NCBI RefSeq assembly: GCF_011764425.1
Contig: NZ_BLPF01000001.1
Coordinates: 3,029,001 to 3,093,000, forward strand
Reading direction: 5' to 3'
From: Phytohabitans houttuyneae
Lineage (GTDB): Bacteria; Actinomycetota; Actinomycetes; Mycobacteriales; Micromonosporaceae
Length of the DNA stretch: 64,000 bases
The position numbers and the translations under genes were made by a program. The notes below the pieces were generated by a model. It did not search any database, had not been told where the DNA came from, and was given only the letters and a program-made list of their open reading frames with translations. Positions 1 to 64,000 of this stretch are shown in pieces; within the stretch, counting starts at the first letter, position 1; each line of letters opens with the position of its first letter.

Positions 1-1024
1 CCATGCTGGCCACGCGGGCCAGCGCCCGGCCGGCGCGGGCCGGGTTGCGGTTGCCGGCGGCCGAGAAGACCTGCGGCGCGATGCAGGACAGGCCGGCGCC
101 CAGGCACCCGAACCCGATCACGCCGGCGACCGGGTGGCCGATGAGCAGCGCGACGCCGAGGCCGGTGGCGGCGAGCAGGCCGCAGCCGCGCACCAGGCGG
201 ACCGGGCCGAGCGCCGCGGCGAGCCGGTCGCCGACCAGCCGGCCACCGGTCATGCCGATCGAAAACGCCGCGTACGCCGCGGCGGCGAAGCCTGGCGAGC
301 TGCCCAGGCTCTCGCGCAGGTAGACAGTGCTCCAGTCGGCCGCGGCGCCCTCGCCGACGAGGCAGCAGTACGCGAGCACGCCGAGGAACAGCACGCCGGA
401 CATCGGCCCCGTGCCCGAACCGCCGGACGCTGCCTGCGGGGCCGGCCCGCCGAGCGACGGCGCCCGCCACGCCACCGACCAGGCCGCCAGCGCCGCGGCC
501 AGTGCTCCCACCGCCAGGAACGTGACGTCCGGTGCCACGCCGCCGTACGCGAAGAGGCCGCCGATCGCCGCGCCGAGGAAACCGCCGACGCTGTACACGG
601 CGTGGAAGGAGGACATGATCGGGCGACCCCAGGCCCGCTCGACCTCGACCGCGCTCGCGTTCATCGCGATGTTGAGCGAGCCGTGGATAGTGCCGAAGAG
701 GAAGAGCGCGGCGGCCAGCAGCACGAGGTCGCCGGCGAGCGCGGGCAGCACGAGCGCCGCACCCTCGGCGAACGCCACCGGCGTCGTGACCCGCTGGCTC
801 CCCCAGCGGTCGACCACCCGGCCCATCGCCTGCATGCCGGTGATCGCACCGGCCGCGAAGACCAGCAGGCCCACGCTGAGCTGCCCGTCGCTGAGCGAGA
901 GGTCCTGCTTGATCGCCGGGATGCGCGCGGTCCAGGTGCCCAGCGCGGTGCCGAAGAGCAGGAAGAGCAGCGACGTCGAGACCCGTGCCCGGCGGAGCGC
1001 GGCACGGTCCTCGGTCAATGTCAT
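1..1024 (-). CDS. MFS transporter, 3' end cut by window edge
   Basis: Major facilitator superfamily exporter of unknown substrate. Reading from the ATG at 1024, the protein begins MTLTEDRAALRRARVSTSLL, followed by a hydrophobic helix and the loop TWTARIPAIKQDLSLSDGQL. That loop matches the helix 1-2 region of the YbjJ-like MFS subgroup. The frame stays open for 341 codons to the window edge and alternates hydrophobic helices with short basic loops; near the edge it reads AAGNRNPARAGRALARVASM. Full-length relatives are about 400 residues, so roughly 60 residues are missing. It is transcribed leftward, just after the coiled-coil membrane protein gene. The family is clear; the substrate is not. 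Confidence 0.85.
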   Translation of the reverse strand, partial: MTLTEDRAALRRARVSTSLLFLLFGTALGTWTARIPAIKQDLSLSDGQLSVGLLVFAAGAITGMQAMGRVVDRWGSQRVTTPVAFAEGAALVLPALAGDLVLLAAALFLFGTIHGSLNIAMNASAVEVERAWGRPIMSSFHAVYSVGGFLGAAIGGLFAYGGVAPDVTFLAVGALAAALAAWSVAWRAPSLGGPAPQAASGGSGTGPMSGVLFLGVLAYCCLVGEGAAADWSTVYLRESLGSSPGFAAAAYAAFSIGMTGGRLVGDRLAAALGPVRLVRGCGLLAATGLGVALLIGHPVAGVIGFGCLGAGLSCIAPQVFSAAGNRNPARAGRALARVASM

Positions 1025-1051
1025 AGGGCAGGCTAGCGCTTGACGCCGGCT

Positions 1052-1813
1052 CTACTTGCCCTTGCCGGCCTTGCGCTTGCGGGTCTTGCCCTTGCGCTTG
1101 CCGGTGAACCGCTGGGTGACCAGCAGCGCCTCGTGCGCCTCGGCAGCGGCGGCGCGCGCCTCGCCGGCCATCGCCCGCGACTGCGCCTCCGCGTCCCACA
1201 GCGCCTCGGCCGCCTGCCGGGCGACGAGGGCTGCCCGCTCGTACGCCCGCCGCGCGGCGAGCTCCTCGGCCCGCAGGTGGTCGGCGCGCCGCTCGCGCTC
1301 CTCGACGTCGGGGTCCCAGTCGCCGGCCTGGCGCCACACCGCGCGCAGCTCGTCGACCGACAGCTCACCGCGCCGGTACGCCGCGAGCGCGGCCCGCGAG
1401 ACGTCGCGCTGGCGCTCGGTGTCGGCGCCCTCGACGTCGCCCGCCGCGACAAGCTCCAGATCGACCGTGGCCGGCACGTCCTGCCCCGCTCGCTCGGTGC
1501 GCGCGGCCTGCGCCTCCCGCCAGGCACCCTGGTACGCGAAGCCGGCCTCCTCCTGCGCCCGCCACGCCTCCTCGCGGTCCGCCTCGGCATTGGCCAGCCG
1601 CTCGCGCGCCTCGATCGCGGCCGCGGCGGCCAGCCCGGCCACCGCGTGGGCGTGGCCGGCGTGCCTGGCCAGCTCGCGGGCTGCGGCGCTGAGCTTGGCG
1701 GGGTCGGGGCGCGGCTGGCGGCGCGGGCGCTCGGCGATCGCGGCCAGGACCAGCATCCCGAACACGACAGAGCCAGCGATCACCATCAGCGCGGAAACGG
1801 CGGTCAACTCCAC
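1052..1813 (-). CDS. Membrane-anchored coiled-coil protein with basic tail, unknown function
   Basis: I do not recognise a named family. The protein has one N-terminal membrane helix (about residues 3-25) and then about 190 residues very rich in Ala, Glu and Arg with heptad character, consistent with a long cytoplasmic coiled coil. It ends in a Lys/Arg tail (FTGKRKGKTRKRKAGKGK) that could contact nucleic acid or phospholipid heads. I chose the GTG at 1813 because a GGGGAGG Shine-Dalgarno sequence lies just upstream; an ATG at 1834 would place that motif inside the gene. The start lies about 125 bp from a divergent small membrane gene. The coding call is well supported, the function unknown. 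Confidence 0.7.
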   Translation of the reverse strand: MELTAVSALMVIAGSVVFGMLVLAAIAERPRRQPRPDPAKLSAAARELARHAGHAHAVAGLAAAAAIEARERLANAEADREEAWRAQEEAGFAYQGAWREAQAARTERAGQDVPATVDLELVAAGDVEGADTERQRDVSRAALAAYRRGELSVDELRAVWRQAGDWDPDVEERERRADHLRAEELAARRAYERAALVARQAAEALWDAEAQSRAMAGEARAAAAEAHEALLVTQRFTGKRKGKTRKRKAGKGK

Positions 1814-1938
1814 GAGGGCCTCCCCGGTGACCATCGACCAACGTCAACTATAGGCGCCGGGTGCCCGATCCGTCACCGCACAGCCGGTCCGACATTGGCC
1901 CACCACACCCCTACTACCGCCGTTAGTAGAGTGTCGGC

Positions 1939-2304
1939 GTGAACGACATCCTCGGGTGGATCGTGACGGTCGCCGCACTGGCCGTCGCGCTGTTCTGTCT
2001 CGTCGCGGCGATCCGTGACCGGCCGCCCCACGTCAGCCACTTCGCCGGGGTGGCACTTGTCGAGGTGGCCGCGCTCGTGCTGACGGTGGTGGCCGTGATC
2101 GCGATGATCGGCGGCGAGCACCCCACCGAGGTGGGCACGTTCGTCGGCTACCTCTTCACGTTCCTGGCGCTGCCGCCCGTCGCCATCGCGCTGGCCCGGC
2201 TGGAGCCGACCCGCTGGGGTTCGGTGATCCTCACCGTGGCCATGCTCGTGATGCCGGTGCTCGTCGCGCGGCTCAACCAGATCTGGGAGGCCACCGGTGC
2301 GTGA
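1939..2304 (+). CDS. Small integral membrane protein, unknown function
   Basis: A 121-residue protein with a GTG start and four predicted membrane helices, near residues 5-25, 36-60, 66-85 and 93-112. No catalytic motif is visible. Its 3' end overlaps the next membrane-protein gene by 8 bp, so the two are probably translated together and may act together. The hydrophobicity pattern and overlap make it a credible gene despite its short length. No function can be assigned from sequence. Confidence 0.65.
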   Translation: MNDILGWIVTVAALAVALFCLVAAIRDRPPHVSHFAGVALVEVAALVLTVVAVIAMIGGEHPTEVGTFVGYLFTFLALPPVAIALARLEPTRWGSVILTVAMLVMPVLVARLNQIWEATGA

Positions 2305-2707
2305 CCGGCTCAACTCGGGGCCAGGCCTGGTCCTCGTGATCGTGTACGGCATCTTCGCGCTCTCCGCCGGCGCCCGCGCCGCGGTCCAGATCGCCACAAA
2401 GTTCGACGAAGCGCCCGAGGCGTACCTGCTCTCCGCCTTCGCCGCCCTGATCTACCTGGTCGCGACCATCGGCCTGGCCCGCGGCGGCACATTCGGCCGC
2501 CGCCTGGCCCTGGTCTGCTGCTCGGTGGAGCTGATCGGCGTGCTCGTGGTGGGCACGCTGAGCATCGTGGACAAAGACGCCTTTCCGGACGACTCAGTCT
2601 GGTCGGTCTACGGCCGCGGGTACGGCTTCGTCCCGCTCATCCTCCCGCTCGTCGGCCTCTACTGGCTGCGCCGCACTAGTCGCGAGGACCGCCGGCAACG
2701 TAGATGA
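2297..2707 (+). CDS. Small integral membrane protein, unknown function
   Basis: A 136-residue protein starting at a GTG inside the end of the preceding gene. It has about four hydrophobic segments (near residues 10-30, 42-62, 68-90 and 108-125) and ends in a charged tail, RRTSREDRRQRR. It forms a two-gene unit with the upstream membrane protein. Its last 32 bp overlap, tail to tail, the 3' end of the convergent FabG-like gene, so there is no room for a terminator outside coding sequence. Function unknown. Confidence 0.65.
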   Translation: MRDRLNSGPGLVLVIVYGIFALSAGARAAVQIATKFDEAPEAYLLSAFAALIYLVATIGLARGGTFGRRLALVCCSVELIGVLVVGTLSIVDKDAFPDDSVWSVYGRGYGFVPLILPLVGLYWLRRTSREDRRQRR

Positions 2708-3431
2708 CCTGACCGGTGACGAACGAGGCGCCTTCGCTCGCCAGGTACGACACCGTGTGCGCGACGTCGTCCGGGGTGCCGTTGCGGCGCACCGGCGTCT
2801 CCGCCGCGCGGGCCGCCTGAAACTCCGCGAAGTCGACACCCAGGCGGGCGGCCGTGGAGGCGGTCATCTCGGTGACGATGAAGCCGGGCGCGACCGCGTT
2901 GGCCGTCACGCCGAACGGGCCGAGCTCGATCGCGAGCGTCTTGGTGAAGCCCTGCATGCCGGCCTTCGCGGCCGCGTAGTTGGCCTGGCCCCGGTTGCCC
3001 AGCGCGGACGTGCTGGACAGGTTGACGACGCGGCCCCACTTCGCGGCGACCATGTGTGCCTGCGCCGCCCGGCTGAAGAGGAACGCACCGCGCAGGTGCA
3101 CCGACAGCACCGTGTCCCAGTCGTCGTCGGACATCTTGAAGAGCAGGTTGTCGCGGAGCACACCGGCGTTGTTGACCAGTACGGTCGGCGGCCCCAGCTC
3201 CGCCACGACACGCTCGACGGCCGCGTCCACCTGGGCCCGGTCGGCCACGTCGGCACCGATCGCGAGCGCCCGCCCGCCGGCCGCCGCGATGCTGTCCACG
3301 GTCGCCTTGCCGGCCGCCTCGTCCAGGTCGACCACGGCTACCGCCATGCCGTCCGCGGCCAGCCGCTTGGCCGTGGCCGCCCCAATCCCGCGTGCCGCAC
3401 CGGTCACGATCGCGATTCGCTGCTCAGTCAT
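2676..3431 (-). CDS. SDR family oxidoreductase, FabG-like
   Basis: Classical short-chain dehydrogenase/reductase of 251 residues, the usual length for 3-oxoacyl-ACP reductases. The cofactor motif TGAARGIG is at residues 10-17 and the NNAG motif at 87-90. The catalytic set is Ser139/140, Tyr152 and Lys156 (NYAAAK). An acidic residue ends beta-2 (VVDLDE), and an N-terminal basic site is weak, so NADH or NADPH use is open. Likely reaction: reversible reduction of a 3-keto thioester or a similar carbonyl in the cytosol. It stands alone, convergent with the small membrane gene pair, so the pathway is not revealed by context. Confidence 0.85.
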   Translation of the reverse strand: MTEQRIAIVTGAARGIGAATAKRLAADGMAVAVVDLDEAAGKATVDSIAAAGGRALAIGADVADRAQVDAAVERVVAELGPPTVLVNNAGVLRDNLLFKMSDDDWDTVLSVHLRGAFLFSRAAQAHMVAAKWGRVVNLSSTSALGNRGQANYAAAKAGMQGFTKTLAIELGPFGVTANAVAPGFIVTEMTASTAARLGVDFAEFQAARAAETPVRRNGTPDDVAHTVSYLASEGASFVTGQVIYVAGGPRD

Positions 3432-3586
3432 GCCGGCAGACTACCGGGCAGTAACCCGGATGACGTCGCGCGGGGGCGTTCCGTAGATGCGGGCACTACG
3501 TATCGTGTCGAGAGCGGGACATCGGAGTCCACGTGCACTCTGCGATCATTCGGGGCGGCAAGCGGGGACTTCTTGGGGGAGGTGCC

Positions 3587-4591
3587 ATGGCGACGATCTA
3601 TGACGTCGCTCGGCGGGCGGAGGTGTCACCGGCGACGGTGTCCCGGGTGGCCAACGGACACGCCAATGTGGACCCGGCGCTCGCGGAGCGGGTCCGAAAC
3701 GCCATGCGCGAGCTGGCGTACCGGCCGAATGCGGTCGCCCGCAACCTGCGGCGCAGCCGTACGACGCTGTGGGCGGTCATCATCTCGGACATCGGAAACC
3801 CGTTCTTCACCTCGTTGGTGCGGGGCGTGGAAGACGTGGCACAGCGAGCCGGCTACTCGGTGGTGCTCTGCAACAGTGACGAGGACCCCGGCAAGGAGGG
3901 GCAGTACGTCGACGCCGCGCTCGCCGAGCAGATGGCCGGCGTGATCATTTCTCCGGCCGGCAAGGCCAACCACGTCAACCGGCTGGTCGACGCGCGCGTG
4001 CCGGTCGTGGTGATCGACCGCCAGCAGAGCGGCGCACACGTCGACACGGTCCTGGTCGACAACGAGCAGGGCGCGTACCTCGCCACGACGCACCTCATCG
4101 AGTCCGGCTACCAGCGGATCGCCTGCGTCAGCGGGCCCCTCGGCGTCTTCACGGCCACGCGGCGGCTGCGCGGCTACCGGCGGGCGCTGGAGGAGCACGG
4201 AAGGTCGTACCAGGACGAGCTCGTGCGGCACGGCGACTTCCGGGAGGAAGGCGGCTACCGGGCGATGGCCTCGCTGCTCGGGCTGCGGCCCAGGCCTGAC
4301 GCGCTGTTCGTGGCCAACAACCTGATGACCATCGGCGCGGTGGAGTGCCTGGTCGACAGCCGGGTCACGATGGCGGGTGAGATGGGCGTGGTCGGCTTCG
4401 ACGACGTGCCCTGGGCCCACCTCGTCCGCCCCTCGCTGACCACGGTCGCCCAGCCGACGTACGAGCTGGGTCGCGAGGCGGCCAGCCTCCTCACGCAGCG
4501 GATCGCCGACCCCGAGCGGCCGCCGACCACGATCACGCTGGAGACCAAGCTCCAGATCCGGGACAGCTCACTGCGCCAGCCGCAGCGCTGA
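3587..4591 (+). CDS. LacI family transcriptional regulator
   Basis: A 334-residue LacI/GalR regulator. The N-terminal helix-turn-helix covers about residues 3-25 (TIYDVARRAEVSPATVSRVA), with the hinge near residues 45-58. A periplasmic-binding-protein-like sensor domain follows, with typical signatures (GNPFF, VVGFDDVPWAHLVRPSLTTV). I chose the ATG at 3587 because GGGGGAGG lies 5 nt upstream; an in-frame start at 3533 adds 18 residues with no such site. The gene ends at a strong hairpin shared with the convergent chitinase operon. Location suggests control of carbohydrate genes in this island, but the ligand cannot be read from sequence. Confidence 0.9.
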   Translation: MATIYDVARRAEVSPATVSRVANGHANVDPALAERVRNAMRELAYRPNAVARNLRRSRTTLWAVIISDIGNPFFTSLVRGVEDVAQRAGYSVVLCNSDEDPGKEGQYVDAALAEQMAGVIISPAGKANHVNRLVDARVPVVVIDRQQSGAHVDTVLVDNEQGAYLATTHLIESGYQRIACVSGPLGVFTATRRLRGYRRALEEHGRSYQDELVRHGDFREEGGYRAMASLLGLRPRPDALFVANNLMTIGAVECLVDSRVTMAGEMGVVGFDDVPWAHLVRPSLTTVAQPTYELGREAASLLTQRIADPERPPTTITLETKLQIRDSSLRQPQR

Positions 4592-4619
4592 GGGGCGCCC
4601 GGCGAGCCGGGCGCCCCTC
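4590..4619. terminator. Bidirectional hairpin terminator
   Basis: Perfect GC-rich inverted repeat (GAGGGGCGCCCGGC against its complement) with a minimal loop, between the convergent ends of the LacI gene at 4591 and the chitinase gene at 4632. Its left arm overlaps the LacI stop codon. There is no clear T tail in either direction, as is common in high-GC actinobacteria. Confidence 0.75.
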
Positions 4620-4631
4620 GGATCAGTCTCG

Positions 4632-6176
4632 CTAGAACCCGGCGGTGATCCGGGTGAACTCCCAGTCAGACTGCGCGATGCCGCTGCAGTTGGAGACCAC
4701 GCCGCCGCCGGGGCAGGGCCGGTCCCGGTTGACCGCCCAGAAGGCGAGCCGCGCCAGGCCGCGCGCCTTGGCCCAGTCGCGGATCTGCGTCCAGGTCGCC
4801 GGGGTGGTCAGCTCCTGCTGGTCGGAAAGGCCGTTCATGCCGGAGATGCCCATGTGGCTGTAGGCGACCGCGTCGCTCCAGCCGAAGGCGGACTTCAGCG
4901 CGTTCTTGAGCCCTTCCGAGGCGTTGACGGTGCTCTGGTACATGTTCGCGCCGCCGCTGAAGTCGAACGGCATGATCGTGAACACGTCGATGTTCGCCTG
5001 CAGCGCCGCCGCCTGGTTGATCAGCCGGATGCCGGTCGCCGACGGCCCGCTCGTGGTCGTACCGAACGTGATGATCGTCTTGATGCCCGGGTTGTTCTGC
5101 TTGACGATCTTCATCGCGTTCAGGATGCGGTCCTGCACCGTCGTGTTCTCAAACTCGTCGAAGTTTTCGATGTCGACGTCGATCGCCTTCAGGCTGAACG
5201 TGTTGATCACCTGCTGGTACGCGGCCGCCAGCGCCTGCGGCGTCGAGCAGTTCGGCCCGAGCTTGTTGCCGCTCCAGCCGCCGATCGACGGGATCACGTC
5301 ACCACCGGCCGCCCGGATCGCGGCGATCGTGCTGGCGTGCGTGCCGCCGGTCAGCGGGCCGCCGTCCCAGCCGGGCGTGCAGCCGCCGGCGGAGAGGATG
5401 AACGCCATCGTGAACCAGCGGATCCCGGTCGCGCTCATCACTGTGGACGGTGCCGGCGGGTTGCCCCATCCCGGGTAGATGTACGGCGCCGCCGCCATCG
5501 GGCCGCCGCCGCTCGGGCAGCCGGTGGTGGTCGCCGACACCGCGGCGGAACGGGCCGACTCGCCGGAGGAGTTGTACGCCGCGACCGTGTAGCTGTGCGA
5601 CGTGCAGGCGCCGAGCCCGGAGATCGTGGTCGAGGTGCCGGTGACCGCGGCCCGCAGGGTGGAACCCTCGTACACGCGGTAGCCGCTGACCGTGCCGGAC
5701 GAGGCGTTCCAGGCCAGCGAGATCGCGGACGCCGTCGTGCCGGTGACCCGGAAGTTGCCCGGTGTGCCGGGCGCGCCGGGGTTGGTCGGTCCGCCGCCGG
5801 AGCAGGACGTGCCGTTGACCGTGCAGTTGGTCGGGTCGCCGTTGCCGGTGACGATGAAGCCGAACGACGCGGTGCCGTTGGGTCCCAGCGTCCCGTTCCA
5901 CGACCGGTTCGTGAAGGTGTGGTGCTGCCCGGACGAGGTGAGCAGGGCGTCCCAGTAGGTGCCCATCGTGCTGCCCGACGGCAGGTCGAACTGCACGTTC
6001 CAGCTGGTGATCGTCGACGAGGTGTTGTTGGTGACGGTGATCTTTGCTTCGTAGCCGGTACCCCAGCTCGACGTGCGCGCGAAGGTCGCGGTCGCGGCGG
6101 AGGCGGGAGAGGCGACCGCGACGGCGGCGGCACCGGCCACCACCGACATGGCGACGAGGGTCAGGAGTCTTCTCAC
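4632..6176 (-). CDS. Secreted chitinase: CBM2, FnIII and GH18 domains
   Basis: Exported endochitinase-type enzyme that hydrolyses beta-1,4-GlcNAc links by substrate-assisted catalysis. Order: signal peptide (to about residue 28, ending SPASA), CBM2 (about 29-130), a short Gly/Pro linker, one fibronectin type III domain (about 150-235), and a GH18 domain (about 245 to the end). The GH18 DxDxE motif appears as KAIDVDIENFD, with the final Glu as general acid. The GTG at 6176 is the likely start: GGAGG lies 6 nt upstream and the signal peptide follows at once (VRRLLTLVAMS), whereas extension to 6269 adds a non-signal leader. It starts 14 bp after the next chitinase gene, so the two form an operon. 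Confidence 0.9.
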   Translation of the reverse strand: MRRLLTLVAMSVVAGAAAVAVASPASAATATFARTSSWGTGYEAKITVTNNTSSTITSWNVQFDLPSGSTMGTYWDALLTSSGQHHTFTNRSWNGTLGPNGTASFGFIVTGNGDPTNCTVNGTSCSGGGPTNPGAPGTPGNFRVTGTTASAISLAWNASSGTVSGYRVYEGSTLRAAVTGTSTTISGLGACTSHSYTVAAYNSSGESARSAAVSATTTGCPSGGGPMAAAPYIYPGWGNPPAPSTVMSATGIRWFTMAFILSAGGCTPGWDGGPLTGGTHASTIAAIRAAGGDVIPSIGGWSGNKLGPNCSTPQALAAAYQQVINTFSLKAIDVDIENFDEFENTTVQDRILNAMKIVKQNNPGIKTIITFGTTTSGPSATGIRLINQAAALQANIDVFTIMPFDFSGGANMYQSTVNASEGLKNALKSAFGWSDAVAYSHMGISGMNGLSDQQELTTPATWTQIRDWAKARGLARLAFWAVNRDRPCPGGGVVSNCSGIAQSDWEFTRITAGF

Positions 6177-6190
6177 TGTGTACCTCCGGA

Positions 6191-7594
6191 TCACGGGAGG
6201 GTGTTGAGGTGGGGCTTGACCGTGCGGGCGAAGTTGTTGCCGTTGGAGACGTCCCAGTTGATCGACCACGTCATCGCGCCCCGGATGCCCGGGTACGTGC
6301 GCGGCGGCCGGAAGCTGCCGCAGCTGGTGGCGCGGGCAAGGCAGTCGAGCGCCTGGTTGACCACGCTCGGCGCGACGATGCCGCCGCCGGCGGCGCCTGG
6401 TCCGGCCGGCAGGCCGAGCGCGACCTGGTCGGGACGCAGGCCGTTCTCCAGCTGGATGCAGGCGAGGGCGGTGAGGAAGTTGACCGTGCCCTGCGAGTAC
6501 GCGAAGGACTGGTCGCAGCCGAGCATCGAGCCGGAGTTGTAGAACTGCGTGTGTACGACCGTGAGGATGTCGCGGATGTCCAGCGCGAGCCGGAAGTACG
6601 AGGCGCCGGTCGACTGCATGTCGATCGTCTGTGGCGCCATCGTGATGATGAGGTTCGCGCCCGCGCGGGACCGGAGCGACCGCAGCGCCTGACCCATGTA
6701 GGTGGGGTTGAGCCCGTTCTCCAGGTCGATGTCGACGCCGTCGAAGCCGTACTCCTGCATGATCGCGAAGACCGAGTTGGCGAAGTTGGTGGCGGCGCCG
6801 GAGTCACCGACGGCCACCCTGCCGGCCTCGCCGCCGACAGAGATGATGACCTTCTTGCCGCGTGCCTTGAGCGCCTGCACGTCGGCCTTGAAGTCGGCGT
6901 TCGTGTAACCGCCCAGCGCGCTCGCCAGCCCCGGATCCACGCCGAAGGTGACCGTGCCGGGCGTGCTGGCCGCCTCGGCGAAGGCGACCGCGACCAGGTC
7001 GTACTCGTTGGGAACGTCGCGCAGTCGCAGCTCGACGGCCGGGTTGACGAAGTTGTGCCAGTAGCCGGTGAGGAAGTGCTTGGGCAGCGGACCGATGGGC
7101 GGCTGGCTGGTCGGCGGCGCCGTGGTCGGCGGCGCGGTCGTGGGCGGCGCGGTCGTCGGCGGGCGCGTGGTGGGTGGCGCGGTGGTCGGTGGGGTACCGC
7201 CGCCGCACGGCTGCCCGTTCAGCGTGCAGTTCAGCGGCGAGCCCGAACCGTTGCCCAGAAAGCCGAACGACGTCGACTGGCCCGGCGCCAGCGTGCCGTT
7301 CCACGAACGGTTGGTGAACGTGTAGCGCTGGCCCGACGACGTCATCAACGCGTCCCAATAGGTCCCCACCGTCGTGCCGGACGGCAGGTCGAAGACCACC
7401 GTCCACGAGGTGATCGTCGACGAACCAGCATTCGTGATCGTGTACTTCCCCTCCCAACCGGAACCCCAGTCGGAGGTCTTGGTGAACACCGCCGTGGGCG
7501 TCGCCGCGGACGCCGCCGGCGCCAGCCAGACCGCCGCGACGCCGGCGGTCAGGGCCATCGCGAGCGTGATGAGCAGGGCTTTGGAACGGGACAA
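6191..7594 (-). CDS. Secreted chitinase: CBM2 and GH18 domains
   Basis: A 467-residue exported chitinase, first gene of a two-chitinase operon. A signal peptide ends near residue 30 (PAASA). CBM2 covers about 31-130, then a Thr/Pro linker of repeated TTAPP units, then a GH18 domain from about residue 175. The catalytic motif is DGVDIDLEN, with Glu as proton donor. The start is TTG at 7594, preceded 5 nt away by GGGAGG. The CBM2 and linker are nearly identical in protein, and identical over stretches of DNA, to those of the chitinase at 27694-29241, while the catalytic domains differ. A promoter with an internal palindrome lies just upstream. Confidence 0.92.
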   Translation of the reverse strand: MSRSKALLITLAMALTAGVAAVWLAPAASAATPTAVFTKTSDWGSGWEGKYTITNAGSSTITSWTVVFDLPSGTTVGTYWDALMTSSGQRYTFTNRSWNGTLAPGQSTSFGFLGNGSGSPLNCTLNGQPCGGGTPPTTAPPTTRPPTTAPPTTAPPTTAPPTSQPPIGPLPKHFLTGYWHNFVNPAVELRLRDVPNEYDLVAVAFAEAASTPGTVTFGVDPGLASALGGYTNADFKADVQALKARGKKVIISVGGEAGRVAVGDSGAATNFANSVFAIMQEYGFDGVDIDLENGLNPTYMGQALRSLRSRAGANLIITMAPQTIDMQSTGASYFRLALDIRDILTVVHTQFYNSGSMLGCDQSFAYSQGTVNFLTALACIQLENGLRPDQVALGLPAGPGAAGGGIVAPSVVNQALDCLARATSCGSFRPPRTYPGIRGAMTWSINWDVSNGNNFARTVKPHLNTLP

Positions 7595-7621
7595 GGCAAC
7601 CTCCCATGGATGGTTGCCTAA

Positions 7622-7650
7622 TTATTAGGACTGTTAACAGTAACTGTAAA
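7622..7650 (-). promoter_or_regulatory. Chitinase operon promoter with palindromic operator in the spacer
   Basis: Read on the minus strand this is TTTACA, a 17-bp spacer, then TAATAA, a good sigma-70-like promoter about 28 bp upstream of the chitinase start. The spacer contains the perfect 12-bp palindrome ACTGTTAACAGT (7630-7641). The same arrangement, with one mismatch in the palindrome, occurs at 29269-29297 before another chitinase. A repressor bound here would block RNA polymerase. The identity of that repressor is inference; the divergent LacI gene is one candidate. Confidence 0.7.
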
Positions 7651-7732
7651 GACCCTTGAGAGGTTGACAGCCTTCGGTTTCCTCGCACCAGGCGGTCTAT
7701 GCGTGGCGAGCGCGCGGGGTACCGTGCCACAG

Positions 7733-8800
7733 ATGAGTGCTGAGGCTTCGGATCGGGTGGGTGAGAGCGGCGACGAGCGTTCGCCCCACCCGGTCCGGCG
7801 CGCGCCCGAGACCGCGCGCCGGCCGACCATGGTCGATGTCGCGCGGCACGCGGGCGTGAGCATCAAGACGGTCTCCCGCGTCATCAACAACGAGCCCAAC
7901 GTGCAGCAGCAGCTCATCGACCGGGTGCTGGCGAGCGTGGCGGAGCTGGGATTCCGGCGCAACCACCTGGCGCGCACGCTGCGGTCGGGGCAGTCGACGG
8001 CCACGATCGGGCTGATCATCGAGGATCTCGCCAACCCGTTCTACTCCACGATCGCGGCGATCACGGCCGAGGCGGCCGCGCAGCACGAGACGCTGTTGAT
8101 CACGGCGAGCTCGGAGGAGGACCCGCAGCGCGAGCAGCAGTTGCTCCGCGACCTCTGCTCGCGCCGCGTCGACGGGCTGCTGATCGTGCCGGCCGGATAC
8201 GACCACTCGTTCCTGCGCCCCGAGGTGGAGATGGGCACTCCCGTGGTCTTCCTCGACCGGCCGGCCGGGGGCCTGCTCGCCGACACCGTGCTGCTCGACA
8301 ACCGCGGCGGCGCGCATGCCGGCGTGCGGCGCCTGCTGGAGCACGGCCACCGGCGGATCGGCATCCTGCTCGACTCCGTCGCGGTCTACACGATGCGCGA
8401 GCGGGTGGGCGGCGCCCAGGAGGCGCTGGCCGAGGCCGGTATCGCGTACGACGATCGGCTTGTCGCCGAGGGCGTGCACGACCCGGAGACGGCCGCCGCG
8501 GCGGTGGCCAGGATGCTCGACGGCGCGGAGCCGCCGACCGCGTTCTTCAGCCTCAACAACCGGATCACGGTCGGCGTGCTGGAGGAGCTGTGGCGGCGCA
8601 AGAGCCAGGTCGAGGTGGTCGGCTTCGACGACTTCGAGCTGTCCTTCCTCATGCCGCAGCGATTCACCGTGGTCGCCTACGACACGCGGCAGCTCGCGCG
8701 CACGGCGGTCGACCTGCTCTTCCAGCGGATCGCCGGCGAGCGCTCATGGCCGCGCACGGTCACCCTGCCGACGACGCTGGTGGAGCGGGGCCTCTCGTAG
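7733..8800 (+). CDS. LacI family transcriptional regulator
   Basis: A 355-residue LacI/GalR regulator with about 32 extra polar residues before the helix-turn-helix (about 33-53, MVDVARHAGVSIKTVSRVI). The sensor domain has standard signatures (LANPFYSTIA, DGLLIVPAG, VVGFDDFELSFLMPQRFTVV). I chose the ATG at 7733; no strong ribosome site marks it, and the ATG just before VDVARHAG (about 7829) or an upstream in-frame start at 7664 are alternatives. It is divergent from the chitinase operon across a shared promoter region and convergent with the GH16 gene. This makes it the likely local regulator of one or both. Confidence 0.88.
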   Translation: MSAEASDRVGESGDERSPHPVRRAPETARRPTMVDVARHAGVSIKTVSRVINNEPNVQQQLIDRVLASVAELGFRRNHLARTLRSGQSTATIGLIIEDLANPFYSTIAAITAEAAAQHETLLITASSEEDPQREQQLLRDLCSRRVDGLLIVPAGYDHSFLRPEVEMGTPVVFLDRPAGGLLADTVLLDNRGGAHAGVRRLLEHGHRRIGILLDSVAVYTMRERVGGAQEALAEAGIAYDDRLVAEGVHDPETAAAAVARMLDGAEPPTAFFSLNNRITVGVLEELWRRKSQVEVVGFDDFELSFLMPQRFTVVAYDTRQLARTAVDLLFQRIAGERSWPRTVTLPTTLVERGLS

Positions 8801-8813
8801 AAGGCCCCGCTCC
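8782..8813. terminator. Hairpin terminator at LacI stop
   Basis: Perfect 11-bp inverted repeat GGAGCGGGGCC / GGCCCCGCTCC with a 10-nt loop that contains the LacI stop codon. It sits between convergent LacI and GH16 genes and can serve both directions. Confidence 0.7.
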
Positions 8814-8819
8814 ATTGCC

Positions 8820-10238
8820 TCACCTGCGGAAGTGGAACCAGTTCACGTTGACGAAGTCGGCGGGCTGGCCGCTCGCAAACTTCAGGTAGACGGTCCGGGT
8901 GCCGGTCACGCCGCCGGCCGCGCCGGGTATGGTCTGCCAGCTCTGCCAGCCGCCGGTGTTCGCCAGGGCGAAGTTGCCCAGCAGCTGCCCGGTCGGGCTG
9001 TCCAGGCGCACCTCGACGAGGCCGCTCACGCCACCGCCCGCGCCCGAGGCCACGCGCGCCACGAAGTCGCGCGGTGCCGACGAGCCGAAGTTGACGTTGT
9101 CGTAGCGGGCCCAGTCACCGTTGGCGATGTGGCTGATGTTCAGGCCACCCTCGCTGCACGTCTCGGTCTGCAGGCCGCTCTGCGCGTTGAACGACTCGGC
9201 CTGGATCGGCGAGTACGCGTCCCGACCGCCGGTGGGCGGCGGCGTGGTGGGGTTGCCGGTCGTCGGCGGTGGCGTGGTGGGGTTGGTGCCGCCGCCCGTC
9301 TGGTAGACCGCGACGTAGTCCACCAGCATCGGGACGCCCGAGACGGTCGCCGCGGTCGGCGTCTGCCCACCGGGCACCGCGTTGGGGAAGGCGCCGCCCA
9401 TCGCCACGTTCAGCAGGATGAAGTAGCCGGCGTGGCTGGTCATGTTCGTCCAGTGCGGCTCGCCGACCTGGGCCTGGCTGACGGTGTGGTAGAGCTGGCC
9501 GTCCACGTACCAGCGCAGCTGCTGCGGGTTGGTGTCCCACTCGAAGCGGTACGTGTGGAACGCCGACTGGCAGGAGCTGCCCGGGCACGCGCGGTTGGCG
9601 CCGATACCGGTCGTCTCGTTGCACGGGCCGCCCGGGTTGACTCCACAGTGGAGCACGCCCCACACCGAGTTGATCCCGTTGACGTTCTCCATGATGTCGA
9701 ACTCACCGATGGCCGGCCAGTTCCAGTACTGGCCGCGGTACGGCGCGCCCAGCGCCCAGAACGCGGGCCAGTAGCCGGCCGCGCCCGCGCCGGTGATGTT
9801 CGGCATCTGGATGCGGCCCTCGATGCGCAGCTCGCCGCCGGACGGTGGCTTGAAGTTGGAGCGCTGCGTCTCGATCCGCGCCGAGGTCCACTGGCCGGAG
9901 CCGCTGCGGATCGGGGTGATCACCAGGTTGCCGTTGCCGTCCTGGCGGAGGTTCGAGGTGCTGTTCGTGTACGTCTGGATCTCGCCGGTGCCCCAGTTCG
10001 CGGGGCCGCCGGGGTACTGCGTGCCGGTGTCGATGATCCAGTTGGACGAGGAGGGGAGGGTGTTCGCCGCGCCGGTGAAGTCATCGGCCCAGACGAGGCT
10101 CCAGCCGGACGGGGTCGATGGCAGGGAAGCGTTGGCGTTCATGGTCACCGCGAGCATGCCCGCGACCACTGTGGAGACCGCCGCGGCGGCGATCAGCACG
10201 CGGCCGCGCCTGGGTCTGGAGGTGCCCGTGTCTCTCAT
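8820..10238 (-). CDS. Secreted GH16 beta-glucanase with C-terminal CBM6
   Basis: A 472-residue exported endo-beta-1,3(4)-glucanase. It has a twin-Arg-like basic N terminus (RPRRGR) before the signal helix, then a GH16 domain (about residues 40-310) with the catalytic signature EFDIMEN: first Glu nucleophile, second Glu acid/base. A Thr/Pro linker and a C-terminal CBM6 of about 130 residues follow (DAYSPIQAESF to the end). I chose the ATG at 10238, with GAGAGG 6 nt upstream; extending to 10283 would start inside the operator palindrome. Likely substrate is laminarin-type or fungal wall beta-glucan, which fits the neighbouring chitinases. A promoter and a LacI-type operator lie upstream. Confidence 0.92.
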   Translation of the reverse strand: MRDTGTSRPRRGRVLIAAAAVSTVVAGMLAVTMNANASLPSTPSGWSLVWADDFTGAANTLPSSSNWIIDTGTQYPGGPANWGTGEIQTYTNSTSNLRQDGNGNLVITPIRSGSGQWTSARIETQRSNFKPPSGGELRIEGRIQMPNITGAGAAGYWPAFWALGAPYRGQYWNWPAIGEFDIMENVNGINSVWGVLHCGVNPGGPCNETTGIGANRACPGSSCQSAFHTYRFEWDTNPQQLRWYVDGQLYHTVSQAQVGEPHWTNMTSHAGYFILLNVAMGGAFPNAVPGGQTPTAATVSGVPMLVDYVAVYQTGGGTNPTTPPPTTGNPTTPPPTGGRDAYSPIQAESFNAQSGLQTETCSEGGLNISHIANGDWARYDNVNFGSSAPRDFVARVASGAGGGVSGLVEVRLDSPTGQLLGNFALANTGGWQSWQTIPGAAGGVTGTRTVYLKFASGQPADFVNVNWFHFRR

Positions 10239-10267
10239 CTCTGGCCTCTCTGTGGGGGTGGTGGGCC

Positions 10268-10315
10268 GTGAGAGCGCTCTCACAGAGTTTTACGTCCGGG
10301 ACAACAAATTGTCAA
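10268..10315 (-). promoter_or_regulatory. GH16 promoter with LacI-type operator GTGAGAGCGCTCTCAC
   Basis: On the minus strand: TTGACA (10310-10315), a 17-bp spacer, TAAAAC (10287-10292), then a perfect 16-bp palindrome GTGAGAGCGCTCTCAC (10268-10283) at the expected transcription start. The core GAGCGCTC closely resembles the CebR operator (TGGGAGCGCTCCCA) known for LacI-family repressors in actinobacteria. This supports repression of the glucanase by a LacI protein, perhaps one of the two encoded nearby. Confidence 0.78.
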
Positions 10316-10318
10316 CAC

Positions 10319-10903
10319 TCATCGATATCTCCGGAGTACGCCCTGCTCCAGCGCCGTCCACGCGGTCGTGGTGACGAGATACAGCCCGGCCGCGAGCGGC
10401 ACGAAGGCGGCGACGGCCAGCGTGCCGTACGGCAGCAGCACCATCAGCCGGCGCATCTGCTCCTGCATCCGCTCCACCTCGGGGCTGGGCGCGGCCGCCA
10501 CCGGCGCTTCCCGCATCCGCCGCGCGGACAGCCGGGCGAGCGCGGTCAGCAGCGCGAGGAGCACGGCGTAGACGAGGACGGCGCTCAGGCTCAGCCCGTC
10601 GGTGAGGTGGTGCCCGAGGGGCACGCCGGCGAGCGTGGCGTCGAGCAGGTCGCCGGGCTTGGTGAAGAGGCGGTACATGAGGAAGAAGAACGGCGCCTGT
10701 ACCAGCGCGGGCAGGCACCCGGCCAGCGGCGAGACCCGGGCGCCCCGGATCTGCGCCCAGCTCAACGGCGAGATCAGCAGCCGGACGGCGACGGTGAAGA
10801 GCACGATCGCGGCGGCCGTCGCGGCCGGCCCGAAGGCGGGCTCGACCCCGGTGGCGATCGTGGACACGGCGGAATGGGCAAGGTTGACGACGGAATCGAG
10901 CAC
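10319..10903 (-). CDS. Short YidC/Oxa1-like membrane insertase
   Basis: A 194-residue YidC/Oxa1/Alb3-family protein of the short, second-copy type seen in actinobacteria. It has about five hydrophobic segments, a conserved-type region after the first helix (VRLLISPLSWAQIRGARVSPLAGCLPALVQAPFFFLMYRL-like pattern, in outline) and an Arg-rich cytoplasmic loop (LSARRMREA). It lacks the large N-terminal domain and the Lys/Arg tail of a housekeeping YidC. Start GTG at 10903 with GAGGGG 7 nt upstream. It follows a DUF6412-like gene, a pairing seen in other actinobacteria. Insertase function is a family inference; partner proteins are unknown. Confidence 0.8.
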   Translation of the reverse strand: MLDSVVNLAHSAVSTIATGVEPAFGPAATAAAIVLFTVAVRLLISPLSWAQIRGARVSPLAGCLPALVQAPFFFLMYRLFTKPGDLLDATLAGVPLGHHLTDGLSLSAVLVYAVLLALLTALARLSARRMREAPVAAAPSPEVERMQEQMRRLMVLLPYGTLAVAAFVPLAAGLYLVTTTAWTALEQGVLRRYR

Positions 10904-10993
10904 GGTGAGACCCCTCGGTGACGACCGCGTGGACAGGACGGCATGCCGCCACGCGCCCGACCGCCCTCCGGAGCTGTCCGGGGCGGATCGCGG

Positions 10994-11265
10994 CTACGCG
11001 GCGGAGGGGTGAGCCGAGGGTGCTCGGGGCGCGGACGCCCGGCGGCGTCCGGATCGAGGTAGCGCGGCACGGCGGCCCGCGCCCGCACCGGCGCGGCGGC
11101 CCATCCGACCGGCCGCGGGGCGGCGGCACGCAGTGCACCGGTGAGCTGGCCGGCGATGGCGACCGCGAGGAGGCCGACCGCGACGGCGAGCGCGACCTCG
11201 GCGGGCTGCCCGGCGAACGCGAGGGCGATCGCCCACGCGCCCAGCAACCCCATCAGCGCCCTCAC
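10994..11265 (-). pseudogene. DUF6412-like small membrane protein, -1 frameshift near 3' end
   Basis: Small membrane protein upstream of the YidC paralogue. From GTG 11265 (or ATG 11253) it gives two hydrophobic helices and the motif DPDAAGRPRP. In the annotated frame it then runs out of family character and overlaps the YidC gene by 130 bp, ending at 10774. The next frame instead gives RAPSAHPSAA and a stop at 10994, a typical family ending. Adding one base to the 4-base G run at 11026-11029 (C run on the coding strand) joins the two halves. This is either a sequencing deletion or a real frameshift. The family name rests on memory of the pattern. Confidence 0.55.
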
Positions 11266-11316
11266 GCCCGCCAGCGTAGAAAGCCCGCGCCAGTGAGCTG
11301 GGTACGCTTGGTCGCT

Positions 11317-12120
11317 GTGCCCGAAGGCCACACCATCCACCGGCTCGCCGCCCAGCACCGTTCCCTGCTCGCGGGGCGGCGGGTGACCGTGTCCAGCCCG
11401 CAGGGGCGCTTCGCGGCCGGCGCCGCATTGATCTCCGGCACGGTGCTACTGGACACGGAGGCCTACGGCAAGCACCTCCTGCACCACTACGAGCACGGCC
11501 GCACGCTCCACGTCCACCTGGGCCTCTACGGCGTCTTCAGCGACGGCGACGTGCCGACCCCGCCGCCGGTGGGCCAGGTGCGGATGCGGCTGGAGACCGA
11601 GCGGCACTGGATCGACCTGCGCGGCCCGGCCGCCTGCGAGCTGCTCGACGACCCCGACGCCCTCCGCGCCCGCCTGGGCGCCGACCCGCTGCGGGACGAC
11701 GCCGACCCGGACGCGGCGTTCGCCCGCATCCGGCGCAGCACCACGCCGCTGGCCGCGCTGCTGCTGGACCAGTCCACTGTGGCCGGCCCCGGCCTCGTCT
11801 ACGTCTCCGAGGTCCTCTTCCGCGCCGGCATCCCGCCGACCCGCGCCGGCCGCCTGCTCACCCCGGCCCAGTGGGGCGACCTCTGGATCGACCTGCGCGA
11901 GCTGATGAAGGAAGGCGTCACCCGAGGCCGCATCGACACGGTGCACAGCCACCACATGCCCGAGGCGATGGGCCGCGCGCCGCGGGTCGACCGCCACGGC
12001 GGCGAGGTGTACGTCTACCGCCGCGCCGGCCAGCCCTGCCTCATCTGCGGCACCGAGATCCAGCGCGCCGGCCTCGCCGGCCGCAACTCCTACTGGTGCC
12101 CCACCTGCCAACCCGATTGA
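11317..12120 (+). CDS. Fpg/Nei family DNA glycosylase
   Basis: A 267-residue base-excision repair enzyme that removes oxidised pyrimidines (Nei type) and cuts the abasic site by beta,delta-elimination. The mature N terminus is Pro-Glu-Gly (start VPEGHTIHR): Pro2 is the Schiff-base nucleophile and Glu3 the acid. A helix-two-turn-helix region follows, and the C-terminal zinc finger has CLICG and CPTCQ Cys pairs. The GTG at 11317 is required because Pro must be residue 2. PEGHTIHR is typical of actinobacterial Nei2-like proteins. It is divergent from the YidC/DUF6412 unit. Confidence 0.92.
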   Translation: MPEGHTIHRLAAQHRSLLAGRRVTVSSPQGRFAAGAALISGTVLLDTEAYGKHLLHHYEHGRTLHVHLGLYGVFSDGDVPTPPPVGQVRMRLETERHWIDLRGPAACELLDDPDALRARLGADPLRDDADPDAAFARIRRSTTPLAALLLDQSTVAGPGLVYVSEVLFRAGIPPTRAGRLLTPAQWGDLWIDLRELMKEGVTRGRIDTVHSHHMPEAMGRAPRVDRHGGEVYVYRRAGQPCLICGTEIQRAGLAGRNSYWCPTCQPD

Positions 12121-12273
12121 AGGCAGATTTGCCCGCGTCCGCGCCAGCTGCGCACCGCACGCTCCCGCGGGCACCGCTCCGGCCGGCGGCTCGCCAGCGC
12201 TCGCCGAATGCCCCGGCCTGCGCTGCCGGCTCCGCGCGACAAGCCCCCGAACCTCGGCGCCCGGCCGGGCTTT

Positions 12274-12347
12274 GTGAGCGTGACCAGGCGCGGAGGGTGA
12301 GGCCGCGGGAGCAACGGTCCGGACCACCGCGGACATCGCGGTAGCTC
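12274..12347. repeat. 74-bp dispersed intergenic repeat, copy A
   Basis: Ungapped match of 74 bp to 20092-20165, with about 63 identical positions by eye. Both copies begin GTGAGC, contain the 10-bp palindrome GGTCCGGACC in a conserved AGC(A/G)(A/G)CGGTCCGGACCAC context, and end CGCGGTAGCTC. This copy lies between the Nei and YbdK-like genes. It has no coding sense in either strand. Confidence 0.65.
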
Positions 12348-12354
12348 AAAATCT

Positions 12355-13455
12355 CTAGACCGGGGTCGTCGGCAGGGTGAGGTAGTCGAGGACGGCGGCC
12401 ATGTCGCCGGTGCGGGCGTAGACGGCGCGCTGCCGGGACGCGCCCGTGCCCCGGGACCGCAGCCGTCCCATCAGGAGAGTCGCCAGCTCCAGGTCGCCGC
12501 TGCGCTCCAGCTCGGGCCGCACGGTCTCGAACAGGCGCTGGAAGAGGTGCCACGCGGGCCGGCTGCGCTGGTCGGCGGGGTCGGCGAGGAGGCCGGCCAG
12601 GCCGTCGTGCGCGGCGCGCCAGTGCGCGGCGGCGAGCAGGGGTTGGTCGACCTGCGGTGCCGGGCGGCCGGCCTCGATGTCCTTCAGCACCGTGCCGACA
12701 AGGCCGCGGGCCAGCGCGGCCACCAGGATCGTGTCGTCGACGCTCGGGCAGACGTCGCCAAGGCGGAGCTCGACCGTGGGGTAGCGGGCCGACAGCCTCG
12801 AGTACCAGTAGAGCATCGCCTCGTCGAGCATCGCGCCGGACGAGATGAGCCTCGACACCAGGTCCTCGTAGTGGTCGTGCGACTCAAGGAACGGCGTGGG
12901 TCCGACCGACGGCCAACGCTCCCACATCACCGACCGCCAGCTCGCGTAGCCGCTGTCGCGCCCCTCCGCGAAGGGCGAGTTTGTCGTGGCCGCGTGCAGC
13001 AGGGGGAGCCACGGGCGCAGGTGGTTGAGCACCTGGACGCCGGTGTGCGGGTCGGGGATTCCGATGTGGACGTGGAGTCCGTTGAGGCCGGGGCCGGGCG
13101 AGAGCGCGCCGAAGCGTTCGACCATGCGGTGGAAGCGCGGCTCGTCGACGACCGGTGGCTCCGGTCCGGTGACCGGGCAGCAGCCGATGGCGGCCACGCG
13201 CGCTCCGGCCCGTTCGGCGGCGGAGGCGATGCCCGCGCGCAGGAGGCCCAGCGAATGTCGCATGGCCCGCAGGTCGAGCCCTGGCGGACTGTTGATCTCG
13301 ATCTGGCTGGTCAGGTACTCCCGCGCGATCTGCCCCCGCAGGTCGTCGGTCACCTCGGCCAGCACCGCGTCGACGGCCGGTGCCGCCTGGCTCTTCTCGG
13401 CGTCCAGTAGGAGGAACTCCTCCTCCACGCCCACCGTCAACTGCACCGCTGCCAT
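12355..13455 (-). CDS. Glutamate-cysteine ligase family 2 protein (YbdK-like carboxylate-amine ligase)
   Basis: A 366-residue ATP-dependent carboxylate-amine ligase of the GCS2/YbdK family. The N-terminal hallmark GVEEEFLLLD supplies metal-binding acids. Further signatures are SQIEINSP, NGLHVHIGIPD and YPTVELRLGDVCPSVDD. Family members join an amino acid carboxyl to an amine; actinobacteria use mycothiol, so a true glutathione role is unlikely and the substrate is unknown. I chose the ATG at 13455 because the family motif starts 8 residues later; the frame open to 13617 gives a non-homologous leader. It is divergent from lysX across about 90 bp. Confidence 0.88.
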   Translation of the reverse strand: MAAVQLTVGVEEEFLLLDAEKSQAAPAVDAVLAEVTDDLRGQIAREYLTSQIEINSPPGLDLRAMRHSLGLLRAGIASAAERAGARVAAIGCCPVTGPEPPVVDEPRFHRMVERFGALSPGPGLNGLHVHIGIPDPHTGVQVLNHLRPWLPLLHAATTNSPFAEGRDSGYASWRSVMWERWPSVGPTPFLESHDHYEDLVSRLISSGAMLDEAMLYWYSRLSARYPTVELRLGDVCPSVDDTILVAALARGLVGTVLKDIEAGRPAPQVDQPLLAAAHWRAAHDGLAGLLADPADQRSRPAWHLFQRLFETVRPELERSGDLELATLLMGRLRSRGTGASRQRAVYARTGDMAAVLDYLTLPTTPV

Positions 13456-13547
13456 GTACCCAGATCCCCCGCCGCCGGAAACACCGCCGTTTTCCGAAAA
13501 ATACTCCCATAATGGGCACATCCGCCACCCTTCCGGTAGGAGGCTCT

Positions 13548-16500
13548 GTGACCGCGACCCTGGGCCAGCCGTTGACCCATGCCGAGACGCCCCTCGAGAC
13601 CGAGCCCGCCGCACCACGACCGCGGGCGCCGCGCCTGCCCAGGATCTTCGCGTCGGTCCTGTGGGCGGTCGCGCTGGTCGCCGCGGTCGCGGCCGTCGTC
13701 GGTGTCTTCACCGACGTGGTACGCGACGACCTCGGCGCGCCACTCGTCCCGATTCCACCCAACCTCGGCTACGCCACCTTCGTCGCCGTCCTCGCCATCG
13801 CGACCGCCCACCGCAAGCGCCTCGCGTACGCGATCCTCCTCGCGTACTTCACCGTGGCCGCCACCGTCGGCGCGGTGCTGCTCGCCATGCCGACCGGCCG
13901 CCTCGACAACGCCGGCATCGGCCCGGGCGACCGCGTCGTCGCCGCTGTCAACGGCGGCGTCGCCCTGCTCGCGGTGATCGTGCTGCTGGTCGCCCGGCGG
14001 GACTTCACCGCACAGCTGCGGCCCGGCCGGCCAGGCGTGGCCGGGGTCGTGCTCGCGCTGCTGGCCGCCGTGGGAGTGGTGATCGGGTACGTGCTCGTCA
14101 CGGTGTCTCCCGGCGACCTGGGCGGGGCCGGGCAGCGCTGGGCGTACGCGGCGGAAAAGGTGCTCGGCGGCGCCGTCGTCGACCCCGGTCGCGGCGCGCG
14201 GGCGCCCGGCTGGGTGGATTTCGTGCTCGGCCTGCTCGGCGGGCTGGCGGTCCTCGCGGCCCTCTGGACACACCGCCGCGCCCAGCGCGCCGAGGCCACG
14301 CTGCCGGAGGAGGACGAGGAGCGGGTCCGCGGGCTCCTGCGCCGGTACGGCGACCGCGACTCCCTCGGCTACCTCGCCACCCGCCGGGACCACCTCGCCG
14401 CCTTCTCACTCACGGGCAAGTCGGCCGTCTCCTACCGGGTCGCCAACGGCGTCGGCCTCGCAACCGGCGATCCCATCGGGGATCCCGAGGCGTGGAGACC
14501 GGCCGTGGCGACGTGGCTGGAGGAGGCCGACCGGTACGGGTGGACGCCGGCCGTCACCGGCGCCAGCGAGGAGGGCGCGACGGCGTACGCGCGCGCCGGC
14601 CTCACCGCCACCTTCGCCGGCGACGAGGCGATCCTCCACAGCGGAGAGTTCACACTGGACGGCCGGCACATGCGCCCGGTGCGGCAGGCTGTCGCGCGGG
14701 TGGAGCGGGCCGGGTACACGGCATCGGTTCGCCGGCTCTCCGAGGTACCCGAAGAGGAGCTTGAGGTGGCAGCGGCGCTGATCCGCTCATGGGGCGGTGC
14801 CGGCGCCCTCGGGCGGCTGGGTGACCCCGACGACGGCCGGTGCGTGCTGGTCGAGGCGTACGACGCCGACGACGAACCGCAGGCGCTGCTGTCTCTCGTG
14901 CCGTGGGGCGCGCACGGGCTGAGCCTCGACGTGGCGGCGAGCGCGCCGGACGCCGACCCCGGCGCGGTCGAGTTTCTCGTGGCGGAGCTGATGCGTGCGG
15001 CGCCCAGCCTGCGCGTCGACTCGGTGTCGCTCGGCGTGGGGCGGTACCCGGAGGCGGCCCGATACCAGCCACGGTGGACACCGCGGTACACGTGCGTGGC
15101 CAAGCCCGGCGACGTCCCGAAGGTGCATCGGGTGGCGGCGGCGCTCGTGGTGCCGCCGGTCGCCGGTGCGTCGCCGGCGGTGGACGTCGAGGAGGACGCG
15201 GCGACGGCGACGGACGACGAGCCCGACCGTTGCGAGCAGGCGCGCATCCGGCTCGGCAAGCGGGAACGGCTGATCGAGGCGGGCGGCGACCCGTACCCGG
15301 CGGGTTTCCCGCGCACCGACAACACGGTCGCGGTGACGATCCGGCACGAAGGGCTGCCGCCCGACACGCGTACCGGCGAGACGGCCGCGGTGGCCGGCCG
15401 CATCGTCCTGATGCGCGACCACGGCGGCGTCTGCTTCGTCACGCTGCGGGACTGGACGGGAGACCTGCAGGTGATGGTCGACGAGGACGTGGAAGCCTGG
15501 CGGTCCACGGTCGACATCGGTGACCACGTCGGCGTACGCGGCGAGGTGGTCACCAGCCGCCGCGGCGAGCTGTCCGTGCGGGCCGAGGCGTGGCAGCTGA
15601 CCGCCAAGTGCCTGCGGCCGCTGCCGGACAAGCGGCACGGCCTGGCCGGACCGGAGGCGCGGGCGCGGCAGCGGTACCTCGACCTGATCACCAGCGCCGA
15701 GGCCCGCGACGTGCTGCGCGCCCGCAGCGCCGCGATCCAGAGCCTGCGCGACACGCTGATCGACCGGGGCTACCTGGAGGTCGAGACGCCGGTGCTCCAG
15801 CGCGTGCCGGCCGGGGACGCGGCACGCCCCTTCACCACCCGGGCCGGGGCCTACGACCTGCGCCTGTACCTGCGTGTGGGCCCGGGGCGCTATCTCAAGC
15901 GGCTCGTCGTGGGCGGCGTCGAGCGGGTCTTTGAGCTGGGCCGCTCGTTCCGCAACGAGGGCGTGGACGCCAAGCACAACCCGGAGTTCACGCTCCTTTC
16001 CGCCTACCAGGCGTACGCCGACCACCGCACGACGCGGATGCTCGCGCAGACGCTGGTGCAGCGGGCGGCACTCGCCGCGTACGGCTCGACAGTCGCCTAC
16101 CGGCCGGGCCCGAACGGCACGCCCGTCGAGTACGACCTGACCGGCGACTGGCCGGCCGTGCCCTTCTACCAGGCGCTCTCTGACGCGCTCGGCGACTTCG
16201 TCTCGGCGGACACCGGCGACTCCGACCTGCGCCTGCTGGCCGAGGCGGCCGGCGTCGAGAGCGGTGAGCGGGTGGAGCGGGGTGCGCTGCTGCGCGCGAT
16301 GTACGAGCGCCTCGTGGCCGCCCGCACCACGACGCCCACCTTCTACGTGGACTTCCCGGTGGAGCTGTCGCCGCTGGCCCGCGCGCACCCGACCGACGAG
16401 CGGCTGGCCGAGCGCTGGGACCTGGTGGCGTACGGCGCGGAGATCGGTACCGGCCGCTCCGAGCTCACCGACCCCGTCGAGCAGCGCCGCCGCCTTGCCG

Positions 16501-16703
16501 CCGCGGCGGCGGACGACCCGGAGCTCACCGAGCCGGACGAGGACTACCTGCAGGCGCTGGAGTACGCGATGCCACCGACCGCCGGGCTGGCGCTCGGCGC
16601 GGACCGCGTGGTGATGCTGCTGACCGGCCGCTCGATCCGGGAGACCCTGCCGTTCCCGCTGGTCCGGGAGGCACGCCGGACGCTCGGCGGGCGCGGTGCA
16701 TGA
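13548..16703 (+). CDS. lysX: Bifunctional lysylphosphatidylglycerol synthetase/lysine-tRNA ligase LysX
   Basis: A 1051-residue fusion that charges lysine onto tRNA and transfers it to phosphatidylglycerol, reducing the negative charge of the membrane. An N-terminal multi-helix membrane region (about 20-240) is followed by the DUF2156/LPG-synthase domain (about 254-520), then a class II LysRS unit. That unit has an OB-fold near 600-700, motif 2 near 790 (FELGRSFRNEG) and motif 3 near 1013 (GLALGADRVVML). The GTG at 13548 is set by AGGAGG 4 nt upstream. Length and domain order match mycobacterial LysX. It confers resistance to cationic peptides in characterised relatives; that role here is inferred. 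Confidence 0.95.
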   Translation: MTATLGQPLTHAETPLETEPAAPRPRAPRLPRIFASVLWAVALVAAVAAVVGVFTDVVRDDLGAPLVPIPPNLGYATFVAVLAIATAHRKRLAYAILLAYFTVAATVGAVLLAMPTGRLDNAGIGPGDRVVAAVNGGVALLAVIVLLVARRDFTAQLRPGRPGVAGVVLALLAAVGVVIGYVLVTVSPGDLGGAGQRWAYAAEKVLGGAVVDPGRGARAPGWVDFVLGLLGGLAVLAALWTHRRAQRAEATLPEEDEERVRGLLRRYGDRDSLGYLATRRDHLAAFSLTGKSAVSYRVANGVGLATGDPIGDPEAWRPAVATWLEEADRYGWTPAVTGASEEGATAYARAGLTATFAGDEAILHSGEFTLDGRHMRPVRQAVARVERAGYTASVRRLSEVPEEELEVAAALIRSWGGAGALGRLGDPDDGRCVLVEAYDADDEPQALLSLVPWGAHGLSLDVAASAPDADPGAVEFLVAELMRAAPSLRVDSVSLGVGRYPEAARYQPRWTPRYTCVAKPGDVPKVHRVAAALVVPPVAGASPAVDVEEDAATATDDEPDRCEQARIRLGKRERLIEAGGDPYPAGFPRTDNTVAVTIRHEGLPPDTRTGETAAVAGRIVLMRDHGGVCFVTLRDWTGDLQVMVDEDVEAWRSTVDIGDHVGVRGEVVTSRRGELSVRAEAWQLTAKCLRPLPDKRHGLAGPEARARQRYLDLITSAEARDVLRARSAAIQSLRDTLIDRGYLEVETPVLQRVPAGDAARPFTTRAGAYDLRLYLRVGPGRYLKRLVVGGVERVFELGRSFRNEGVDAKHNPEFTLLSAYQAYADHRTTRMLAQTLVQRAALAAYGSTVAYRPGPNGTPVEYDLTGDWPAVPFYQALSDALGDFVSADTGDSDLRLLAEAAGVESGERVERGALLRAMYERLVAARTTTPTFYVDFPVELSPLARAHPTDERLAERWDLVAYGAEIGTGRSELTDPVEQRRRLAAAAADDPELTEPDEDYLQALEYAMPPTAGLALGADRVVMLLTGRSIRETLPFPLVREARRTLGGRGA

Positions 16704-16792
16704 CTTCTCACGCATCTGGGTATGCCGATGGGCATCCCCCGCGCGGTGGCCAAAACGAAGTGCTCCGCGCCCGCATAAGGAGGTGCGCAACG

Positions 16793-17374
16793 GTGCGGAT
16801 CCCATCCTTGACGCGCCGAGGTGAGGCGCAACGAGAAGACGCCGCCCGCGCTGAGGGCCGGGCCGAGGCTCGGGCCGAAGACCGGATCGAGCGTAAGGAA
16901 GACGAGCGGACCTTTAGCCGGGACGCGGGCCGTAACGCGGTCCGCGAGCGGCCGGCGGTCGTCGACGAGACACCGACCGAAAAGATCAAGCCGGTGGATC
17001 GGGTCGAGACCCGCCGCGAGCCGGAGCCGGTTCCCGAGCCGGTAGGCCCGCGTCCGCGCTCCAGCCTCATGGCCACGCTCGCGCTGATCGTCGGCGTCGT
17101 GGCCGCGCTGGCCACGCTCACTGGCGTGCTGGCCGGCTACGGCATCGTGGCCGGCGGGCTGGCCGTCCTGCTCGCGATCGCCGGAGTCTCGGCGACCGGG
17201 CGCCGGCACGTGGCCGGCCGCTCCGAGGCGATGCTGGCGCTCGTGCTCGGCCTGGGCGCGGTCGTCTTCGGCATCCTCGTGGTGACCGACTCGCTGTCGT
17301 GGATCACCACGGCCAGCGACAAGGTCGGCGAACTGCGCAACTGGCTCGACACCCAGACCGTCGACCGGTTCTGA
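16793..17374 (+). CDS. Membrane protein with long charged N-terminal region, unknown function
   Basis: A 193-residue protein. The first 95 residues are very rich in Arg, Glu and Ala and look disordered or helical. Three hydrophobic segments follow (about 100-120, 122-140 and 146-165), then a short C-terminal tail. The GTG at 16793 has AAGGAGG 9 nt upstream. It follows lysX by 90 bp on the same strand and ends before a strong hairpin, so it may be the last gene of that unit. The layout resembles DUF4190-type actinobacterial membrane proteins, but I cannot confirm the family. Confidence 0.7.
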   Translation: MRIPSLTRRGEAQREDAARAEGRAEARAEDRIERKEDERTFSRDAGRNAVRERPAVVDETPTEKIKPVDRVETRREPEPVPEPVGPRPRSSLMATLALIVGVVAALATLTGVLAGYGIVAGGLAVLLAIAGVSATGRRHVAGRSEAMLALVLGLGAVVFGILVVTDSLSWITTASDKVGELRNWLDTQTVDRF

Positions 17375-17386
17375 CGCAGAGTTGGC

Positions 17387-17437
17387 GGCGGCCCTACCGG
17401 GCCGCCGGGTTTTGTGGGGCGGCCCGGTAGGGCCGCC
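17387..17437. terminator. Long perfect hairpin terminator
   Basis: Two perfect 20-bp complementary arms (17387-17406 and 17418-17437) around an 11-nt loop, starting 12 bp after the membrane-protein stop codon. Each arm is itself partly self-complementary (GGCGGCCC...GGGCCGCC), so a cruciform or branched fold is possible. No long T tract follows. Confidence 0.8.
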
Positions 17438-17557
17438 CCACAAAGTTTGCGCATGGAATGATTTGCGCATGGAAGGCGCCGAACGCGCAACGAATCGCCG
17501 CTAGAAGCAAGATTCATCGGTGGTTCCTGAAGGTCAACCGCCAATAGCGTAGAGCGC

Positions 17558-18364
17558 ATGACGATGGACGCCACTCGCCGGCGATACCTCATGTGCCGGC
17601 CGACGTACTTCGCCGTGGAGTACGCCATCAATCCTTGGATGGACCCGAGCGCCCCGGTTGACGCCGACCTCGCGGTGCGGCAGTGGGACGCGCTGCGCGG
17701 CGTCTACCTCGACCTCGGCCACACCGTCGAGGAGATAGATCCGCTCCCGGGGCTGCCCGACATGGTCTTCGCGGCCAACGGCGCCACCGTCATCGACGGC
17801 CAGGTGCTCGCGGTGGAGTTCCGCGACCCGCAGCGTGCCGACGAGGCGCCCGCGTACGCGCACTGGTTCGAGCGGGCCGGCTTCGAGGTGCACGAGGCCA
17901 AGCACGTCAACGAGGGCGAGGGCGACATGCTGCTCGCCGGCGACCTGCTGCTGGCCGGCACCGGGTTCCGCACCACGCCCGCCGCCCACGACCGGGCGCA
18001 GGAGATCTTCGGCCGGCCGACCGTCACGTTGCAGCTGGTCGACCCGCGCTTCTACCACCTGGACACGGCGCTGTGCGTGCTCGACAAGGACACCGTGGCG
18101 TACCTGCCCGAGGCCTTCTCGCCCGGCAGCCAGGCGGTGCTGCGGCGGCTCTTCCCGGACGCGATCCACGCCTCAGCCGCGGACGCCGCGGTGCTCGGGC
18201 TCAACGCGGTCAGCGATGGGCGGCACGTCGTGCTTCCGGCGCAGGCAACCGGCCTGGCAACCGCGCTACGTGATCGCGGATACGACACAATTGGCGTTGA
18301 TTTGTCAGAGTTGCGCAAAGCCGGCGGCGGCCCGAAGTGCTGCACCTTGGAGGTACGGTCGTGA
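17558..18364 (+). CDS. Dimethylargininase-like amidinohydrolase
   Basis: A 268-residue member of the guanidino-modifying (pentein) superfamily, closest in layout to DDAH: N-omega-methylarginine to citrulline plus methylamine. The catalytic His is His167 (FYHLDTAL) and the nucleophile is Cys261 or Cys262 (GPKCCTLE, near the C terminus as in the family). Acidic substrate-binding residues are present (GLPDMVF, GEGDML). It overlaps the ornithine aminotransferase gene by 4 bp (GTGA), so both are translated as a pair. In such pairs the product may instead be ornithine from a guanidino compound, so strict DDAH activity is not proven. Confidence 0.85.
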   Translation: MTMDATRRRYLMCRPTYFAVEYAINPWMDPSAPVDADLAVRQWDALRGVYLDLGHTVEEIDPLPGLPDMVFAANGATVIDGQVLAVEFRDPQRADEAPAYAHWFERAGFEVHEAKHVNEGEGDMLLAGDLLLAGTGFRTTPAAHDRAQEIFGRPTVTLQLVDPRFYHLDTALCVLDKDTVAYLPEAFSPGSQAVLRRLFPDAIHASAADAAVLGLNAVSDGRHVVLPAQATGLATALRDRGYDTIGVDLSELRKAGGGPKCCTLEVRS

Positions 18365-19572
18365 TCGTGGATGATCTTGTCCGCACGCCCAACGCGGTGG
18401 CGGAGGCCGAGCGGTGGACCGCGCACAACTACCACCCGCTGCCGGTAGTCATCTCCTCGGCCGACGGCTCCTGGGTCACCGACATCGACGGCAAGCGCTA
18501 CCTCGACTGCCTCGCCGGCTACTCGGCGCTCAATTTCGGCCACCGCCACCCGGCGCTGATCGCGGCCGCGCACGCCCAGCTCGACCGGCTCACGCTGACC
18601 AGCAGGGCGTTCGTGCACGACCAGTTCGCCACGTTCTGCCGCGAGCTGGCCGAGCTGTGCGGCAAGGACCTCGTGCTGCCGATGAACACCGGCGCCGAGG
18701 CCGTGGAGACCGCCGTGAAGGTGGCCCGCAAGTGGGGGTACAAGGTGAAGGGCGTCCCCCACGACAAGGCCACCATCATCGTGGCTGAGGGCAACTTCCA
18801 CGGGCGCACGACGACGATCGTGAGCTTCTCCACCGACCCGGACGCCCGCGACGACTTCGGGCCGTACACGCCGGGCTTCAAGGTCGTGCCCTACGGCGAC
18901 CTGGAGGCGATCGCGGCCGCGATCGACGAGACCACCGTCGCCGTGCTGCTGGAGCCGATCCAGGGCGAGCAGGGCGTGATCGTGCCGCCCGAGGGCTACC
19001 TGCCCGGCGTGCGCGCGCTCTGCACGTCCCAGAACGTGCTGTTCGTGGCCGACGAGATCCAGTCCGGGCTGGGCCGCACGGGCACGACGTTCGCCTGCGA
19101 CCACGAGGGCGTGGTCCCCGACATGTACGTGCTGGGCAAGGCCCTGGGCGGCGGCATAGTGCCGGTGTCCGCGGTGGCCGCCAACCAGGACGTACTGGGC
19201 GTGCTGCGGCCGGGCGAGCACGGCTCCACGTTCGGCGGCAACCCGCTGGCCTGCGCCGTAGCCACGGAGGTGGTGGGCCTGCTGAAGACCGGCGAGTTTC
19301 AGCGCCGCTCCACCGAGCTGGGCGAACGCCTGCACGCCGACCTGGGCGCCCTGGTAGGCCACGGCCTGCTGGCGGTGCGCGGACGCGGCCTGTGGGCCGG
19401 CGTCGACATCGACCCGGCCCTGATGACCGGCCGGGCCGCGTGCGAGCGCCTGGCCGAGCGCGGCGTGCTGGCCAAGGACACCCACGGCTCCACGATCCGC
19501 CTGGCCCCGCCCCTGGTGGTCCAGCCCGCCGAGCTCGACTGGGCCGTGGAGCAGCTAGCCGCCATCCTCTGA
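18361..19572 (+). CDS. rocD: Ornithine aminotransferase
   Basis: A 403-residue class III PLP aminotransferase that converts ornithine and 2-oxoglutarate to glutamate semialdehyde and glutamate, feeding proline or glutamate pools. PLP binds Lys260 (VLGKALGGG). Other signatures are NTGAEAVETAVK, NFHGRT, EPIQGEQG and DEIQSGLGRTG, all typical of ornithine-oxo-acid transaminase. The GTG at 18361 overlaps the upstream stop by 4 bp and has GGAGG 7 nt before it. With the upstream amidinohydrolase it forms a two-step arginine-derivative catabolic unit. Confidence 0.93.
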   Translation: MIVDDLVRTPNAVAEAERWTAHNYHPLPVVISSADGSWVTDIDGKRYLDCLAGYSALNFGHRHPALIAAAHAQLDRLTLTSRAFVHDQFATFCRELAELCGKDLVLPMNTGAEAVETAVKVARKWGYKVKGVPHDKATIIVAEGNFHGRTTTIVSFSTDPDARDDFGPYTPGFKVVPYGDLEAIAAAIDETTVAVLLEPIQGEQGVIVPPEGYLPGVRALCTSQNVLFVADEIQSGLGRTGTTFACDHEGVVPDMYVLGKALGGGIVPVSAVAANQDVLGVLRPGEHGSTFGGNPLACAVATEVVGLLKTGEFQRRSTELGERLHADLGALVGHGLLAVRGRGLWAGVDIDPALMTGRAACERLAERGVLAKDTHGSTIRLAPPLVVQPAELDWAVEQLAAIL

Positions 19573-20184
19573 CACCCGCGCCCAGCTCGGGCCCGGTGCC
19601 CACGGGCCCCAGCACCCCCGCAGCCCCGGGGTGGACGGTCGTGGGGGCTTGTGTGCGCCGCCGCCGCCCGGGTCGGCTAAAGCCGCTGGCCGAGGCGGGT
19701 GTGGCCTTGGCCGCGCGCCGCCTCTCAAGCTGGGCGCACCAATGCGCCCACCCGCAGCTACCCGCGCGCCTCCAACTGATCGACGCCGCGCAGGCACGCC
19801 GTCGCGCCGCCCAGCGAGCCCTGGAAGGCCCCGGACGCCTGGATCGCAGCGCCGGGGCTTGGCCGCCCAGGCCGGTGCGCAAGCCCGGGGTGAGCCAGAG
19901 GTTTCGGGTGGGGTGGGCGAGCAAGTCAGGGCGCCTCGACTTCGGAGTTGGGATTGCTTGCCGCGCGACAGCTTCCGGTGTCGCTGTCGGTGACTGTCGA
20001 CCAGGTGCAGCGGTGTGAGCTTCGAATCTTGGTGAGTTAGCGCGATATTTCGACGCCAACTTGCCAAGATCTGCCGGAACGGGCTCCTGGGGTGAGCTGG
20101 ACCAGCGGCGGAGGGTGACGCTGCGGGAGCAGCGGTCCGGACCACGACGGGCGTCGCGGTAGCTCGCTTCGGTTTGAAAGGGTG
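19573..20184. other. 612-bp gene-free stretch with repeat copy B
   Basis: Between rocD and the FHA gene, with opposing 3' ends. Open frames here lack family character and ribosome sites, and base composition drops near 19920-20090 (a local AT-richer patch around GCGATATTTCGACGCC). A GC-rich possible hairpin (GGGCCCGGTGCCCACGGGCCC) lies just after rocD at about 19588-19610. The right end holds the 74-bp dispersed repeat. I see no RNA gene. It may be remnant or repeat-derived sequence. Confidence 0.5.
20092..20165. repeat. 74-bp dispersed intergenic repeat, copy B
   Basis: Pairs with 12274-12347 without gaps, about 85% identical by eye, sharing the GGTCCGGACC palindrome and the CGCGGTAGCTC end. 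It lies just downstream of the FHA gene stop at 20185. Both copies sit next to the 3' end of a minus-strand gene, in the same relative orientation. Confidence 0.65.
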
Positions 20185-21318
20185 TCAGCGCTCCAGGATG
20201 CGCATGGACAGCGTCGGCGCCTCGGCCATGACCGAGACGGCGGTCAGCGGGGCGGCCGAGATGAGCGTGCGGGCCTTGCCCACGTGGACGCCGGGGTAGA
20301 GCTCGATCAGGTCGCCGGGTGACAGGACGCGGCTCTGGCGCTTGAGGGTCATGCGCTCGGCCTCGTCCATCGAGCCGCCCGGGCGGACGCCGGTGCCGTT
20401 GGTGCTCACGTCCTGGGCCACCACGTCGCCGCCGCGCATCTCGAAGCGCACGTGGCTGCGGCTGATCCACCGCCGGGCCTCCTCGCTCAGCCACTGGCCG
20501 AGCATGATGCCCTTTTCCGGCGCGCGGCCCACCACGACCGGGGTGTCCTCGGCCACGACGAAGCGGCGGCGGATCACGCCGCCCACGCGGACCGCCAGCG
20601 CCTCGGAGGGTGGCCTCGCGCCCACGTCGGTCAGCGGCGTGCCGTGCCGTGGGCAGGTGGGTGAGCCGGTGTGCAGCGTGGGCGGGGGCTGGCCGCCGGC
20701 GCGCCGCTCGGGGGCCAGGTCGGCGAAGGCGCCGCCGCCACCGCCGAAGTTGGCGCAGTTGCCCTCGGGGCAGCGCCACAGCCGGGCGAGCACCTTGGCG
20801 CCGACCGGGTCGGGGGCGCCGATCGCGGGCACCGCGCCGCCGCCGACCTGGGCGACCAGCGTGGCGCCGGTCTTGCCCGGCACCGGGGCCATCAGGCGCC
20901 CGGCCTGGCCGGCCAGCCAGCCGTAGCGCTCGCGCACGCCCTCGAACCGCATGCGGCTCAGCACCGGCAGGCCGAGCAGGTCGGCGACCTCCAGCACCCG
21001 GTCGCCGACCGTCGGCAGCACCTCGACGAGCCCGTCGTCGGCCCAGCGGCGCACGACCATGCGCTCGTTGGACGTCAGGTCGGCGTCGGAGAGCAGGCCT
21101 CGGTGGACCACCGCGTAGACGGCGGCGTTGTCCTCGGCTAGCTGGGTGGCGAGCGCGTCGACCACCAGCCCCAGCCGCAGCAAGCTGGCCGGCCGGCCGC
21201 CGTCGAGGTCGGCGTAACGCACCACCTCGGCGAGGTCGACCACGGCGCGGGCCAGCGCGGGATCGGTGGTGAGGCGCTGCTCGATGGCGTCGAGCACCTT
21301 GCTGACTTCGAACCTCAC
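20185..21318 (-). CDS. FHA domain protein
   Basis: A 377-residue cytosolic protein with a C-terminal forkhead-associated domain (about residues 250-340). Its phosphothreonine-binding signatures are VVVGRAPEKG, SRSHVRF and VSTNGTGV. The first 170 residues are helical and unassigned. A middle section has two Cys pairs (CPEGNC and CPRHG), suggesting a zinc-ribbon-like element. FHA proteins read Ser/Thr-kinase signalling; a kinase is encoded 5 kb away, but a link is only conjecture. It is the last gene of a minus-strand run starting with the desaturase. Confidence 0.8.
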   Translation of the reverse strand: MRFEVSKVLDAIEQRLTTDPALARAVVDLAEVVRYADLDGGRPASLLRLGLVVDALATQLAEDNAAVYAVVHRGLLSDADLTSNERMVVRRWADDGLVEVLPTVGDRVLEVADLLGLPVLSRMRFEGVRERYGWLAGQAGRLMAPVPGKTGATLVAQVGGGAVPAIGAPDPVGAKVLARLWRCPEGNCANFGGGGGAFADLAPERRAGGQPPPTLHTGSPTCPRHGTPLTDVGARPPSEALAVRVGGVIRRRFVVAEDTPVVVGRAPEKGIMLGQWLSEEARRWISRSHVRFEMRGGDVVAQDVSTNGTGVRPGGSMDEAERMTLKRQSRVLSPGDLIELYPGVHVGKARTLISAAPLTAVSVMAEAPTLSMRILER

Positions 21319-21378
21319 GCCGACATCCTGCCCGATCGCCGCCAGCCGCCGCGATCCGCCGCCTGCGACAGGTGCAGG

Positions 21379-21639
21379 TCAGGCCTGGTTTGCGACGATT
21401 TCGTCGATCCGGCGGGCCAGCTCGTAGTCGCGCTCGGTGACCTTGCCAGCCGAGTGCGTGCTGCACCGAAATGTCAGCGTCCGCCACCGGATGTCGATAT
21501 CCGGGTGGTGGTTCATCTCCTCGGCGACCACCGCGACGCGGTCGACGACGGCGATCGCGTCCATGAAACCGGGCAGTTCGGCGGTGCGGGTGATTTCGGT
21601 CTCGTCGCCGCTCCAGGCCGGCAGCTCGGCCAGGCTCAT
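21379..21639 (-). CDS. Pterin-4a-carbinolamine dehydratase-like protein
   Basis: An 86-residue protein, somewhat shorter than typical PCD/DCoH (about 95-105). It carries the signature EMNHHPDIDIRW with the two active-site histidines. The family dehydrates 4a-hydroxytetrahydrobiopterin and can also assist molybdopterin metabolism. Its start overlaps the CDF transporter gene by 4 bp (ATGA), so it is translated with it. There is no phenylalanine hydroxylase nearby to indicate the pterin. Confidence 0.87.
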   Translation of the reverse strand: MSLAELPAWSGDETEITRTAELPGFMDAIAVVDRVAVVAEEMNHHPDIDIRWRTLTFRCSTHSAGKVTERDYELARRIDEIVANQA

Positions 21640-22676
21640 GAGAGCTCCCTTCGATGATGGTGGTGTGCCACCGCTTCGTGGTGGTCACTGTCCGCGGTGG
21701 GCTCCGGGTCCGCGTGCACGATCGCGGACCCCAGCTTTGGTACCGAGTGCAGCAGGTTGTGCTCCGCCTCCACCGCGACGGCGTGCGCCTGCACGACGGT
21801 GAGCGCGGGGTCGACGACGATCTCGCACTCGGCGCGCATCCGGTGGCCGATCCAGCGCACCCGCACCGCGCCCACCCCGCGCACGCCCTCGGTGTGCCCC
21901 AGCGCGTGCTCGACCGCGTCGACGAGCTCGGGGTCGACCGCGTCCATCAGCCGCCGGTACACCTGGCGGGCGGCACCGGCGAGCACCACGAGGATGGCCG
22001 CCGTGATCGCGAGGCCCACCACGGGATCGGCCCAGCGCCAGCCGAGCGCGAGGCCACCCGCGCTGGCCAGCACGCCGAGGGAGGTGAAGCCGTCGGTGCG
22101 GGCGTGCAGCCCGTCGGCCACGAGCGCGGCGGAGCCGATGCGGCGGCCGACCCGGATGCGGTACTGGGCGACGATCTCGTTGCCGGCGAAGCCGAGCACG
22201 CCGGCAACCGCCACCGCGGCCAGGTGGTCGACGTCGGCCGGGTTGAGCAGGCGGCGGACCGCCTCGACGCCGGCGACGACCGCGGAGGCGGCGATGAAGA
22301 CGACGATCACGATGCCGGCGAGGTCTTCGGCGCGGCCGAACCCGTACGTGTACCGCCGGGTGGGTGCCCGCCGCCCCAGCGCGAACGCGATCGCCAGCGG
22401 CACCGCGGTCAGCGCGTCGGCCACGTTGTGCAGGGTGTCGCCGAGGAGCGCGACCGAGCCGGACACGACGACCACGGCGGCCTGCAGCACGGCCGTGACG
22501 CCGAGCACCGCGAGCGAGATCCACACCGCGCGGGTGCCCTCGCGGCTGCTCTCCAGCTCCGAGTCGACGTGGTCGGCGGTGTCGTGCGAGTGCGGCCGGA
22601 CGGCATGAACCACCCGCCGCCACCAACCGTCGTGGTGGTGGTGCGGGTGGTCGTGCCCGTCCGGCATGGCCCCCAT
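21636..22676 (-). CDS. Cation diffusion facilitator transporter
   Basis: A 346-residue CDF/ZnT-family antiporter that exports divalent cations (Zn, Co, Fe or Mn class) in exchange for protons. About six membrane helices; the metal site A signatures are LGDTLHNVADAL in helix 2 and ADGLHARTDG in helix 5, giving HxxxD pairs, which favours Zn or Co. A C-terminal cytoplasmic domain follows (about 235-315). Both termini are His-rich (DHPHHHHDG and DHHEAVAHHHH), likely metal-sensing tails. Start ATG at 22676, with a second ATG three codons later also possible. Confidence 0.9.
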   Translation of the reverse strand: MGAMPDGHDHPHHHHDGWWRRVVHAVRPHSHDTADHVDSELESSREGTRAVWISLAVLGVTAVLQAAVVVVSGSVALLGDTLHNVADALTAVPLAIAFALGRRAPTRRYTYGFGRAEDLAGIVIVVFIAASAVVAGVEAVRRLLNPADVDHLAAVAVAGVLGFAGNEIVAQYRIRVGRRIGSAALVADGLHARTDGFTSLGVLASAGGLALGWRWADPVVGLAITAAILVVLAGAARQVYRRLMDAVDPELVDAVEHALGHTEGVRGVGAVRVRWIGHRMRAECEIVVDPALTVVQAHAVAVEAEHNLLHSVPKLGSAIVHADPEPTADSDHHEAVAHHHHRRELS

Positions 22677-22707
22677 CCTGCCGCACGGAGAGCCGCCGCG
22701 CCGCCGC

Positions 22708-23730
22708 TCAGCGCGGCGGGTTGCCGGCCTCGTGCAGGTGCCGCAGCGCCTGGCCGTACGAGTCGATCAAGCCGGTCTCCTCATAGGCGATGCCGTGCTC
22801 CGCGCAGAAGTCCCGCACGATCGGCTGGGCCTTGCGGAGGTTGGGCCGCGGCATGCTCGGGAAGAGGTGGTGCTCGATCTGGTAGTTGAGGCCGCCCAGC
22901 GCGAAGTCGACGACCTTGCCGCCCCGCACGTTGCGCGAGGTGAGCACCTGCTTGCGCAGGTAGTCGAGGTCGTCCTCGGCGGTGAGCACCGGCATGCCCT
23001 TGTGGTTGGGGGCGAACGAGCATCCCATGTAGACACCCCACAGTCCCTGATGGACCGCGATGAACAGCAGCGCCAGGCCGGGCGAGAGGACCGTGAAGAG
23101 GACACCGAGGTACACGGCCAGGTGCACCACCAGCAGCACCGCCTCCAGCCGCCGGTGCCGCATCGGCGTGTCCTTCAGCGCGCGGAAGCTCCCGTAGTGG
23201 AGGTTGAGCCCTTCGAGCGTGAGCAGCGGAAAGAACAGGTGTGCCTGCCAGCGGGCGAACCAGCGGCCGAAACCGCGGCGCTCCAACGCCTGCGCCTGTG
23301 TCCACACCAGAGCGCCGGCGCCCACATCCGGGTCTTCGTCCTCGTGGTTGGGGTTGGCGTGGTGGCGGGTGTGCTTGTCCATCCACCAGCCGTAGCTGAG
23401 GCCGGTGGCCAGGTTGCCCGCGATGAGGCCGGTGACCTCGCTCGGCTTGCGCGTGCGGAACATCTGGCGGTGACCCGCGTCGTGGCCGAGGAACGCCACC
23501 TGTGTGGTGGCCACGGCGAGGAACACCGCCACCAGCAGCTGCCACCATGAGTCGCCCACCGCGAAGAAGGCCACCCATCCCCCGATGAACAGCGCCGCGG
23601 TAAACGCGATCTTCGCCGCGTACCACCCGGGCCGGCGCGCCATCAGGCCAGCTGCGTTGACACGCTTCGACAGCTGAGCGTAGTCGCTGCCTCTTTTTCG
23701 GGCAGGCTCCGCCAGGACACCGACCGTCAT
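22708..23730 (-). CDS. Fatty acid desaturase
   Basis: A 340-residue membrane acyl-lipid desaturase using a diiron centre held by three His boxes: HDAGH (83-87), HTRHH (120-124) and QIEHH (about 284). Several membrane helices lie between. The third box, with Gln first, is typical of front-end or delta-6-type desaturases, but DesA3-like actinobacterial enzymes share it. I chose the ATG at 23730, with GAGGAGAGG directly upstream; the frame is open to 23790. It precedes the CDF gene on the same strand. It probably tunes membrane fluidity; an electron donor is not encoded nearby. Confidence 0.9.
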   Translation of the reverse strand: MTVGVLAEPARKRGSDYAQLSKRVNAAGLMARRPGWYAAKIAFTAALFIGGWVAFFAVGDSWWQLLVAVFLAVATTQVAFLGHDAGHRQMFRTRKPSEVTGLIAGNLATGLSYGWWMDKHTRHHANPNHEDEDPDVGAGALVWTQAQALERRGFGRWFARWQAHLFFPLLTLEGLNLHYGSFRALKDTPMRHRRLEAVLLVVHLAVYLGVLFTVLSPGLALLFIAVHQGLWGVYMGCSFAPNHKGMPVLTAEDDLDYLRKQVLTSRNVRGGKVVDFALGGLNYQIEHHLFPSMPRPNLRKAQPIVRDFCAEHGIAYEETGLIDSYGQALRHLHEAGNPPR

Positions 23731-23842
23731 GCCTCTCCTCACGTCGTAGGGCTTTCGCCCCGACGGGTCGGCGAGGCGCCACGCAGACAAGTCTCCGCAT
23801 TGTGCCGTCGATCAGGAACCCTGGGAACCCCCGTAAGTGGGG

Positions 23843-23862
23843 TAGGGGTAACGCTACCCCTA
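23843..23862 (-). terminator. Hairpin terminator after cutA
   Basis: TAGGGGTA / TACCCCTA arms with a 4-nt loop, starting 4 bp beyond the cutA stop on the minus strand. A second small CCCC/GGGG pair flanks it. Confidence 0.6.
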
Positions 23863-23866
23863 AGGG

Positions 23867-24187
23867 TCAGTGCCGAGTTTGTTCCTGAACCCAGGCGTGA
23901 TAGTCGGGATTGCCGCTGCCGACAGTGGTTACGAGGATTTCAGGCACGTCGTACGGGTGGGCCACGCGCACATGGTCGACGAGCGCGTCGAGGCGGTCCG
24001 GCGCCGTCTTGAACTGGACCGACCACTCCTGCGCGGTTTCCACGCGGCCGTCCCACCAGTACGTGCTATCCACCGGCCCGCCGACGCGCGCGGAAGCCGC
24101 GAGGCGCCCGGCGACGGCGGAAGCGGCGAGGACGTCGGCGACCGAGCGCGCGTCCACGACCGTCGTTACCAGACAGATCTGCTCCAC
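23867..24187 (-). CDS. cutA: Divalent-cation tolerance protein CutA
   Basis: A 106-residue trimeric CutA1-like protein, the usual family length. Signatures present are CLVTTVVDARSVADVLA, STYWWDGRVETAQEW, FKTAP and HPYDVPEIL. The GTG at 24187 gives the family-typical start (VEQICLVTT); further upstream the frame loses homology. It lies 25 bp after the acyltransferase gene and is the last of a patatin-PlsC-CutA unit. Its exact biochemical role is unsettled in the family. Confidence 0.9.
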   Translation of the reverse strand: MEQICLVTTVVDARSVADVLAASAVAGRLAASARVGGPVDSTYWWDGRVETAQEWSVQFKTAPDRLDALVDHVRVAHPYDVPEILVTTVGSGNPDYHAWVQEQTRH

Positions 24188-24212
24188 GGGCGGACACCAT
24201 ACGCGAGCAGCG

Positions 24213-25220
24213 TTACAGGCGATACGTTTCGATCCACTTGTCGATCTGCGCCCACCAGTCGTACAGCCACGCGATCCGCTCTTCGCGCTCCTTCGGCACT
24301 TCCTCTGGCGGCACCGACCAGAAGCGCATGACCAGGCGTTTGTCCATCGGCAGCTCGCGCCACACATCGGCAACCGTCAACATGCGGTCAAGCCCTGTGT
24401 GCGCCACGAAAATCACCCCCGCGTCGGGTGCCGCATCGAGCGCGGCGAGCATCCCGCCGGGCTGTGGCGCGAGGACGTTTCGCATGCGCTCCGCGCGCGC
24501 CGCCATGTCGGCGTGCCCGCGGGCGCGCAGCCGTTCGATCGCCCGGGTGCGGCGCCGTGGGGTGAAGTTGCCACCCTCGGGAAAGATGACCAGAACGTCG
24601 TTGTCGTCCAGCCCGGTGGCCAGGTGACCGATCTGTGCCTCGATGGAGTCTCCCGGCGTACGGCCGGGTGCGATGAAGCGGTTGGGCAGCCGGTTGAGCA
24701 TCACGTCGATCGCGGGATCCCACTGCAGCGTGTCTTTGAGGACGATGCGCGGCTCCCGGTCGTACCAGTTGACGAGCGCCTGGATGAGGATGAACGAGTC
24801 ACCGGGCCCGGCGTGCCGGCACAGCACCACCTCGGGCCGGCCGGGTGCGGCGGTGTCCGGGTCGGTGCCGACCACGTCGATGCTCACGCGCAGCGCCCAC
24901 CGCCCCTGCCAGAAGAGCGCGCGCAGGAATCGGCCGGTCAGCACGTAGTGCGCCCGCTGGAACGCGGGCGAGCGCACCTTCCACCCGAAGCCGGAGGCCA
25001 GCCACAGCGCGAAGAGCGTGACCAGCGCGACGGCGTCCCAGACGAGGTAGACCACGCCGATCCACAAGAGACGGAGCAGGCGCAGGCGGCCGGGCATGAG
25101 CGGTGAAGCGGCGGCAGCGACCAGCAGCCACAGTGGGACAGTCGTCACCGCGACGACGGCGAGCACCACCACGAGCGGACCGAGGACGATCCGGCGCACC
25201 CACCGGGGCGGCAGCCGCAT
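24213..25220 (-). CDS. PlsC-type 1-acylglycerol-3-phosphate acyltransferase
   Basis: A 335-residue membrane acyltransferase. Two or three N-terminal hydrophobic segments (about 10-70) precede the PlsC domain, whose HX4D motif appears as HAGPGDS and whose glycerol-phosphate site appears as FPEGGNFTP. The His-Ala-Gly-Pro-Gly-Asp-Ser form is a divergent subgroup rather than NHxxxxD, so the acceptor may not be lysophosphatidate. ATG 25220 overlaps the patatin stop by one base (TGATG), indicating coupled translation of a lipase and an acyltransferase. Confidence 0.85.
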   Translation of the reverse strand: MRLPPRWVRRIVLGPLVVVLAVVAVTTVPLWLLVAAAASPLMPGRLRLLRLLWIGVVYLVWDAVALVTLFALWLASGFGWKVRSPAFQRAHYVLTGRFLRALFWQGRWALRVSIDVVGTDPDTAAPGRPEVVLCRHAGPGDSFILIQALVNWYDREPRIVLKDTLQWDPAIDVMLNRLPNRFIAPGRTPGDSIEAQIGHLATGLDDNDVLVIFPEGGNFTPRRRTRAIERLRARGHADMAARAERMRNVLAPQPGGMLAALDAAPDAGVIFVAHTGLDRMLTVADVWRELPMDKRLVMRFWSVPPEEVPKEREERIAWLYDWWAQIDKWIETYRL

Positions 25221-26065
25221 CAGCTGCCATCCACATAGGACTGCAGGTAGCGGCGGGACGCCGTGTACGCCCGGCTGATCCGGCGGCCCACCGCGGCCCG
25301 GTCGCGGTACGCCCACGGGGTGTCGTCGCGGGGCTCGCCGCCCCCGGTGGGCAGCACGTGCACGTCGACGTCGTCCGGCAGCGCGGCCATCTCGCGGGCG
25401 AAGCGGTGCCGCCGGGCGATCTCGAACGCCACCTGCGCCACCTCCCACGGCCGGCGCGGCGGGCTGAGCGGTCGCTCAATGCGCCCCACCTGGAGCACGA
25501 AGACCTGTTTGGCACCGGCCGCAACAGCCTCGCCGACCGGGATCGAGTTGACGATGCCGCCGTCGACGTAGTGCTCGCCGTTGATTTCGGCGGGCGGCAG
25601 CAGTCCCGGCACGGCGGCGGAGGCGAGCACCGCCTCGACCACCGGCCCGCTCACGAACCAGTGCTCGGCCGCCCGCTCGATGCTCGCCGCGCAGCAGCGG
25701 AAGGGCACCTTGAGCTCGTCGAAACGGGTCGCCTCGCCGAGCTCACGCTCCAGCAGACGGCGCAGGGGGCGAGGCGAGTGCAGGTGTGTGCGGGCGGCGA
25801 AGCGGCGGAGCTGGCGGGCGACCGAGTCGCCGTACACCTCGCTCGCCTCTGGTGAGGCCCACAGCCGGACGAGGCGGTCGGTGACCGACTCGGTCGGCTC
25901 GGCGGCCACAAGGGCACCGTTTACCGCACCGATGGAGGTGCCGAGCACGAGATCGGGACGGATTCCGGCCCGGAAGAGGGCGCGGAGCATGCCGACCTCG
26001 ACGGCACCGAGCACGCCGCCACCGCCGAGCACAAACGCCACAGGGCCGCTGACCATGTCGTTCAT
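25220..26065 (-). CDS. Patatin-like phospholipase
   Basis: A 281-residue patatin-family lipid acyl hydrolase with a Ser-Asp dyad. The oxyanion loop is GGGGVLGAVE (about 14-23), the nucleophile elbow GTSIG (Ser near residue 44), and the acid lies in VDGG. It is cytosolic with no signal peptide. Coupled by TGATG to a PlsC-like acyltransferase, it suggests acyl-chain remodelling of phospholipid. It is divergent from the Ser/Thr kinase. Confidence 0.9.
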   Translation of the reverse strand: MNDMVSGPVAFVLGGGGVLGAVEVGMLRALFRAGIRPDLVLGTSIGAVNGALVAAEPTESVTDRLVRLWASPEASEVYGDSVARQLRRFAARTHLHSPRPLRRLLERELGEATRFDELKVPFRCCAASIERAAEHWFVSGPVVEAVLASAAVPGLLPPAEINGEHYVDGGIVNSIPVGEAVAAGAKQVFVLQVGRIERPLSPPRRPWEVAQVAFEIARRHRFAREMAALPDDVDVHVLPTGGGEPRDDTPWAYRDRAAVGRRISRAYTASRRYLQSYVDGS

Positions 26066-26212
26066 CGTGGCACGGGAAGTCGCGGATGCGCTTCGCGGGC
26101 GCGAGATGACGCCGCGTGATAACGGTCAGGTCTGCCCGACACGCCGTTGACAGGGCGACTCGATTCACGGAGCCTGATACGACCTCCCCACCCTGAGGCA
26201 GGTGCGACAACT

Positions 26213-27697
26213 ATGGCAACGCCGCAGATGACGGCACCCTTGCAGCCGGGTGGCTTGCTCGCCCGGCGCTACCGGCTGATCGACAACATCGGTGCGGGTG
26301 GCATGTCCGTCATCTGGCGCGCCCGCGACGAGGTGCTCGACCGGGTCGTCGCGGTAAAGGTGCTCGCGCCGTCACTCGCCGCGGACGCCAAGTTTCGCGA
26401 CATGGTGCGCGAGGAGGCCCGCGCGGCCGCCCAGCTCGTGCACCCGCATGTGACCTCGGTCCACGACTACGGCGAGGAGATCGCGCCGGACGGCACGGTC
26501 ACCGCGTTCGTGGTGATGGAGCTGCTCTCCGGCGCGGAGCTGGAGACCCGGCTGACCGAGGGTCCGCTGCCGTGGACCGAGGCGGTCGAGATCTGCGCGC
26601 AGGTGGCCGAGGCGCTCGCCGCCGCGCACCGGCTCGGCATCGTGCACCGCGACGTCACGCCGTCAAACATCATGATGACCTCGGTCGGCGCCAAGGTGCT
26701 CGACTTCGGCATCGCCACGCACATCGGCGCGCCGGACGAGGACGAGGAGGGCGACACGTTCGGCACCCCGGCGTACGTGGCGCCCGAGCGGCTCGACGGC
26801 ACGCCCGCGCAGCCGGCGACCGACACGTACTGCCTGGGTGTGCTGCTCTTCGAGACGCTGACCGGGCAGCCGCCGTACCCGGCGGACACGTGGGAGGACC
26901 TCACCCGCGCGCTGGAGGACCCGGAGGTGCCCCGGCTCGAGGGCGTGCCGGGGCTGCCACCCGCGGTGGCCGAGATCTGCTTCCGCTGCCTGGCCCGCAA
27001 CCCGCGCGAGCGCCCGACCGCACGGCAGGTCGGCGAGGTGCTGCGCGACCAGCTGCTCCCCGCCGATCCACAGGCGGCCACGATGCTGTCGCCGACGGTC
27101 ACGCTGCCGACGGTGGAGGTCACGCCGCCGCCCCCGGACGTCAAGCTGCCCGCCGAGGCGGAGCCCGAGTGGACGCCCGCGCACCGCCCACCCCGGCGTT
27201 CGCGCCGCACCAGGATCGCGGTTGCCGCGGGTGCGTCGGCGGTCGCGCTGGCATCGGCGGTACTGCTGGGAATGTCGCTGCGCGACTCGACGCCACCGCC
27301 CAGCGGCGCCGGGCACACCACGGCGGCCGTGGCACCCACGACGGCGCCGCCGCCCGCCGTCACACCTTCCGCGGAGGCCAGCCCGATCGCGCCGCCACCC
27401 TCGTCACCGCCCACGACTCCCCCGCGCCCGCCGACGGTGCGCGAGGTGATCACAGAGATCGACGTCCTGATCGAACGGGGCGTCGCCGAGGGCGCGATCC
27501 GCCCCGACGCCGGCCAGGATCTCAACAACCTCGTGCACAACCTGGAGTCGAAGCTGGCCACCGGCCCGGTGGACCTGACCGGACCGGTGGCCGAGCTCCG
27601 CTCGAAGGTCGCCCAGCGGGTGCTGGAGGGTTCGATCGACCGCGTGTACGGTGACGCGCTCGACGCCTCACTCGCCCGCCTCGCGACCGCGTCCTAA
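26213..27697 (+). CDS. Membrane Ser/Thr protein kinase, PknB-like
   Basis: A 494-residue Hanks-type kinase. The glycine loop is GAGGMS (27-32), the ATP-binding lysine Lys49 (VAVKVL), the catalytic Asp147 lies in HRD (145-147) and the metal-binding Asp in DFG (164-166); an APE-like PER motif follows. The catalytic loop reads HRDVTPSN instead of HRDLKPxN, so the usual Lys is Thr149, an unusual but not disabling change. A Pro-rich linker, one membrane helix (about 333-355) and an extracellular tail of about 140 residues follow, with no PASTA repeat. Its stop overlaps that of the chitinase by 4 bp, tail to tail. Confidence 0.9.
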   Translation: MATPQMTAPLQPGGLLARRYRLIDNIGAGGMSVIWRARDEVLDRVVAVKVLAPSLAADAKFRDMVREEARAAAQLVHPHVTSVHDYGEEIAPDGTVTAFVVMELLSGAELETRLTEGPLPWTEAVEICAQVAEALAAAHRLGIVHRDVTPSNIMMTSVGAKVLDFGIATHIGAPDEDEEGDTFGTPAYVAPERLDGTPAQPATDTYCLGVLLFETLTGQPPYPADTWEDLTRALEDPEVPRLEGVPGLPPAVAEICFRCLARNPRERPTARQVGEVLRDQLLPADPQAATMLSPTVTLPTVEVTPPPPDVKLPAEAEPEWTPAHRPPRRSRRTRIAVAAGASAVALASAVLLGMSLRDSTPPPSGAGHTTAAVAPTTAPPPAVTPSAEASPIAPPPSSPPTTPPRPPTVREVITEIDVLIERGVAEGAIRPDAGQDLNNLVHNLESKLATGPVDLTGPVAELRSKVAQRVLEGSIDRVYGDALDASLARLATAS

Positions 27698-29241
27698 GGC
27701 AGGGAGTTCAGGAACGGCCGGTGGCTGTTGCGGAACTCCCAGCCGTAGTAGCGGTCCCAGTTGATCGACCAGGTCATCAGGCCCCGGAAGTTGGGATTGG
27801 TGCCGCTGCGCGGTGCGTACGAGCCGCAGCTCTGCCCGCGCACCAGGCAGCTGACCGCCTGCTGCACGCCGGCCGGCGCGACGTACCCGTTGCCGGCGCT
27901 CACCGACGACGGCGTGCCGAACGCGACCTGGTCCTCGCGGAGGGCCGGGAAGACGTTGGCCGTGTTGCCCGCGACCGGGAAGCCGGCCAGCAGCATGTCG
28001 GTCATCGCGATGTGGAAGTCCGCGCCGCCCATCGTGTGGTACTGGTTGTCCAGCCCCATGATCGGCCCGGAGTTGTAGTCCTGTACGTGCAGCACGGTGA
28101 TGTCGTTGCGCATGGCGTAGATCACCGGCAGGTACGAGCCGGCGCGCGGGTCCTGCCCACCCCACGGGCCTGAGCCGTAGTACTGGTAGCCGAGCTGCAC
28201 GAAGAACGTCTCCGGCGCCATGGTGAGGATGAAGCCGGACCCGTACCGCTGCTTGAGCGTGCGCAGCGCGGAGATGAGGTTGACGATCACCGGGGTGGTC
28301 GGGTTGCGGAAGTCGGTGTCACCGGTGTTGAGCGACAGCGAGTGGCCCTCGAAGTCGATGTCGAGCCCGTTGAGGCCGTACCGGTCGATGATCGCGCTGA
28401 CCGAGCTCACGAACGCGTCCCGCGCTGCCGTGGTGGTGAGCTGGACCTGCCCGTTCTGCCCACCGATCGAGATGAGCACCTTCTTGCCGGCCTGCTGCTT
28501 GGCCCGGATCGCCGCGATGAACTCGGCCTCCGACTCGACGCCGGGACACTCGGCGGCCGGGCAGAGCCGGAAGCGGATGTCGCCGGACGTGACGCTCGTC
28601 GGCTCGCCGAACGCGAGGTTGATGATGTCCCAGTCGGCGGGTACGTCCGCCATGCGCAGGTAGCCGGAGCCGTTGGCGAAGCTGGCGTGCAGGTAGCCGA
28701 TCAGCGCGTGCTTGGGCAGCCCGGTGTTCGGCGGCGGGCTGGTCGGCGGCTGTGTTGTCGGCGGCGCGGTGGTGGGAGGTGCCGTCGTCGGCGGTGCGGT
28801 GGTCGGTGGGCGCGTCGTTGGCGGCGCGGTGGTCGGCGGGGTGCCGCCGCCGCACGGCTGGCCGTTGAGCGTGCAGTTGAGCGGCGAACCGGAGCCGTTG
28901 CCGAGGAAGCCGAACGACGTCGACTGGCCGGGCGCGAGCGTGCCGTTCCACGAGCGGTTGGTGAACGTGTAGCGCTGGCCCGAGGACGTCATCAGCGCGT
29001 CCCAGTAGGTCCCCACGGTAGTGCCGGCGGGCAGGTCGAAGACCACCGTCCACGACGTGATCGTGGACGTGCCGCCGTTCGTGATCGTGTACTTCCCCTC
29101 CCAACCGGAACCCCAGTCGGAGGTCTTGGTGAAGGCGGCTGTCGGTGTGGCCGCCGACGCCGCGGGGGCCAGCCATATCGCGGCCGTCGCGGCGAGGACG
29201 CCCGCGGCCAGGGCGGTGATGAGGGTACGGGTGCGGGTCAC
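27694..29241 (-). CDS. Secreted chitinase: CBM2 and GH18 domains
   Basis: A 515-residue exported chitinase with signal peptide (ending PAASA), CBM2 (about 32-130), a Thr/Pro linker of TTAPP-type units, and a GH18 domain. The catalytic motif is LNGLDIDFEG, with Glu as general acid; later signatures include ILTMAPE and GLMTWSINWD. I chose the GTG at 29241: GGGAGG lies 6 nt upstream and a signal peptide follows; extension to 29268 adds nine residues. The CBM2 half is almost the same as in the 6191-7594 chitinase, down to long identical DNA stretches, but the catalytic half is from a different GH18 subgroup. Confidence 0.92.
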   Translation of the reverse strand: MTRTRTLITALAAGVLAATAAIWLAPAASAATPTAAFTKTSDWGSGWEGKYTITNGGTSTITSWTVVFDLPAGTTVGTYWDALMTSSGQRYTFTNRSWNGTLAPGQSTSFGFLGNGSGSPLNCTLNGQPCGGGTPPTTAPPTTRPPTTAPPTTAPPTTAPPTTQPPTSPPPNTGLPKHALIGYLHASFANGSGYLRMADVPADWDIINLAFGEPTSVTSGDIRFRLCPAAECPGVESEAEFIAAIRAKQQAGKKVLISIGGQNGQVQLTTTAARDAFVSSVSAIIDRYGLNGLDIDFEGHSLSLNTGDTDFRNPTTPVIVNLISALRTLKQRYGSGFILTMAPETFFVQLGYQYYGSGPWGGQDPRAGSYLPVIYAMRNDITVLHVQDYNSGPIMGLDNQYHTMGGADFHIAMTDMLLAGFPVAGNTANVFPALREDQVAFGTPSSVSAGNGYVAPAGVQQAVSCLVRGQSCGSYAPRSGTNPNFRGLMTWSINWDRYYGWEFRNSHRPFLNSLP

Positions 29242-29268
29242 TGCGGCCTCCCATCGAAGGATGGCCAA

Positions 29269-29297
29269 TTATTAAGACTCTTAACAGTTTTTGTAAA
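29269..29297 (-). promoter_or_regulatory. Chitinase promoter with near-palindromic operator
   Basis: Minus strand: TTTACA, 17 bp, TAATAA, with ACTGTTAAGAGT in the spacer, one base off the perfect palindrome found at 7630-7641 and at exactly the same offset from the -10 box. It lies about 28 bp before the chitinase start, as in the other copy. The same regulator probably acts on both chitinase loci. Confidence 0.68.
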
Positions 29298-29321
29298 GAG
29301 GGTGACCCATTGGCGGCGATC

Positions 29322-30639
29322 TCACGCCAGGCGGATCCGGTGACCACCCCGGTCGAAGAGCATCAGCTTGTCGAGGTCGACCTGCACTGTCATCGACTCG
29401 CCACGGCGGGGCAGCACGGGCGCCGGCACGCGGACGACGACGTCGCCGAGCGGTGGCTGGTCGGAGAGCTCGGCGTCGTAGACGGGATAGAACCCGTACT
29501 CCGTGCGGGCGGTCGCCGGCTGCGCCTCCGGCCGGGCGTGCGGCATCATGCGGGACAGCGCCTGCCGGAACGGGTGCCCGGCCGGCGGGTCCTCCGCGAT
29601 CACGTCGGCCAGGTGCTGGCCGGTGTCCGGGTGCTCCAGCCGCGACTCCTCGATCGGCGTCGGCATGATGCCGGTGTCGAGGTGAACCAGCGCCTCGTGG
29701 CCGAGGTTTTCCACCAGCCGCACCTCGCCGCGCAGCACCGGCCCCGCGCGCTCTCGTCCGGCACGGGTCGCAACGCGTCGGCGCGCATGGCCACGGTGAC
29801 CCGGTCATTGTGGTGGCTGGCGAGCGCCTCGGTGTGCGGCAGCTCCAGCAGCTGCGAGCCCAGGTCGATGACCGTGCGCTCGGCCTCCATGTAGATGGCG
29901 CCCTGCAGCAGGTTGGTGCGGGGCGTGCCGATGAACGCGGCGACGAAGAGGGTGGCCGGATCCCCATACACCTCGGCGGGCGGGCCGATCTGCTGGAGCA
30001 CGCCACGGCGCAGCACCGCCACCCGGTCGGCCATGGTCATGGCCTCGGTCTGGTCGTGCGTCACGTAGAGCGTGGTGACGCCGAGTCGGCGGGCCAGCGC
30101 GGCCACGTCGGTGCGGAGGTCGGCGCGCAGCCCGGCGTCGAGATTGGACAGCGGCTCGTCCAGGAGGAACGCCTGCGGCTTGCGCACGATCGCGCGAGCC
30201 ATCGCCACCCGCTGCCGCTGCCCGCCGGAGAGGTGGCCCGGCAGCCGGTGGAGCAGGTCGGTCACGCCCAGGTGCTCGGCCACCTCGGTCACCCGCGCCT
30301 CGGCGTCGGGGCGTGGTGGCCGGCGCGCAGCGGGAAGCCGATGTTTTGCGCGACCGTCAGATGTGGATAGAGCGCGTAGTCCTGGAAGACCATCGCCACC
30401 CGCCGATCTTTGGCCGAGAGGCGGTCGACCACCTGGCCGTCGATCAGCACGTGGCCGCTGGTCTCCTCCTCGAGGCCGGCGACCAGGCGCAAGATCGTGG
30501 ACTTGCCACAGCCGGTCGGACCGAGCAGCACCAGGAACTCACCCGACGCAGCCTCGATGGTCACCTCGTCGACCGCGACGGTGCCGTCTGAGAACACCTT
30601 TGTCAGCCGGTCGGTGGCGATGGCGACCACGGATACCAC
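29322..30639 (-). pseudogene. Sugar-type ABC transporter ATPase (MalK/UgpC-like), two -1 frameshifts
   Basis: Three consecutive frames together encode a complete importer ATPase of about 439 residues. The first (30639 to 30289) has Walker A GPTGCGKST and the Q-loop (VFQDYALYP). The second (about 30307 to 29740) has LSGGQRQRVAMARA, Walker B FLLDEPLSNLD and the H-loop VTHDQTEAM. The third (29738 to 29322) is the C-terminal TOBE/MOBE-type regulatory region. One extra base in the 4-base G run at 30308-30311 and one in the 4-base C run at 29742-29745 restore a single frame. No permease or binding-protein genes lie beside it, as expected for a shared multiuse ATPase. Real decay or sequencing error cannot be separated here. 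Confidence 0.85.
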
Positions 30640-30722
30640 CTCCCGTGACCATCGTCGTGGGAGAGCGGCCTCCGCGCTAGAGCCGACTCGCCGGGCGGCG
30701 CGTGACGCTCGCCAGGCGGCGA

Positions 30723-32000
30723 TCAGGACATGCGAAGATGCTTGGCGATCGATGCCAAGTCGACGGTGCTGTCCACTTTCGTGTCGCCTTCTTCATCGAC
30801 GACCGTGCGGTCGAGCCATCCGTCGCCGTCATCGTCGTAGCGCGTGCGCTCGAAGTGCCCGTCGCCGTCCTTGTCGTAGTCGGCGGACTCCACGTGCCCG
30901 TCAGCGTCATCGTCGTGCCCGATGATGTCGACCCGCCCGTCACCGTCACGGTCGACAAGGATGTCGACCCCACCGTCTGCCCGGCCGCGCAGGATGTGCT
31001 CGTCGTCGCGGCCGTCGCCGTCGAGGTCGAGACCGGCGTGGTAACCCTCCGGAATCGCATGGTCACCACCGCTGGCGTCGGCCTGCGGCCCACCCGGCCC
31101 GAGCGCGTCGCCGATCGCGTCCCCGAAGCCACCGAGGCCGCCGCCCGGGTGCAGCCCACCGGGGAAGATGTGTCCGGCCGGCCCGGCGCCCTGAGCGGGC
31201 GGCCAAGCGCCAGCCGGCCCACCGGCTGAGGGCCAGCCCGCGCCGGGGACACCGCCCTCTGCCGCTCCGAACCCGCCGTGGCCCTGGCTGCCCGGCGCCG
31301 CGCCGAAGCCTGCGTGCCCCTGGGTGCCGGGCGCCGCGCCGAACCCGGCGTATCCCTCGCTGCCGGATGGCGCGTGCCCTTCGCTCCCGGGCGCCGCACC
31401 GAACCCCGCGTGACCCTCCGCACCGAACCCGGCCTGGCCCGGCGGCGCGTAACCGAAGCCCTCGGTCGCCCCCGCCGGCGCGTAACCGAAGCCCTCGGTC
31501 GCCCCCGCCGGGGTGCCCCCGTCCATCGGGAAGCCTGCGCCCTGGCCGGGCACTCCCGCCACGCTCTCAGCCGGCCCGAAACCCGCATGGCCGGGCACTC
31601 CCGCCGCACCCTCGACCGGCCCGAAACTCCCCTGGCCGGGCACTCCCGCCGCACCCTCGACCGGGCCCTGGCCGGAAACGACCTGCGCCGCGCCGAAGCC
31701 CTGGTGTGCCGCCGCCCCCGAGCCGGGCGTGCCGCTCCCCGGCAGGCTGTCGGCGAGGCTGGGCAGCGCGCCGGCCATGCCGACCAGCGGGGAGAGCATG
31801 CCGAAGAGGCTTGACTGGTTGGCTCGCACCTCGACCGCGTGCTGGCCGCCGGTCTCACCGCCGACCTGGCTGTGCAGCAGCTCGATCTCGTCCGGATCGA
31901 GCCGGTAGCCGGCCAGCGCCGCGGCCGGGTCAGCCGCCAGCGCGGCCGCGAACGCCTGGTCGGTGACCAGCCGCTCCAGCACGGCATCGAAGTCGCTCAT
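30723..32000 (-). CDS. RiPP-leader-like protein with Gly-rich repeats and calcium-type DxDGDG repeats
   Basis: A 425-residue protein with three parts. Residues 1-45 (LERLVTDQAFAAALAADPAA, then ALAGYRLDPDEIELL) resemble the helical leader domain of actinobacterial NHLP/Franean1-type RiPP precursors. A low-complexity Gly/Ala/Pro region (about 75-320) contains near-repeats of GHAGFGAAPGS and ATEGFGYAP. The C-terminal 100 residues hold at least five loops of the DxDxDG class (DLDGDGRDD, DRDGDGRVD, DDDADGHVE, DKDGDGHFE, DDDGDGWLD), typical of EF-hand-like or thrombospondin-type calcium sites. There is no signal peptide. I chose the ATG at 32000. It follows the Cys-rich mini-protein and M50 gene on the same strand. 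Function unknown. Confidence 0.75.
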   Translation of the reverse strand: MSDFDAVLERLVTDQAFAAALAADPAAALAGYRLDPDEIELLHSQVGGETGGQHAVEVRANQSSLFGMLSPLVGMAGALPSLADSLPGSGTPGSGAAAHQGFGAAQVVSGQGPVEGAAGVPGQGSFGPVEGAAGVPGHAGFGPAESVAGVPGQGAGFPMDGGTPAGATEGFGYAPAGATEGFGYAPPGQAGFGAEGHAGFGAAPGSEGHAPSGSEGYAGFGAAPGTQGHAGFGAAPGSQGHGGFGAAEGGVPGAGWPSAGGPAGAWPPAQGAGPAGHIFPGGLHPGGGLGGFGDAIGDALGPGGPQADASGGDHAIPEGYHAGLDLDGDGRDDEHILRGRADGGVDILVDRDGDGRVDIIGHDDDADGHVESADYDKDGDGHFERTRYDDDGDGWLDRTVVDEEGDTKVDSTVDLASIAKHLRMS

Positions 32001-32044
32001 GCCGGCCACGGTAGCCCGGAACGGCAACGGGAGACATCCTCGGT

Positions 32045-32260
32045 TCAGTCCAGCTCTGGCATGGGTATGGGCTGCGGGCGCGGCCGGCACGTGCCGCACT
32101 GGAGAGCGTCTTCGACCACGAGACCCTCGGCGCGGCGCCGGGCCTCCGAGCGGTGCACCTCCAAGAGGAACGGCCCGAAGCGCGCGTGATCCTCACAGAT
32201 GCCACGCCCACAGAACCGGCATCCCCCACGCGCCGCCTTGGCGCAAAACCAACAAAGCAC
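32045..32260 (-). CDS. Small Cys-rich, probably zinc-binding protein
   Basis: A 71-residue protein with a GTG start and GGAG 6 nt upstream. Its first 25 residues hold CWFC, CRFC and C-x2-DH, a pattern of paired Cys/His ligands like a treble-clef or AN1-type zinc finger (C3, C6, C14, C17, C22, H25). Another Cys pair (QCGTC) lies near residue 57. It sits between the M50 protein gene and the calcium-repeat protein, 10 bp from the former. I know no assigned function. The motif density makes it a real gene despite its size. Confidence 0.72.
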   Translation of the reverse strand: MLCWFCAKAARGGCRFCGRGICEDHARFGPFLLEVHRSEARRRAEGLVVEDALQCGTCRPRPQPIPMPELD

Positions 32261-32270
32261 CCAAGTCTCC

Positions 32271-35200
32271 TCAGCCGATGATGGTGCAGCTAACCGACGT
32301 TTGGCCGGAACCCGTGTTCTTCGCCTCGTCCGTTGCCGTGACAGTTATGACGACGCTAGATGCGTTTTGCCGGCCAGCTTCTGCCGGCAGGACGAAGCTG
32401 CCACCAAATTCCGCGCCGTTTCCGGCTAGATCGATCTGACCACTGAGCTCCCCCATCCGCCATGATCCTCGGACGGCGATTCGACCCGGGTCGCTCACGT
32501 CGTCCTTGGCGGAGCCCGAAACGGAGATTGTTTCGTCTGATCCACAGAAGACGCTCCTGGGAGTGGCAGCGACCGACACGGTTGGCCCGGTCGTGTCACG
32601 CGGCGGGGTCGGACTCTCCGACGGTGACGCGCTGGTCGGAGGCGGTGTCGTTCGGCCCGGAGTCGTTGGGGGGACGCCGGGGGTGGTTGGCGGCACCCCG
32701 GGAGTGGTCGGGGGCACGCCGGGCGTCGTCGGGTCACCCGGGTCACCCGGGTCGCCGGGGTTGGTCGGGTCGTCGCCCTCCGTCGGGCTGGCTGTCGGCG
32801 AAGGCGTCGGGGTCGGCGTCTCCTCCGGAATCAGCGACTCCGACGGCGACGGGCTGTCCGACGGCGTGCCCGCGGGCGGCCGGACGACCACGCCGTCGCC
32901 GCACGTGAGCGGGCGGTTGGTGATGGGCTGGCGGGTGCCGTCGACGTTGACCTTGCCGTCCGAGACTGACGCGTTGCCGCCGGTGACCGAGTACCAGGCC
33001 GGGCCGTCGTTGACCACCCGGCTGGCGCCGCTGCCGATCTCCAGCGCGAGTGACGCGAACGCTCCGCTCGTCGAGGCGGTGTCGGCCAGCACGCGTCCAC
33101 TGTCGAGGGTCAGTTTGCCGTGCGGCTCCACCTGCCGCCGGCCGGTGCTCCACAGTGGACCGACGTCGGTGCGGGTCTCGCCGCAGAGTACGAGTGCTGC
33201 GCCGCCGCGGAAGGTGAGCCGGCCGGCGGACTTCGTCTGCACGCGGATGTCGCTGCCCTCGGCCACGTACAGCCGGTCGCCCTCCTCCAGCGTCACCGTG
33301 CGCCCGTCGAGGGTGGCGATCACGCGGCCGCGCTCGGCGGTGAGCAGCGCCTTGTCGCCCGGCATCTCGGCCCACGCGGGCCCGGGATGAGGTTGGCGAC
33401 GCCGGTGCCGATGGCCAGCAGCAGGAAGAGCAGCACAAGCCACCACAGGCGCCGTTCGAACCGCCGGTCGACCTCCTCGTCGGCGGGCGGTGGCGGGCCG
33501 GGCGGCGAGGCGAGCGGCGGGTAGTCGGCGGCCGGGTGCACGCCGGCGGCGGGTGCCGCCTGCCCCCGCACGATCGGGGCGGCCTCGGCCGCCGCGCCGG
33601 CGGGTGAGGCGCCGAGCAGCAAGGGTAGGCCGGAGACGGCCGGGACGGTCCAGAGGCGCACGTGGGTACGCGCGTACGCGACGGGCTCGTCCATCGTGTG
33701 GCCCATCGGCCCGATCATCGTGCCGCGGCGCAGCTCGGTGCCGTCGGGAAGTACGACCACGCCGGTGGCGATGACCAGCGCGGCGTGCGCGGCCGGCAGG
33801 ATCACCGGCGCGCCCGGCTCGAGGGCGGTGGGGCGCGCCTGCGCGATGAGGCCGATCTTTTCCTCGGCGGCCAGCCCGTCGAGGGCGGGGGTGTCGGCGA
33901 AGAGCGATTCCGCCTCCGCCCGATCAGCGGGTGGCGGCCCGGGCAGCCGGCCGACGGCGGCGGCGACGAGCGCGGGCGGTACGGCGAGCAGCGTCGTGCC
34001 GGCTGTGTGCCACGCGAGTGTCGCCGGCGAGCCGGTGACCGCGGCCGCGAGGCCGATCACGCCGCCTGGGCCGAGCCGCTCACGCACCGTGCCGGCCGGG
34101 TCGCCGGGGCGCCGCCCCTCCATCGCGCCGTCGACCACGACGAACACGGCGGGCTGCGCGGCGTCGGCGAAGACGAGCTGCTGCCCGGTGCGCGGATGCA
34201 CCCAGGTGGCGTGGGTCGCGAGGTGGGTGAGCCGGTCGAGCGGCAGCCGCCCGAGCGCCGAGGAGCGCAGCACGTCGAGGCGGCGGGGCAGGTCGGTGGC
34301 GACGCGGCGCTCGGCCGCCCGCCTGCGCGCCTGGCGCCAGAGGCGGCCGAGCCACCCGGTGAGCAGGTACACGAGTGGCGCGGCGAGACCCACCACCACC
34401 GCGAAGAGCAGCAGCCGGGCCGGCCAGCCGGAGCGCCACAGCCCGGTTATCAGCCCTTCGACGCGGTCGGTCCAGATGCGCCAGCCGAGGTTGACGGCGA
34501 TGACGAGCCAGAGGACAGCGAGCGTGCCGTACAGGGCGATGATCCGCCCCTCCCGGTCGAGCTGGCCCCAGGACGGCGGGCGGCGGCGGAGGCGGGCCAC
34601 CACGTACGCCAGGCCGCGAGCGCGCAGGTTGGCGATCTCCAGCCAGTCCATCAGGAAGTAGTAGCCGTCGAGCGCGAGGAAGGGGTTGAGGTTGAACAGC
34701 GCGTTCAGGTACCAGGCGAAGGCCAGCTTGAACGCCCACGGCGCCGCCTCGGGCACGAGCAGCCCGACGATCTGGGCGAGGCCGGCGAGGATCAGGCCGG
34801 CGGCGGGCCCGGATGCGGTGGTGAGCATGCGCGCGCGCCGGCCCGCCATCCACACGTCGGTGGTGTCCACGAAGATCGACGGGATGCCGAAGTAGACGAG
34901 GAAACCGGCCGCCGGCACGCGCCGCCCGGCGTGTTTGGTGGCGAGCGCGTGGCCCAGCTCGTGGCAGGCGAGGGCGAGCACGTTGAGCGCGAGGAGCACG
35001 GCCGCGCCCGCCGCGTACGACCCGCCGGTCAGGAAGACGGCCTGCTCGCCACGCCACCACGTCCAGCCGAAGAGCACCAGCCCGAGCACCGAGACCATCG
35101 CCAGCACGAACGCCGCCGGCCGGGTGAAGAGCACCCGCCCACCGGCCCGGTACAGGAACGTGACCAGCGGGTCGATGTTGGCAAGCACCATGCGCCGGCC

Positions 35201-35686
35201 GCGCACGACCGCGAGCAGCGCGCGACCGAACCGCAGCGGCAAGGGCCGGCGGGCGATGGCGTCGAGCGGCCGGAACGCGTCGAGCGGCAGCTCGGCGAGC
35301 ATGCGGTTGCCGGCCAGGTCGGCGACGACGCGGGTGACCTGCTCGGGCGCCAGGCGGCCGCTGAGCCGCGCGAAGTCGGCGACCAGCCGGGCCACCGTGC
35401 GCGTGCCGTCCATCAGCTGCGCGAGCTGCCACTCCTCCGGCGAAAGCCGCAGGTAGCACGCCCCGCCGCGGTCGTCCGGCGAGCGGAGCATCACGTACGG
35501 CACGTCGCGCACGTTGATCAGCTCAACCGCCTCGATGCCGAGCCGCAGAACCGGCTTGGCCCGAGCCGGATTGAGCCGCTCGACCACCGCCGCCCACAGC
35601 CCTGGGTCCGCCGGACCAGCCGGCCGACCCGGTGCTCGGCCCGCGAGCGCTTCCCACACGCTCAAGCGGGTCTCTACGACCGTCAC
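32271..35686 (-). pseudogene. PqqD-like/M50 membrane metalloprotease/cNMP-like/FecR-like fusion, one -1 frameshift
   Basis: Two frames join into one protein of about 1138 residues. The first part (35686 to about 33380) has an N-terminal PqqD-like winged-helix region (near residues 60-135), then a multi-helix M50 protease domain with HELGH near residue 240 (ALACHELGHALATKH). A cyclic-nucleotide-binding-like domain (near 480-580) and a membrane helix (LWWLVLLFLLLAIGTGVANL) follow. The second part starts at LIPGPAWAEMPGD and gives a FecR-like domain, a Pro/Thr linker (GVPPTTP repeats) and an Ig-like C-terminal region. Adding one base to the GGGCCC run at about 33378-33383 joins them. GTG 35686 has GGGGGAGGGG 6 nt upstream. 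The M50 part resembles putative peptide zinc metalloproteases linked to RiPP systems. Confidence 0.8.
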
Positions 35687-35845
35687 GCGCTACCCCTCCC
35701 CCAGGTTGCGGGATGCAGAGTAGGGCCAAGACATCGACCGACGGGACAGCCAGTCCGCTACCTGACAACACCCGTACAGCTAAATCTGCCCGAAACTGCC
35801 GGTTGACGGGCCGGGAAGGCAGCGCAGGTGGACCTAATGGACGCA

Positions 35846-35908
35846 CAAATGGTGAACGGCGGGCAACGTGGCCAACCCCCGAGGTCCACGTCGCCCGCCG
35901 CTCATTTG
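35846..35908 (-). terminator. Long hairpin terminator after HtrA gene
   Basis: Imperfect inverted repeat: CGGCGGGCAACGTGG (35857-35871) against CCACGTCGCCCGCCG (35886-35900), one mismatch, with an outer CAAATG/CATTTG pair. It lies about 60 bp beyond the HtrA stop on the minus strand and upstream of the M50 gene start. Confidence 0.6.
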
Positions 35909-35969
35909 GGGAGGAGGCGGAGTGCCGTTGTGTGGCACCGGTCCGCCCGTAGTGCGCCGGTACTGCTTG

Positions 35970-37772
35970 TTAGGACGCTTCAGCCAGCGTCACGGTTGCC
36001 GTCTGCTCCTGACCATTTCGCTTGAAGGTGATCTGCACCTGGTCGCCGACCTTGCCGGACTGCACCGCGCCCACCAGGTCGTCGGAGTCGCCGATGGTCT
36101 TGTCGCCGAACTTGGTCACCACGTCGCCCTGCTGGAGGCCGGCCTTGGACGCGGGGCTGTTTTCGTTGACAGCGCCGATCAGCGCGCCGCCACCGTCCGC
36201 GTCGTTGACCGACACGCCGAGTGACGGGTGGCTAACCTTTTCGCCGTTGCGCAGGGCGTCTGCCACCGACTTGGCCTTGTTGCTCGGGATGGCAAAGCCG
36301 ACGCCGATGTTTCCGTTGCCCTGGCCCGCGGTGAGGATCGCCGTGTTGATGCCGATCACCTCGCCCCGGGTGTTGACCAGAGCGCCGCCGGAGTTGCCCG
36401 GGTTGATCGGAGCGTCCGTCTGCAGCAGCCCGGAGATCGAGCTCACCGGCGCCTGCTGCTGCTGGGAGAACGGGTCCTGCTGCTGGTCGTTGCCGGTCTG
36501 GATGGTGCGGTCCTTCGAGCTGATGATGCCGGAGGTCACCGAGCCGTCGAGGCCGAGCGGGCTGCCGATGGCCAGCACTGTGTCGCCGACCTGCATGCCG
36601 TCGCTGTCGCCGAACGTCGCCGCGCTGAGGCCCGACACACCCTCGGCCTTGACCACGGCGAGGTCTGTGCGCGGGTCGGTGCCCACGACCTTGGCGTTGG
36701 CTGTCTTGCCGTCAGCGAAGGTCAGCTTGACGGTGCTGTTTTGCGCGTCGGCAACAACGTGGTTGTTTGTCAGCACGTATCCGTCTTCGCTCATCACGAC
36801 GCCCGAGCCGCTCGCGTTGCCCGCGGCGATCGAGACGACGCTCCCCGCCACCTTTGCCGCGATGCCCGGAAGGTCCGCCTGGTTGAGGATGGGCGCCGCC
36901 GAATACGTCCGGTTGACCGTGGTCGGCGAGTTGTCGTCGAGGGCGGTCGCGATCGCGCCGCCGGCCACGCCGGAGCCGGCCATCAGCACGAGCGCGGCGA
37001 CGCCGAGCATCGCGTAGCGCCCGAAGCGGCCGGAGCGCTCACGCTGCGGCGGTGCACCGGGCTGCTGAGCCCACACCGGCACCTGGCCGGGCGGGAGCGG
37101 GCCGTAGTGCGGCGCGCCGCTCGCGGGTGCTGGCACCGGACCGTGCATGGCGGGCCCCGGGGAGACCTGGCCGTGCGGGAGCGGGCCACCAGCGGCCGGC
37201 GGTGCGGTCACCGGCGGCACGCCAGCGCCTGCGTAGCCCGCGTTTCCAGGCCAGGTCGGCTGGTGCGCGCGGTCGGGGTGCTGCCACGGGCTGGAGGGCG
37301 GGGCATACCCACCCGGCGGCGGGCCGGTGGGCGCGGCGGCCGGCCCGGAAGGCACCGCCGGACCGCTCCAGGCCGGAGGCGCGGAAGGCACCGCCGGGCC
37401 ACTCGGTGCGGGAGGCGCGGAAGGCACCGCGGGAGCGGTCGAGGCGGGAGGTGCTGAGGGCACCGACGGCGTGCTCGGGGCCGGAGGCGCGGAAGGCACC
37501 GCCGGGCCCGTCGAGGCCGGAGGGGTCGGCGGCACGGCCGGGATCTGGGCGGTCACGTCCGGCGCTGTGTTGCTTGGCGCCGGCGCGTCCGGGACCGCGG
37601 ACGGGGCCGGTGTGGGCGGGGTGGACTGCTCGGAGACGACCGGGACCTGCTGGGTCTGGTCGGAGGCGGCGGACTGCTCCCGCGCGGCGGGTAGCAGCTC
37701 GGTGGTCGGGTGCGACGGCTCGGCGTCGGGGCTGACCGGCTGCCGCTGCGGGTTGGTCTCGTGCTCGCTCAT
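35970..37772 (-). CDS. HtrA/PepD-like membrane serine protease
   Basis: A 600-residue protein with a long Pro/Ala/Ser-rich cytoplasmic region (about 1-245), one membrane helix (about 250-275), an extracytoplasmic trypsin-like S1C protease domain and a C-terminal PDZ domain. The triad is His near 337 (TNNHVVAD), Asp near 370 (DPRTDLAVV) and Ser near 461 (GNSGGAL). The PDZ domain begins near 510 (PSLGVSVNDADGG). It degrades or holds misfolded envelope proteins. It lies 90 bp after the histidine kinase gene, matching the mprA-mprB-pepD order of mycobacteria. Control by the two-component pair under envelope stress is a strong inference. Confidence 0.92.
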   Translation of the reverse strand: MSEHETNPQRQPVSPDAEPSHPTTELLPAAREQSAASDQTQQVPVVSEQSTPPTPAPSAVPDAPAPSNTAPDVTAQIPAVPPTPPASTGPAVPSAPPAPSTPSVPSAPPASTAPAVPSAPPAPSGPAVPSAPPAWSGPAVPSGPAAAPTGPPPGGYAPPSSPWQHPDRAHQPTWPGNAGYAGAGVPPVTAPPAAGGPLPHGQVSPGPAMHGPVPAPASGAPHYGPLPPGQVPVWAQQPGAPPQRERSGRFGRYAMLGVAALVLMAGSGVAGGAIATALDDNSPTTVNRTYSAAPILNQADLPGIAAKVAGSVVSIAAGNASGSGVVMSEDGYVLTNNHVVADAQNSTVKLTFADGKTANAKVVGTDPRTDLAVVKAEGVSGLSAATFGDSDGMQVGDTVLAIGSPLGLDGSVTSGIISSKDRTIQTGNDQQQDPFSQQQQAPVSSISGLLQTDAPINPGNSGGALVNTRGEVIGINTAILTAGQGNGNIGVGFAIPSNKAKSVADALRNGEKVSHPSLGVSVNDADGGGALIGAVNENSPASKAGLQQGDVVTKFGDKTIGDSDDLVGAVQSGKVGDQVQITFKRNGQEQTATVTLAEAS

Positions 37773-37862
37773 GACATTTACCTTCCCCGCTCGCTCTTCA
37801 ACGCGCCTGAAACCGCACTGAACGTTCCCTGTGAATCACGGGCCGTCGAGACACACGCCCGC

Positions 37863-39443
37863 CTACGGCTCCAGCGGCTCGCCGTCGTCGGACCCGAGCG
37901 CGTCATTTTCCTCCGGAGCCAACGGCAGTCGTACCCGGAAGGTGGCGCCTTTACCCGGGGTGGAGTCGACCTCGACCGTCCCGTTGTGCGCGGCGACAAG
38001 CGCGGCCACGATGGCCAGCCCCAGGCCGCTGCCGGTGGAGCCGTCGGCCCGCCGGGTGCGCGCGGCGTCGGCCCGGTAGAAGCGCTCGAAGACCCGCTCC
38101 GACTGCTCAGCCGACAGGCCGGGCCCGGTGTCCACCACCTCGACCATGGCCTCGAAGTCGCCGTCGCCACGCTTGACGGACTGCAGGCGCAGGGTGACGG
38201 AAGCGTCGGGCGGGGTGTGCGTCAGCGCGTTGGTCATCAGGTTGCCGATCACCTGGCGCAGCCGCGCGTCGTCGCCGAAGACGACGAGCTGCCCGGCGCC
38301 GGGGACGACCTCCAGCTGGATCTGCCGGTCCGGCGCGATCGCCCGGGCGGCCTGCACCGCGTCGGCGGCCAGCACCGGCAGCTCGACCGGCGCGAGCTCC
38401 ACCGGTCGCTCGCGATCGAGCCGCGCCAGCAGCAGCAGGTCTTCGACGAGCAGGCCCATGCGGGACGCCTCGTCCTCGATCCGGCGCACCAGACGCGCGA
38501 CGTCTTCCGGCGAGCTGGCCGCACCCTGGCGGTACAGCTCGGCGAAGCCACGGATCGTGGTCAGCGGGGTGCGCAGCTCGTGCGACGCGTCCGCCACGAA
38601 CTGCCGCATCCGCTCCTCGGAGCGCCGCGCCCGCGACTCGGACGCCTGCGCCGCGAACGCCGCGTCACGGGCTGCCGACTCCGCCGCACGCGCGGCCGAC
38701 TCGGAGTCGGCTCGGGCGGTGAACGCCGTCTCGATCTGGGCCAGCATCGCGTTGAGCGCGCGGGAGAGGCGGCCCAACTCGGTCTGCGGCTCCTCCTCCC
38801 CCGGCTCGGGGTCGGGCACGCGGCGGGTGAGGTCGCCGCCGGCAATCGCGGCGGCGGTGCGCTCGATCTCGTTCAGCGGGCCGAGGCTGCTGCGGACGAT
38901 CGCCGCGCCGATCGTAGCGAGCAGGATCAGCACCGCGCCGCCGACCAGCGCGTCGACCCAGATCAGCCGGGTGACGGCCTCGTCGACGTCGACGAGGTTT
39001 TGCGCCACGGTCATGAGGCTGCCGTCGGGCAGCTGCGTGACCAGCACCCGCCACCGCACGCGCTGGTCGGAGGTCTTCGCCGTGAACGGCTCGTTGAGGT
39101 GGTCCTGGAAGCCTTCGTAGTCGGTGGGGAGGCGCGGCAGCTGGTTGGTCTTGACGAAGCGGTCGTCGTACTGCGGGCCCTCGACCGTGTCCGGCGTGTC
39201 CGGATGGGCCACCACGATCAGGTAGTCGGAGGGGAGGCCGACAACGATCCGCTTGTCGCCCGTCGCCGAGGCCTGGAGCGCGCCGCTGGCCGTGCGCAGC
39301 TCGCTATCGATCTTGTCGATCAGGTAGCTGCGCAGGGCGAACGCGCTGCCGATGCTGATCACGAGCAGCGCCATACCGACGAGCACCAGGACGGAGGTGA
39401 CCAGCTTGACGCGGAGCGGGACGCGCCGGACAAACTTGAGCAT
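37863..39443 (-). CDS. Membrane sensor histidine kinase, MprB-like
   Basis: A 526-residue sensor kinase. The first membrane helix is near residues 15-35, an extracytoplasmic sensor domain at about 36-160, the second helix near 165-187, then HAMP (about 188-240). A coiled-coil stretch (about 245-280) precedes the HisKA domain, with phospho-His near residue 288 (DASHELRTPLTT). The HATPase domain has N-box NLMTNALTHTPP, G1 DTGPGL and G2 GSGLGLAI. It follows the response regulator by 17 bp and precedes an HtrA protease. The ligand of the sensor domain is unknown. Confidence 0.93.
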   Translation of the reverse strand: MLKFVRRVPLRVKLVTSVLVLVGMALLVISIGSAFALRSYLIDKIDSELRTASGALQASATGDKRIVVGLPSDYLIVVAHPDTPDTVEGPQYDDRFVKTNQLPRLPTDYEGFQDHLNEPFTAKTSDQRVRWRVLVTQLPDGSLMTVAQNLVDVDEAVTRLIWVDALVGGAVLILLATIGAAIVRSSLGPLNEIERTAAAIAGGDLTRRVPDPEPGEEEPQTELGRLSRALNAMLAQIETAFTARADSESAARAAESAARDAAFAAQASESRARRSEERMRQFVADASHELRTPLTTIRGFAELYRQGAASSPEDVARLVRRIEDEASRMGLLVEDLLLLARLDRERPVELAPVELPVLAADAVQAARAIAPDRQIQLEVVPGAGQLVVFGDDARLRQVIGNLMTNALTHTPPDASVTLRLQSVKRGDGDFEAMVEVVDTGPGLSAEQSERVFERFYRADAARTRRADGSTGSGLGLAIVAALVAAHNGTVEVDSTPGKGATFRVRLPLAPEENDALGSDDGEPLEP

Positions 39444-39460
39444 GGCCGCCCACCAACTGG

Positions 39461-40171
39461 TCAGGTCGCCGGCTTTCGCAAGACGTACCCCACGCCACGC
39501 AGGGTGTGGATGAGGCGCGGCTGGGTCGTGTCGACCTTGCGCCGCAGGTACGAGATGTACGACTCGACGATGTTGTCATCGCCGCGGAAGTCGTAATTCC
39601 ACACGTGGTCGAGGATCTGCGCCTTGGAAAGCACGCGGTTGGCGTTGAGCATCAGGTAGCGCAGCAGCTTGAACTCGGTCGGCGAGAGCTGGATGCGCTG
39701 ACCGGCCCGGTAGACCTCGTGCGTCTCCTCGTCGAGCTCGAGGTCGGCGAAGGTGAGGCGGGAGGGCGACTGGTCGCCGGCGGTGGTGCGGCGGAGCACG
39801 GCCCGGATGCGGGCGGTGAGCTCCTCCAGGCTGAACGGCTTGGTGACGTAGTCGTCGCCGCCGAGCGTGAGGCCGCGGATCTTGTCGTCGGTGGCGTCCC
39901 GGGCGGTGAGGAACACCACCGGCGTGCGCGTGCCGCTCTCGCGCATCAGCCGGATGACCTCGAACCCGTCGAGGTCGGGAAGCATCACGTCGAGCACCAC
40001 AAGGTCGGGGCGACGATCCTTCGCGGCGTTGACCGCCGCGCTGCCGCTGGTCGCGGTCGAGACATCGAACCCGGCGAAGCGCAGGCTGGCGGAGAGCAGC
40101 TCGAGGATGTTTGGATCGTCCTCGACGACGAGCAGTCTCGCCTCAGTCTGCGGTGCGGCCATACCAGACAT
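39461..40171 (-). CDS. OmpR-family response regulator, MprA-like
   Basis: A 236-residue regulator with receiver and winged-helix domains. Acidic pocket residues are EDD (17-19), the phospho-acceptor is Asp61 (VLDVMLPD) and Lys near 110 (VTKPFS) completes the site. The DNA-binding domain ends in the usual YISYLRRKVD and IHTLRGVGYVLRKP. Three in-frame ATG codons (40174, 40171, 40162) lie near GAGGGG; I chose 40171. Upstream extension to 40255 has no homology. It is first in a three-gene unit with the kinase and HtrA protease. Confidence 0.93.
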   Translation of the reverse strand: MSGMAAPQTEARLLVVEDDPNILELLSASLRFAGFDVSTATSGSAAVNAAKDRRPDLVVLDVMLPDLDGFEVIRLMRESGTRTPVVFLTARDATDDKIRGLTLGGDDYVTKPFSLEELTARIRAVLRRTTAGDQSPSRLTFADLELDEETHEVYRAGQRIQLSPTEFKLLRYLMLNANRVLSKAQILDHVWNYDFRGDDNIVESYISYLRRKVDTTQPRLIHTLRGVGYVLRKPAT

Positions 40172-40251
40172 CATTCCCCTCGGCGCTGGGCCGTGACTGG
40201 GGAGTGGCTGAGAAGAACCTGAGAGTAGCCAGGTGGCCACCCGCATCGGTG

Positions 40252-40887
40252 TCATCCGCGGAAGAGGCGCCTGAGCGTGACAAGTGAGGCGTCGAGCACC
40301 CGCGTCGCCGTGCGCGCCTGCCCCTCGGTGAGCCGCGCGTTGCGCACGAGCTGCCGCACCTCCGCCGCGAACGCTTCGATCCGCTTTTCCAGCTCGTCGA
40401 GTGCGGCACTTGACGCCCGCTCACCCCGGCCGGAGGAGCCGGCACCCGCCCACTGGAACTCCCAGTGGTAGTCCCGCCCGCCGCTGCCCCGGCGGGTCTC
40501 CCGCGCGGCCTGGTTGAGCTCGCGCTTGAGGTCGCGCACCGAGCCGCGCACCTCGTCCTGTATCTCGTTGGCCAGCGACGCGAGGTCTTCCACCGAGGCG
40601 CGAATGTCCGACTCCAGCGTGGCCAGCTCACCCGCCCGCTGGCGCAGCTCCGCGCGGCCGGCATCGGTGATCTCGTACACCTTCCGGCCGCCGGCGGCGG
40701 TGTGCGAGACCAGCCCTTCGGCCTCCATCCGCTGGAGCCGCGGGTAGATCGTGCCGGCACTTGGCGCGTACAGCCCCAGGAAGCGGTTTTCGAGCAGGCG
40801 GATCAGCTCGTAGCCGTGCTTGGGGCCGTCGTCGAGCAGCTTGAGCAGGTACAGCCGGAGCCGCCCGTGACTGAAGACAGCGGTCAT
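40252..40887 (-). CDS. PadR family transcriptional regulator
   Basis: A 211-residue PadR regulator. The N-terminal winged helix (about 8-80) has the hallmark HGYELIRLLE and GTIYPRLQRMEAEGLV. The C-terminal half is a long coiled coil, longer than in minimal PadR proteins, with a Gly/Ser-rich break near 135-165. Its ATG at 40887 overlaps the DUF4097 gene stop by 4 bp, so the two are co-translated. Repeats of a TATCGCGA half-site upstream of the pair look like its autoregulatory operator. The effector is unknown. Confidence 0.9.
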   Translation of the reverse strand: MTAVFSHGRLRLYLLKLLDDGPKHGYELIRLLENRFLGLYAPSAGTIYPRLQRMEAEGLVSHTAAGGRKVYEITDAGRAELRQRAGELATLESDIRASVEDLASLANEIQDEVRGSVRDLKRELNQAARETRRGSGGRDYHWEFQWAGAGSSGRGERASSAALDELEKRIEAFAAEVRQLVRNARLTEGQARTATRVLDASLVTLRRLFRG

Positions 40888-41729
40888 ATCTCGGCATCCT
40901 CGGGCTCGGCGTCGTCCGGGTCGGGAGCGGGCCTGGAGAGCAGCGCGATGCTGCCGGACGTGGTGCTCGCCCACAGCTTGCCCTCGCCGGCGCCGATCAC
41001 ACCCTGCGCGTCCTTTGTCCACGGCGGCCCGTCACCGGAGCGCAGCCCCGGAAAGGCGCTGGTGATCCGCCCGGACGTGGTGTGCAGGTGGACGCTGAGG
41101 TCGCTGTCCTCGCGCACCCGGACCGTCACGCTGCCGGACGTGGTGCCGAGCCGGATCTCGCTGCGCCGGGGGTTGTCGAGGTCGCAGGTGATCGAGCCGG
41201 AGACGGTGCGGGCGTGCACCCGCTCGGCCGGGCTGTCGGCAAGGATCAGCTCGCCGGAGACGGTCTCCATGGTCAGGTCGTCGGCGACACCGAGCGCCTC
41301 GACCGGGCCGGAGATCAGCTTGGCGACCGTGCGCCCACCGAGCCCCATCAGCGTGATGCGGCCCGAGGTCACGTCGACGAACGTCTCGCGGCGCAGGCCC
41401 GAGGCGATCACGGTGCCGTCGATGAGGTGCAGGTCGGCGCGGGCATCGCCGGGCACGGCGATCGAGACGTCCACGCGGTAGCGCCGGCCGAACTGGATCA
41501 GCCAGCGCAGGAAGCCCGGCCAGCGGGGAATCCGCTCGTGCCGCACCGAGAGCCGGCCGTCGCGCTCCTCCACGATGATCGGCTTGGCCCCCGCGTTGGC
41601 GATCTCGACGCGCGCCGGCCCGTCGGCGCCGACCACGTTGAGCCGGCCGGATATGAGATATACGTCAAGACGCGAGACCGGCTCCTCGAAGGTGAGCCGC
41701 TGCGGACCTTCGACCGTCCAGGTGGGCAT
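40884..41729 (-). CDS. DUF4097-type beta-strand repeat protein
   Basis: A 281-residue protein of the DUF4097/DUF4098 type: a right-handed beta-solenoid built of repeating SG-containing turns (VTSGRITLMG, LISGPVEALG, TVSGELILAD, TVSGSITCDL, TTSGSVTVRV, TTSGRITSAF, TTSGSIALLS). There is no signal peptide or membrane helix, so it is probably cytosolic. I chose the ATG at 41729 (MPTWTVEGP); the frame is open to 41753. It is commonly paired with a PadR regulator, as here. Biochemical function is unknown. Confidence 0.87.
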   Translation of the reverse strand: MPTWTVEGPQRLTFEEPVSRLDVYLISGRLNVVGADGPARVEIANAGAKPIIVEERDGRLSVRHERIPRWPGFLRWLIQFGRRYRVDVSIAVPGDARADLHLIDGTVIASGLRRETFVDVTSGRITLMGLGGRTVAKLISGPVEALGVADDLTMETVSGELILADSPAERVHARTVSGSITCDLDNPRRSEIRLGTTSGSVTVRVREDSDLSVHLHTTSGRITSAFPGLRSGDGPPWTKDAQGVIGAGEGKLWASTTSGSIALLSRPAPDPDDAEPEDAEI

Positions 41730-41743
41730 GGCGCTCAGCCTAA

Positions 41744-41779
41744 CGCGATACATCGCGATATGCCAGAGCCGTATCGCGA
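41744..41779 (-). promoter_or_regulatory. Probable PadR operator: three TATCGCGA-type half-sites
   Basis: Within 36 bp upstream of the DUF4097-PadR unit are CGCGATA (41744-41750), ATCGCGAT (an 8-bp palindrome, 41752-41759, in ATCGCGATAT) and TATCGCGA (41772-41779). Spacing and repetition suggest a dimeric regulator site overlapping the promoter. PadR autoregulation is common in the family; the binding is inferred. Confidence 0.55.
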
Positions 41780-41790
41780 CACAACAAAGC

Positions 41791-41818
41791 GCGCCCCCTC
41801 CCGGCCGGGAAGGGGCGC
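41791..41818 (-). terminator. Hairpin terminator after acyltransferase gene
   Basis: Arms GCGCCCCCTCCCGG / CCGGGAAGGGGCGC with one mismatch and essentially no loop, 13 bp beyond the stop of the acyltransferase gene. Confidence 0.7.
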
Positions 41819-41831
41819 TGATCAGCAGAAT

Positions 41832-42659
41832 TCAGGCGGCGAGGCCCATGGCGCGCTGGTACACCGGTCCCTCGGTGCGCACGGCCGCCTCGGCCACGCG
41901 CGCCAGCTGCCGCCGGGTCGCGACCGCCTCCGGGTGCAGCGCCGGCGTCGCGGTCACCGACACGAGGAGGCGCCGCACCGCGAGCACGCGGCGCAGCGAC
42001 ACCCACAGGCTGTCGTCGCCGAGGAACGCGACCGTGGTCGGCCGCTCGCCGTAGTTGATCGCCACGGGTACCACCTGGGCGCCCGCGTCCAGCGCGGCCT
42101 GGAACATCGCCGGGCGGAAGTGTCCGGACATCGCGCCGCACCAGGTCGTACCCTCCGGGAAGACCGCGACCACCCCGCCGCCGCGCAGTGCCGCGGCGAC
42201 CTCGGCCACCGTGCCCGGAAGGGCCCTCGGCCGCGTGCGGTCCACGAAGATCGTGCCGGCCGACGCGGCCAGGCGCCCGATCACCGGCCACGCGCGCACG
42301 TCGTGCTTGGCGAGCATCCGGGCCGGCGCCACCGCGAGCACCGCGACGATGTCCAGCCACGAGATGTGGTTGGCCACGAGCAGCGCGTTCTCCGCGGGCA
42401 GCCGGCCCTTCGTGACCAGCTTCACCTCCAGGGCCGCAAGGATCGCGCGGGCCCAGGCACGTCCGGCGGCACGGCGTCCGCGCGATTTCATAAGAGGGAG
42501 TACCGGCAACAACACCACACCACCGGACAGCGCGCCGATCAGGGCGAAGAGTCGGGCCAGCTGGCGCGCCCACGAGACGCGCGTGCCCGGCTCCGGACCG
42601 GGCAGGCAGTCGGGGCCGCAGTCCGATCGGGGCTGCCAGAGCGTGCTCGCGGTGTTCAT
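41832..42659 (-). CDS. PlsC-type acyltransferase, OlsA-like
   Basis: A 275-residue membrane acyltransferase with one N-terminal hydrophobic segment (about 33-55). Motif I is NHISWLD (His and Asp catalytic), motif II the Arg in FVDRTRPRA, and motif III FPEGTT. It is coupled by a 4-bp overlap (ATGA) to the GNAT-like gene upstream. This pair matches OlsB-OlsA of ornithine lipid synthesis: the second enzyme adds the ester-linked acyl chain to lyso-ornithine lipid. A role as a general lysophosphatidate acyltransferase is also possible. Confidence 0.85.
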   Translation of the reverse strand: MNTASTLWQPRSDCGPDCLPGPEPGTRVSWARQLARLFALIGALSGGVVLLPVLPLMKSRGRRAAGRAWARAILAALEVKLVTKGRLPAENALLVANHISWLDIVAVLAVAPARMLAKHDVRAWPVIGRLAASAGTIFVDRTRPRALPGTVAEVAAALRGGGVVAVFPEGTTWCGAMSGHFRPAMFQAALDAGAQVVPVAINYGERPTTVAFLGDDSLWVSLRRVLAVRRLLVSVTATPALHPEAVATRRQLARVAEAAVRTEGPVYQRAMGLAA

Positions 42660-43459
42660 GCGCTGCCTCCGAGGCCGTGCCCGCTGCCGAGAAAATGCTT
42701 GAGGTAGCGCGGGTCGACCCGGTCGAGCGAGAGCAGCACGTACAGGTCGGCGACGCCGAAGTCCGGGTCGTACGCCGGTTCGCCGCAGATCCACGCGCCC
42801 AGCCGCAGATAGCCGCGGAGCAGGGGTGGGACGGCGGCCCGGCCGGTGTGCGCGGCGACCGCTTCGGCGGCACCCGGCTCGGCCAGCCACGGGCGCCGCG
42901 GGCGGACCCGGAGCGTGGGCGGCGAGAGGTGCTTTGCGCGGGCCAGGTGCCAGACGCCGGCCGCGACCTCCGGGCCGCCGTCCAAGGGGACCGAGGCGCA
43001 GCCGCCGAGCCAGCGAAGGTTCTTGAGGTGCAGGTAGCGGGCGATGCCGGCCCACATCAGGTTGATCACCGCGCCGCTGCGGTGCTCGGGGTGCACGCAC
43101 GAGCGTCCGGTCTCGACGAGGTGGTCGCGCAGCGGGCTGAGGGCGTTCATCTCGAACTCGGTGTCGGAGTACCGGCGGCCGGCGCGGACGGCGGCCTGGG
43201 GCGGGAGCATCCGGTACGTACCGACGACCGCACCCGTCGAGTCCTCGCGCACGATGAGGTGGTCACAGAACTCGTCGAACTCGTCCACGTCGAGCCCCGA
43301 GCCGGCGGTGGGCAGCTTGGCGCCCAGTTCCGCGGCGAAGACGTCGTAGCGCAGCCGCTGTGCGGCGGCGACCTCTGCGCCGTCATCGGCGATCAGCAGC
43401 GAGTACCCGCTGGTGCCGGTGGACCCCGCGGACGCGGCGCTGGTGAGGAGTACAGCCAT
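42656..43459 (-). CDS. GNAT-fold N-acyltransferase, OlsB-like
   Basis: A 267-residue member of the acyl-homoserine-lactone-synthase/OlsB acyltransferase family. Typical signatures are QRLRYDVFAAELGA, DEFDEFCDHLIVRE, VVGTYRMLPP, FEMNALSP and GRSCVHPEHRSGAVINLMW. OlsB adds a 3-hydroxyacyl chain from ACP to the alpha-amine of ornithine. Start ATG 43459 is chosen by homology; a GTG at 43480 is an alternative, and neither has a well-spaced ribosome site. Coupled to the PlsC-like gene, it suggests phosphate-free ornithine (or other amino acid) lipids. Confidence 0.85.
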   Translation of the reverse strand: MAVLLTSAASAGSTGTSGYSLLIADDGAEVAAAQRLRYDVFAAELGAKLPTAGSGLDVDEFDEFCDHLIVREDSTGAVVGTYRMLPPQAAVRAGRRYSDTEFEMNALSPLRDHLVETGRSCVHPEHRSGAVINLMWAGIARYLHLKNLRWLGGCASVPLDGGPEVAAGVWHLARAKHLSPPTLRVRPRRPWLAEPGAAEAVAAHTGRAAVPPLLRGYLRLGAWICGEPAYDPDFGVADLYVLLSLDRVDPRYLKHFLGSGHGLGGSA

Positions 43460-43635
43460 GCTCCCTGTGTAAGCATCCACGGTGATCAGGGAGTATCCCG
43501 AGCGTGTATCGCGCGTGGCGCTTATCTGGAATGTGAGGCTTCAGGTCATGCGGCGGGATTGAAAATCCTCTTCGCACCCGTCACCCTGTGTGCGCGCGGT
43601 CGCGGGCTTCGCGCCGTGTCCACGGGAGGAGAGAG

Positions 43636-44547
43636 ATGTCTGACGGACAGATTGTCGTGTCCGGGCTGACGAAACACTACAAAAACGTCAGAGCGGTCGA
43701 CAACTTGTCGTTTACCGTCGAGCCCGGGCGCGTGACGGGCTTCCTAGGCCCCAATGGCGCGGGTAAGACGACGACGCTGCGCATGCTGCTGAACCTGGTG
43801 AAACCCACGGCCGGTACGGCCACGATCGGTGGCCAGCGGTACGCCGACCTGTCCGATCCGCTGCACACCGTCGGGGCGGTCCTGGAGGCGTCAAGCGCGC
43901 ACAAGGGGCGCACCGGCATCAACCACCTACGCGTGATCTGCGCTGCCGCCGGCTTCCCGCGCTCGCGGGCGGACGAGGCACTGGCGATGGTCGGCCTGTC
44001 GCCCGCCGCCAAGCGCAAGTTCAAGGGGTACTCGCTGGGTATGCGCCAGCGGCTCGGCATCGCCGCGGCGATGCTTGGCGACCCCAAGGTGCTCGTGCTC
44101 GACGAGCCCGCCAACGGCCTCGATCCCGAGGGCATCCGGTGGATGCGCGACCTGCTCAAGTCGCTCGCCTCACAGGGCCGCACAGTGCTCGTCTCCAGCC
44201 ACCTGCTCTCCGAGATGCAGCTGCTCGCCGACGACCTGGTGATCATCGCGGCCGGAAAGCTGGTCCGCCAGGGCACGGTCGACCAGGTGATGGACTCGAT
44301 GGCGCACAGCGCGGAGGTGCGAGTCCGCACGCCGCAGGTGGAGGAGCTGACCAGCGCGCTCGTCGCGTTGAACGCGACGGTCACGCCGAACGGCGAGGGT
44401 GGCCTGCTGGTCGCCGGGGTGGACGCGCCGAGCGTCGGCCGGGCCGCGCTCAAGGCGGGGGTCGAGCTGCACGAGCTGACCACCGAGCGGCCCGACCTTG
44501 AACGCGTGTTCCTCGAGCTCACCGCGGGAAAGGCGGCTATCCGATGA
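43636..44547 (+). CDS. ABC transporter ATP-binding protein
   Basis: A 303-residue ABC-2-type exporter ATPase. Walker A is GPNGAGKTTT, the signature YSLGMRQRLGIA, Walker B VLVLDEPANGLDPEG, and the H-loop SSHLLSEM. About 80 residues of C-terminal domain follow, as in the drug or lantibiotic exporter (DrrA/BcrA-like) group. Start ATG 43636 has GGGAGGAGAG upstream. Its stop overlaps the permease start by 4 bp. Substrate unknown; divergent from the acyltransferase pair. Confidence 0.92.
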   Translation: MSDGQIVVSGLTKHYKNVRAVDNLSFTVEPGRVTGFLGPNGAGKTTTLRMLLNLVKPTAGTATIGGQRYADLSDPLHTVGAVLEASSAHKGRTGINHLRVICAAAGFPRSRADEALAMVGLSPAAKRKFKGYSLGMRQRLGIAAAMLGDPKVLVLDEPANGLDPEGIRWMRDLLKSLASQGRTVLVSSHLLSEMQLLADDLVIIAAGKLVRQGTVDQVMDSMAHSAEVRVRTPQVEELTSALVALNATVTPNGEGGLLVAGVDAPSVGRAALKAGVELHELTTERPDLERVFLELTAGKAAIR

Positions 44548-45362
44548 ACCTCGTCCGCAGCGAGTTCCTGAAGATCCGCACCACCAACGCGTGGTGGCTC
44601 TTCGCGCTCGGCGCTTTCGGCATGCTGGCGCTGACCTTCTTCATCAACGCGGTGGGCGCGCACTTCACGCTGACCGAGGCGCCGCCGGAGGGTGCCGACC
44701 CACAGGTCGCGGCGACGTACAACGAGGTGTACCAGGCGGCCAACCTGTACACGTCGGGCCAGTTCTTCGGCCTGCTCTTCGTGCTGCTGCTCGGCATCGT
44801 GGTGATCACCAGCGAGTTCCAGCACCAGACGGTCACCACGACGTTCCTCACCACGCCGCACCGCACGGCCGTGATCGTCGCCAAGTTCGTCGCGTCCGCA
44901 CTGGCCGGGTTCGGCTTCTGGCTGTTCACCACCGCGCTGAACATCCCGGCGACGATCATCTTCATGAGTGCCGAGGGCTTTTCCAATCATCTCGGCGACA
45001 CGGCGGTGATCCGCGCGATCGGGCTCAACCTGCTCGCGTACGTCCTCTGGGGGATCCTCGGCGTCGGCTTCGGCGTGCTGATCCGCAGCCAGATCGGCGC
45101 GACCGTGACCGCGGTGGTGCTCTACCTGATCGGCACGATCGCCGGTGCGGTGTTCTTCACGCTGATCGCCAACTGGCTCGACTGGGAATGGTTCGAGGAC
45201 CTGCAGTTCGGCCTCCCGTCGATCGCGTCCGGCCTGATGGTCAGCGGTACCAACATTCCGGGCCAGCCGCAGTACTGGGTCGGCGCGGTGGTGCTCGTGG
45301 CCTGGGTCGTGGCCACCGGCGTGATCGGCACGATGATCACCCGTACGCGGGACATCTCGTAG
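44544..45362 (+). CDS. ABC-2 family transporter permease
   Basis: A 272-residue permease with six predicted membrane helices. A large extracytoplasmic loop lies after helix 1 and the family motif SEFQHQTVTTTFLTTPHR after helix 2, typical of ABC-2 permeases with ATPases of the preceding type. It is translationally coupled to the ATPase by ATGA and followed by a hairpin terminator. The exported compound is unknown. Confidence 0.9.
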   Translation: MNLVRSEFLKIRTTNAWWLFALGAFGMLALTFFINAVGAHFTLTEAPPEGADPQVAATYNEVYQAANLYTSGQFFGLLFVLLLGIVVITSEFQHQTVTTTFLTTPHRTAVIVAKFVASALAGFGFWLFTTALNIPATIIFMSAEGFSNHLGDTAVIRAIGLNLLAYVLWGILGVGFGVLIRSQIGATVTAVVLYLIGTIAGAVFFTLIANWLDWEWFEDLQFGLPSIASGLMVSGTNIPGQPQYWVGAVVLVAWVVATGVIGTMITRTRDIS

Positions 45363-45387
45363 CTCTTCGCGACCACTCGTAGTTGCA

Positions 45388-45422
45388 GTCGGGGCGCTCC
45401 GTTACTCATGGGGCGCCCCGAC
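45388..45422 (+). terminator. Hairpin terminator after ABC exporter operon
   Basis: GTCGGGGCGCTCC / GGGGCGCCCCGAC arms (one mismatch) around a 9-nt loop, 25 bp after the permease stop. It insulates the exporter operon from kgd. Confidence 0.72.
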
Positions 45423-45558
45423 CGTGTTGTGACATTTGTGAATCAGGACACGGCAAGACCGCGACCACGCACCTGTTATGCGCGAGGCGTAGCCTTGATG
45501 CCGACTTCTGACTTCCGCCCCCGAGCCGTCCACCGCGTGAAAGAGGCGATTACCGGCC

Positions 45559-49270
<3,712 letters not shown>

Positions 49271-49284
<14 letters not shown>

Positions 49285-49444
49285 CCGCGGCATCGAGGAG
49301 CTGGCCGAGCGACGCGGCGACGAGTCCGTGACGATGGAGTGGATGGCCGAGCGGCTGCGCGATTTCATCGACCTCAACCCGGAGTTCGAGACGCCCATCG
49401 AGCGTTTCGCCACGTGGCTGGCCCGGCTGGACGACGACGAGTAG
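49271..49444 (+). CDS. Small acidic protein, DUF6104-like
   Basis: A 57-residue protein beginning [18 protein letters not shown]. It is acidic with a central helix ([19 protein letters not shown]) and ends LARLDDDE. Its ATG at 49271 lies inside the last codons of kgd, in another frame with a 14-bp overlap, so it is almost certainly translated by coupling to kgd. Similar small proteins follow kgd in other actinobacteria (DUF6104, by memory). Its position suggests a role with the 2-oxoglutarate enzyme, but nothing in the sequence gives a mechanism. Confidence 0.8.
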
Positions 49445-49458
49445 CGAGGGGCACGCTC

Positions 49459-50436
49459 GTGAGCAACCTGGAGGCGGACCCGCAGGAGACGTTGTGCGGC
49501 GGCATCACGACCGTGACCGCCGCACCGACCAGCGTGATGCTGCCCGGTCACGACGTGCCCATCGGCAAGTACACGGTGGTCCGCCGCCTGCTCCCTCACC
49601 GCGAGCGCCGCATGGTCGGTGCCTGGTGCTTCGCCGACCACTTCGGCCCGGAAGACATCGGCAGCGGGCCGGGCATGCAGGTGCCGCCGCACCCGCACAC
49701 CGGTCTGCAGACCGTGACCTGGCTGCTCGAAGGCGAGGTGCTGCACCGCGACAGCCTCGGCAGCTTGCAGACGATCGTGCCCGGCCAGCTCAACCTCATG
49801 ACCTCCGGCCACGGCATCTCGCACTCCGAGGAGTCGCCGCCCGACCACCCGCCCGGCATGCACGGACTTCAGCTGTGGGTGGCGCTCCCCGAGGGCGCGC
49901 GGGCCAGGGAGGCGCGGTTCGAGCACCACGCGAGCATGCCGGTGCTCCGCGGCGAGGGCGTGACGGTCACGGTCGTGGTCGGCGAGCTCGGCGACCTCCG
50001 CTCACCGGCCCGGGTGCACACCCCGCTGTTCGGTGCCGACGTGGCCCTGTCGGGCGGCGCCGAGGTCTCCATCCCGCTGCGCGCCGACTTCGAGTACGCG
50101 GCGATCACGCTCACCGGCTCCGCCCTGATCGGCGACGCCCCGCTCGAGCCGGGCGCCCTTCTCTACCTCGGCAGCGGGCGAGACACTCTCACGCTGAGCG
50201 CGGCCGACGAGACGCGGCTGTTCCTGCTCGGCGGCGAGCCGTTCGAGGAGCCGCTGGTCATGTGGTGGAACTTCGTGGGCCGCTCGCACGAGGACATCGT
50301 CGCCGCCCGCGAGGAGTGGGCAGCGGCGTCGGACCGCTTCGGCGAGGTCCGCGGCTACGGCGGAGACCGCCTCCCGGCCCCCACGATGCCCACGACCCGC
50401 CTCAAGTCTCGCGACCGCCACGGCAACACGTACTAG
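49459..50436 (+). CDS. Pirin family protein
   Basis: A 325-residue bicupin. The N-terminal cupin holds the metal ligands of pirins (PPHPHTGLQTVTWLLEGEVLHRD, in outline: two His, then His, Glu) and GHGISHSE. The C-terminal pirin domain covers about residues 180-290 and includes MWWNFVGRSHEDI. Start GTG 49459 with GAGGGG 7 nt upstream. It is 14 bp after the DUF6104-like gene, so probably in the kgd unit. Some bacterial pirins act as quercetinases and others bind metabolic enzymes such as pyruvate dehydrogenase; a link to Kgd is plausible but inferred. Confidence 0.9.
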   Translation: MSNLEADPQETLCGGITTVTAAPTSVMLPGHDVPIGKYTVVRRLLPHRERRMVGAWCFADHFGPEDIGSGPGMQVPPHPHTGLQTVTWLLEGEVLHRDSLGSLQTIVPGQLNLMTSGHGISHSEESPPDHPPGMHGLQLWVALPEGARAREARFEHHASMPVLRGEGVTVTVVVGELGDLRSPARVHTPLFGADVALSGGAEVSIPLRADFEYAAITLTGSALIGDAPLEPGALLYLGSGRDTLTLSAADETRLFLLGGEPFEEPLVMWWNFVGRSHEDIVAAREEWAAASDRFGEVRGYGGDRLPAPTMPTTRLKSRDRHGNTY

Positions 50437-50446
50437 CGCCCCGCTT

Positions 50447-50508
50447 GTTGATCAGGGAGTTGGTGGAGGGGCGCGCCGCGCGACCCGCCCGCCAACTCCC
50501 TGATCAAC
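50447..50508. repeat. Dispersed hairpin repeat, TTGATCAGGGAGTT type, copy 1
   Basis: Perfect 17-bp arms GTTGATCAGGGAGTTGG (50447-50463) and CCAACTCCCTGATCAAC (50492-50508) around 28 nt. It sits between the convergent pirin and symporter genes, where it can terminate transcription from both. A second copy with the same arm core is at 55256-55320. Confidence 0.8.
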
Positions 50509-50517
50509 GGCTAAGGG

Positions 50518-52203
50518 CTAAGGCCGGCGCAGCGGGGTGAACGAGTGGCGGCCGCCGGTGGGAGTGAGTGTCTCCTCCGGGGGCGTCTCGCCGTCGATCA
50601 GCTCGGTCATGCGGCGGACCGTGGGGTCGCCCTCGTCCGCGACGTAGTCGTGCTCGCGGGTCCGGTCGACGCCGTCGGGCACACCACCGCCGCGCAGGAG
50701 CGGGGTGAGGAGCGCGGCCACCAGCAGGTTGACGGCGAGTGCCACCACGCCGACGTAGATCGTGCTGTCGGTGTCGATGCCGATGTTGCTGAGGGGCCAG
50801 GCCGAGCCGCCGAAGTGTTCGCGGAGCACCGCGCCGTTCGCGCCGCGCTGCGGGATCTGGTACAGCATCGCGAGCCCCGTAGCGAGGCCGGCGAAGATGC
50901 CCGCGACCAGCGCCCACCGGTGCAGCCACGCGGTGAACAGGCCGATCGCCACGGCGGGCAGCGTCTGCATCACGAACACGCCGCCGATCAGCTGCAGGTC
51001 GATGGCGAACTGGGTGTTCAGCATCAGGATGCAGATGACCGCGCCGAACTTCATCGCCAGCGAAGCCACCTTGCTGACGAACGTCTCCTCCTTGGCGCTG
51101 GCCTGCGGCCGGATGAACTCCTTGTACACGTCGCGGGTGAACAGGTTGGCCGCCGCGATCGACATGATCGCGGCGGGCACCATCGCGCCGACGCCGATGG
51201 CCGCGAAAGCGAGGCCCGCGCTCCAGTCCGGGAAGTTGGCGTCGAACCACAGCGGTACCACCGTGTTGCGGTCACCCGCGATCGGCTGGATGTCGCTGAG
51301 GACCGCGGCGAACCCGACGAGCATCAGCACGCCGAGCGTGAGCGTGTAAAGCGGCAGGACCGATAGGTTGCGCCGCAGCGTCGCCCGGTTGCGCGAGGCG
51401 AGCACGCCGGTGAGCGTGTGCGGGTACAGGAAGAGGGCGACCGCCGAGCCGAGCGCGAGCGTGACGTAGTTGAGCTCCTGCCCGGCGGCCAGGAGCAGGC
51501 CGTCGTTGGTGCTCGGCGAGGTCGCGTACTTTTCCTCGGCCACGCGGAAAACGCTGCTCCAGCCGCCGGAATGGGAGGCGACGATCAGGAACGCGGCGAG
51601 CACCGTCCACAGCACCAGCGCGTCCTTGACGATGGAGATCAGCGCCGGGGCGCGCAGGCCGGAGTTGAACGTGTACAGCGCCAGGACGATGAAGGCGGCG
51701 GTGAGCGGCCACCCCTCGGGCAGCCCCATCACCTTGAAGACCGCTTCGATGCCGATGAGCTGCAGCGCGATGTACGGCATCGTGGCGAGGATGCCGGTCA
51801 CCGCGATGGCCAGCGCGAGAAACTTCGAGCCGAAGCGGGCGCGTACGAACTCGGCCGGCGTGACGAACCCGTGTACGTGGCAGACCGACCAGAAGCGGGC
51901 CAGCACCACGAAGAGCATCGGGTACACGATCACCAGGAACGGCATCGGGAAGAAGCCGGAGGCGCCGACACCGAAGACGAGCGTGGGCACGGCCACGAAC
52001 GTGTACGCCGTGTAGACATCGCCGCTCAGCAGGAAGAACGTCACCCAGTTGCCGAACGCGCGGCCGCCGAGACCCCACTCCTCCAGCGTGTGGATGTTGT
52101 CCGGCCGCCGCCACCGCGCCGCCGCGAATCCCATGATGGTGACCAGGCCGAACATGAACGCGAAGATCCAGAACTCGACCTGGTGGTCAGCGAAGCTGGG
52201 CAT
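50518..52203 (-). CDS. Sodium:solute symporter family protein
   Basis: A 561-residue SSS-family transporter with about 13 membrane helices. The N terminus (EFWIFAFMFGLVTIMGFAAA, then EWGLGGRAFGNWVTFFLLSGDVYTAYTF in outline) matches the acetate/pyruvate monocarboxylate symporters (ActP/MctC-like). A hydrophilic C-terminal tail follows. It is preceded one base away by a DUF3311 gene, the usual pairing for this transporter subgroup. Likely function: uptake of short monocarboxylates driven by sodium or protons. Confidence 0.9.
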   Translation of the reverse strand: MPSFADHQVEFWIFAFMFGLVTIMGFAAARWRRPDNIHTLEEWGLGGRAFGNWVTFFLLSGDVYTAYTFVAVPTLVFGVGASGFFPMPFLVIVYPMLFVVLARFWSVCHVHGFVTPAEFVRARFGSKFLALAIAVTGILATMPYIALQLIGIEAVFKVMGLPEGWPLTAAFIVLALYTFNSGLRAPALISIVKDALVLWTVLAAFLIVASHSGGWSSVFRVAEEKYATSPSTNDGLLLAAGQELNYVTLALGSAVALFLYPHTLTGVLASRNRATLRRNLSVLPLYTLTLGVLMLVGFAAVLSDIQPIAGDRNTVVPLWFDANFPDWSAGLAFAAIGVGAMVPAAIMSIAAANLFTRDVYKEFIRPQASAKEETFVSKVASLAMKFGAVICILMLNTQFAIDLQLIGGVFVMQTLPAVAIGLFTAWLHRWALVAGIFAGLATGLAMLYQIPQRGANGAVLREHFGGSAWPLSNIGIDTDSTIYVGVVALAVNLLVAALLTPLLRGGGVPDGVDRTREHDYVADEGDPTVRRMTELIDGETPPEETLTPTGGRHSFTPLRRP

Positions 52204-52204
52204 G

Positions 52205-52615
52205 TCACCGCCGGTCCTTCGTCGCGATGTGAACGATCACTGTGGTCACCGCGGCCAACCCGGCGAAGGCCAGCTGGCACCAGTAGAAGAACGGGAGACC
52301 CAGCAGTGTCGGCTCCATGCGGTTGTAGAGCGGCGGCAGCAGCGGCACGACGATCGGGATGAGCAGCAGCCAGTTCCACGGGCTGGCGTCGGCCCGCCGC
52401 TTCCGTTTGGTGGCTTGCGGCGTGCCGACGTTGGGGTCCGGCCGGCGGGGCGGCCACGCGCCGGGACCTTGCGGGCCGCTGGGCGCCTGCCACGACTGCC
52501 GTGTTTCGGAAGGTCCCCGGCGCGGCGGGGGCGACTCGGCGGGTCCGCGCCAAGGAGGCGGTGCCTGCGGCGGGCCGGTGGGCCATGTCTCTCGCGCACG
52601 CCGATCTGCGACCAT
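52205..52615 (-). CDS. DUF3311 small membrane protein
   Basis: A 136-residue protein. A Pro/Arg-rich N-terminal region of about 70 residues is followed by the DUF3311 domain with two helices (SPWNWLLLIPIVVPLLPPLYN and LPFFYWCQLAFAGLAAVTTV). ATG 52615 has GGAGGCAGGG directly upstream; reading back to 53965 in frame gives only antisense sequence of the xylanase. The stop lies one base before the symporter start. It is thought to be an accessory subunit of such symporters. Confidence 0.85.
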   Translation of the reverse strand: MVADRRARETWPTGPPQAPPPWRGPAESPPPRRGPSETRQSWQAPSGPQGPGAWPPRRPDPNVGTPQATKRKRRADASPWNWLLLIPIVVPLLPPLYNRMEPTLLGLPFFYWCQLAFAGLAAVTTVIVHIATKDRR

Positions 52616-52830
52616 CCCTGCCTCCGTTGGGGTGGTTTGTCCGTGACGAGAGTCACGGACGACCATCGTCAGATACGCAGATGTCCGCTGGATCCTCCGA
52701 TCGACCGATCGGTACTCATCTACCTGTTCGAAATGTTTCCGGTCAATTTCGCCTTTTGTCGACCCGGGCATTTCAGGTAACAATCCGCATTGAGCGGATC
52801 GCTTCGCGTAATATCGAGTGTTTTCGCGCT

Positions 52831-53877
<1,047 letters not shown>

Positions 53878-53961
53878 TCAACGCTTTCCGGAAGTTTGCC
53901 TCTCGGTCGCCTTTGGAGGCAGCGCCGCGCCACCCACAAAAGCACCCAAAGTGATCGTCCA

Positions 53962-53999
53962 GCAAACACTTTGAGCTGGAGACATTGATGAGTGTTTGC
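53962..53999. promoter_or_regulatory. Inverted repeat between xylanase and CE4 genes
   Basis: Perfect 9-bp arms GCAAACACT (53962-53970) and AGTGTTTGC (53991-53999) separated by 20 bp, roughly midway between the two divergent secreted-enzyme genes. It could be an operator for a carbohydrate-responsive regulator or fold in the CE4 leader. Binding is not established. Confidence 0.45.
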
Positions 54000-54076
54000 G
54001 TGTCGGTATGTTCCGGCTCATACTACGGAATGTTTCAGCCTGCGCCCGAGAACCCCACCCCACGCCAGGAGCCGCC

Positions 54077-55192
54077 ATGCCGTCCACCCACCTGTCCCGG
54101 CGCACCGTCGCCGCGCTGGCCTCGCTGGCCACCGCGGCCGCGGCCGCTGTCACGCTGACCGTCGCCGCCGCGCCCTCCGCCTCCGCGGCGGACTGCAGCG
54201 GTGGCTACGTCGGCCTCACGTACGACGACGGTCCCAACACCGGCACGACAACCTCGCTGCTCAACGCGCTGACCTCGGCCGGCCTCCGGGCCACGTTCTT
54301 CAACATCGGCCAGCGCGTCCAGCAGAACCCGGCGCTCGCCCGGTCCCAGGTGAACGCCGGCATGTGGATCGCCAACCACAGCTGGACCCACCCGCACCTG
54401 CCGCAGATGAGCACCCAGCAGATCACCTCCGAGCTGTCCCAGACGCAGCAGGCGATCCAGCAGGCGACGGGGCAGACGGCGCGCCTGTTCCGCCCGCCGT
54501 ACGGCGAGACGAACGCGACCATCCGCTCGATCGAGGCCCAGCTCGGCCTCACCGAGGTGCTGTGGGACGTCGACTCGCAGGACTGGAACGGCGCCAGCAC
54601 CAGCGCGATCGTCCAGGCAGCCGGCCGCCTGCAGAACGGCCAGGTGATCCTGATGCACGACGGGTACCAGACGACGATCCAGGCGGTACCGCAGATCGCG
54701 TCGAACCTGGCCAGCCGCAACATGTGCGCCGGCATGATCTCGACCGCAACCGGACGCGCGGTCGCGCCGGACGGCGGCAGCCCGACCACGCCGCCCACCA
54801 CTCGGCCGCCGACCACGCCGCCCACCAGCGTGCCGCCGACCACCCCGCCGGTCACCACGCCCCCGCCCGGCGGTGGCGCCTGCCGCGTGGGCTATACGGT
54901 GAACGCCTGGAACACCGGCCTCACCGCGTCGATCACGATCACGAACACGAGCAGCGCGGCGGTCAACGGCTGGACGCTCGCCTTCGCACTCCCCAGTGGA
55001 CAGACGATCACGTCCGGCTGGAACGCGTCGTACTCGCCGAGCAGCGGGCAGGTGAGCGCCCGTAACGCGTCGTACAACGGAAGCATCGCGCCGAACGCCT
55101 CGGTCGGCATCGGCTTCCAGGCCACACACACCGGCAACACCGGCCGGCCCGCCTCGTTCACGCTGAACGGCACCGCCTGCACGGTCGCCTGA
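54077..55192 (+). CDS. Secreted CE4 polysaccharide deacetylase/acetylxylan esterase with CBM2
   Basis: A 371-residue exported enzyme. Signal peptide to about residue 38, a NodB/CE4 domain (about 40-235), a Thr/Pro linker, and a C-terminal CBM2 (about 270-371). CE4 motifs: TYDDGPN with metal Asp51, HSWTH with metal His101 and His105, RPPYG at 139-143, and a C-terminal catalytic LMHDG. Start ATG 54077 after CAGGAG. Close relatives include Streptomyces AxeA-type acetylxylan esterases, and the divergent xylanase favours xylan as substrate; chitin or chitooligosaccharide deacetylation cannot be excluded. Confidence 0.92.
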   Translation: MPSTHLSRRTVAALASLATAAAAAVTLTVAAAPSASAADCSGGYVGLTYDDGPNTGTTTSLLNALTSAGLRATFFNIGQRVQQNPALARSQVNAGMWIANHSWTHPHLPQMSTQQITSELSQTQQAIQQATGQTARLFRPPYGETNATIRSIEAQLGLTEVLWDVDSQDWNGASTSAIVQAAGRLQNGQVILMHDGYQTTIQAVPQIASNLASRNMCAGMISTATGRAVAPDGGSPTTPPTTRPPTTPPTSVPPTTPPVTTPPPGGGACRVGYTVNAWNTGLTASITITNTSSAAVNGWTLAFALPSGQTITSGWNASYSPSSGQVSARNASYNGSIAPNASVGIGFQATHTGNTGRPASFTLNGTACTVA

Positions 55193-55210
55193 CCCCCGGA
55201 CCCAAGGGCT

Positions 55211-55235
55211 CGTGACACCCACGCTGGGTGTCACG
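55211..55235 (+). terminator. Hairpin terminator after CE4 gene
   Basis: Perfect 10-bp arms CGTGACACCC / GGGTGTCACG with a 5-nt loop, 18 bp after the CE4 stop codon. Confidence 0.78.
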
Positions 55236-55255
55236 GGCCTGGCGGGATCTCGGGC

Positions 55256-55320
55256 CGTTGATCAGGGAGTTCGTGGGCGTGTCGGTCGGCGATTCGCTCC
55301 ACCAAACTCCCTGATCAACG
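55256..55320. repeat. Dispersed hairpin repeat, TTGATCAGGGAGTT type, copy 2
   Basis: Arms CGTTGATCAGGGAGTT (55256-55271) and AACTCCCTGATCAACG (55305-55320), perfect over 16 bp, around 33 nt. The core is the same as at 50447-50508 but the loop differs. The right arm contains the stop codon of the convergent SDR gene at 55315. Repeats with this core are, to my recollection, common in Micromonosporaceae intergenic regions. Confidence 0.8.
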
Positions 55321-56259
55321 CGCAAGGATCTCTTCGCTGACCGTCCACAGGCGTGCGGCGGCCTCGGGGTCCAGGGCGTACGCGGCCACGCCGCGGCGCG
55401 AGCCCGGCTGGAGCGGCTCGGCCTCGTTGCAGTCCTCGAAGTAGCGGCCACCCACGCCGTCGAGCAGTGGCGATGTGGCGAGCAGGACGGAGGTGGCGGC
55501 GCCCTGCTCGGGCGTCTTCCACGCCGGTGCGTCGGGGCCGGCCTGGGCGCGCAGTCGGTTGAGGTCCTCCTCGGTGACGTACCGCTGGAGGGCGGTGCGG
55601 ATGCCGCCCGGGTGCAGCGCGTTCACCGTGATGCCGTCGGCGGCCCATCGCTTGCTGGCCTCCACCGCGAAGAGCACGTTGGCGGTCTTCGACTGGCCGT
55701 AGCCCTCCCACGGCGTGTACTCCCGGCGCTCGAAGTTGATGTCGTCGAAGACGATCGGCGAGCGCTGGTGCGCGGCCGAGCTGACCGAGACCACGCGAGC
55801 CCCGCCCGCCTCGGTCAGTGCGCGGTGCAGGCCGGTGGCGAGGCCGAAGTGGCCGAGGTGGTTGGTGGCGAACTGGAGCTCCCACCCCTCGGCGGTGCGG
55901 GTCAGCGGCGGCGCCATCACGCCCGCGTTGTTGACGAGGATGTGCAGCGGGCCCTCCCACGCGGTGGCGAGGGCGGCGACGGAGACGCGGTCGGCGAGCT
56001 CGAGCGGAGCCACGAACACCTGCTTGTTGCCCGTCGTCGCGATGATGTCCTCGGCGGTACGCTCGCCCGCCTCCAGGTTGCGGACCGCGAGGGTGACCTC
56101 GGCCCCGGCACCGGCCAGCGCCCGCGCGGTCTCGATGCCGATGCCGGACGCGCCGCCCGTGACGATGGCCCGACGGCCACTCAGGTCGATGCCCGCCACG
56201 ACCTCGGCGGCCGTGGACTGCGCGTTGAACGGCGTGGTGATGCGTGTGGTCCCAGTCAT
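55315..56259 (-). CDS. SDR family oxidoreductase, retinol-dehydrogenase-like
   Basis: A 314-residue atypically long SDR of the WWOX/retinol-dehydrogenase-like group. The cofactor motif is TGGASGIG (34-41), with NNAG (VNNAGVMAPP), catalytic Ser in VSVSSAAH and YGQSK (Tyr and Lys). A long C-terminal region follows (EEDLNRLRAQ onward). ATG 56259 was chosen; the frame stays open to 56331. It is divergent from a TetR regulator with palindromic boxes between them, so it is probably the repressed target. Substrate unknown. Confidence 0.88.
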   Translation of the reverse strand: MTGTTRITTPFNAQSTAAEVVAGIDLSGRRAIVTGGASGIGIETARALAGAGAEVTLAVRNLEAGERTAEDIIATTGNKQVFVAPLELADRVSVAALATAWEGPLHILVNNAGVMAPPLTRTAEGWELQFATNHLGHFGLATGLHRALTEAGGARVVSVSSAAHQRSPIVFDDINFERREYTPWEGYGQSKTANVLFAVEASKRWAADGITVNALHPGGIRTALQRYVTEEDLNRLRAQAGPDAPAWKTPEQGAATSVLLATSPLLDGVGGRYFEDCNEAEPLQPGSRRGVAAYALDPEAAARLWTVSEEILAR

Positions 56260-56314
56260 GATCTTCCCATCTCGATCGGCGGACCCCCAGGAGCACCCAA
56301 CCCTGTACGCTACA

Positions 56315-56362
56315 AACGGAGGGGCCTCCACTTCACCGCAACACTAAGCGGAGCCTCCTCCG
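56315..56362. promoter_or_regulatory. Probable TetR operator boxes
   Basis: Two related boxes lie between divergent SDR and TetR genes: ACGGAGGGGCCTCC (GGAGG/CCTCC around GG, 56318-56330) and CGGAGCCTCCTCCG (CGGAG/CTCCG around 4 bp, 56349-56362). Each follows an AA(A/G)CGGAG context. They are probably the binding sites of the adjacent TetR protein on both promoters. Confidence 0.55.
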
Positions 56363-56403
56363 ATTAACAAGTGACCTGCACCACCAACGGGGGAGGAAGC
56401 ACC

Positions 56404-56946
56404 GTGCGCGCCGACGCGCAGCGCAACCGCGAGCGGCTGCTCGACGCCGCGGTTCGCGCGTTCTCACACGACGGGCCCGACGCCACGCTCGACGCGATCG
56501 CCAAGGATGCGGGCGTGGGCATCGGCACGCTGTACCGGCACTTTCCGACCCGGGAGGCGCTGATCGAGGCGGCGTACCGCAACGAGCTGGCCCGCCTCTG
56601 CGACTCCGTCGACGAGCTGCTGGCCGCGCAGCCGCCGGACGCGGCCCTGCGTACCTGGATGGACCGCTTCGTCGACTACATGGCCACCAAGCGGGGCATG
56701 TCCGACGCGCTGCGGGTGGTGGTCGCGTCCGGTGTGAACCCGTACGCGCAGAGCCGCGACCGCCTCACCACCGCGATCACCACGCTGCTGGAGGCGGGGG
56801 TGGCGGCTGGCACGATCCGGCCGGACGCCCAGCCCGGCGACGTGCTCATCGGCCTCAGCGGCGTCTCGATGGCCGCCGGCGAGCGGGAGCAGGCCGGCCG
56901 CCTTCTCGACCTGCTGGTCGACGGCCTTCGCTACCGGGTGGGCTGA
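56404..56946 (+). CDS. TetR family transcriptional regulator
   Basis: A 180-residue TetR regulator. The helix-turn-helix is at about 28-47 (TLDAIAKDAGVGIGTLYRHFPTREALIEA, in outline), followed by a C-terminal ligand domain without obvious specificity. GTG 56404 lies 5 nt after GGGGGAGGAAG. It is divergent from the SDR gene and tail-to-tail with the beta-helix lipoprotein gene. It most likely represses the SDR gene and itself. Confidence 0.9.
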   Translation: MRADAQRNRERLLDAAVRAFSHDGPDATLDAIAKDAGVGIGTLYRHFPTREALIEAAYRNELARLCDSVDELLAAQPPDAALRTWMDRFVDYMATKRGMSDALRVVVASGVNPYAQSRDRLTTAITTLLEAGVAAGTIRPDAQPGDVLIGLSGVSMAAGEREQAGRLLDLLVDGLRYRVG

Positions 56947-56954
56947 GCCGGCGC

Positions 56955-58157
56955 TCAGCTCGGCTTGGGCCCGGTGATGGCGGGTCGCTCGGTCGTGCCG
57001 AGGTAGAAGATGCCCGGCAGCGTCTCGAACTTGTCGCTCGGGTTGCGCCGCAGCGTGGAGTTTTCCAGCCGCAGGCTCCCGGTGCGGTCGTTGCTGACGA
57101 AGAAGACCGCGCCGCCACCCTCGCGGGCGTGGTTGCGCTCCATGAGCGTGCCGGCGATCCGCACGGTGAAGAGCCCACCGTCGAAGTACATCGCGCCGCC
57201 GTTGCCACCGCCGGGCGTGCCCGCCGGTGCCTGGTTGGCGCCGAAGCCGATCGCCTCGTTGTGGCTGAACAGGCTGTTGAGCACGATCCACGAGACGCCG
57301 ATGCTGCTCAGCGCACCACCGTTAGAGCAGCGCCCGCCCTGGCCGGATGCGCCGCCGAAGGTGCTGCTCACGATGTACACCGGGCCGTCGTTGTTGATGT
57401 CGAGCGCGCGGATGGCCGCGCCGCCGAGGTCGGGGCCGCCGCTGTCGCACTTGTTGCGGACGAACTTGGTGTTTACCACCTTGAAGATGCCGCCCCGCAC
57501 GTAGAGCGCGCCGCCGCCACCGCCGTTGGTCACCTCGGGGTCGGGGTCGACGCCGATGGAGCTGCCGTCGGCGAGCGTGATGTTCTGCACGGTGAGCTGG
57601 GGGTGGTCCTGCGCGGTGCAGTTGCCGCTGGTCGCGCCCTGCGCGCTGTCACACGTGTTCTGGTAGATGATCCGGCGCTTGCCGGCACCGCTCAGGGTGA
57701 CCTTGCCGCCGCCGTCGATGACCACCTTGCGCACGGAGCTCCTGACCTTCGCGGTCTGCGACATCGTGATCGTGACCGGGTCCGGCCCGCACGAGAACGT
57801 GATCACCCCGCCCGCCGCCACCGCCGACACCACGGCCTTGGACGTGCAGCTCGCCGGCGTGCCGTTACCCACCACACGGTCGGGCTTGCTGGTGTCCACC
57901 GCGCGCCCCGCGGCCGGCACCGACGCCTTGCCGTTGGGGTTGCCTGCGCGCAGCACGGCGGCCGGCGGCTTCTTCGAGGCGGGCGGCTTTGTCGTCGGCG
58001 CGGCACCGAGCGCACCCTTGCCGTCCGGCGCCTCGCTGGCCGCCGCGCCGCCCTCCGTCGCTCCGGGCGGCGCCGGGTTGTCACCGCCCGTGTCGCCACC
58101 ACCACACCCGGCAAGGAGGGCGGCGACCAGCAGCAACGATCCGGCTCTCAGGCGCAC
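56955..58157 (-). CDS. Lipoprotein with right-handed beta-helix domain, linked to RiPP operon
   Basis: A 400-residue exported lipoprotein. The lipobox LLAGC has its Cys at residue 18. A Pro/Ala/Gly-rich stretch (about 19-95) precedes a parallel beta-helix (about 105-380) with repeating GGGGALYV, GGAAIRALD, GGALSSIG, GGAMYFDGG and GGGAVFFV turns, like pectate-lyase-type or polymorphic outer-wall beta-helix repeats. Several Cys could form disulfides. The GTG at 58157 lies only 9 bp after the HEXXH gene stop on the same strand, so it is the fourth gene of the RiPP operon. Function unknown: a carbohydrate or wall target, or an immunity/anchor role, are guesses. Confidence 0.78.
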   Translation of the reverse strand: MRLRAGSLLLVAALLAGCGGGDTGGDNPAPPGATEGGAAASEAPDGKGALGAAPTTKPPASKKPPAAVLRAGNPNGKASVPAAGRAVDTSKPDRVVGNGTPASCTSKAVVSAVAAGGVITFSCGPDPVTITMSQTAKVRSSVRKVVIDGGGKVTLSGAGKRRIIYQNTCDSAQGATSGNCTAQDHPQLTVQNITLADGSSIGVDPDPEVTNGGGGGALYVRGGIFKVVNTKFVRNKCDSGGPDLGGAAIRALDINNDGPVYIVSSTFGGASGQGGRCSNGGALSSIGVSWIVLNSLFSHNEAIGFGANQAPAGTPGGGNGGAMYFDGGLFTVRIAGTLMERNHAREGGGAVFFVSNDRTGSLRLENSTLRRNPSDKFETLPGIFYLGTTERPAITGPKPS

Positions 58158-58166
58158 CCGCCGAAT

Positions 58167-59930
58167 CTAGCGGCTCGCCGCCGTCCCGTCGGTCCCCCGT
58201 ACGGGCACGAGCCACCGAGCCAGTGCGATCGGGTCGGGCGGCGATTCGCCGGATTCGCGTAGGTGGCGGTGCACCGCGAGACACAGCTCCGGAAAGTCCA
58301 GCAGCCTCGGCTCCTGCCGCTGGCAGGCAAGCGACAGGCCGATCCAGGCATCGAGACGGTCCGGGTCCGCGGCCACCTCGGCCGCGTAGGCATCGCGCGC
58401 TGCCGCGAGATCTCCGCCGGCCAGCGCGAGATCCGCGGGCGTCGCATTTGGTACGAGGCTCGCCAGTCCCGCCGGGTCGGACACGAGACCCGCGAAGCGG
58501 CTCGGATCGAGCACGCGCAGCTGGACGAGGTCGAGCCGCACGCTCTGCGCCAGCGCTCGCGGCCTCGGCTCCACGCCGATCTCCACCGTCTCGACCGGAC
58601 AGTCCAATCCGGACCGCCACGCGTCAGCCAGCCGTGCCACGGCCTCCGGCGCGGGGCGGGCGTTGCGCAGCCGCCAGCCGACCCAGTGGTCCTCGGCCGC
58701 CTCGCGGGCCAGCTCGACCGTCCCGGCCGGCGCCGGCTCCGCCTGCCAATCGCGCTGCACCGCGCGCAGCCGGGACAGCAGGTGCCGCCCCACCGCGGTG
58801 AAGCGGTCCGACTCCTCCAGCACCCCGAGCGTGCGCCACACGCGGTCGCGCCACCGCACGAACTCCACCTGCGCGTACCGCGCGCGTCCGCCGCTGAGCA
58901 CCCGCCGCTGCACCCGCCAGAAGTCGGTCACGCCGTGAAACGCGTACACCCCTTGGAGCAGCGCGCCGAGCGGCCGGGGGTCGTCGCGCCAGGGTGCGTA
59001 GTAGCGGGGCCGGTCGTCGCGCTCGTACAGCGGCACGAGGTCGATGAGCGCGCCGAGCTTCGCGTGCTGGAACTCGTGCAGCAGCCCCACGGCGAGCGCG
59101 ACGCCGTCGGCCGGCCGGGTCAGCGACACCGCCCCGAACGCGTCCATGCTCGTCACGTTGACGCCGAGGTTGGTCCGCTCGGTGTGCAGCGGCACCAGCG
59201 TGACGAGGCCGGTCGCAATCGCCTCGGCGTACCGGCGGTGGTGTGCGGTAAGCATCGGCCACGCCTCGTCGAGCAGGTGCTGCCACCGCTCGACCTCCGC
59301 GCCGCCGCACCGGCCGGCCGCTGACAGGCGGTGGCAGTCGCGGAACGGGTCGATGTCGTCGAGGCGGACCCGCAGCTCCAGCTCGTCGGCCTTGCAGTGC
59401 AGGACGCGAAGCTCCTGCCAGCCGGTGCCGGCACCGGCGACCACCGAGCCGACCGTGAGGCGCCCACCGGCGTGGCGCACGGCGACGTCGCCCTCGCCGC
59501 TCACCCGTGCCCGGCCGAGCGTGGGCAGCATCAGCCAGCCGTCCCTGGCCAGAAGGTCCACTGTGAACTCCAGCCCGGCCCGGACCGCCGCCGCCGCGGC
59601 GACTGCCCCGAGGTGCGCCAGGTCGGCCTCGATCGGGTGCGCCCCGCTCCAGGCGCCACGCAGCCGCCGCAGCGACGACGCCAGCCACGCGCCGACGTGC
59701 GGCTCGGCCAGCGCATCCGTCACCGCGCCGGGCGAGCGGCGCTGCGCGTCGACCAGCAGCGCGTAGTAGTCGTCGAGGCGGGGCGAAGGTGCGGCGTCGA
59801 GGAGCGTGCGGAGCAGCAGCAGCCGCTTGCTCACCTGGCCGGCGCGCAACCGGCCGATGGCCTCGGCGTCTCCGTACCCCGCGCCGAGCGAGTCCACCAT
59901 GGACTGTGTGAGGCTGTGCACGGCTGTCAT
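58167..59930 (-). CDS. HEXXH-motif RiPP-associated enzyme (fxs-type)
   Basis: A 587-residue protein with HEFQH at residues 285-289 (LLHEFQHAKLG), the motif that defines the HEXXH family found with fxs radical-SAM genes. A C-terminal region (about 520-560) has TPR-like helices (DLAAARDAYAAEVAADPDRL). The fold is unlike classic proteases: recent work on RiPP HEXXH proteins describes 2-oxoglutarate/iron-dependent beta-hydroxylation rather than proteolysis, so the motif probably binds iron. ATG 59930 overlaps the radical-SAM stop by 4 bp (ATGA). It probably hydroxylates or otherwise edits the cross-linked precursor. Exact site unknown. Confidence 0.85.
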   Translation of the reverse strand: MTAVHSLTQSMVDSLGAGYGDAEAIGRLRAGQVSKRLLLLRTLLDAAPSPRLDDYYALLVDAQRRSPGAVTDALAEPHVGAWLASSLRRLRGAWSGAHPIEADLAHLGAVAAAAAVRAGLEFTVDLLARDGWLMLPTLGRARVSGEGDVAVRHAGGRLTVGSVVAGAGTGWQELRVLHCKADELELRVRLDDIDPFRDCHRLSAAGRCGGAEVERWQHLLDEAWPMLTAHHRRYAEAIATGLVTLVPLHTERTNLGVNVTSMDAFGAVSLTRPADGVALAVGLLHEFQHAKLGALIDLVPLYERDDRPRYYAPWRDDPRPLGALLQGVYAFHGVTDFWRVQRRVLSGGRARYAQVEFVRWRDRVWRTLGVLEESDRFTAVGRHLLSRLRAVQRDWQAEPAPAGTVELAREAAEDHWVGWRLRNARPAPEAVARLADAWRSGLDCPVETVEIGVEPRPRALAQSVRLDLVQLRVLDPSRFAGLVSDPAGLASLVPNATPADLALAGGDLAAARDAYAAEVAADPDRLDAWIGLSLACQRQEPRLLDFPELCLAVHRHLRESGESPPDPIALARWLVPVRGTDGTAASR

Positions 59931-61081
59931 GCCGGCCGCTTCAGCCGCTCGACATCCGCGCGCAGCCGGTCCGCCGCATGGGTGATGAGCCGCTGCAGGT
60001 CGGCGCAGTAGACCGACGGGTTGCCGAACCCACCACCGGGTCGGTAGCGGTGCGGGTAGTAGCCGCCGCCGCAGACCCGGTGCAGCGCGCACGAGCGGCA
60101 GGTGGCGGAGAGCGCCGCCACGCCGATCTGGCGCGCCTTGACCGCCGGGTGGCGCAGCGCCTCGTCGAGATCGTTGGCGAAGACGTCGAGCCCCGTGTCC
60201 ACCGCGCCCGGGTACGCCGAGCGGAGCGTGTCCACCTGCTCGTAGGAACCGTCCACATTGACCACGAGCGTGGCGACCGGGCTCAGTCCCACCACCTCGG
60301 TGTGGCTCTGTCCACCCAGGACGAGGTTGAGCACCTCTTCGAAGAAGCGCACGCGGGTCTCCCGCACCGGCGCTCCGTACCACCTGTCGAAGGCGGCCAC
60401 GAGCCACTCGCCGTAGGGCGCATCCGCTCCACCGCCCCAGCCGGGTGGCGGGCTGCCCCAGTTGGCGTGGGGCAGCAGAAAGTCGACCATCGGCGGCTGG
60501 TAGGCCAGCAGCGCCTCGTAGGTGGCCACCGGGTCGTTGGCCAGGTCCACAACGGACAGGATTCCGGCGTACGCGGCGGGGCGGTCCCGCAGGCGTCGCA
60601 ATGCGGCGTCGACCGCGTCGAAGCTGCTGCGCCCGTTCGCGTACCGGCGGTGGCGGTCGGTCGCGACCCGGTCGCCGTCGAGTGAGACACCGACCCGGAT
60701 GCCCGCACCGGAGAGCACCTCCAGCGCGTCGGCGGTCAGCAGCACGCCGTTCGTCTGCACGAGAACGTCCACTGTGGTCGGCGCCGGCACGCGGGCGCGC
60801 AGGCGGTCGGCGACCCCGGCGAGCCGGTCGGCGCCCAGCAGCATGGGCTCGCCGCCGTGCAGCACGACGCGCAGCTGCGGGATGCCGTGCGCCGTGGCGT
60901 GTTCGGCGATCCGCCGGCAGGCGGCGTCGAGCACGTCGTCGCTCATCACCGCGGTCGCCGCGCGCCAGCTCTTGTCGGCCAGCTCGTACATGTAGCAGTA
61001 GTCACAGGCGAGGTTGCAGCGCGAATGCACCTTCAGGACGAACTCCCGGAAGGGAGTCGGCCGCCAGGTGATCCCGCGCAT
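59927..61081 (-). CDS. FxsB-family radical SAM/SPASM cyclophane synthase
   Basis: A 384-residue enzyme. The radical-SAM cluster motif CNLACDYC has Cys22, Cys26 and Cys29, followed by YMYELADKSWRA, typical of FxsB. HGGEPMLLG is the SAM-binding GGE motif. The C-terminal SPASM-type Cys set includes CRSC, VCGGGYYPHRY and YC, for auxiliary iron-sulfur clusters. FxsB enzymes form a three-residue cyclophane by joining an aromatic side chain to a residue two positions later in the precursor. It starts 5 bp after the precursor stop and is coupled to the HEXXH gene by ATGA. Confidence 0.93.
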   Translation of the reverse strand: MRGITWRPTPFREFVLKVHSRCNLACDYCYMYELADKSWRAATAVMSDDVLDAACRRIAEHATAHGIPQLRVVLHGGEPMLLGADRLAGVADRLRARVPAPTTVDVLVQTNGVLLTADALEVLSGAGIRVGVSLDGDRVATDRHRRYANGRSSFDAVDAALRRLRDRPAAYAGILSVVDLANDPVATYEALLAYQPPMVDFLLPHANWGSPPPGWGGGADAPYGEWLVAAFDRWYGAPVRETRVRFFEEVLNLVLGGQSHTEVVGLSPVATLVVNVDGSYEQVDTLRSAYPGAVDTGLDVFANDLDEALRHPAVKARQIGVAALSATCRSCALHRVCGGGYYPHRYRPGGGFGNPSVYCADLQRLITHAADRLRADVERLKRPA

Positions 61082-61086
61082 GCCGC

Positions 61087-61260
61087 TCAGCCGATGGCGG
61101 CGTTCCAGCCGGCGACCGCGTCCTGTGGGCGGTCGATGTCGTCGAGGATGCGGCGCAGCGACTGGCCGAACGCGGAGCCGTCGAGCCCGCGTAGGTCGAC
61201 CAAACTGATCGCATTGAGATCAATAAGGTCAAACTGGCTGTCGTCGGCGGTGGCATCCAT
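61087..61260 (-). CDS. Fxs-type RiPP precursor with atypical GWNAAIG terminus
   Basis: A 57-residue peptide from ATG 61260 (61 from ATG 61272). The leader has the fxs pattern (FDLIDLNAISLVDLRGLD, then SLRRILDDIDRP). The expected FxSxx C-terminal pentapeptide is absent: it ends DAVAGWNAAIG, so Trp replaces Phe, Ala replaces Ser and one extra Gly follows. W-N-A could carry a Trp-Ala cyclophane; that is inference. It is first in a tight operon with the radical-SAM, HEXXH and lipoprotein genes and divergent from thrC. The start is uncertain: neither ATG has a well-spaced ribosome site. Confidence 0.82.
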   Translation of the reverse strand: MDATADDSQFDLIDLNAISLVDLRGLDGSAFGQSLRRILDDIDRPQDAVAGWNAAIG

Positions 61261-61397
61261 CCCGGCCGGCATCCCTCTGTGGACGATATTGCGTGTCGAC
61301 GGCAGTCCAGCCGGACAGCGTCCTTGGCGTCGCCAACCTACTCCGCCGTTCAGTCAACGTCCAGACACGACGGTGCGTGTCGAGCGAAGATTGCCTG

Positions 61398-62564
61398 GTG
61401 ACCGCCTCGTATCTCACTCACCTGGAATGCCCCCGCTGCGGAAACCACCATGCCGCCGACCGCCCGCAGAACCTCTGCTCGTGCGGCTCGCCGCTGCTCG
61501 CGCGGTACGACCTCGCAGCCGTTCGAGCCGTGGTCGAGCCGGCCACGATCGCCACTCGACCGGCGGACCTGTGGCGCTATCGCGAGCTGTTGCCGGTCCG
61601 CGACACTGCGCACATCGCGACGCTCGGTGAGGGCTGGACTCCGCTGCTTCCCGCGGCGCGGTACGGCGCGCGGATCGGCCTGCCACGGCTGCTCGTCAAG
61701 GACGAAGGGCTCGTGCCGACCGGTTCCTTCAAGGCTCGCGGCGCGGCCGTCGGCGTATCGCGGGCGCGCGAGCTGGGCGTCCGGCACGTGGCGATGCCGA
61801 CAAACGGCAACGCTGGTGCGGCATGGGCGGTCTACGCGGCTCGAGCCGGGCTGCGGGCGACGATAGCGATGCCGCTCGCGGCACCCGCGATCACGCGTAA
61901 GGAATGCGTGGTGGCGGGCGCGGAACTCCACCTTGTGGACGGCCTGATCGGTGACGCCGGCCGCCTCATCGCCGGGCTCGTCGGCGCCGAGGTCTTCGAC
62001 GTCTCCACGCTCAAGGAGCCGTACCGCCTCGAAGGCAAGAAGACGATGGGGTACGAGCTCGCCGAGCAGCTCGGCTGGCGGGTGCCGGACGTCATCCTCT
62101 ACCCCACCGGCGGCGGTGTGGGGCTGATAGGCATTCACAAGGCGCTCGGCGAGCTGCGCGAGCTGGGCTGGATCGGCGACAAGCTGCCCCGGCTGGTGGC
62201 CGTGCAGTCCACCGGCTGCGCGCCGATCGTCGCCGCGTTCACGGCCGGCGCCCGGCGGGCCGAGCCCTGGCCGGACGCGCACACTGTCGCGTTCGGCATC
62301 ACGGTGCCCGCGCCGCTGGGTGACGAGCTGATCCTCGACGCGCTCTACGCCACCGGCGGCACGGCCATCGCCATCGACGACACGGATCTGCTGGCCGACC
62401 TGCGCGCGTTCGGTGCCGACGAGGGGCTGTGGCTCTGCCCCGAGGGCGCCGCGTGCCTGACCGCCGCCCGCGCGCTGCGCGCCTCCGGCTGGCTGAGCGA
62501 GGACGAGGAGGTCGTGGTGTTGAACACCGGCACGGGCCTCAAGTACCCGGATAGCGTGGCGTGA
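61398..62564 (+). CDS. thrC: Threonine synthase
   Basis: A 388-residue PLP fold-type II enzyme that converts O-phosphohomoserine to threonine. The N-terminal zinc-ribbon-like Cys pairs (CPRCG and CSCG) mark the threonine synthase subgroup seen in actinobacteria and archaea. The PLP Lys is Lys112 (GSFKARGA), the phosphate loop PTGGGVGL and the cofactor Asn in PTNGNAGAAW. Start GTG 61398 is chosen by homology; an in-frame GTG at 61377 is another option. A related role as a diaminopropionate-type or cysteine synthase-like PLP enzyme is less likely. Confidence 0.9.
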   Translation: MTASYLTHLECPRCGNHHAADRPQNLCSCGSPLLARYDLAAVRAVVEPATIATRPADLWRYRELLPVRDTAHIATLGEGWTPLLPAARYGARIGLPRLLVKDEGLVPTGSFKARGAAVGVSRARELGVRHVAMPTNGNAGAAWAVYAARAGLRATIAMPLAAPAITRKECVVAGAELHLVDGLIGDAGRLIAGLVGAEVFDVSTLKEPYRLEGKKTMGYELAEQLGWRVPDVILYPTGGGVGLIGIHKALGELRELGWIGDKLPRLVAVQSTGCAPIVAAFTAGARRAEPWPDAHTVAFGITVPAPLGDELILDALYATGGTAIAIDDTDLLADLRAFGADEGLWLCPEGAACLTAARALRASGWLSEDEEVVVLNTGTGLKYPDSVA

Positions 62565-62688
62565 GCGAGCGAGTTGGCGCGGCGGCGTCTGGACGGAGCC
62601 GTCCCGCCGACGAAGTCGGGGTTTCGGGGTGGCGGAGGAAGACGTCGCCTTCAGCGCCGCACGAGCGAGCGAACCAGGAGGCAGAGAG

Positions 62689-63474
62689 ATGACACGGATC
62701 TTGATCACGGGTGCGTCGGACGGGCTCGGGCGGGCGCTCGCGTTCGCCCTGGCCGAGCGGGGGTACGAGCTCATCCTGCACGGCCGCGACGCCGGCCGTC
62801 TCGCCGAGGTGGCCGACCGGACCGGCTCCCGGGCGATCCAGGCCGACCTCTCCTCGCTGGCCGAGGTGCGCCGGCTCGCCGGCGAGGTCGAGGGTGACCT
62901 GGACGTGCTGGTCAACAACGCGGGCGTCGGCTTCGGCGCACCCGGCGCGCCCCGGGAGCTCTCGGCGGACGGTTACGAGCTGCGGCTGGCCGTCAACTAC
63001 CTCGCGCCGTACCTGCTGACCCAGCTCCTGCTCCCGCGCCTGAAGCGGGCCGCGCCGTCCCGGATCGTCAACGTGGCCTCGATCGGGCAGCGACCGTTCG
63101 ATGTGGACGATCCGATGATGGAGCGCGGCTACGACGGCACCGAGGCGTACCGGCGGGCGAAGCTGGCCCTCATCGCGTACACCTTCGACCTGGCCGACGA
63201 GCTCGCCGGCACCGGCGTGACCGTCAACTGCCTGCACCCGGCGACGCTGATGCCGACGACGATGGTGGTACAGGCCGGCACTGGCCACGTCGACACGCTC
63301 GAACGAGGGCTCCAGGCGACGCTGCGGCTCGTCGTCGATCCGCGGCTCGCGGGCGTGACCGGCCGTTTCTTCGACCGCGAACGCGAGGCGCGGGCCCTGG
63401 ACCAGGCCTACGACCCGGACTTTCGCAAGCGTCTCCGGGAGCTCACCGAGTCGCTAGTCTCGGCACGGGCGTGA
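62689..63474 (+). CDS. SDR family oxidoreductase
   Basis: A 261-residue SDR. TGASDGLGRA (cofactor loop) begins near residue 7, VNNAGVGFG holds the NAG motif, catalytic Ser lies in VNVASIG and the YxxxK in AYRRAKLAL. It is of the retinol dehydrogenase/DltE-like type. The ATG at 62689 has AGGAGG upstream; the frame open to 62629 has no such site. It follows thrC by 124 bp and its 3' end overlaps the convergent partial gene by 32 bp. Substrate not predictable. Confidence 0.88.
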   Translation: MTRILITGASDGLGRALAFALAERGYELILHGRDAGRLAEVADRTGSRAIQADLSSLAEVRRLAGEVEGDLDVLVNNAGVGFGAPGAPRELSADGYELRLAVNYLAPYLLTQLLLPRLKRAAPSRIVNVASIGQRPFDVDDPMMERGYDGTEAYRRAKLALIAYTFDLADELAGTGVTVNCLHPATLMPTTMVVQAGTGHVDTLERGLQATLRLVVDPRLAGVTGRFFDREREARALDQAYDPDFRKRLRELTESLVSARA

Positions 63475-64000
63475 GCCGCGCGCGGCTCGGCAGCCGCCCC
63501 GCGGCCAGCGCCCGGGCCCGGTCGGTGACGGCCGTCCTGGCGCCCACGAAACACAGGTCTGGCTGCTGCTCGCGGACGGCGTCGATGCGCGGCCTGAAGT
63601 CGGCGGGGCTCGCCACACCGATCCGCACCGCCCGCCGCACGAAGTCGTCTTCGTCGATGAGCACGAGGTCGACGTCGCCGTAGCGGGCCAGGTAACGCGG
63701 CATCACCTCGCCGCGCATCCAGCTCGACCGGCACACCATCTCGTTGTTGACCGGGAAGACGCGGGGACGGATGAAATGCGCCTTGACGGCCGACGCGACG
63801 TCGAGCAGGCGCTCCGGCCGGTCTTCGCGCTCCAGCACGCGCCACATCAGGTCGCGGAAGAGTCGGGCGAACTCGGCGCGGAACACCAGCGGGTCGGGCG
63901 TGCCCGTGCCGTGGAACTCGCGGGCCAGCCGGCGGGCCCGGCCGCGCCACGGCTCGGCGCGGAGCCTGAAGCCAAGCACCCGGGAGACCGTGTCGGGGAT
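63443..64000 (-). CDS. Unidentified protein, 5' end cut by window edge
   Basis: The frame is open from the right window edge (reading IPDTVSRVLGFRLRAEPW) to a stop at 63443, giving 185 residues of the C-terminal part of a protein. It contains FRAEFARLFRDLMWRVL, a stretch VDLVLIDEDDFVRRAVRIG that resembles an acidic nucleotide or sugar-binding site, and an Arg-rich tail. I do not recognise the family. It overlaps the convergent SDR gene by 32 bp. The true start lies beyond the window. Confidence 0.55.
   Translation of the reverse strand: MPDTVSRVLGFRLRAEPWRGRARRLAREFHGTGTPDPLVFRAEFARLFRDLMWRVLEREDRPERLLDVASAVKAHFIRPRVFPVNNEMVCRSSWMRGEVMPRYLARYGDVDLVLIDEDDFVRRAVRIGVASPADFRPRIDAVREQQPDLCFVGARTAVTDRARALAAGRLPSRARLTPVPRLATR

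Follow-up and report, generated by a model that had tools for sequence, protein, structure and literature searches.

On the strength of its sequence, an operon of three genes on the minus strand of Phytohabitans houttuyneae, running from 61272 to 58167 of a 64-kb window (the whole stretch of DNA analyzed, 64,000 nucleotides), is a genuine fxs system with a precursor that ends W-N-A-A-I-G. The interpretation that we favor, with moderate confidence, is that this is an intact fxs (triceptide-type) RiPP operon, most likely inherited vertically within the genus, which would make a hydroxylated Trp-Asn-Ala cyclophane, a product predicted from the chemistry of related enzymes. The features of the operon are listed in Table 1.

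Table 1. Features of the fxs operon, with positions in the 64-kb window
Feature	Position	Strand	Basis
FxsA precursor, 61 aa, C-terminus AVAGWNAAIG	61087..61272	-	TIGR04268, 33.9 bits (cut-off 28); alignment with 13 homologues
Predicted FxsB-type radical SAM/SPASM cyclophane maturase, 384 aa	59927..61081	-	TIGR04269, 477.6 bits (cut-off 370)
Predicted alphaKG-HExxH-type peptide hydroxylase, 587 aa	58167..59930	-	TIGR04267, 171.2 bits (cut-off 40)
HEFQH metal-binding motif of the HExxH protein	59064..59078	-	Computed position; aligned with relatives and ChlH
Precursor C-terminal W-N-A-A-I-G; predicted cross-link of Trp56 to Ala58, extra Gly61	61090..61107	-	Translation; clade relatives W-N-S-A-M/I
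3′ end of the HExxH gene; counterpart is the scar (RWLVPVRGTDGT..stop) in same-genus G003	58167..58219	-	Comparison with G003

The genes were assigned with NCBIfam profiles carrying curated cut-offs (TIGR04268, TIGR04269 and TIGR04267), and as all three passed, the operon was classed as an fxs system, in agreement with a sequence-only reading of this DNA that had described the precursor, radical-SAM/SPASM and HEXXH genes as arranged in the fxs manner. The genes are packed head to tail, with 5 bases between the precursor stop and the FxsB ATG and with the stop codon of FxsB overlapping the start codon of the HExxH gene in ATGA. FxsB matched the solved structure of ChlB (9gm3; E=4.7e-84), its CNLACDYC (CxxxCxxC) motif and C-terminal SPASM cysteines aligning with those of ChlB. 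The HExxH protein matched PDB 22nu (E=1.1e-50) and the ChlH structure 8s5f (E=9.2e-9), and both its HExxH motif and a PWRxDxRP block aligned with ChlH and 22nu. This motif was kept in all 12 aligned relatives (11 HEFQH, 1 HEWQH), and the 15 related loci compared, 11 Trp-type and 4 Phe-type, all had the precursor, FxsB and HExxH-motif gene in this order. In a search with the anti-phage library PADLOC, the only matches were of the viperin type, to FxsB, the best scoring 36.8 bits.

At its 3′ end the precursor reads DAVAGWNAAIG followed by TGA, and the literal F-x-S-x-x-COOH ending is absent. Alignment indicated that the frame matches that of the homologues as far as the last Ile, so that the terminus GWNAAIG noted earlier is real and the 3′ end had not been misread. 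For the 5′ end, comparison with homologues suggests a start at the second ATG, at 61260 (57 aa). The distance from the precursor stop to the aligned FxsB Met is about 50 bases in L018 versus 5 here, and this difference suggests that Gly61 arose through a small 3′ deletion that eliminated the former stop and left translation to end at the following one.

FxsB proteins were ranked across 354 genomes of the family, the best 14 after the window's own being given as loci L013 to L026; the precursors just upstream ended in GWNSAM or GWNSAI in 11 of these 14 loci and in GFTSAI or GFQSAI in the remaining 3. A tree of 70 FxsB enzymes with paired precursors grouped the window enzyme with 11 enzymes of the WNS type, as their sister (support 99/97). 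As the precursors of all 11 other members of this clade end in GWNSAM or GWNSAI, Trp and Asn are common to the clade. Measured against its own clade, the oddities of the core are, at the level of sequence, the change of Ser to Ala and the extra Gly only, and these are most simply explained as changes of its own lineage. The earlier account of a deviation from FxSxx thus held for the Ala and the Gly, which are unusual in the clade, but not for the Trp, which is clade-wide (11/11).

A wider census of tails started from 122 distinct FxsB domains and retained 70 rows, 52 being left out (50 without an FxsA-like ORF at E≤0.01 and 2 with an unparsable end). The aromatic core residue was F in 51 rows, W in 15 and H in 4, counts in which Trp is over-represented, many rows having been found via similarity to the window clade's own FxsB or precursors, and in which two of the His assignments (L046 and L149) are doubtful. 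The third core position was S in 50 rows, N in 15 and A in 5. Two residues followed this position in 40 of the 70 rows. There was no support for the departure from FxSxx being exceptional: the literal FxSxx end was present in only 21 of 70 rows, and other fxs loci include FxA ends as well as tails of different length. Ala was found at the third position in 4 of the 69 rows other than the window's, all four being Phe-Ala. The sequence-only reading had suggested looking for further W-x-A precursors beside FxsB genes, and none appeared among these rows, the Trp-plus-Ala pair being present in 1 of 70 rows, that of the window. One of the Ala cases, Actinorugispora endophytica L070 (AGFEAVI), shares the third-position Ala and the FxsA-FxsB-HExxH order but has Phe rather than Trp, lacks the extra residue and lies on another branch of the tree. 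The Phe-Ala pattern (n = 4) required at least three changes on the FxsB tree, which cannot itself separate gain from loss, and is most simply read from the sequences as three gains. Trp-Ser likewise required at least three changes, with gain and loss not separable by the tree.

A Trp56-Ala58 cyclophane is predicted because related maturases join an aromatic ring to the Cβ of residue i+2. In the excerpted text of PMC11002830, MscB links Phe C4 to Ser Cβ, Trp is the residue linked by OscB and XncB, and the bond made by HaaB and ScaB runs from His C2 to Ala Cβ. A Trp-Ala cyclophane, as put forward previously, is the natural prediction from the chemistry described in that excerpt (PMC11002830). 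In the proposed pathway, FxsB would bind the conserved leader of the precursor and take a hydrogen from the β carbon of Ala58, the coupling of which to the Trp56 indole would, if these are the atoms bonded, close a Trp-Asn-Ala cyclophane of three residues; hydroxylation of a residue within or near the ring by the alphaKG-HExxH enzyme may follow. The Cβ C-H bond is stronger in Ala than in Ser, and a loss of reactivity is possible for this reason.

Observations bearing on a Trp-Ala product lay on both sides: enzymes of this kind are known to use Ala Cβ and, separately, Trp rings (PMC11002830, in excerpt), and the pair is absent from the other 69 of the 70 rows. No mention of a Trp-Ala cyclophane was found in the excerpts seen of the openly accessible literature that was searched. 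With respect to hydroxylation, the available excerpt of PMC12636437 describes ChlH as acting on Asp and His. For Asn, which had been named as a possible site, there was no support as a general one, as Val or Gly occupies the middle core position in loci with an intact HExxH motif (L052, FVN; L100, FGN). Gly has no β carbon. An association of the middle residue with the presence of the HExxH protein was also discarded, since every row with an HExxH match has the motif and there was no contrast, the rows without a match in this comparison being mostly short loci.

The history of the locus was examined in six genomes of the genus, among which a strong precursor match was detected in the window's own genome only. 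In G003, of the same genus, the operon is missing and its two flanks are contiguous, at about 82-89% identity. At the empty site the HExxH gene has left an in-frame remnant of its 3′ end, RWLVPVRGTDGTAPSH; RWL is found near the C-terminus in 9 of 12 relatives' HExxH frames. Because of this in-frame scar, the operon was most likely once present in G003 and then deleted, and a recent horizontal insertion of the operon is unlikely. Vertical inheritance within this Micromonosporaceae genus is, most likely, how the operon has been transmitted. In G004, the threonine synthase side alone aligned.

The partner genes of the system are differently placed in this genome. In all 15 related loci compared, of which 11 are Trp-type and 4 Phe-type, a large gene identified by homology converges on the HExxH gene, and in the three loci scanned with NCBIfam it encodes the FxSxx-COOH system TPR protein (NF040586; 954-1006 bits). 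Two FxSxx_TPR proteins scanned with Pfam both contained NB-ARC and TPR domains, and one contained TIR; in both relatives scanned, FxsC adjoins the FxsT gene. Among 80 named loci, 70 had an FxSxx_TPR-like gene in the flanks examined. No FxSxx_TPR gene was detected within the 64-kb window, the nearest match on the contig being ~285 kb off. The FxsT of this genome closest to the Trp-type clade (59-72% identity) lies fragmented on contig 4, where it has three frame changes and its FxsC neighbor one. In-frame stops are lacking from the aligned FxsT and FxsC pieces (one TAG falls within a longer reading), and their similarity to relatives is roughly that of intact orthologues, so that the breaks could possibly represent either very recent decay or assembly indels. 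A crude frame scan, which overlooks one FxsT change and that in FxsC, gave no unexplained change in the 64-kb window, two in the 19 kb of L209 and two across five further contig-4 stretches totaling 100 kb.

This separation from FxsC and FxsT is a more interesting part of the operon than the Trp. Such peptides have been tied to AP-ATPase and TIR conflict systems (PMC7159879, in excerpt). In one unlikely scenario, fxs would be a surveillance system of the NLR type, with the cyclophane as the ligand or brake of FxsT; the Ser and the free C-terminus would then be read by FxsT and not required by FxsB, and the break in FxsT could have freed the peptide to become a Trp-Ala cyclophane with a C-terminal Gly. 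All four Phe-Ala rows have an FxSxx_TPR-like gene nearby, an observation counting against FxsT needing the Ser in general.

A serious rival reading, although one to which we assign a clearly lower probability than to an intact operon, is relaxed constraint: with the FxsC/FxsT half broken and displaced, the precursor core would be drifting, and WNAAIG would be a worn substrate that may be poorly modified or not modified. The lack of an FxSxx_TPR match near the window, the state of the contig-4 FxsT and FxsC genes and the loss of the operon from same-genus G003, with its HExxH 3′ scar, are consistent with such decay. The precursor also departs at 4 of 24 columns invariant in the 11 Trp-type relatives, each of which departs at no more than 1 of 20-21 columns. 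FxsB and the HExxH protein were off-consensus at 2 of 130 and 3 of 131 columns, respectively, invariant in 12 relatives (the FxsB set without Trp-type L021 and the HExxH set without L196). An initial comparison of precursor and enzymes (4/24 versus 5/261) gave a Fisher P value of 0.004, or 0.02 without the extension column, but was unequal, the enzyme columns having been chosen over a set that included Phe-type relatives and hence being stricter. When both sides were restricted to Trp-type relatives, the enzymes departed at 27 of 370 columns and the excess lost its significance (P=0.11; 0.40 when the extension column is left out), indicating that it was the unequal row sets that had made the precursor seem to change faster. 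The case for decay therefore comes down to the absence of the partner and the loss of the operon from G003. Against decay, both FxsB and the HExxH enzyme are intact. By the same Trp-type measure, FxsB departed at 9 of 168 columns and the HExxH protein at 18 of 202, rates that fall between those of G036 (8/167 and 8/192) and G025 (17/176 and 21/205), so that neither enzyme stands out as decaying. The FxsT and FxsC pieces, free of in-frame stops and roughly as similar to relatives as intact orthologues, point to breaks that are very recent or are assembly indels, and the frame scan found unexplained changes elsewhere on contig 4 as well.

Two further explanations concern the end of the precursor. 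It is very unlikely that the terminal Gly is a processing signal at which the HExxH enzyme oxidizes or cleaves the C-terminus to leave an amidated WNAAI. The HEXXH enzymes PflC and PosC do cleave the backbone oxidatively to give an amide terminus (excerpt of PMC12636437), but the C-terminal ARMD motif that they recognize is absent here, all 11 Trp-type relatives lack the Gly yet have the HExxH gene, and the shortened gap to FxsB suggests that the Gly came from a 3′ deletion. That the 3′ end of the precursor reflects an error of sequencing or annotation is the least probable of the explanations. With the window's own genome alone giving a strong precursor match among the six of the genus, no close relative was available as a check on this end; homologues nonetheless share the frame up to the last Ile, a change of Ser to Ala requires no indel, and the downstream enzymes are intact.

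The operon, for which we favor the intact reading, is a modest variation on a known fxs theme. It resembles the fxs systems of actinobacteria (TIGR04268/TIGR04269/TIGR04267) in its trio of genes, their order and scores above the cut-offs, and differs from them in having W-x-A-x-x-G in place of the F-x-S-x-x core and in lacking an FxSxx_TPR gene at the locus. The Trp-type operons of Micromonospora and relatives (L013, L014, L016-L021 and L023-L025) have the same trio and a GWN core, with FxsB proteins 61-68% identical to that of the window in the 10 of these 11 for which an alignment was made; they end in WNSAM or WNSAI and are convergent to FxsT, and the window shows neither feature. ChlB and ChlH (the latter from Chlorogloeopsis sp.), with structures 9gm3 and 8s5f, are homologues of both enzymes but act with a different precursor. 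MscB, OscB, XncB, HaaB and ScaB are radical SAM enzymes that join an aromatic ring to the Cβ of residue i+2, as is predicted here, and the pairs given for triceptide maturases are Phe-Ser, Phe-Asn, Trp-Asn/Asp/Arg and His-Ala, Trp-Ala not being mentioned in the excerpt (PMC11002830). If FxsB accepts Ala, the product would be a cyclophane with this Trp-Ala pairing. If true, this would extend the use of a heteroatom-free acceptor, known for His-Ala, to a Trp substrate. The locus furthermore offers a natural comparison of fxs operons with and without the NLR-like partner, which bears on the role of these widespread peptides.

FxsC and FxSxx_TPR genes closest to the Trp-type fxs clade were located on contig 4 of the same genome (L209, see table), and no FxsB match was detected on the contig carrying them. 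Besides the FxsB gene of the window, four others were observed on contig 1 (L184, L185 and L186). Two of these form a pair at a single locus, close to two FxSxx_TPR matches, the matches being devoid of internal stops; another is accompanied by a precursor-like ORF ending in LSAFSSFLDES (E 0.02), while the remaining one is a radical SAM-HExxH fusion of 796 aa.

Features outside the fxs operon
Feature	Location	Strand	Remarks
FxsC and FxSxx_TPR genes, clade-type	L209:7565-12856		four frame changes
Putative lipoprotein	window 56955-58157	-	lipobox LLAGCGGG

Nocardiopsis precursors at seven loci (L052, L057, L061, L063, L064, L069 and L077) end in AGFVNDPE, that is, FxN followed by three extra residues, and these rows formed a separate clade. 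In fxs precursors of Streptosporangium (L068 and L075, near 11600), which end in VAGHQSSV, His replaces Phe.

The putative lipoprotein gene lies immediately downstream of the window's operon and is retained in G003, a same-genus genome from which the operon is absent.
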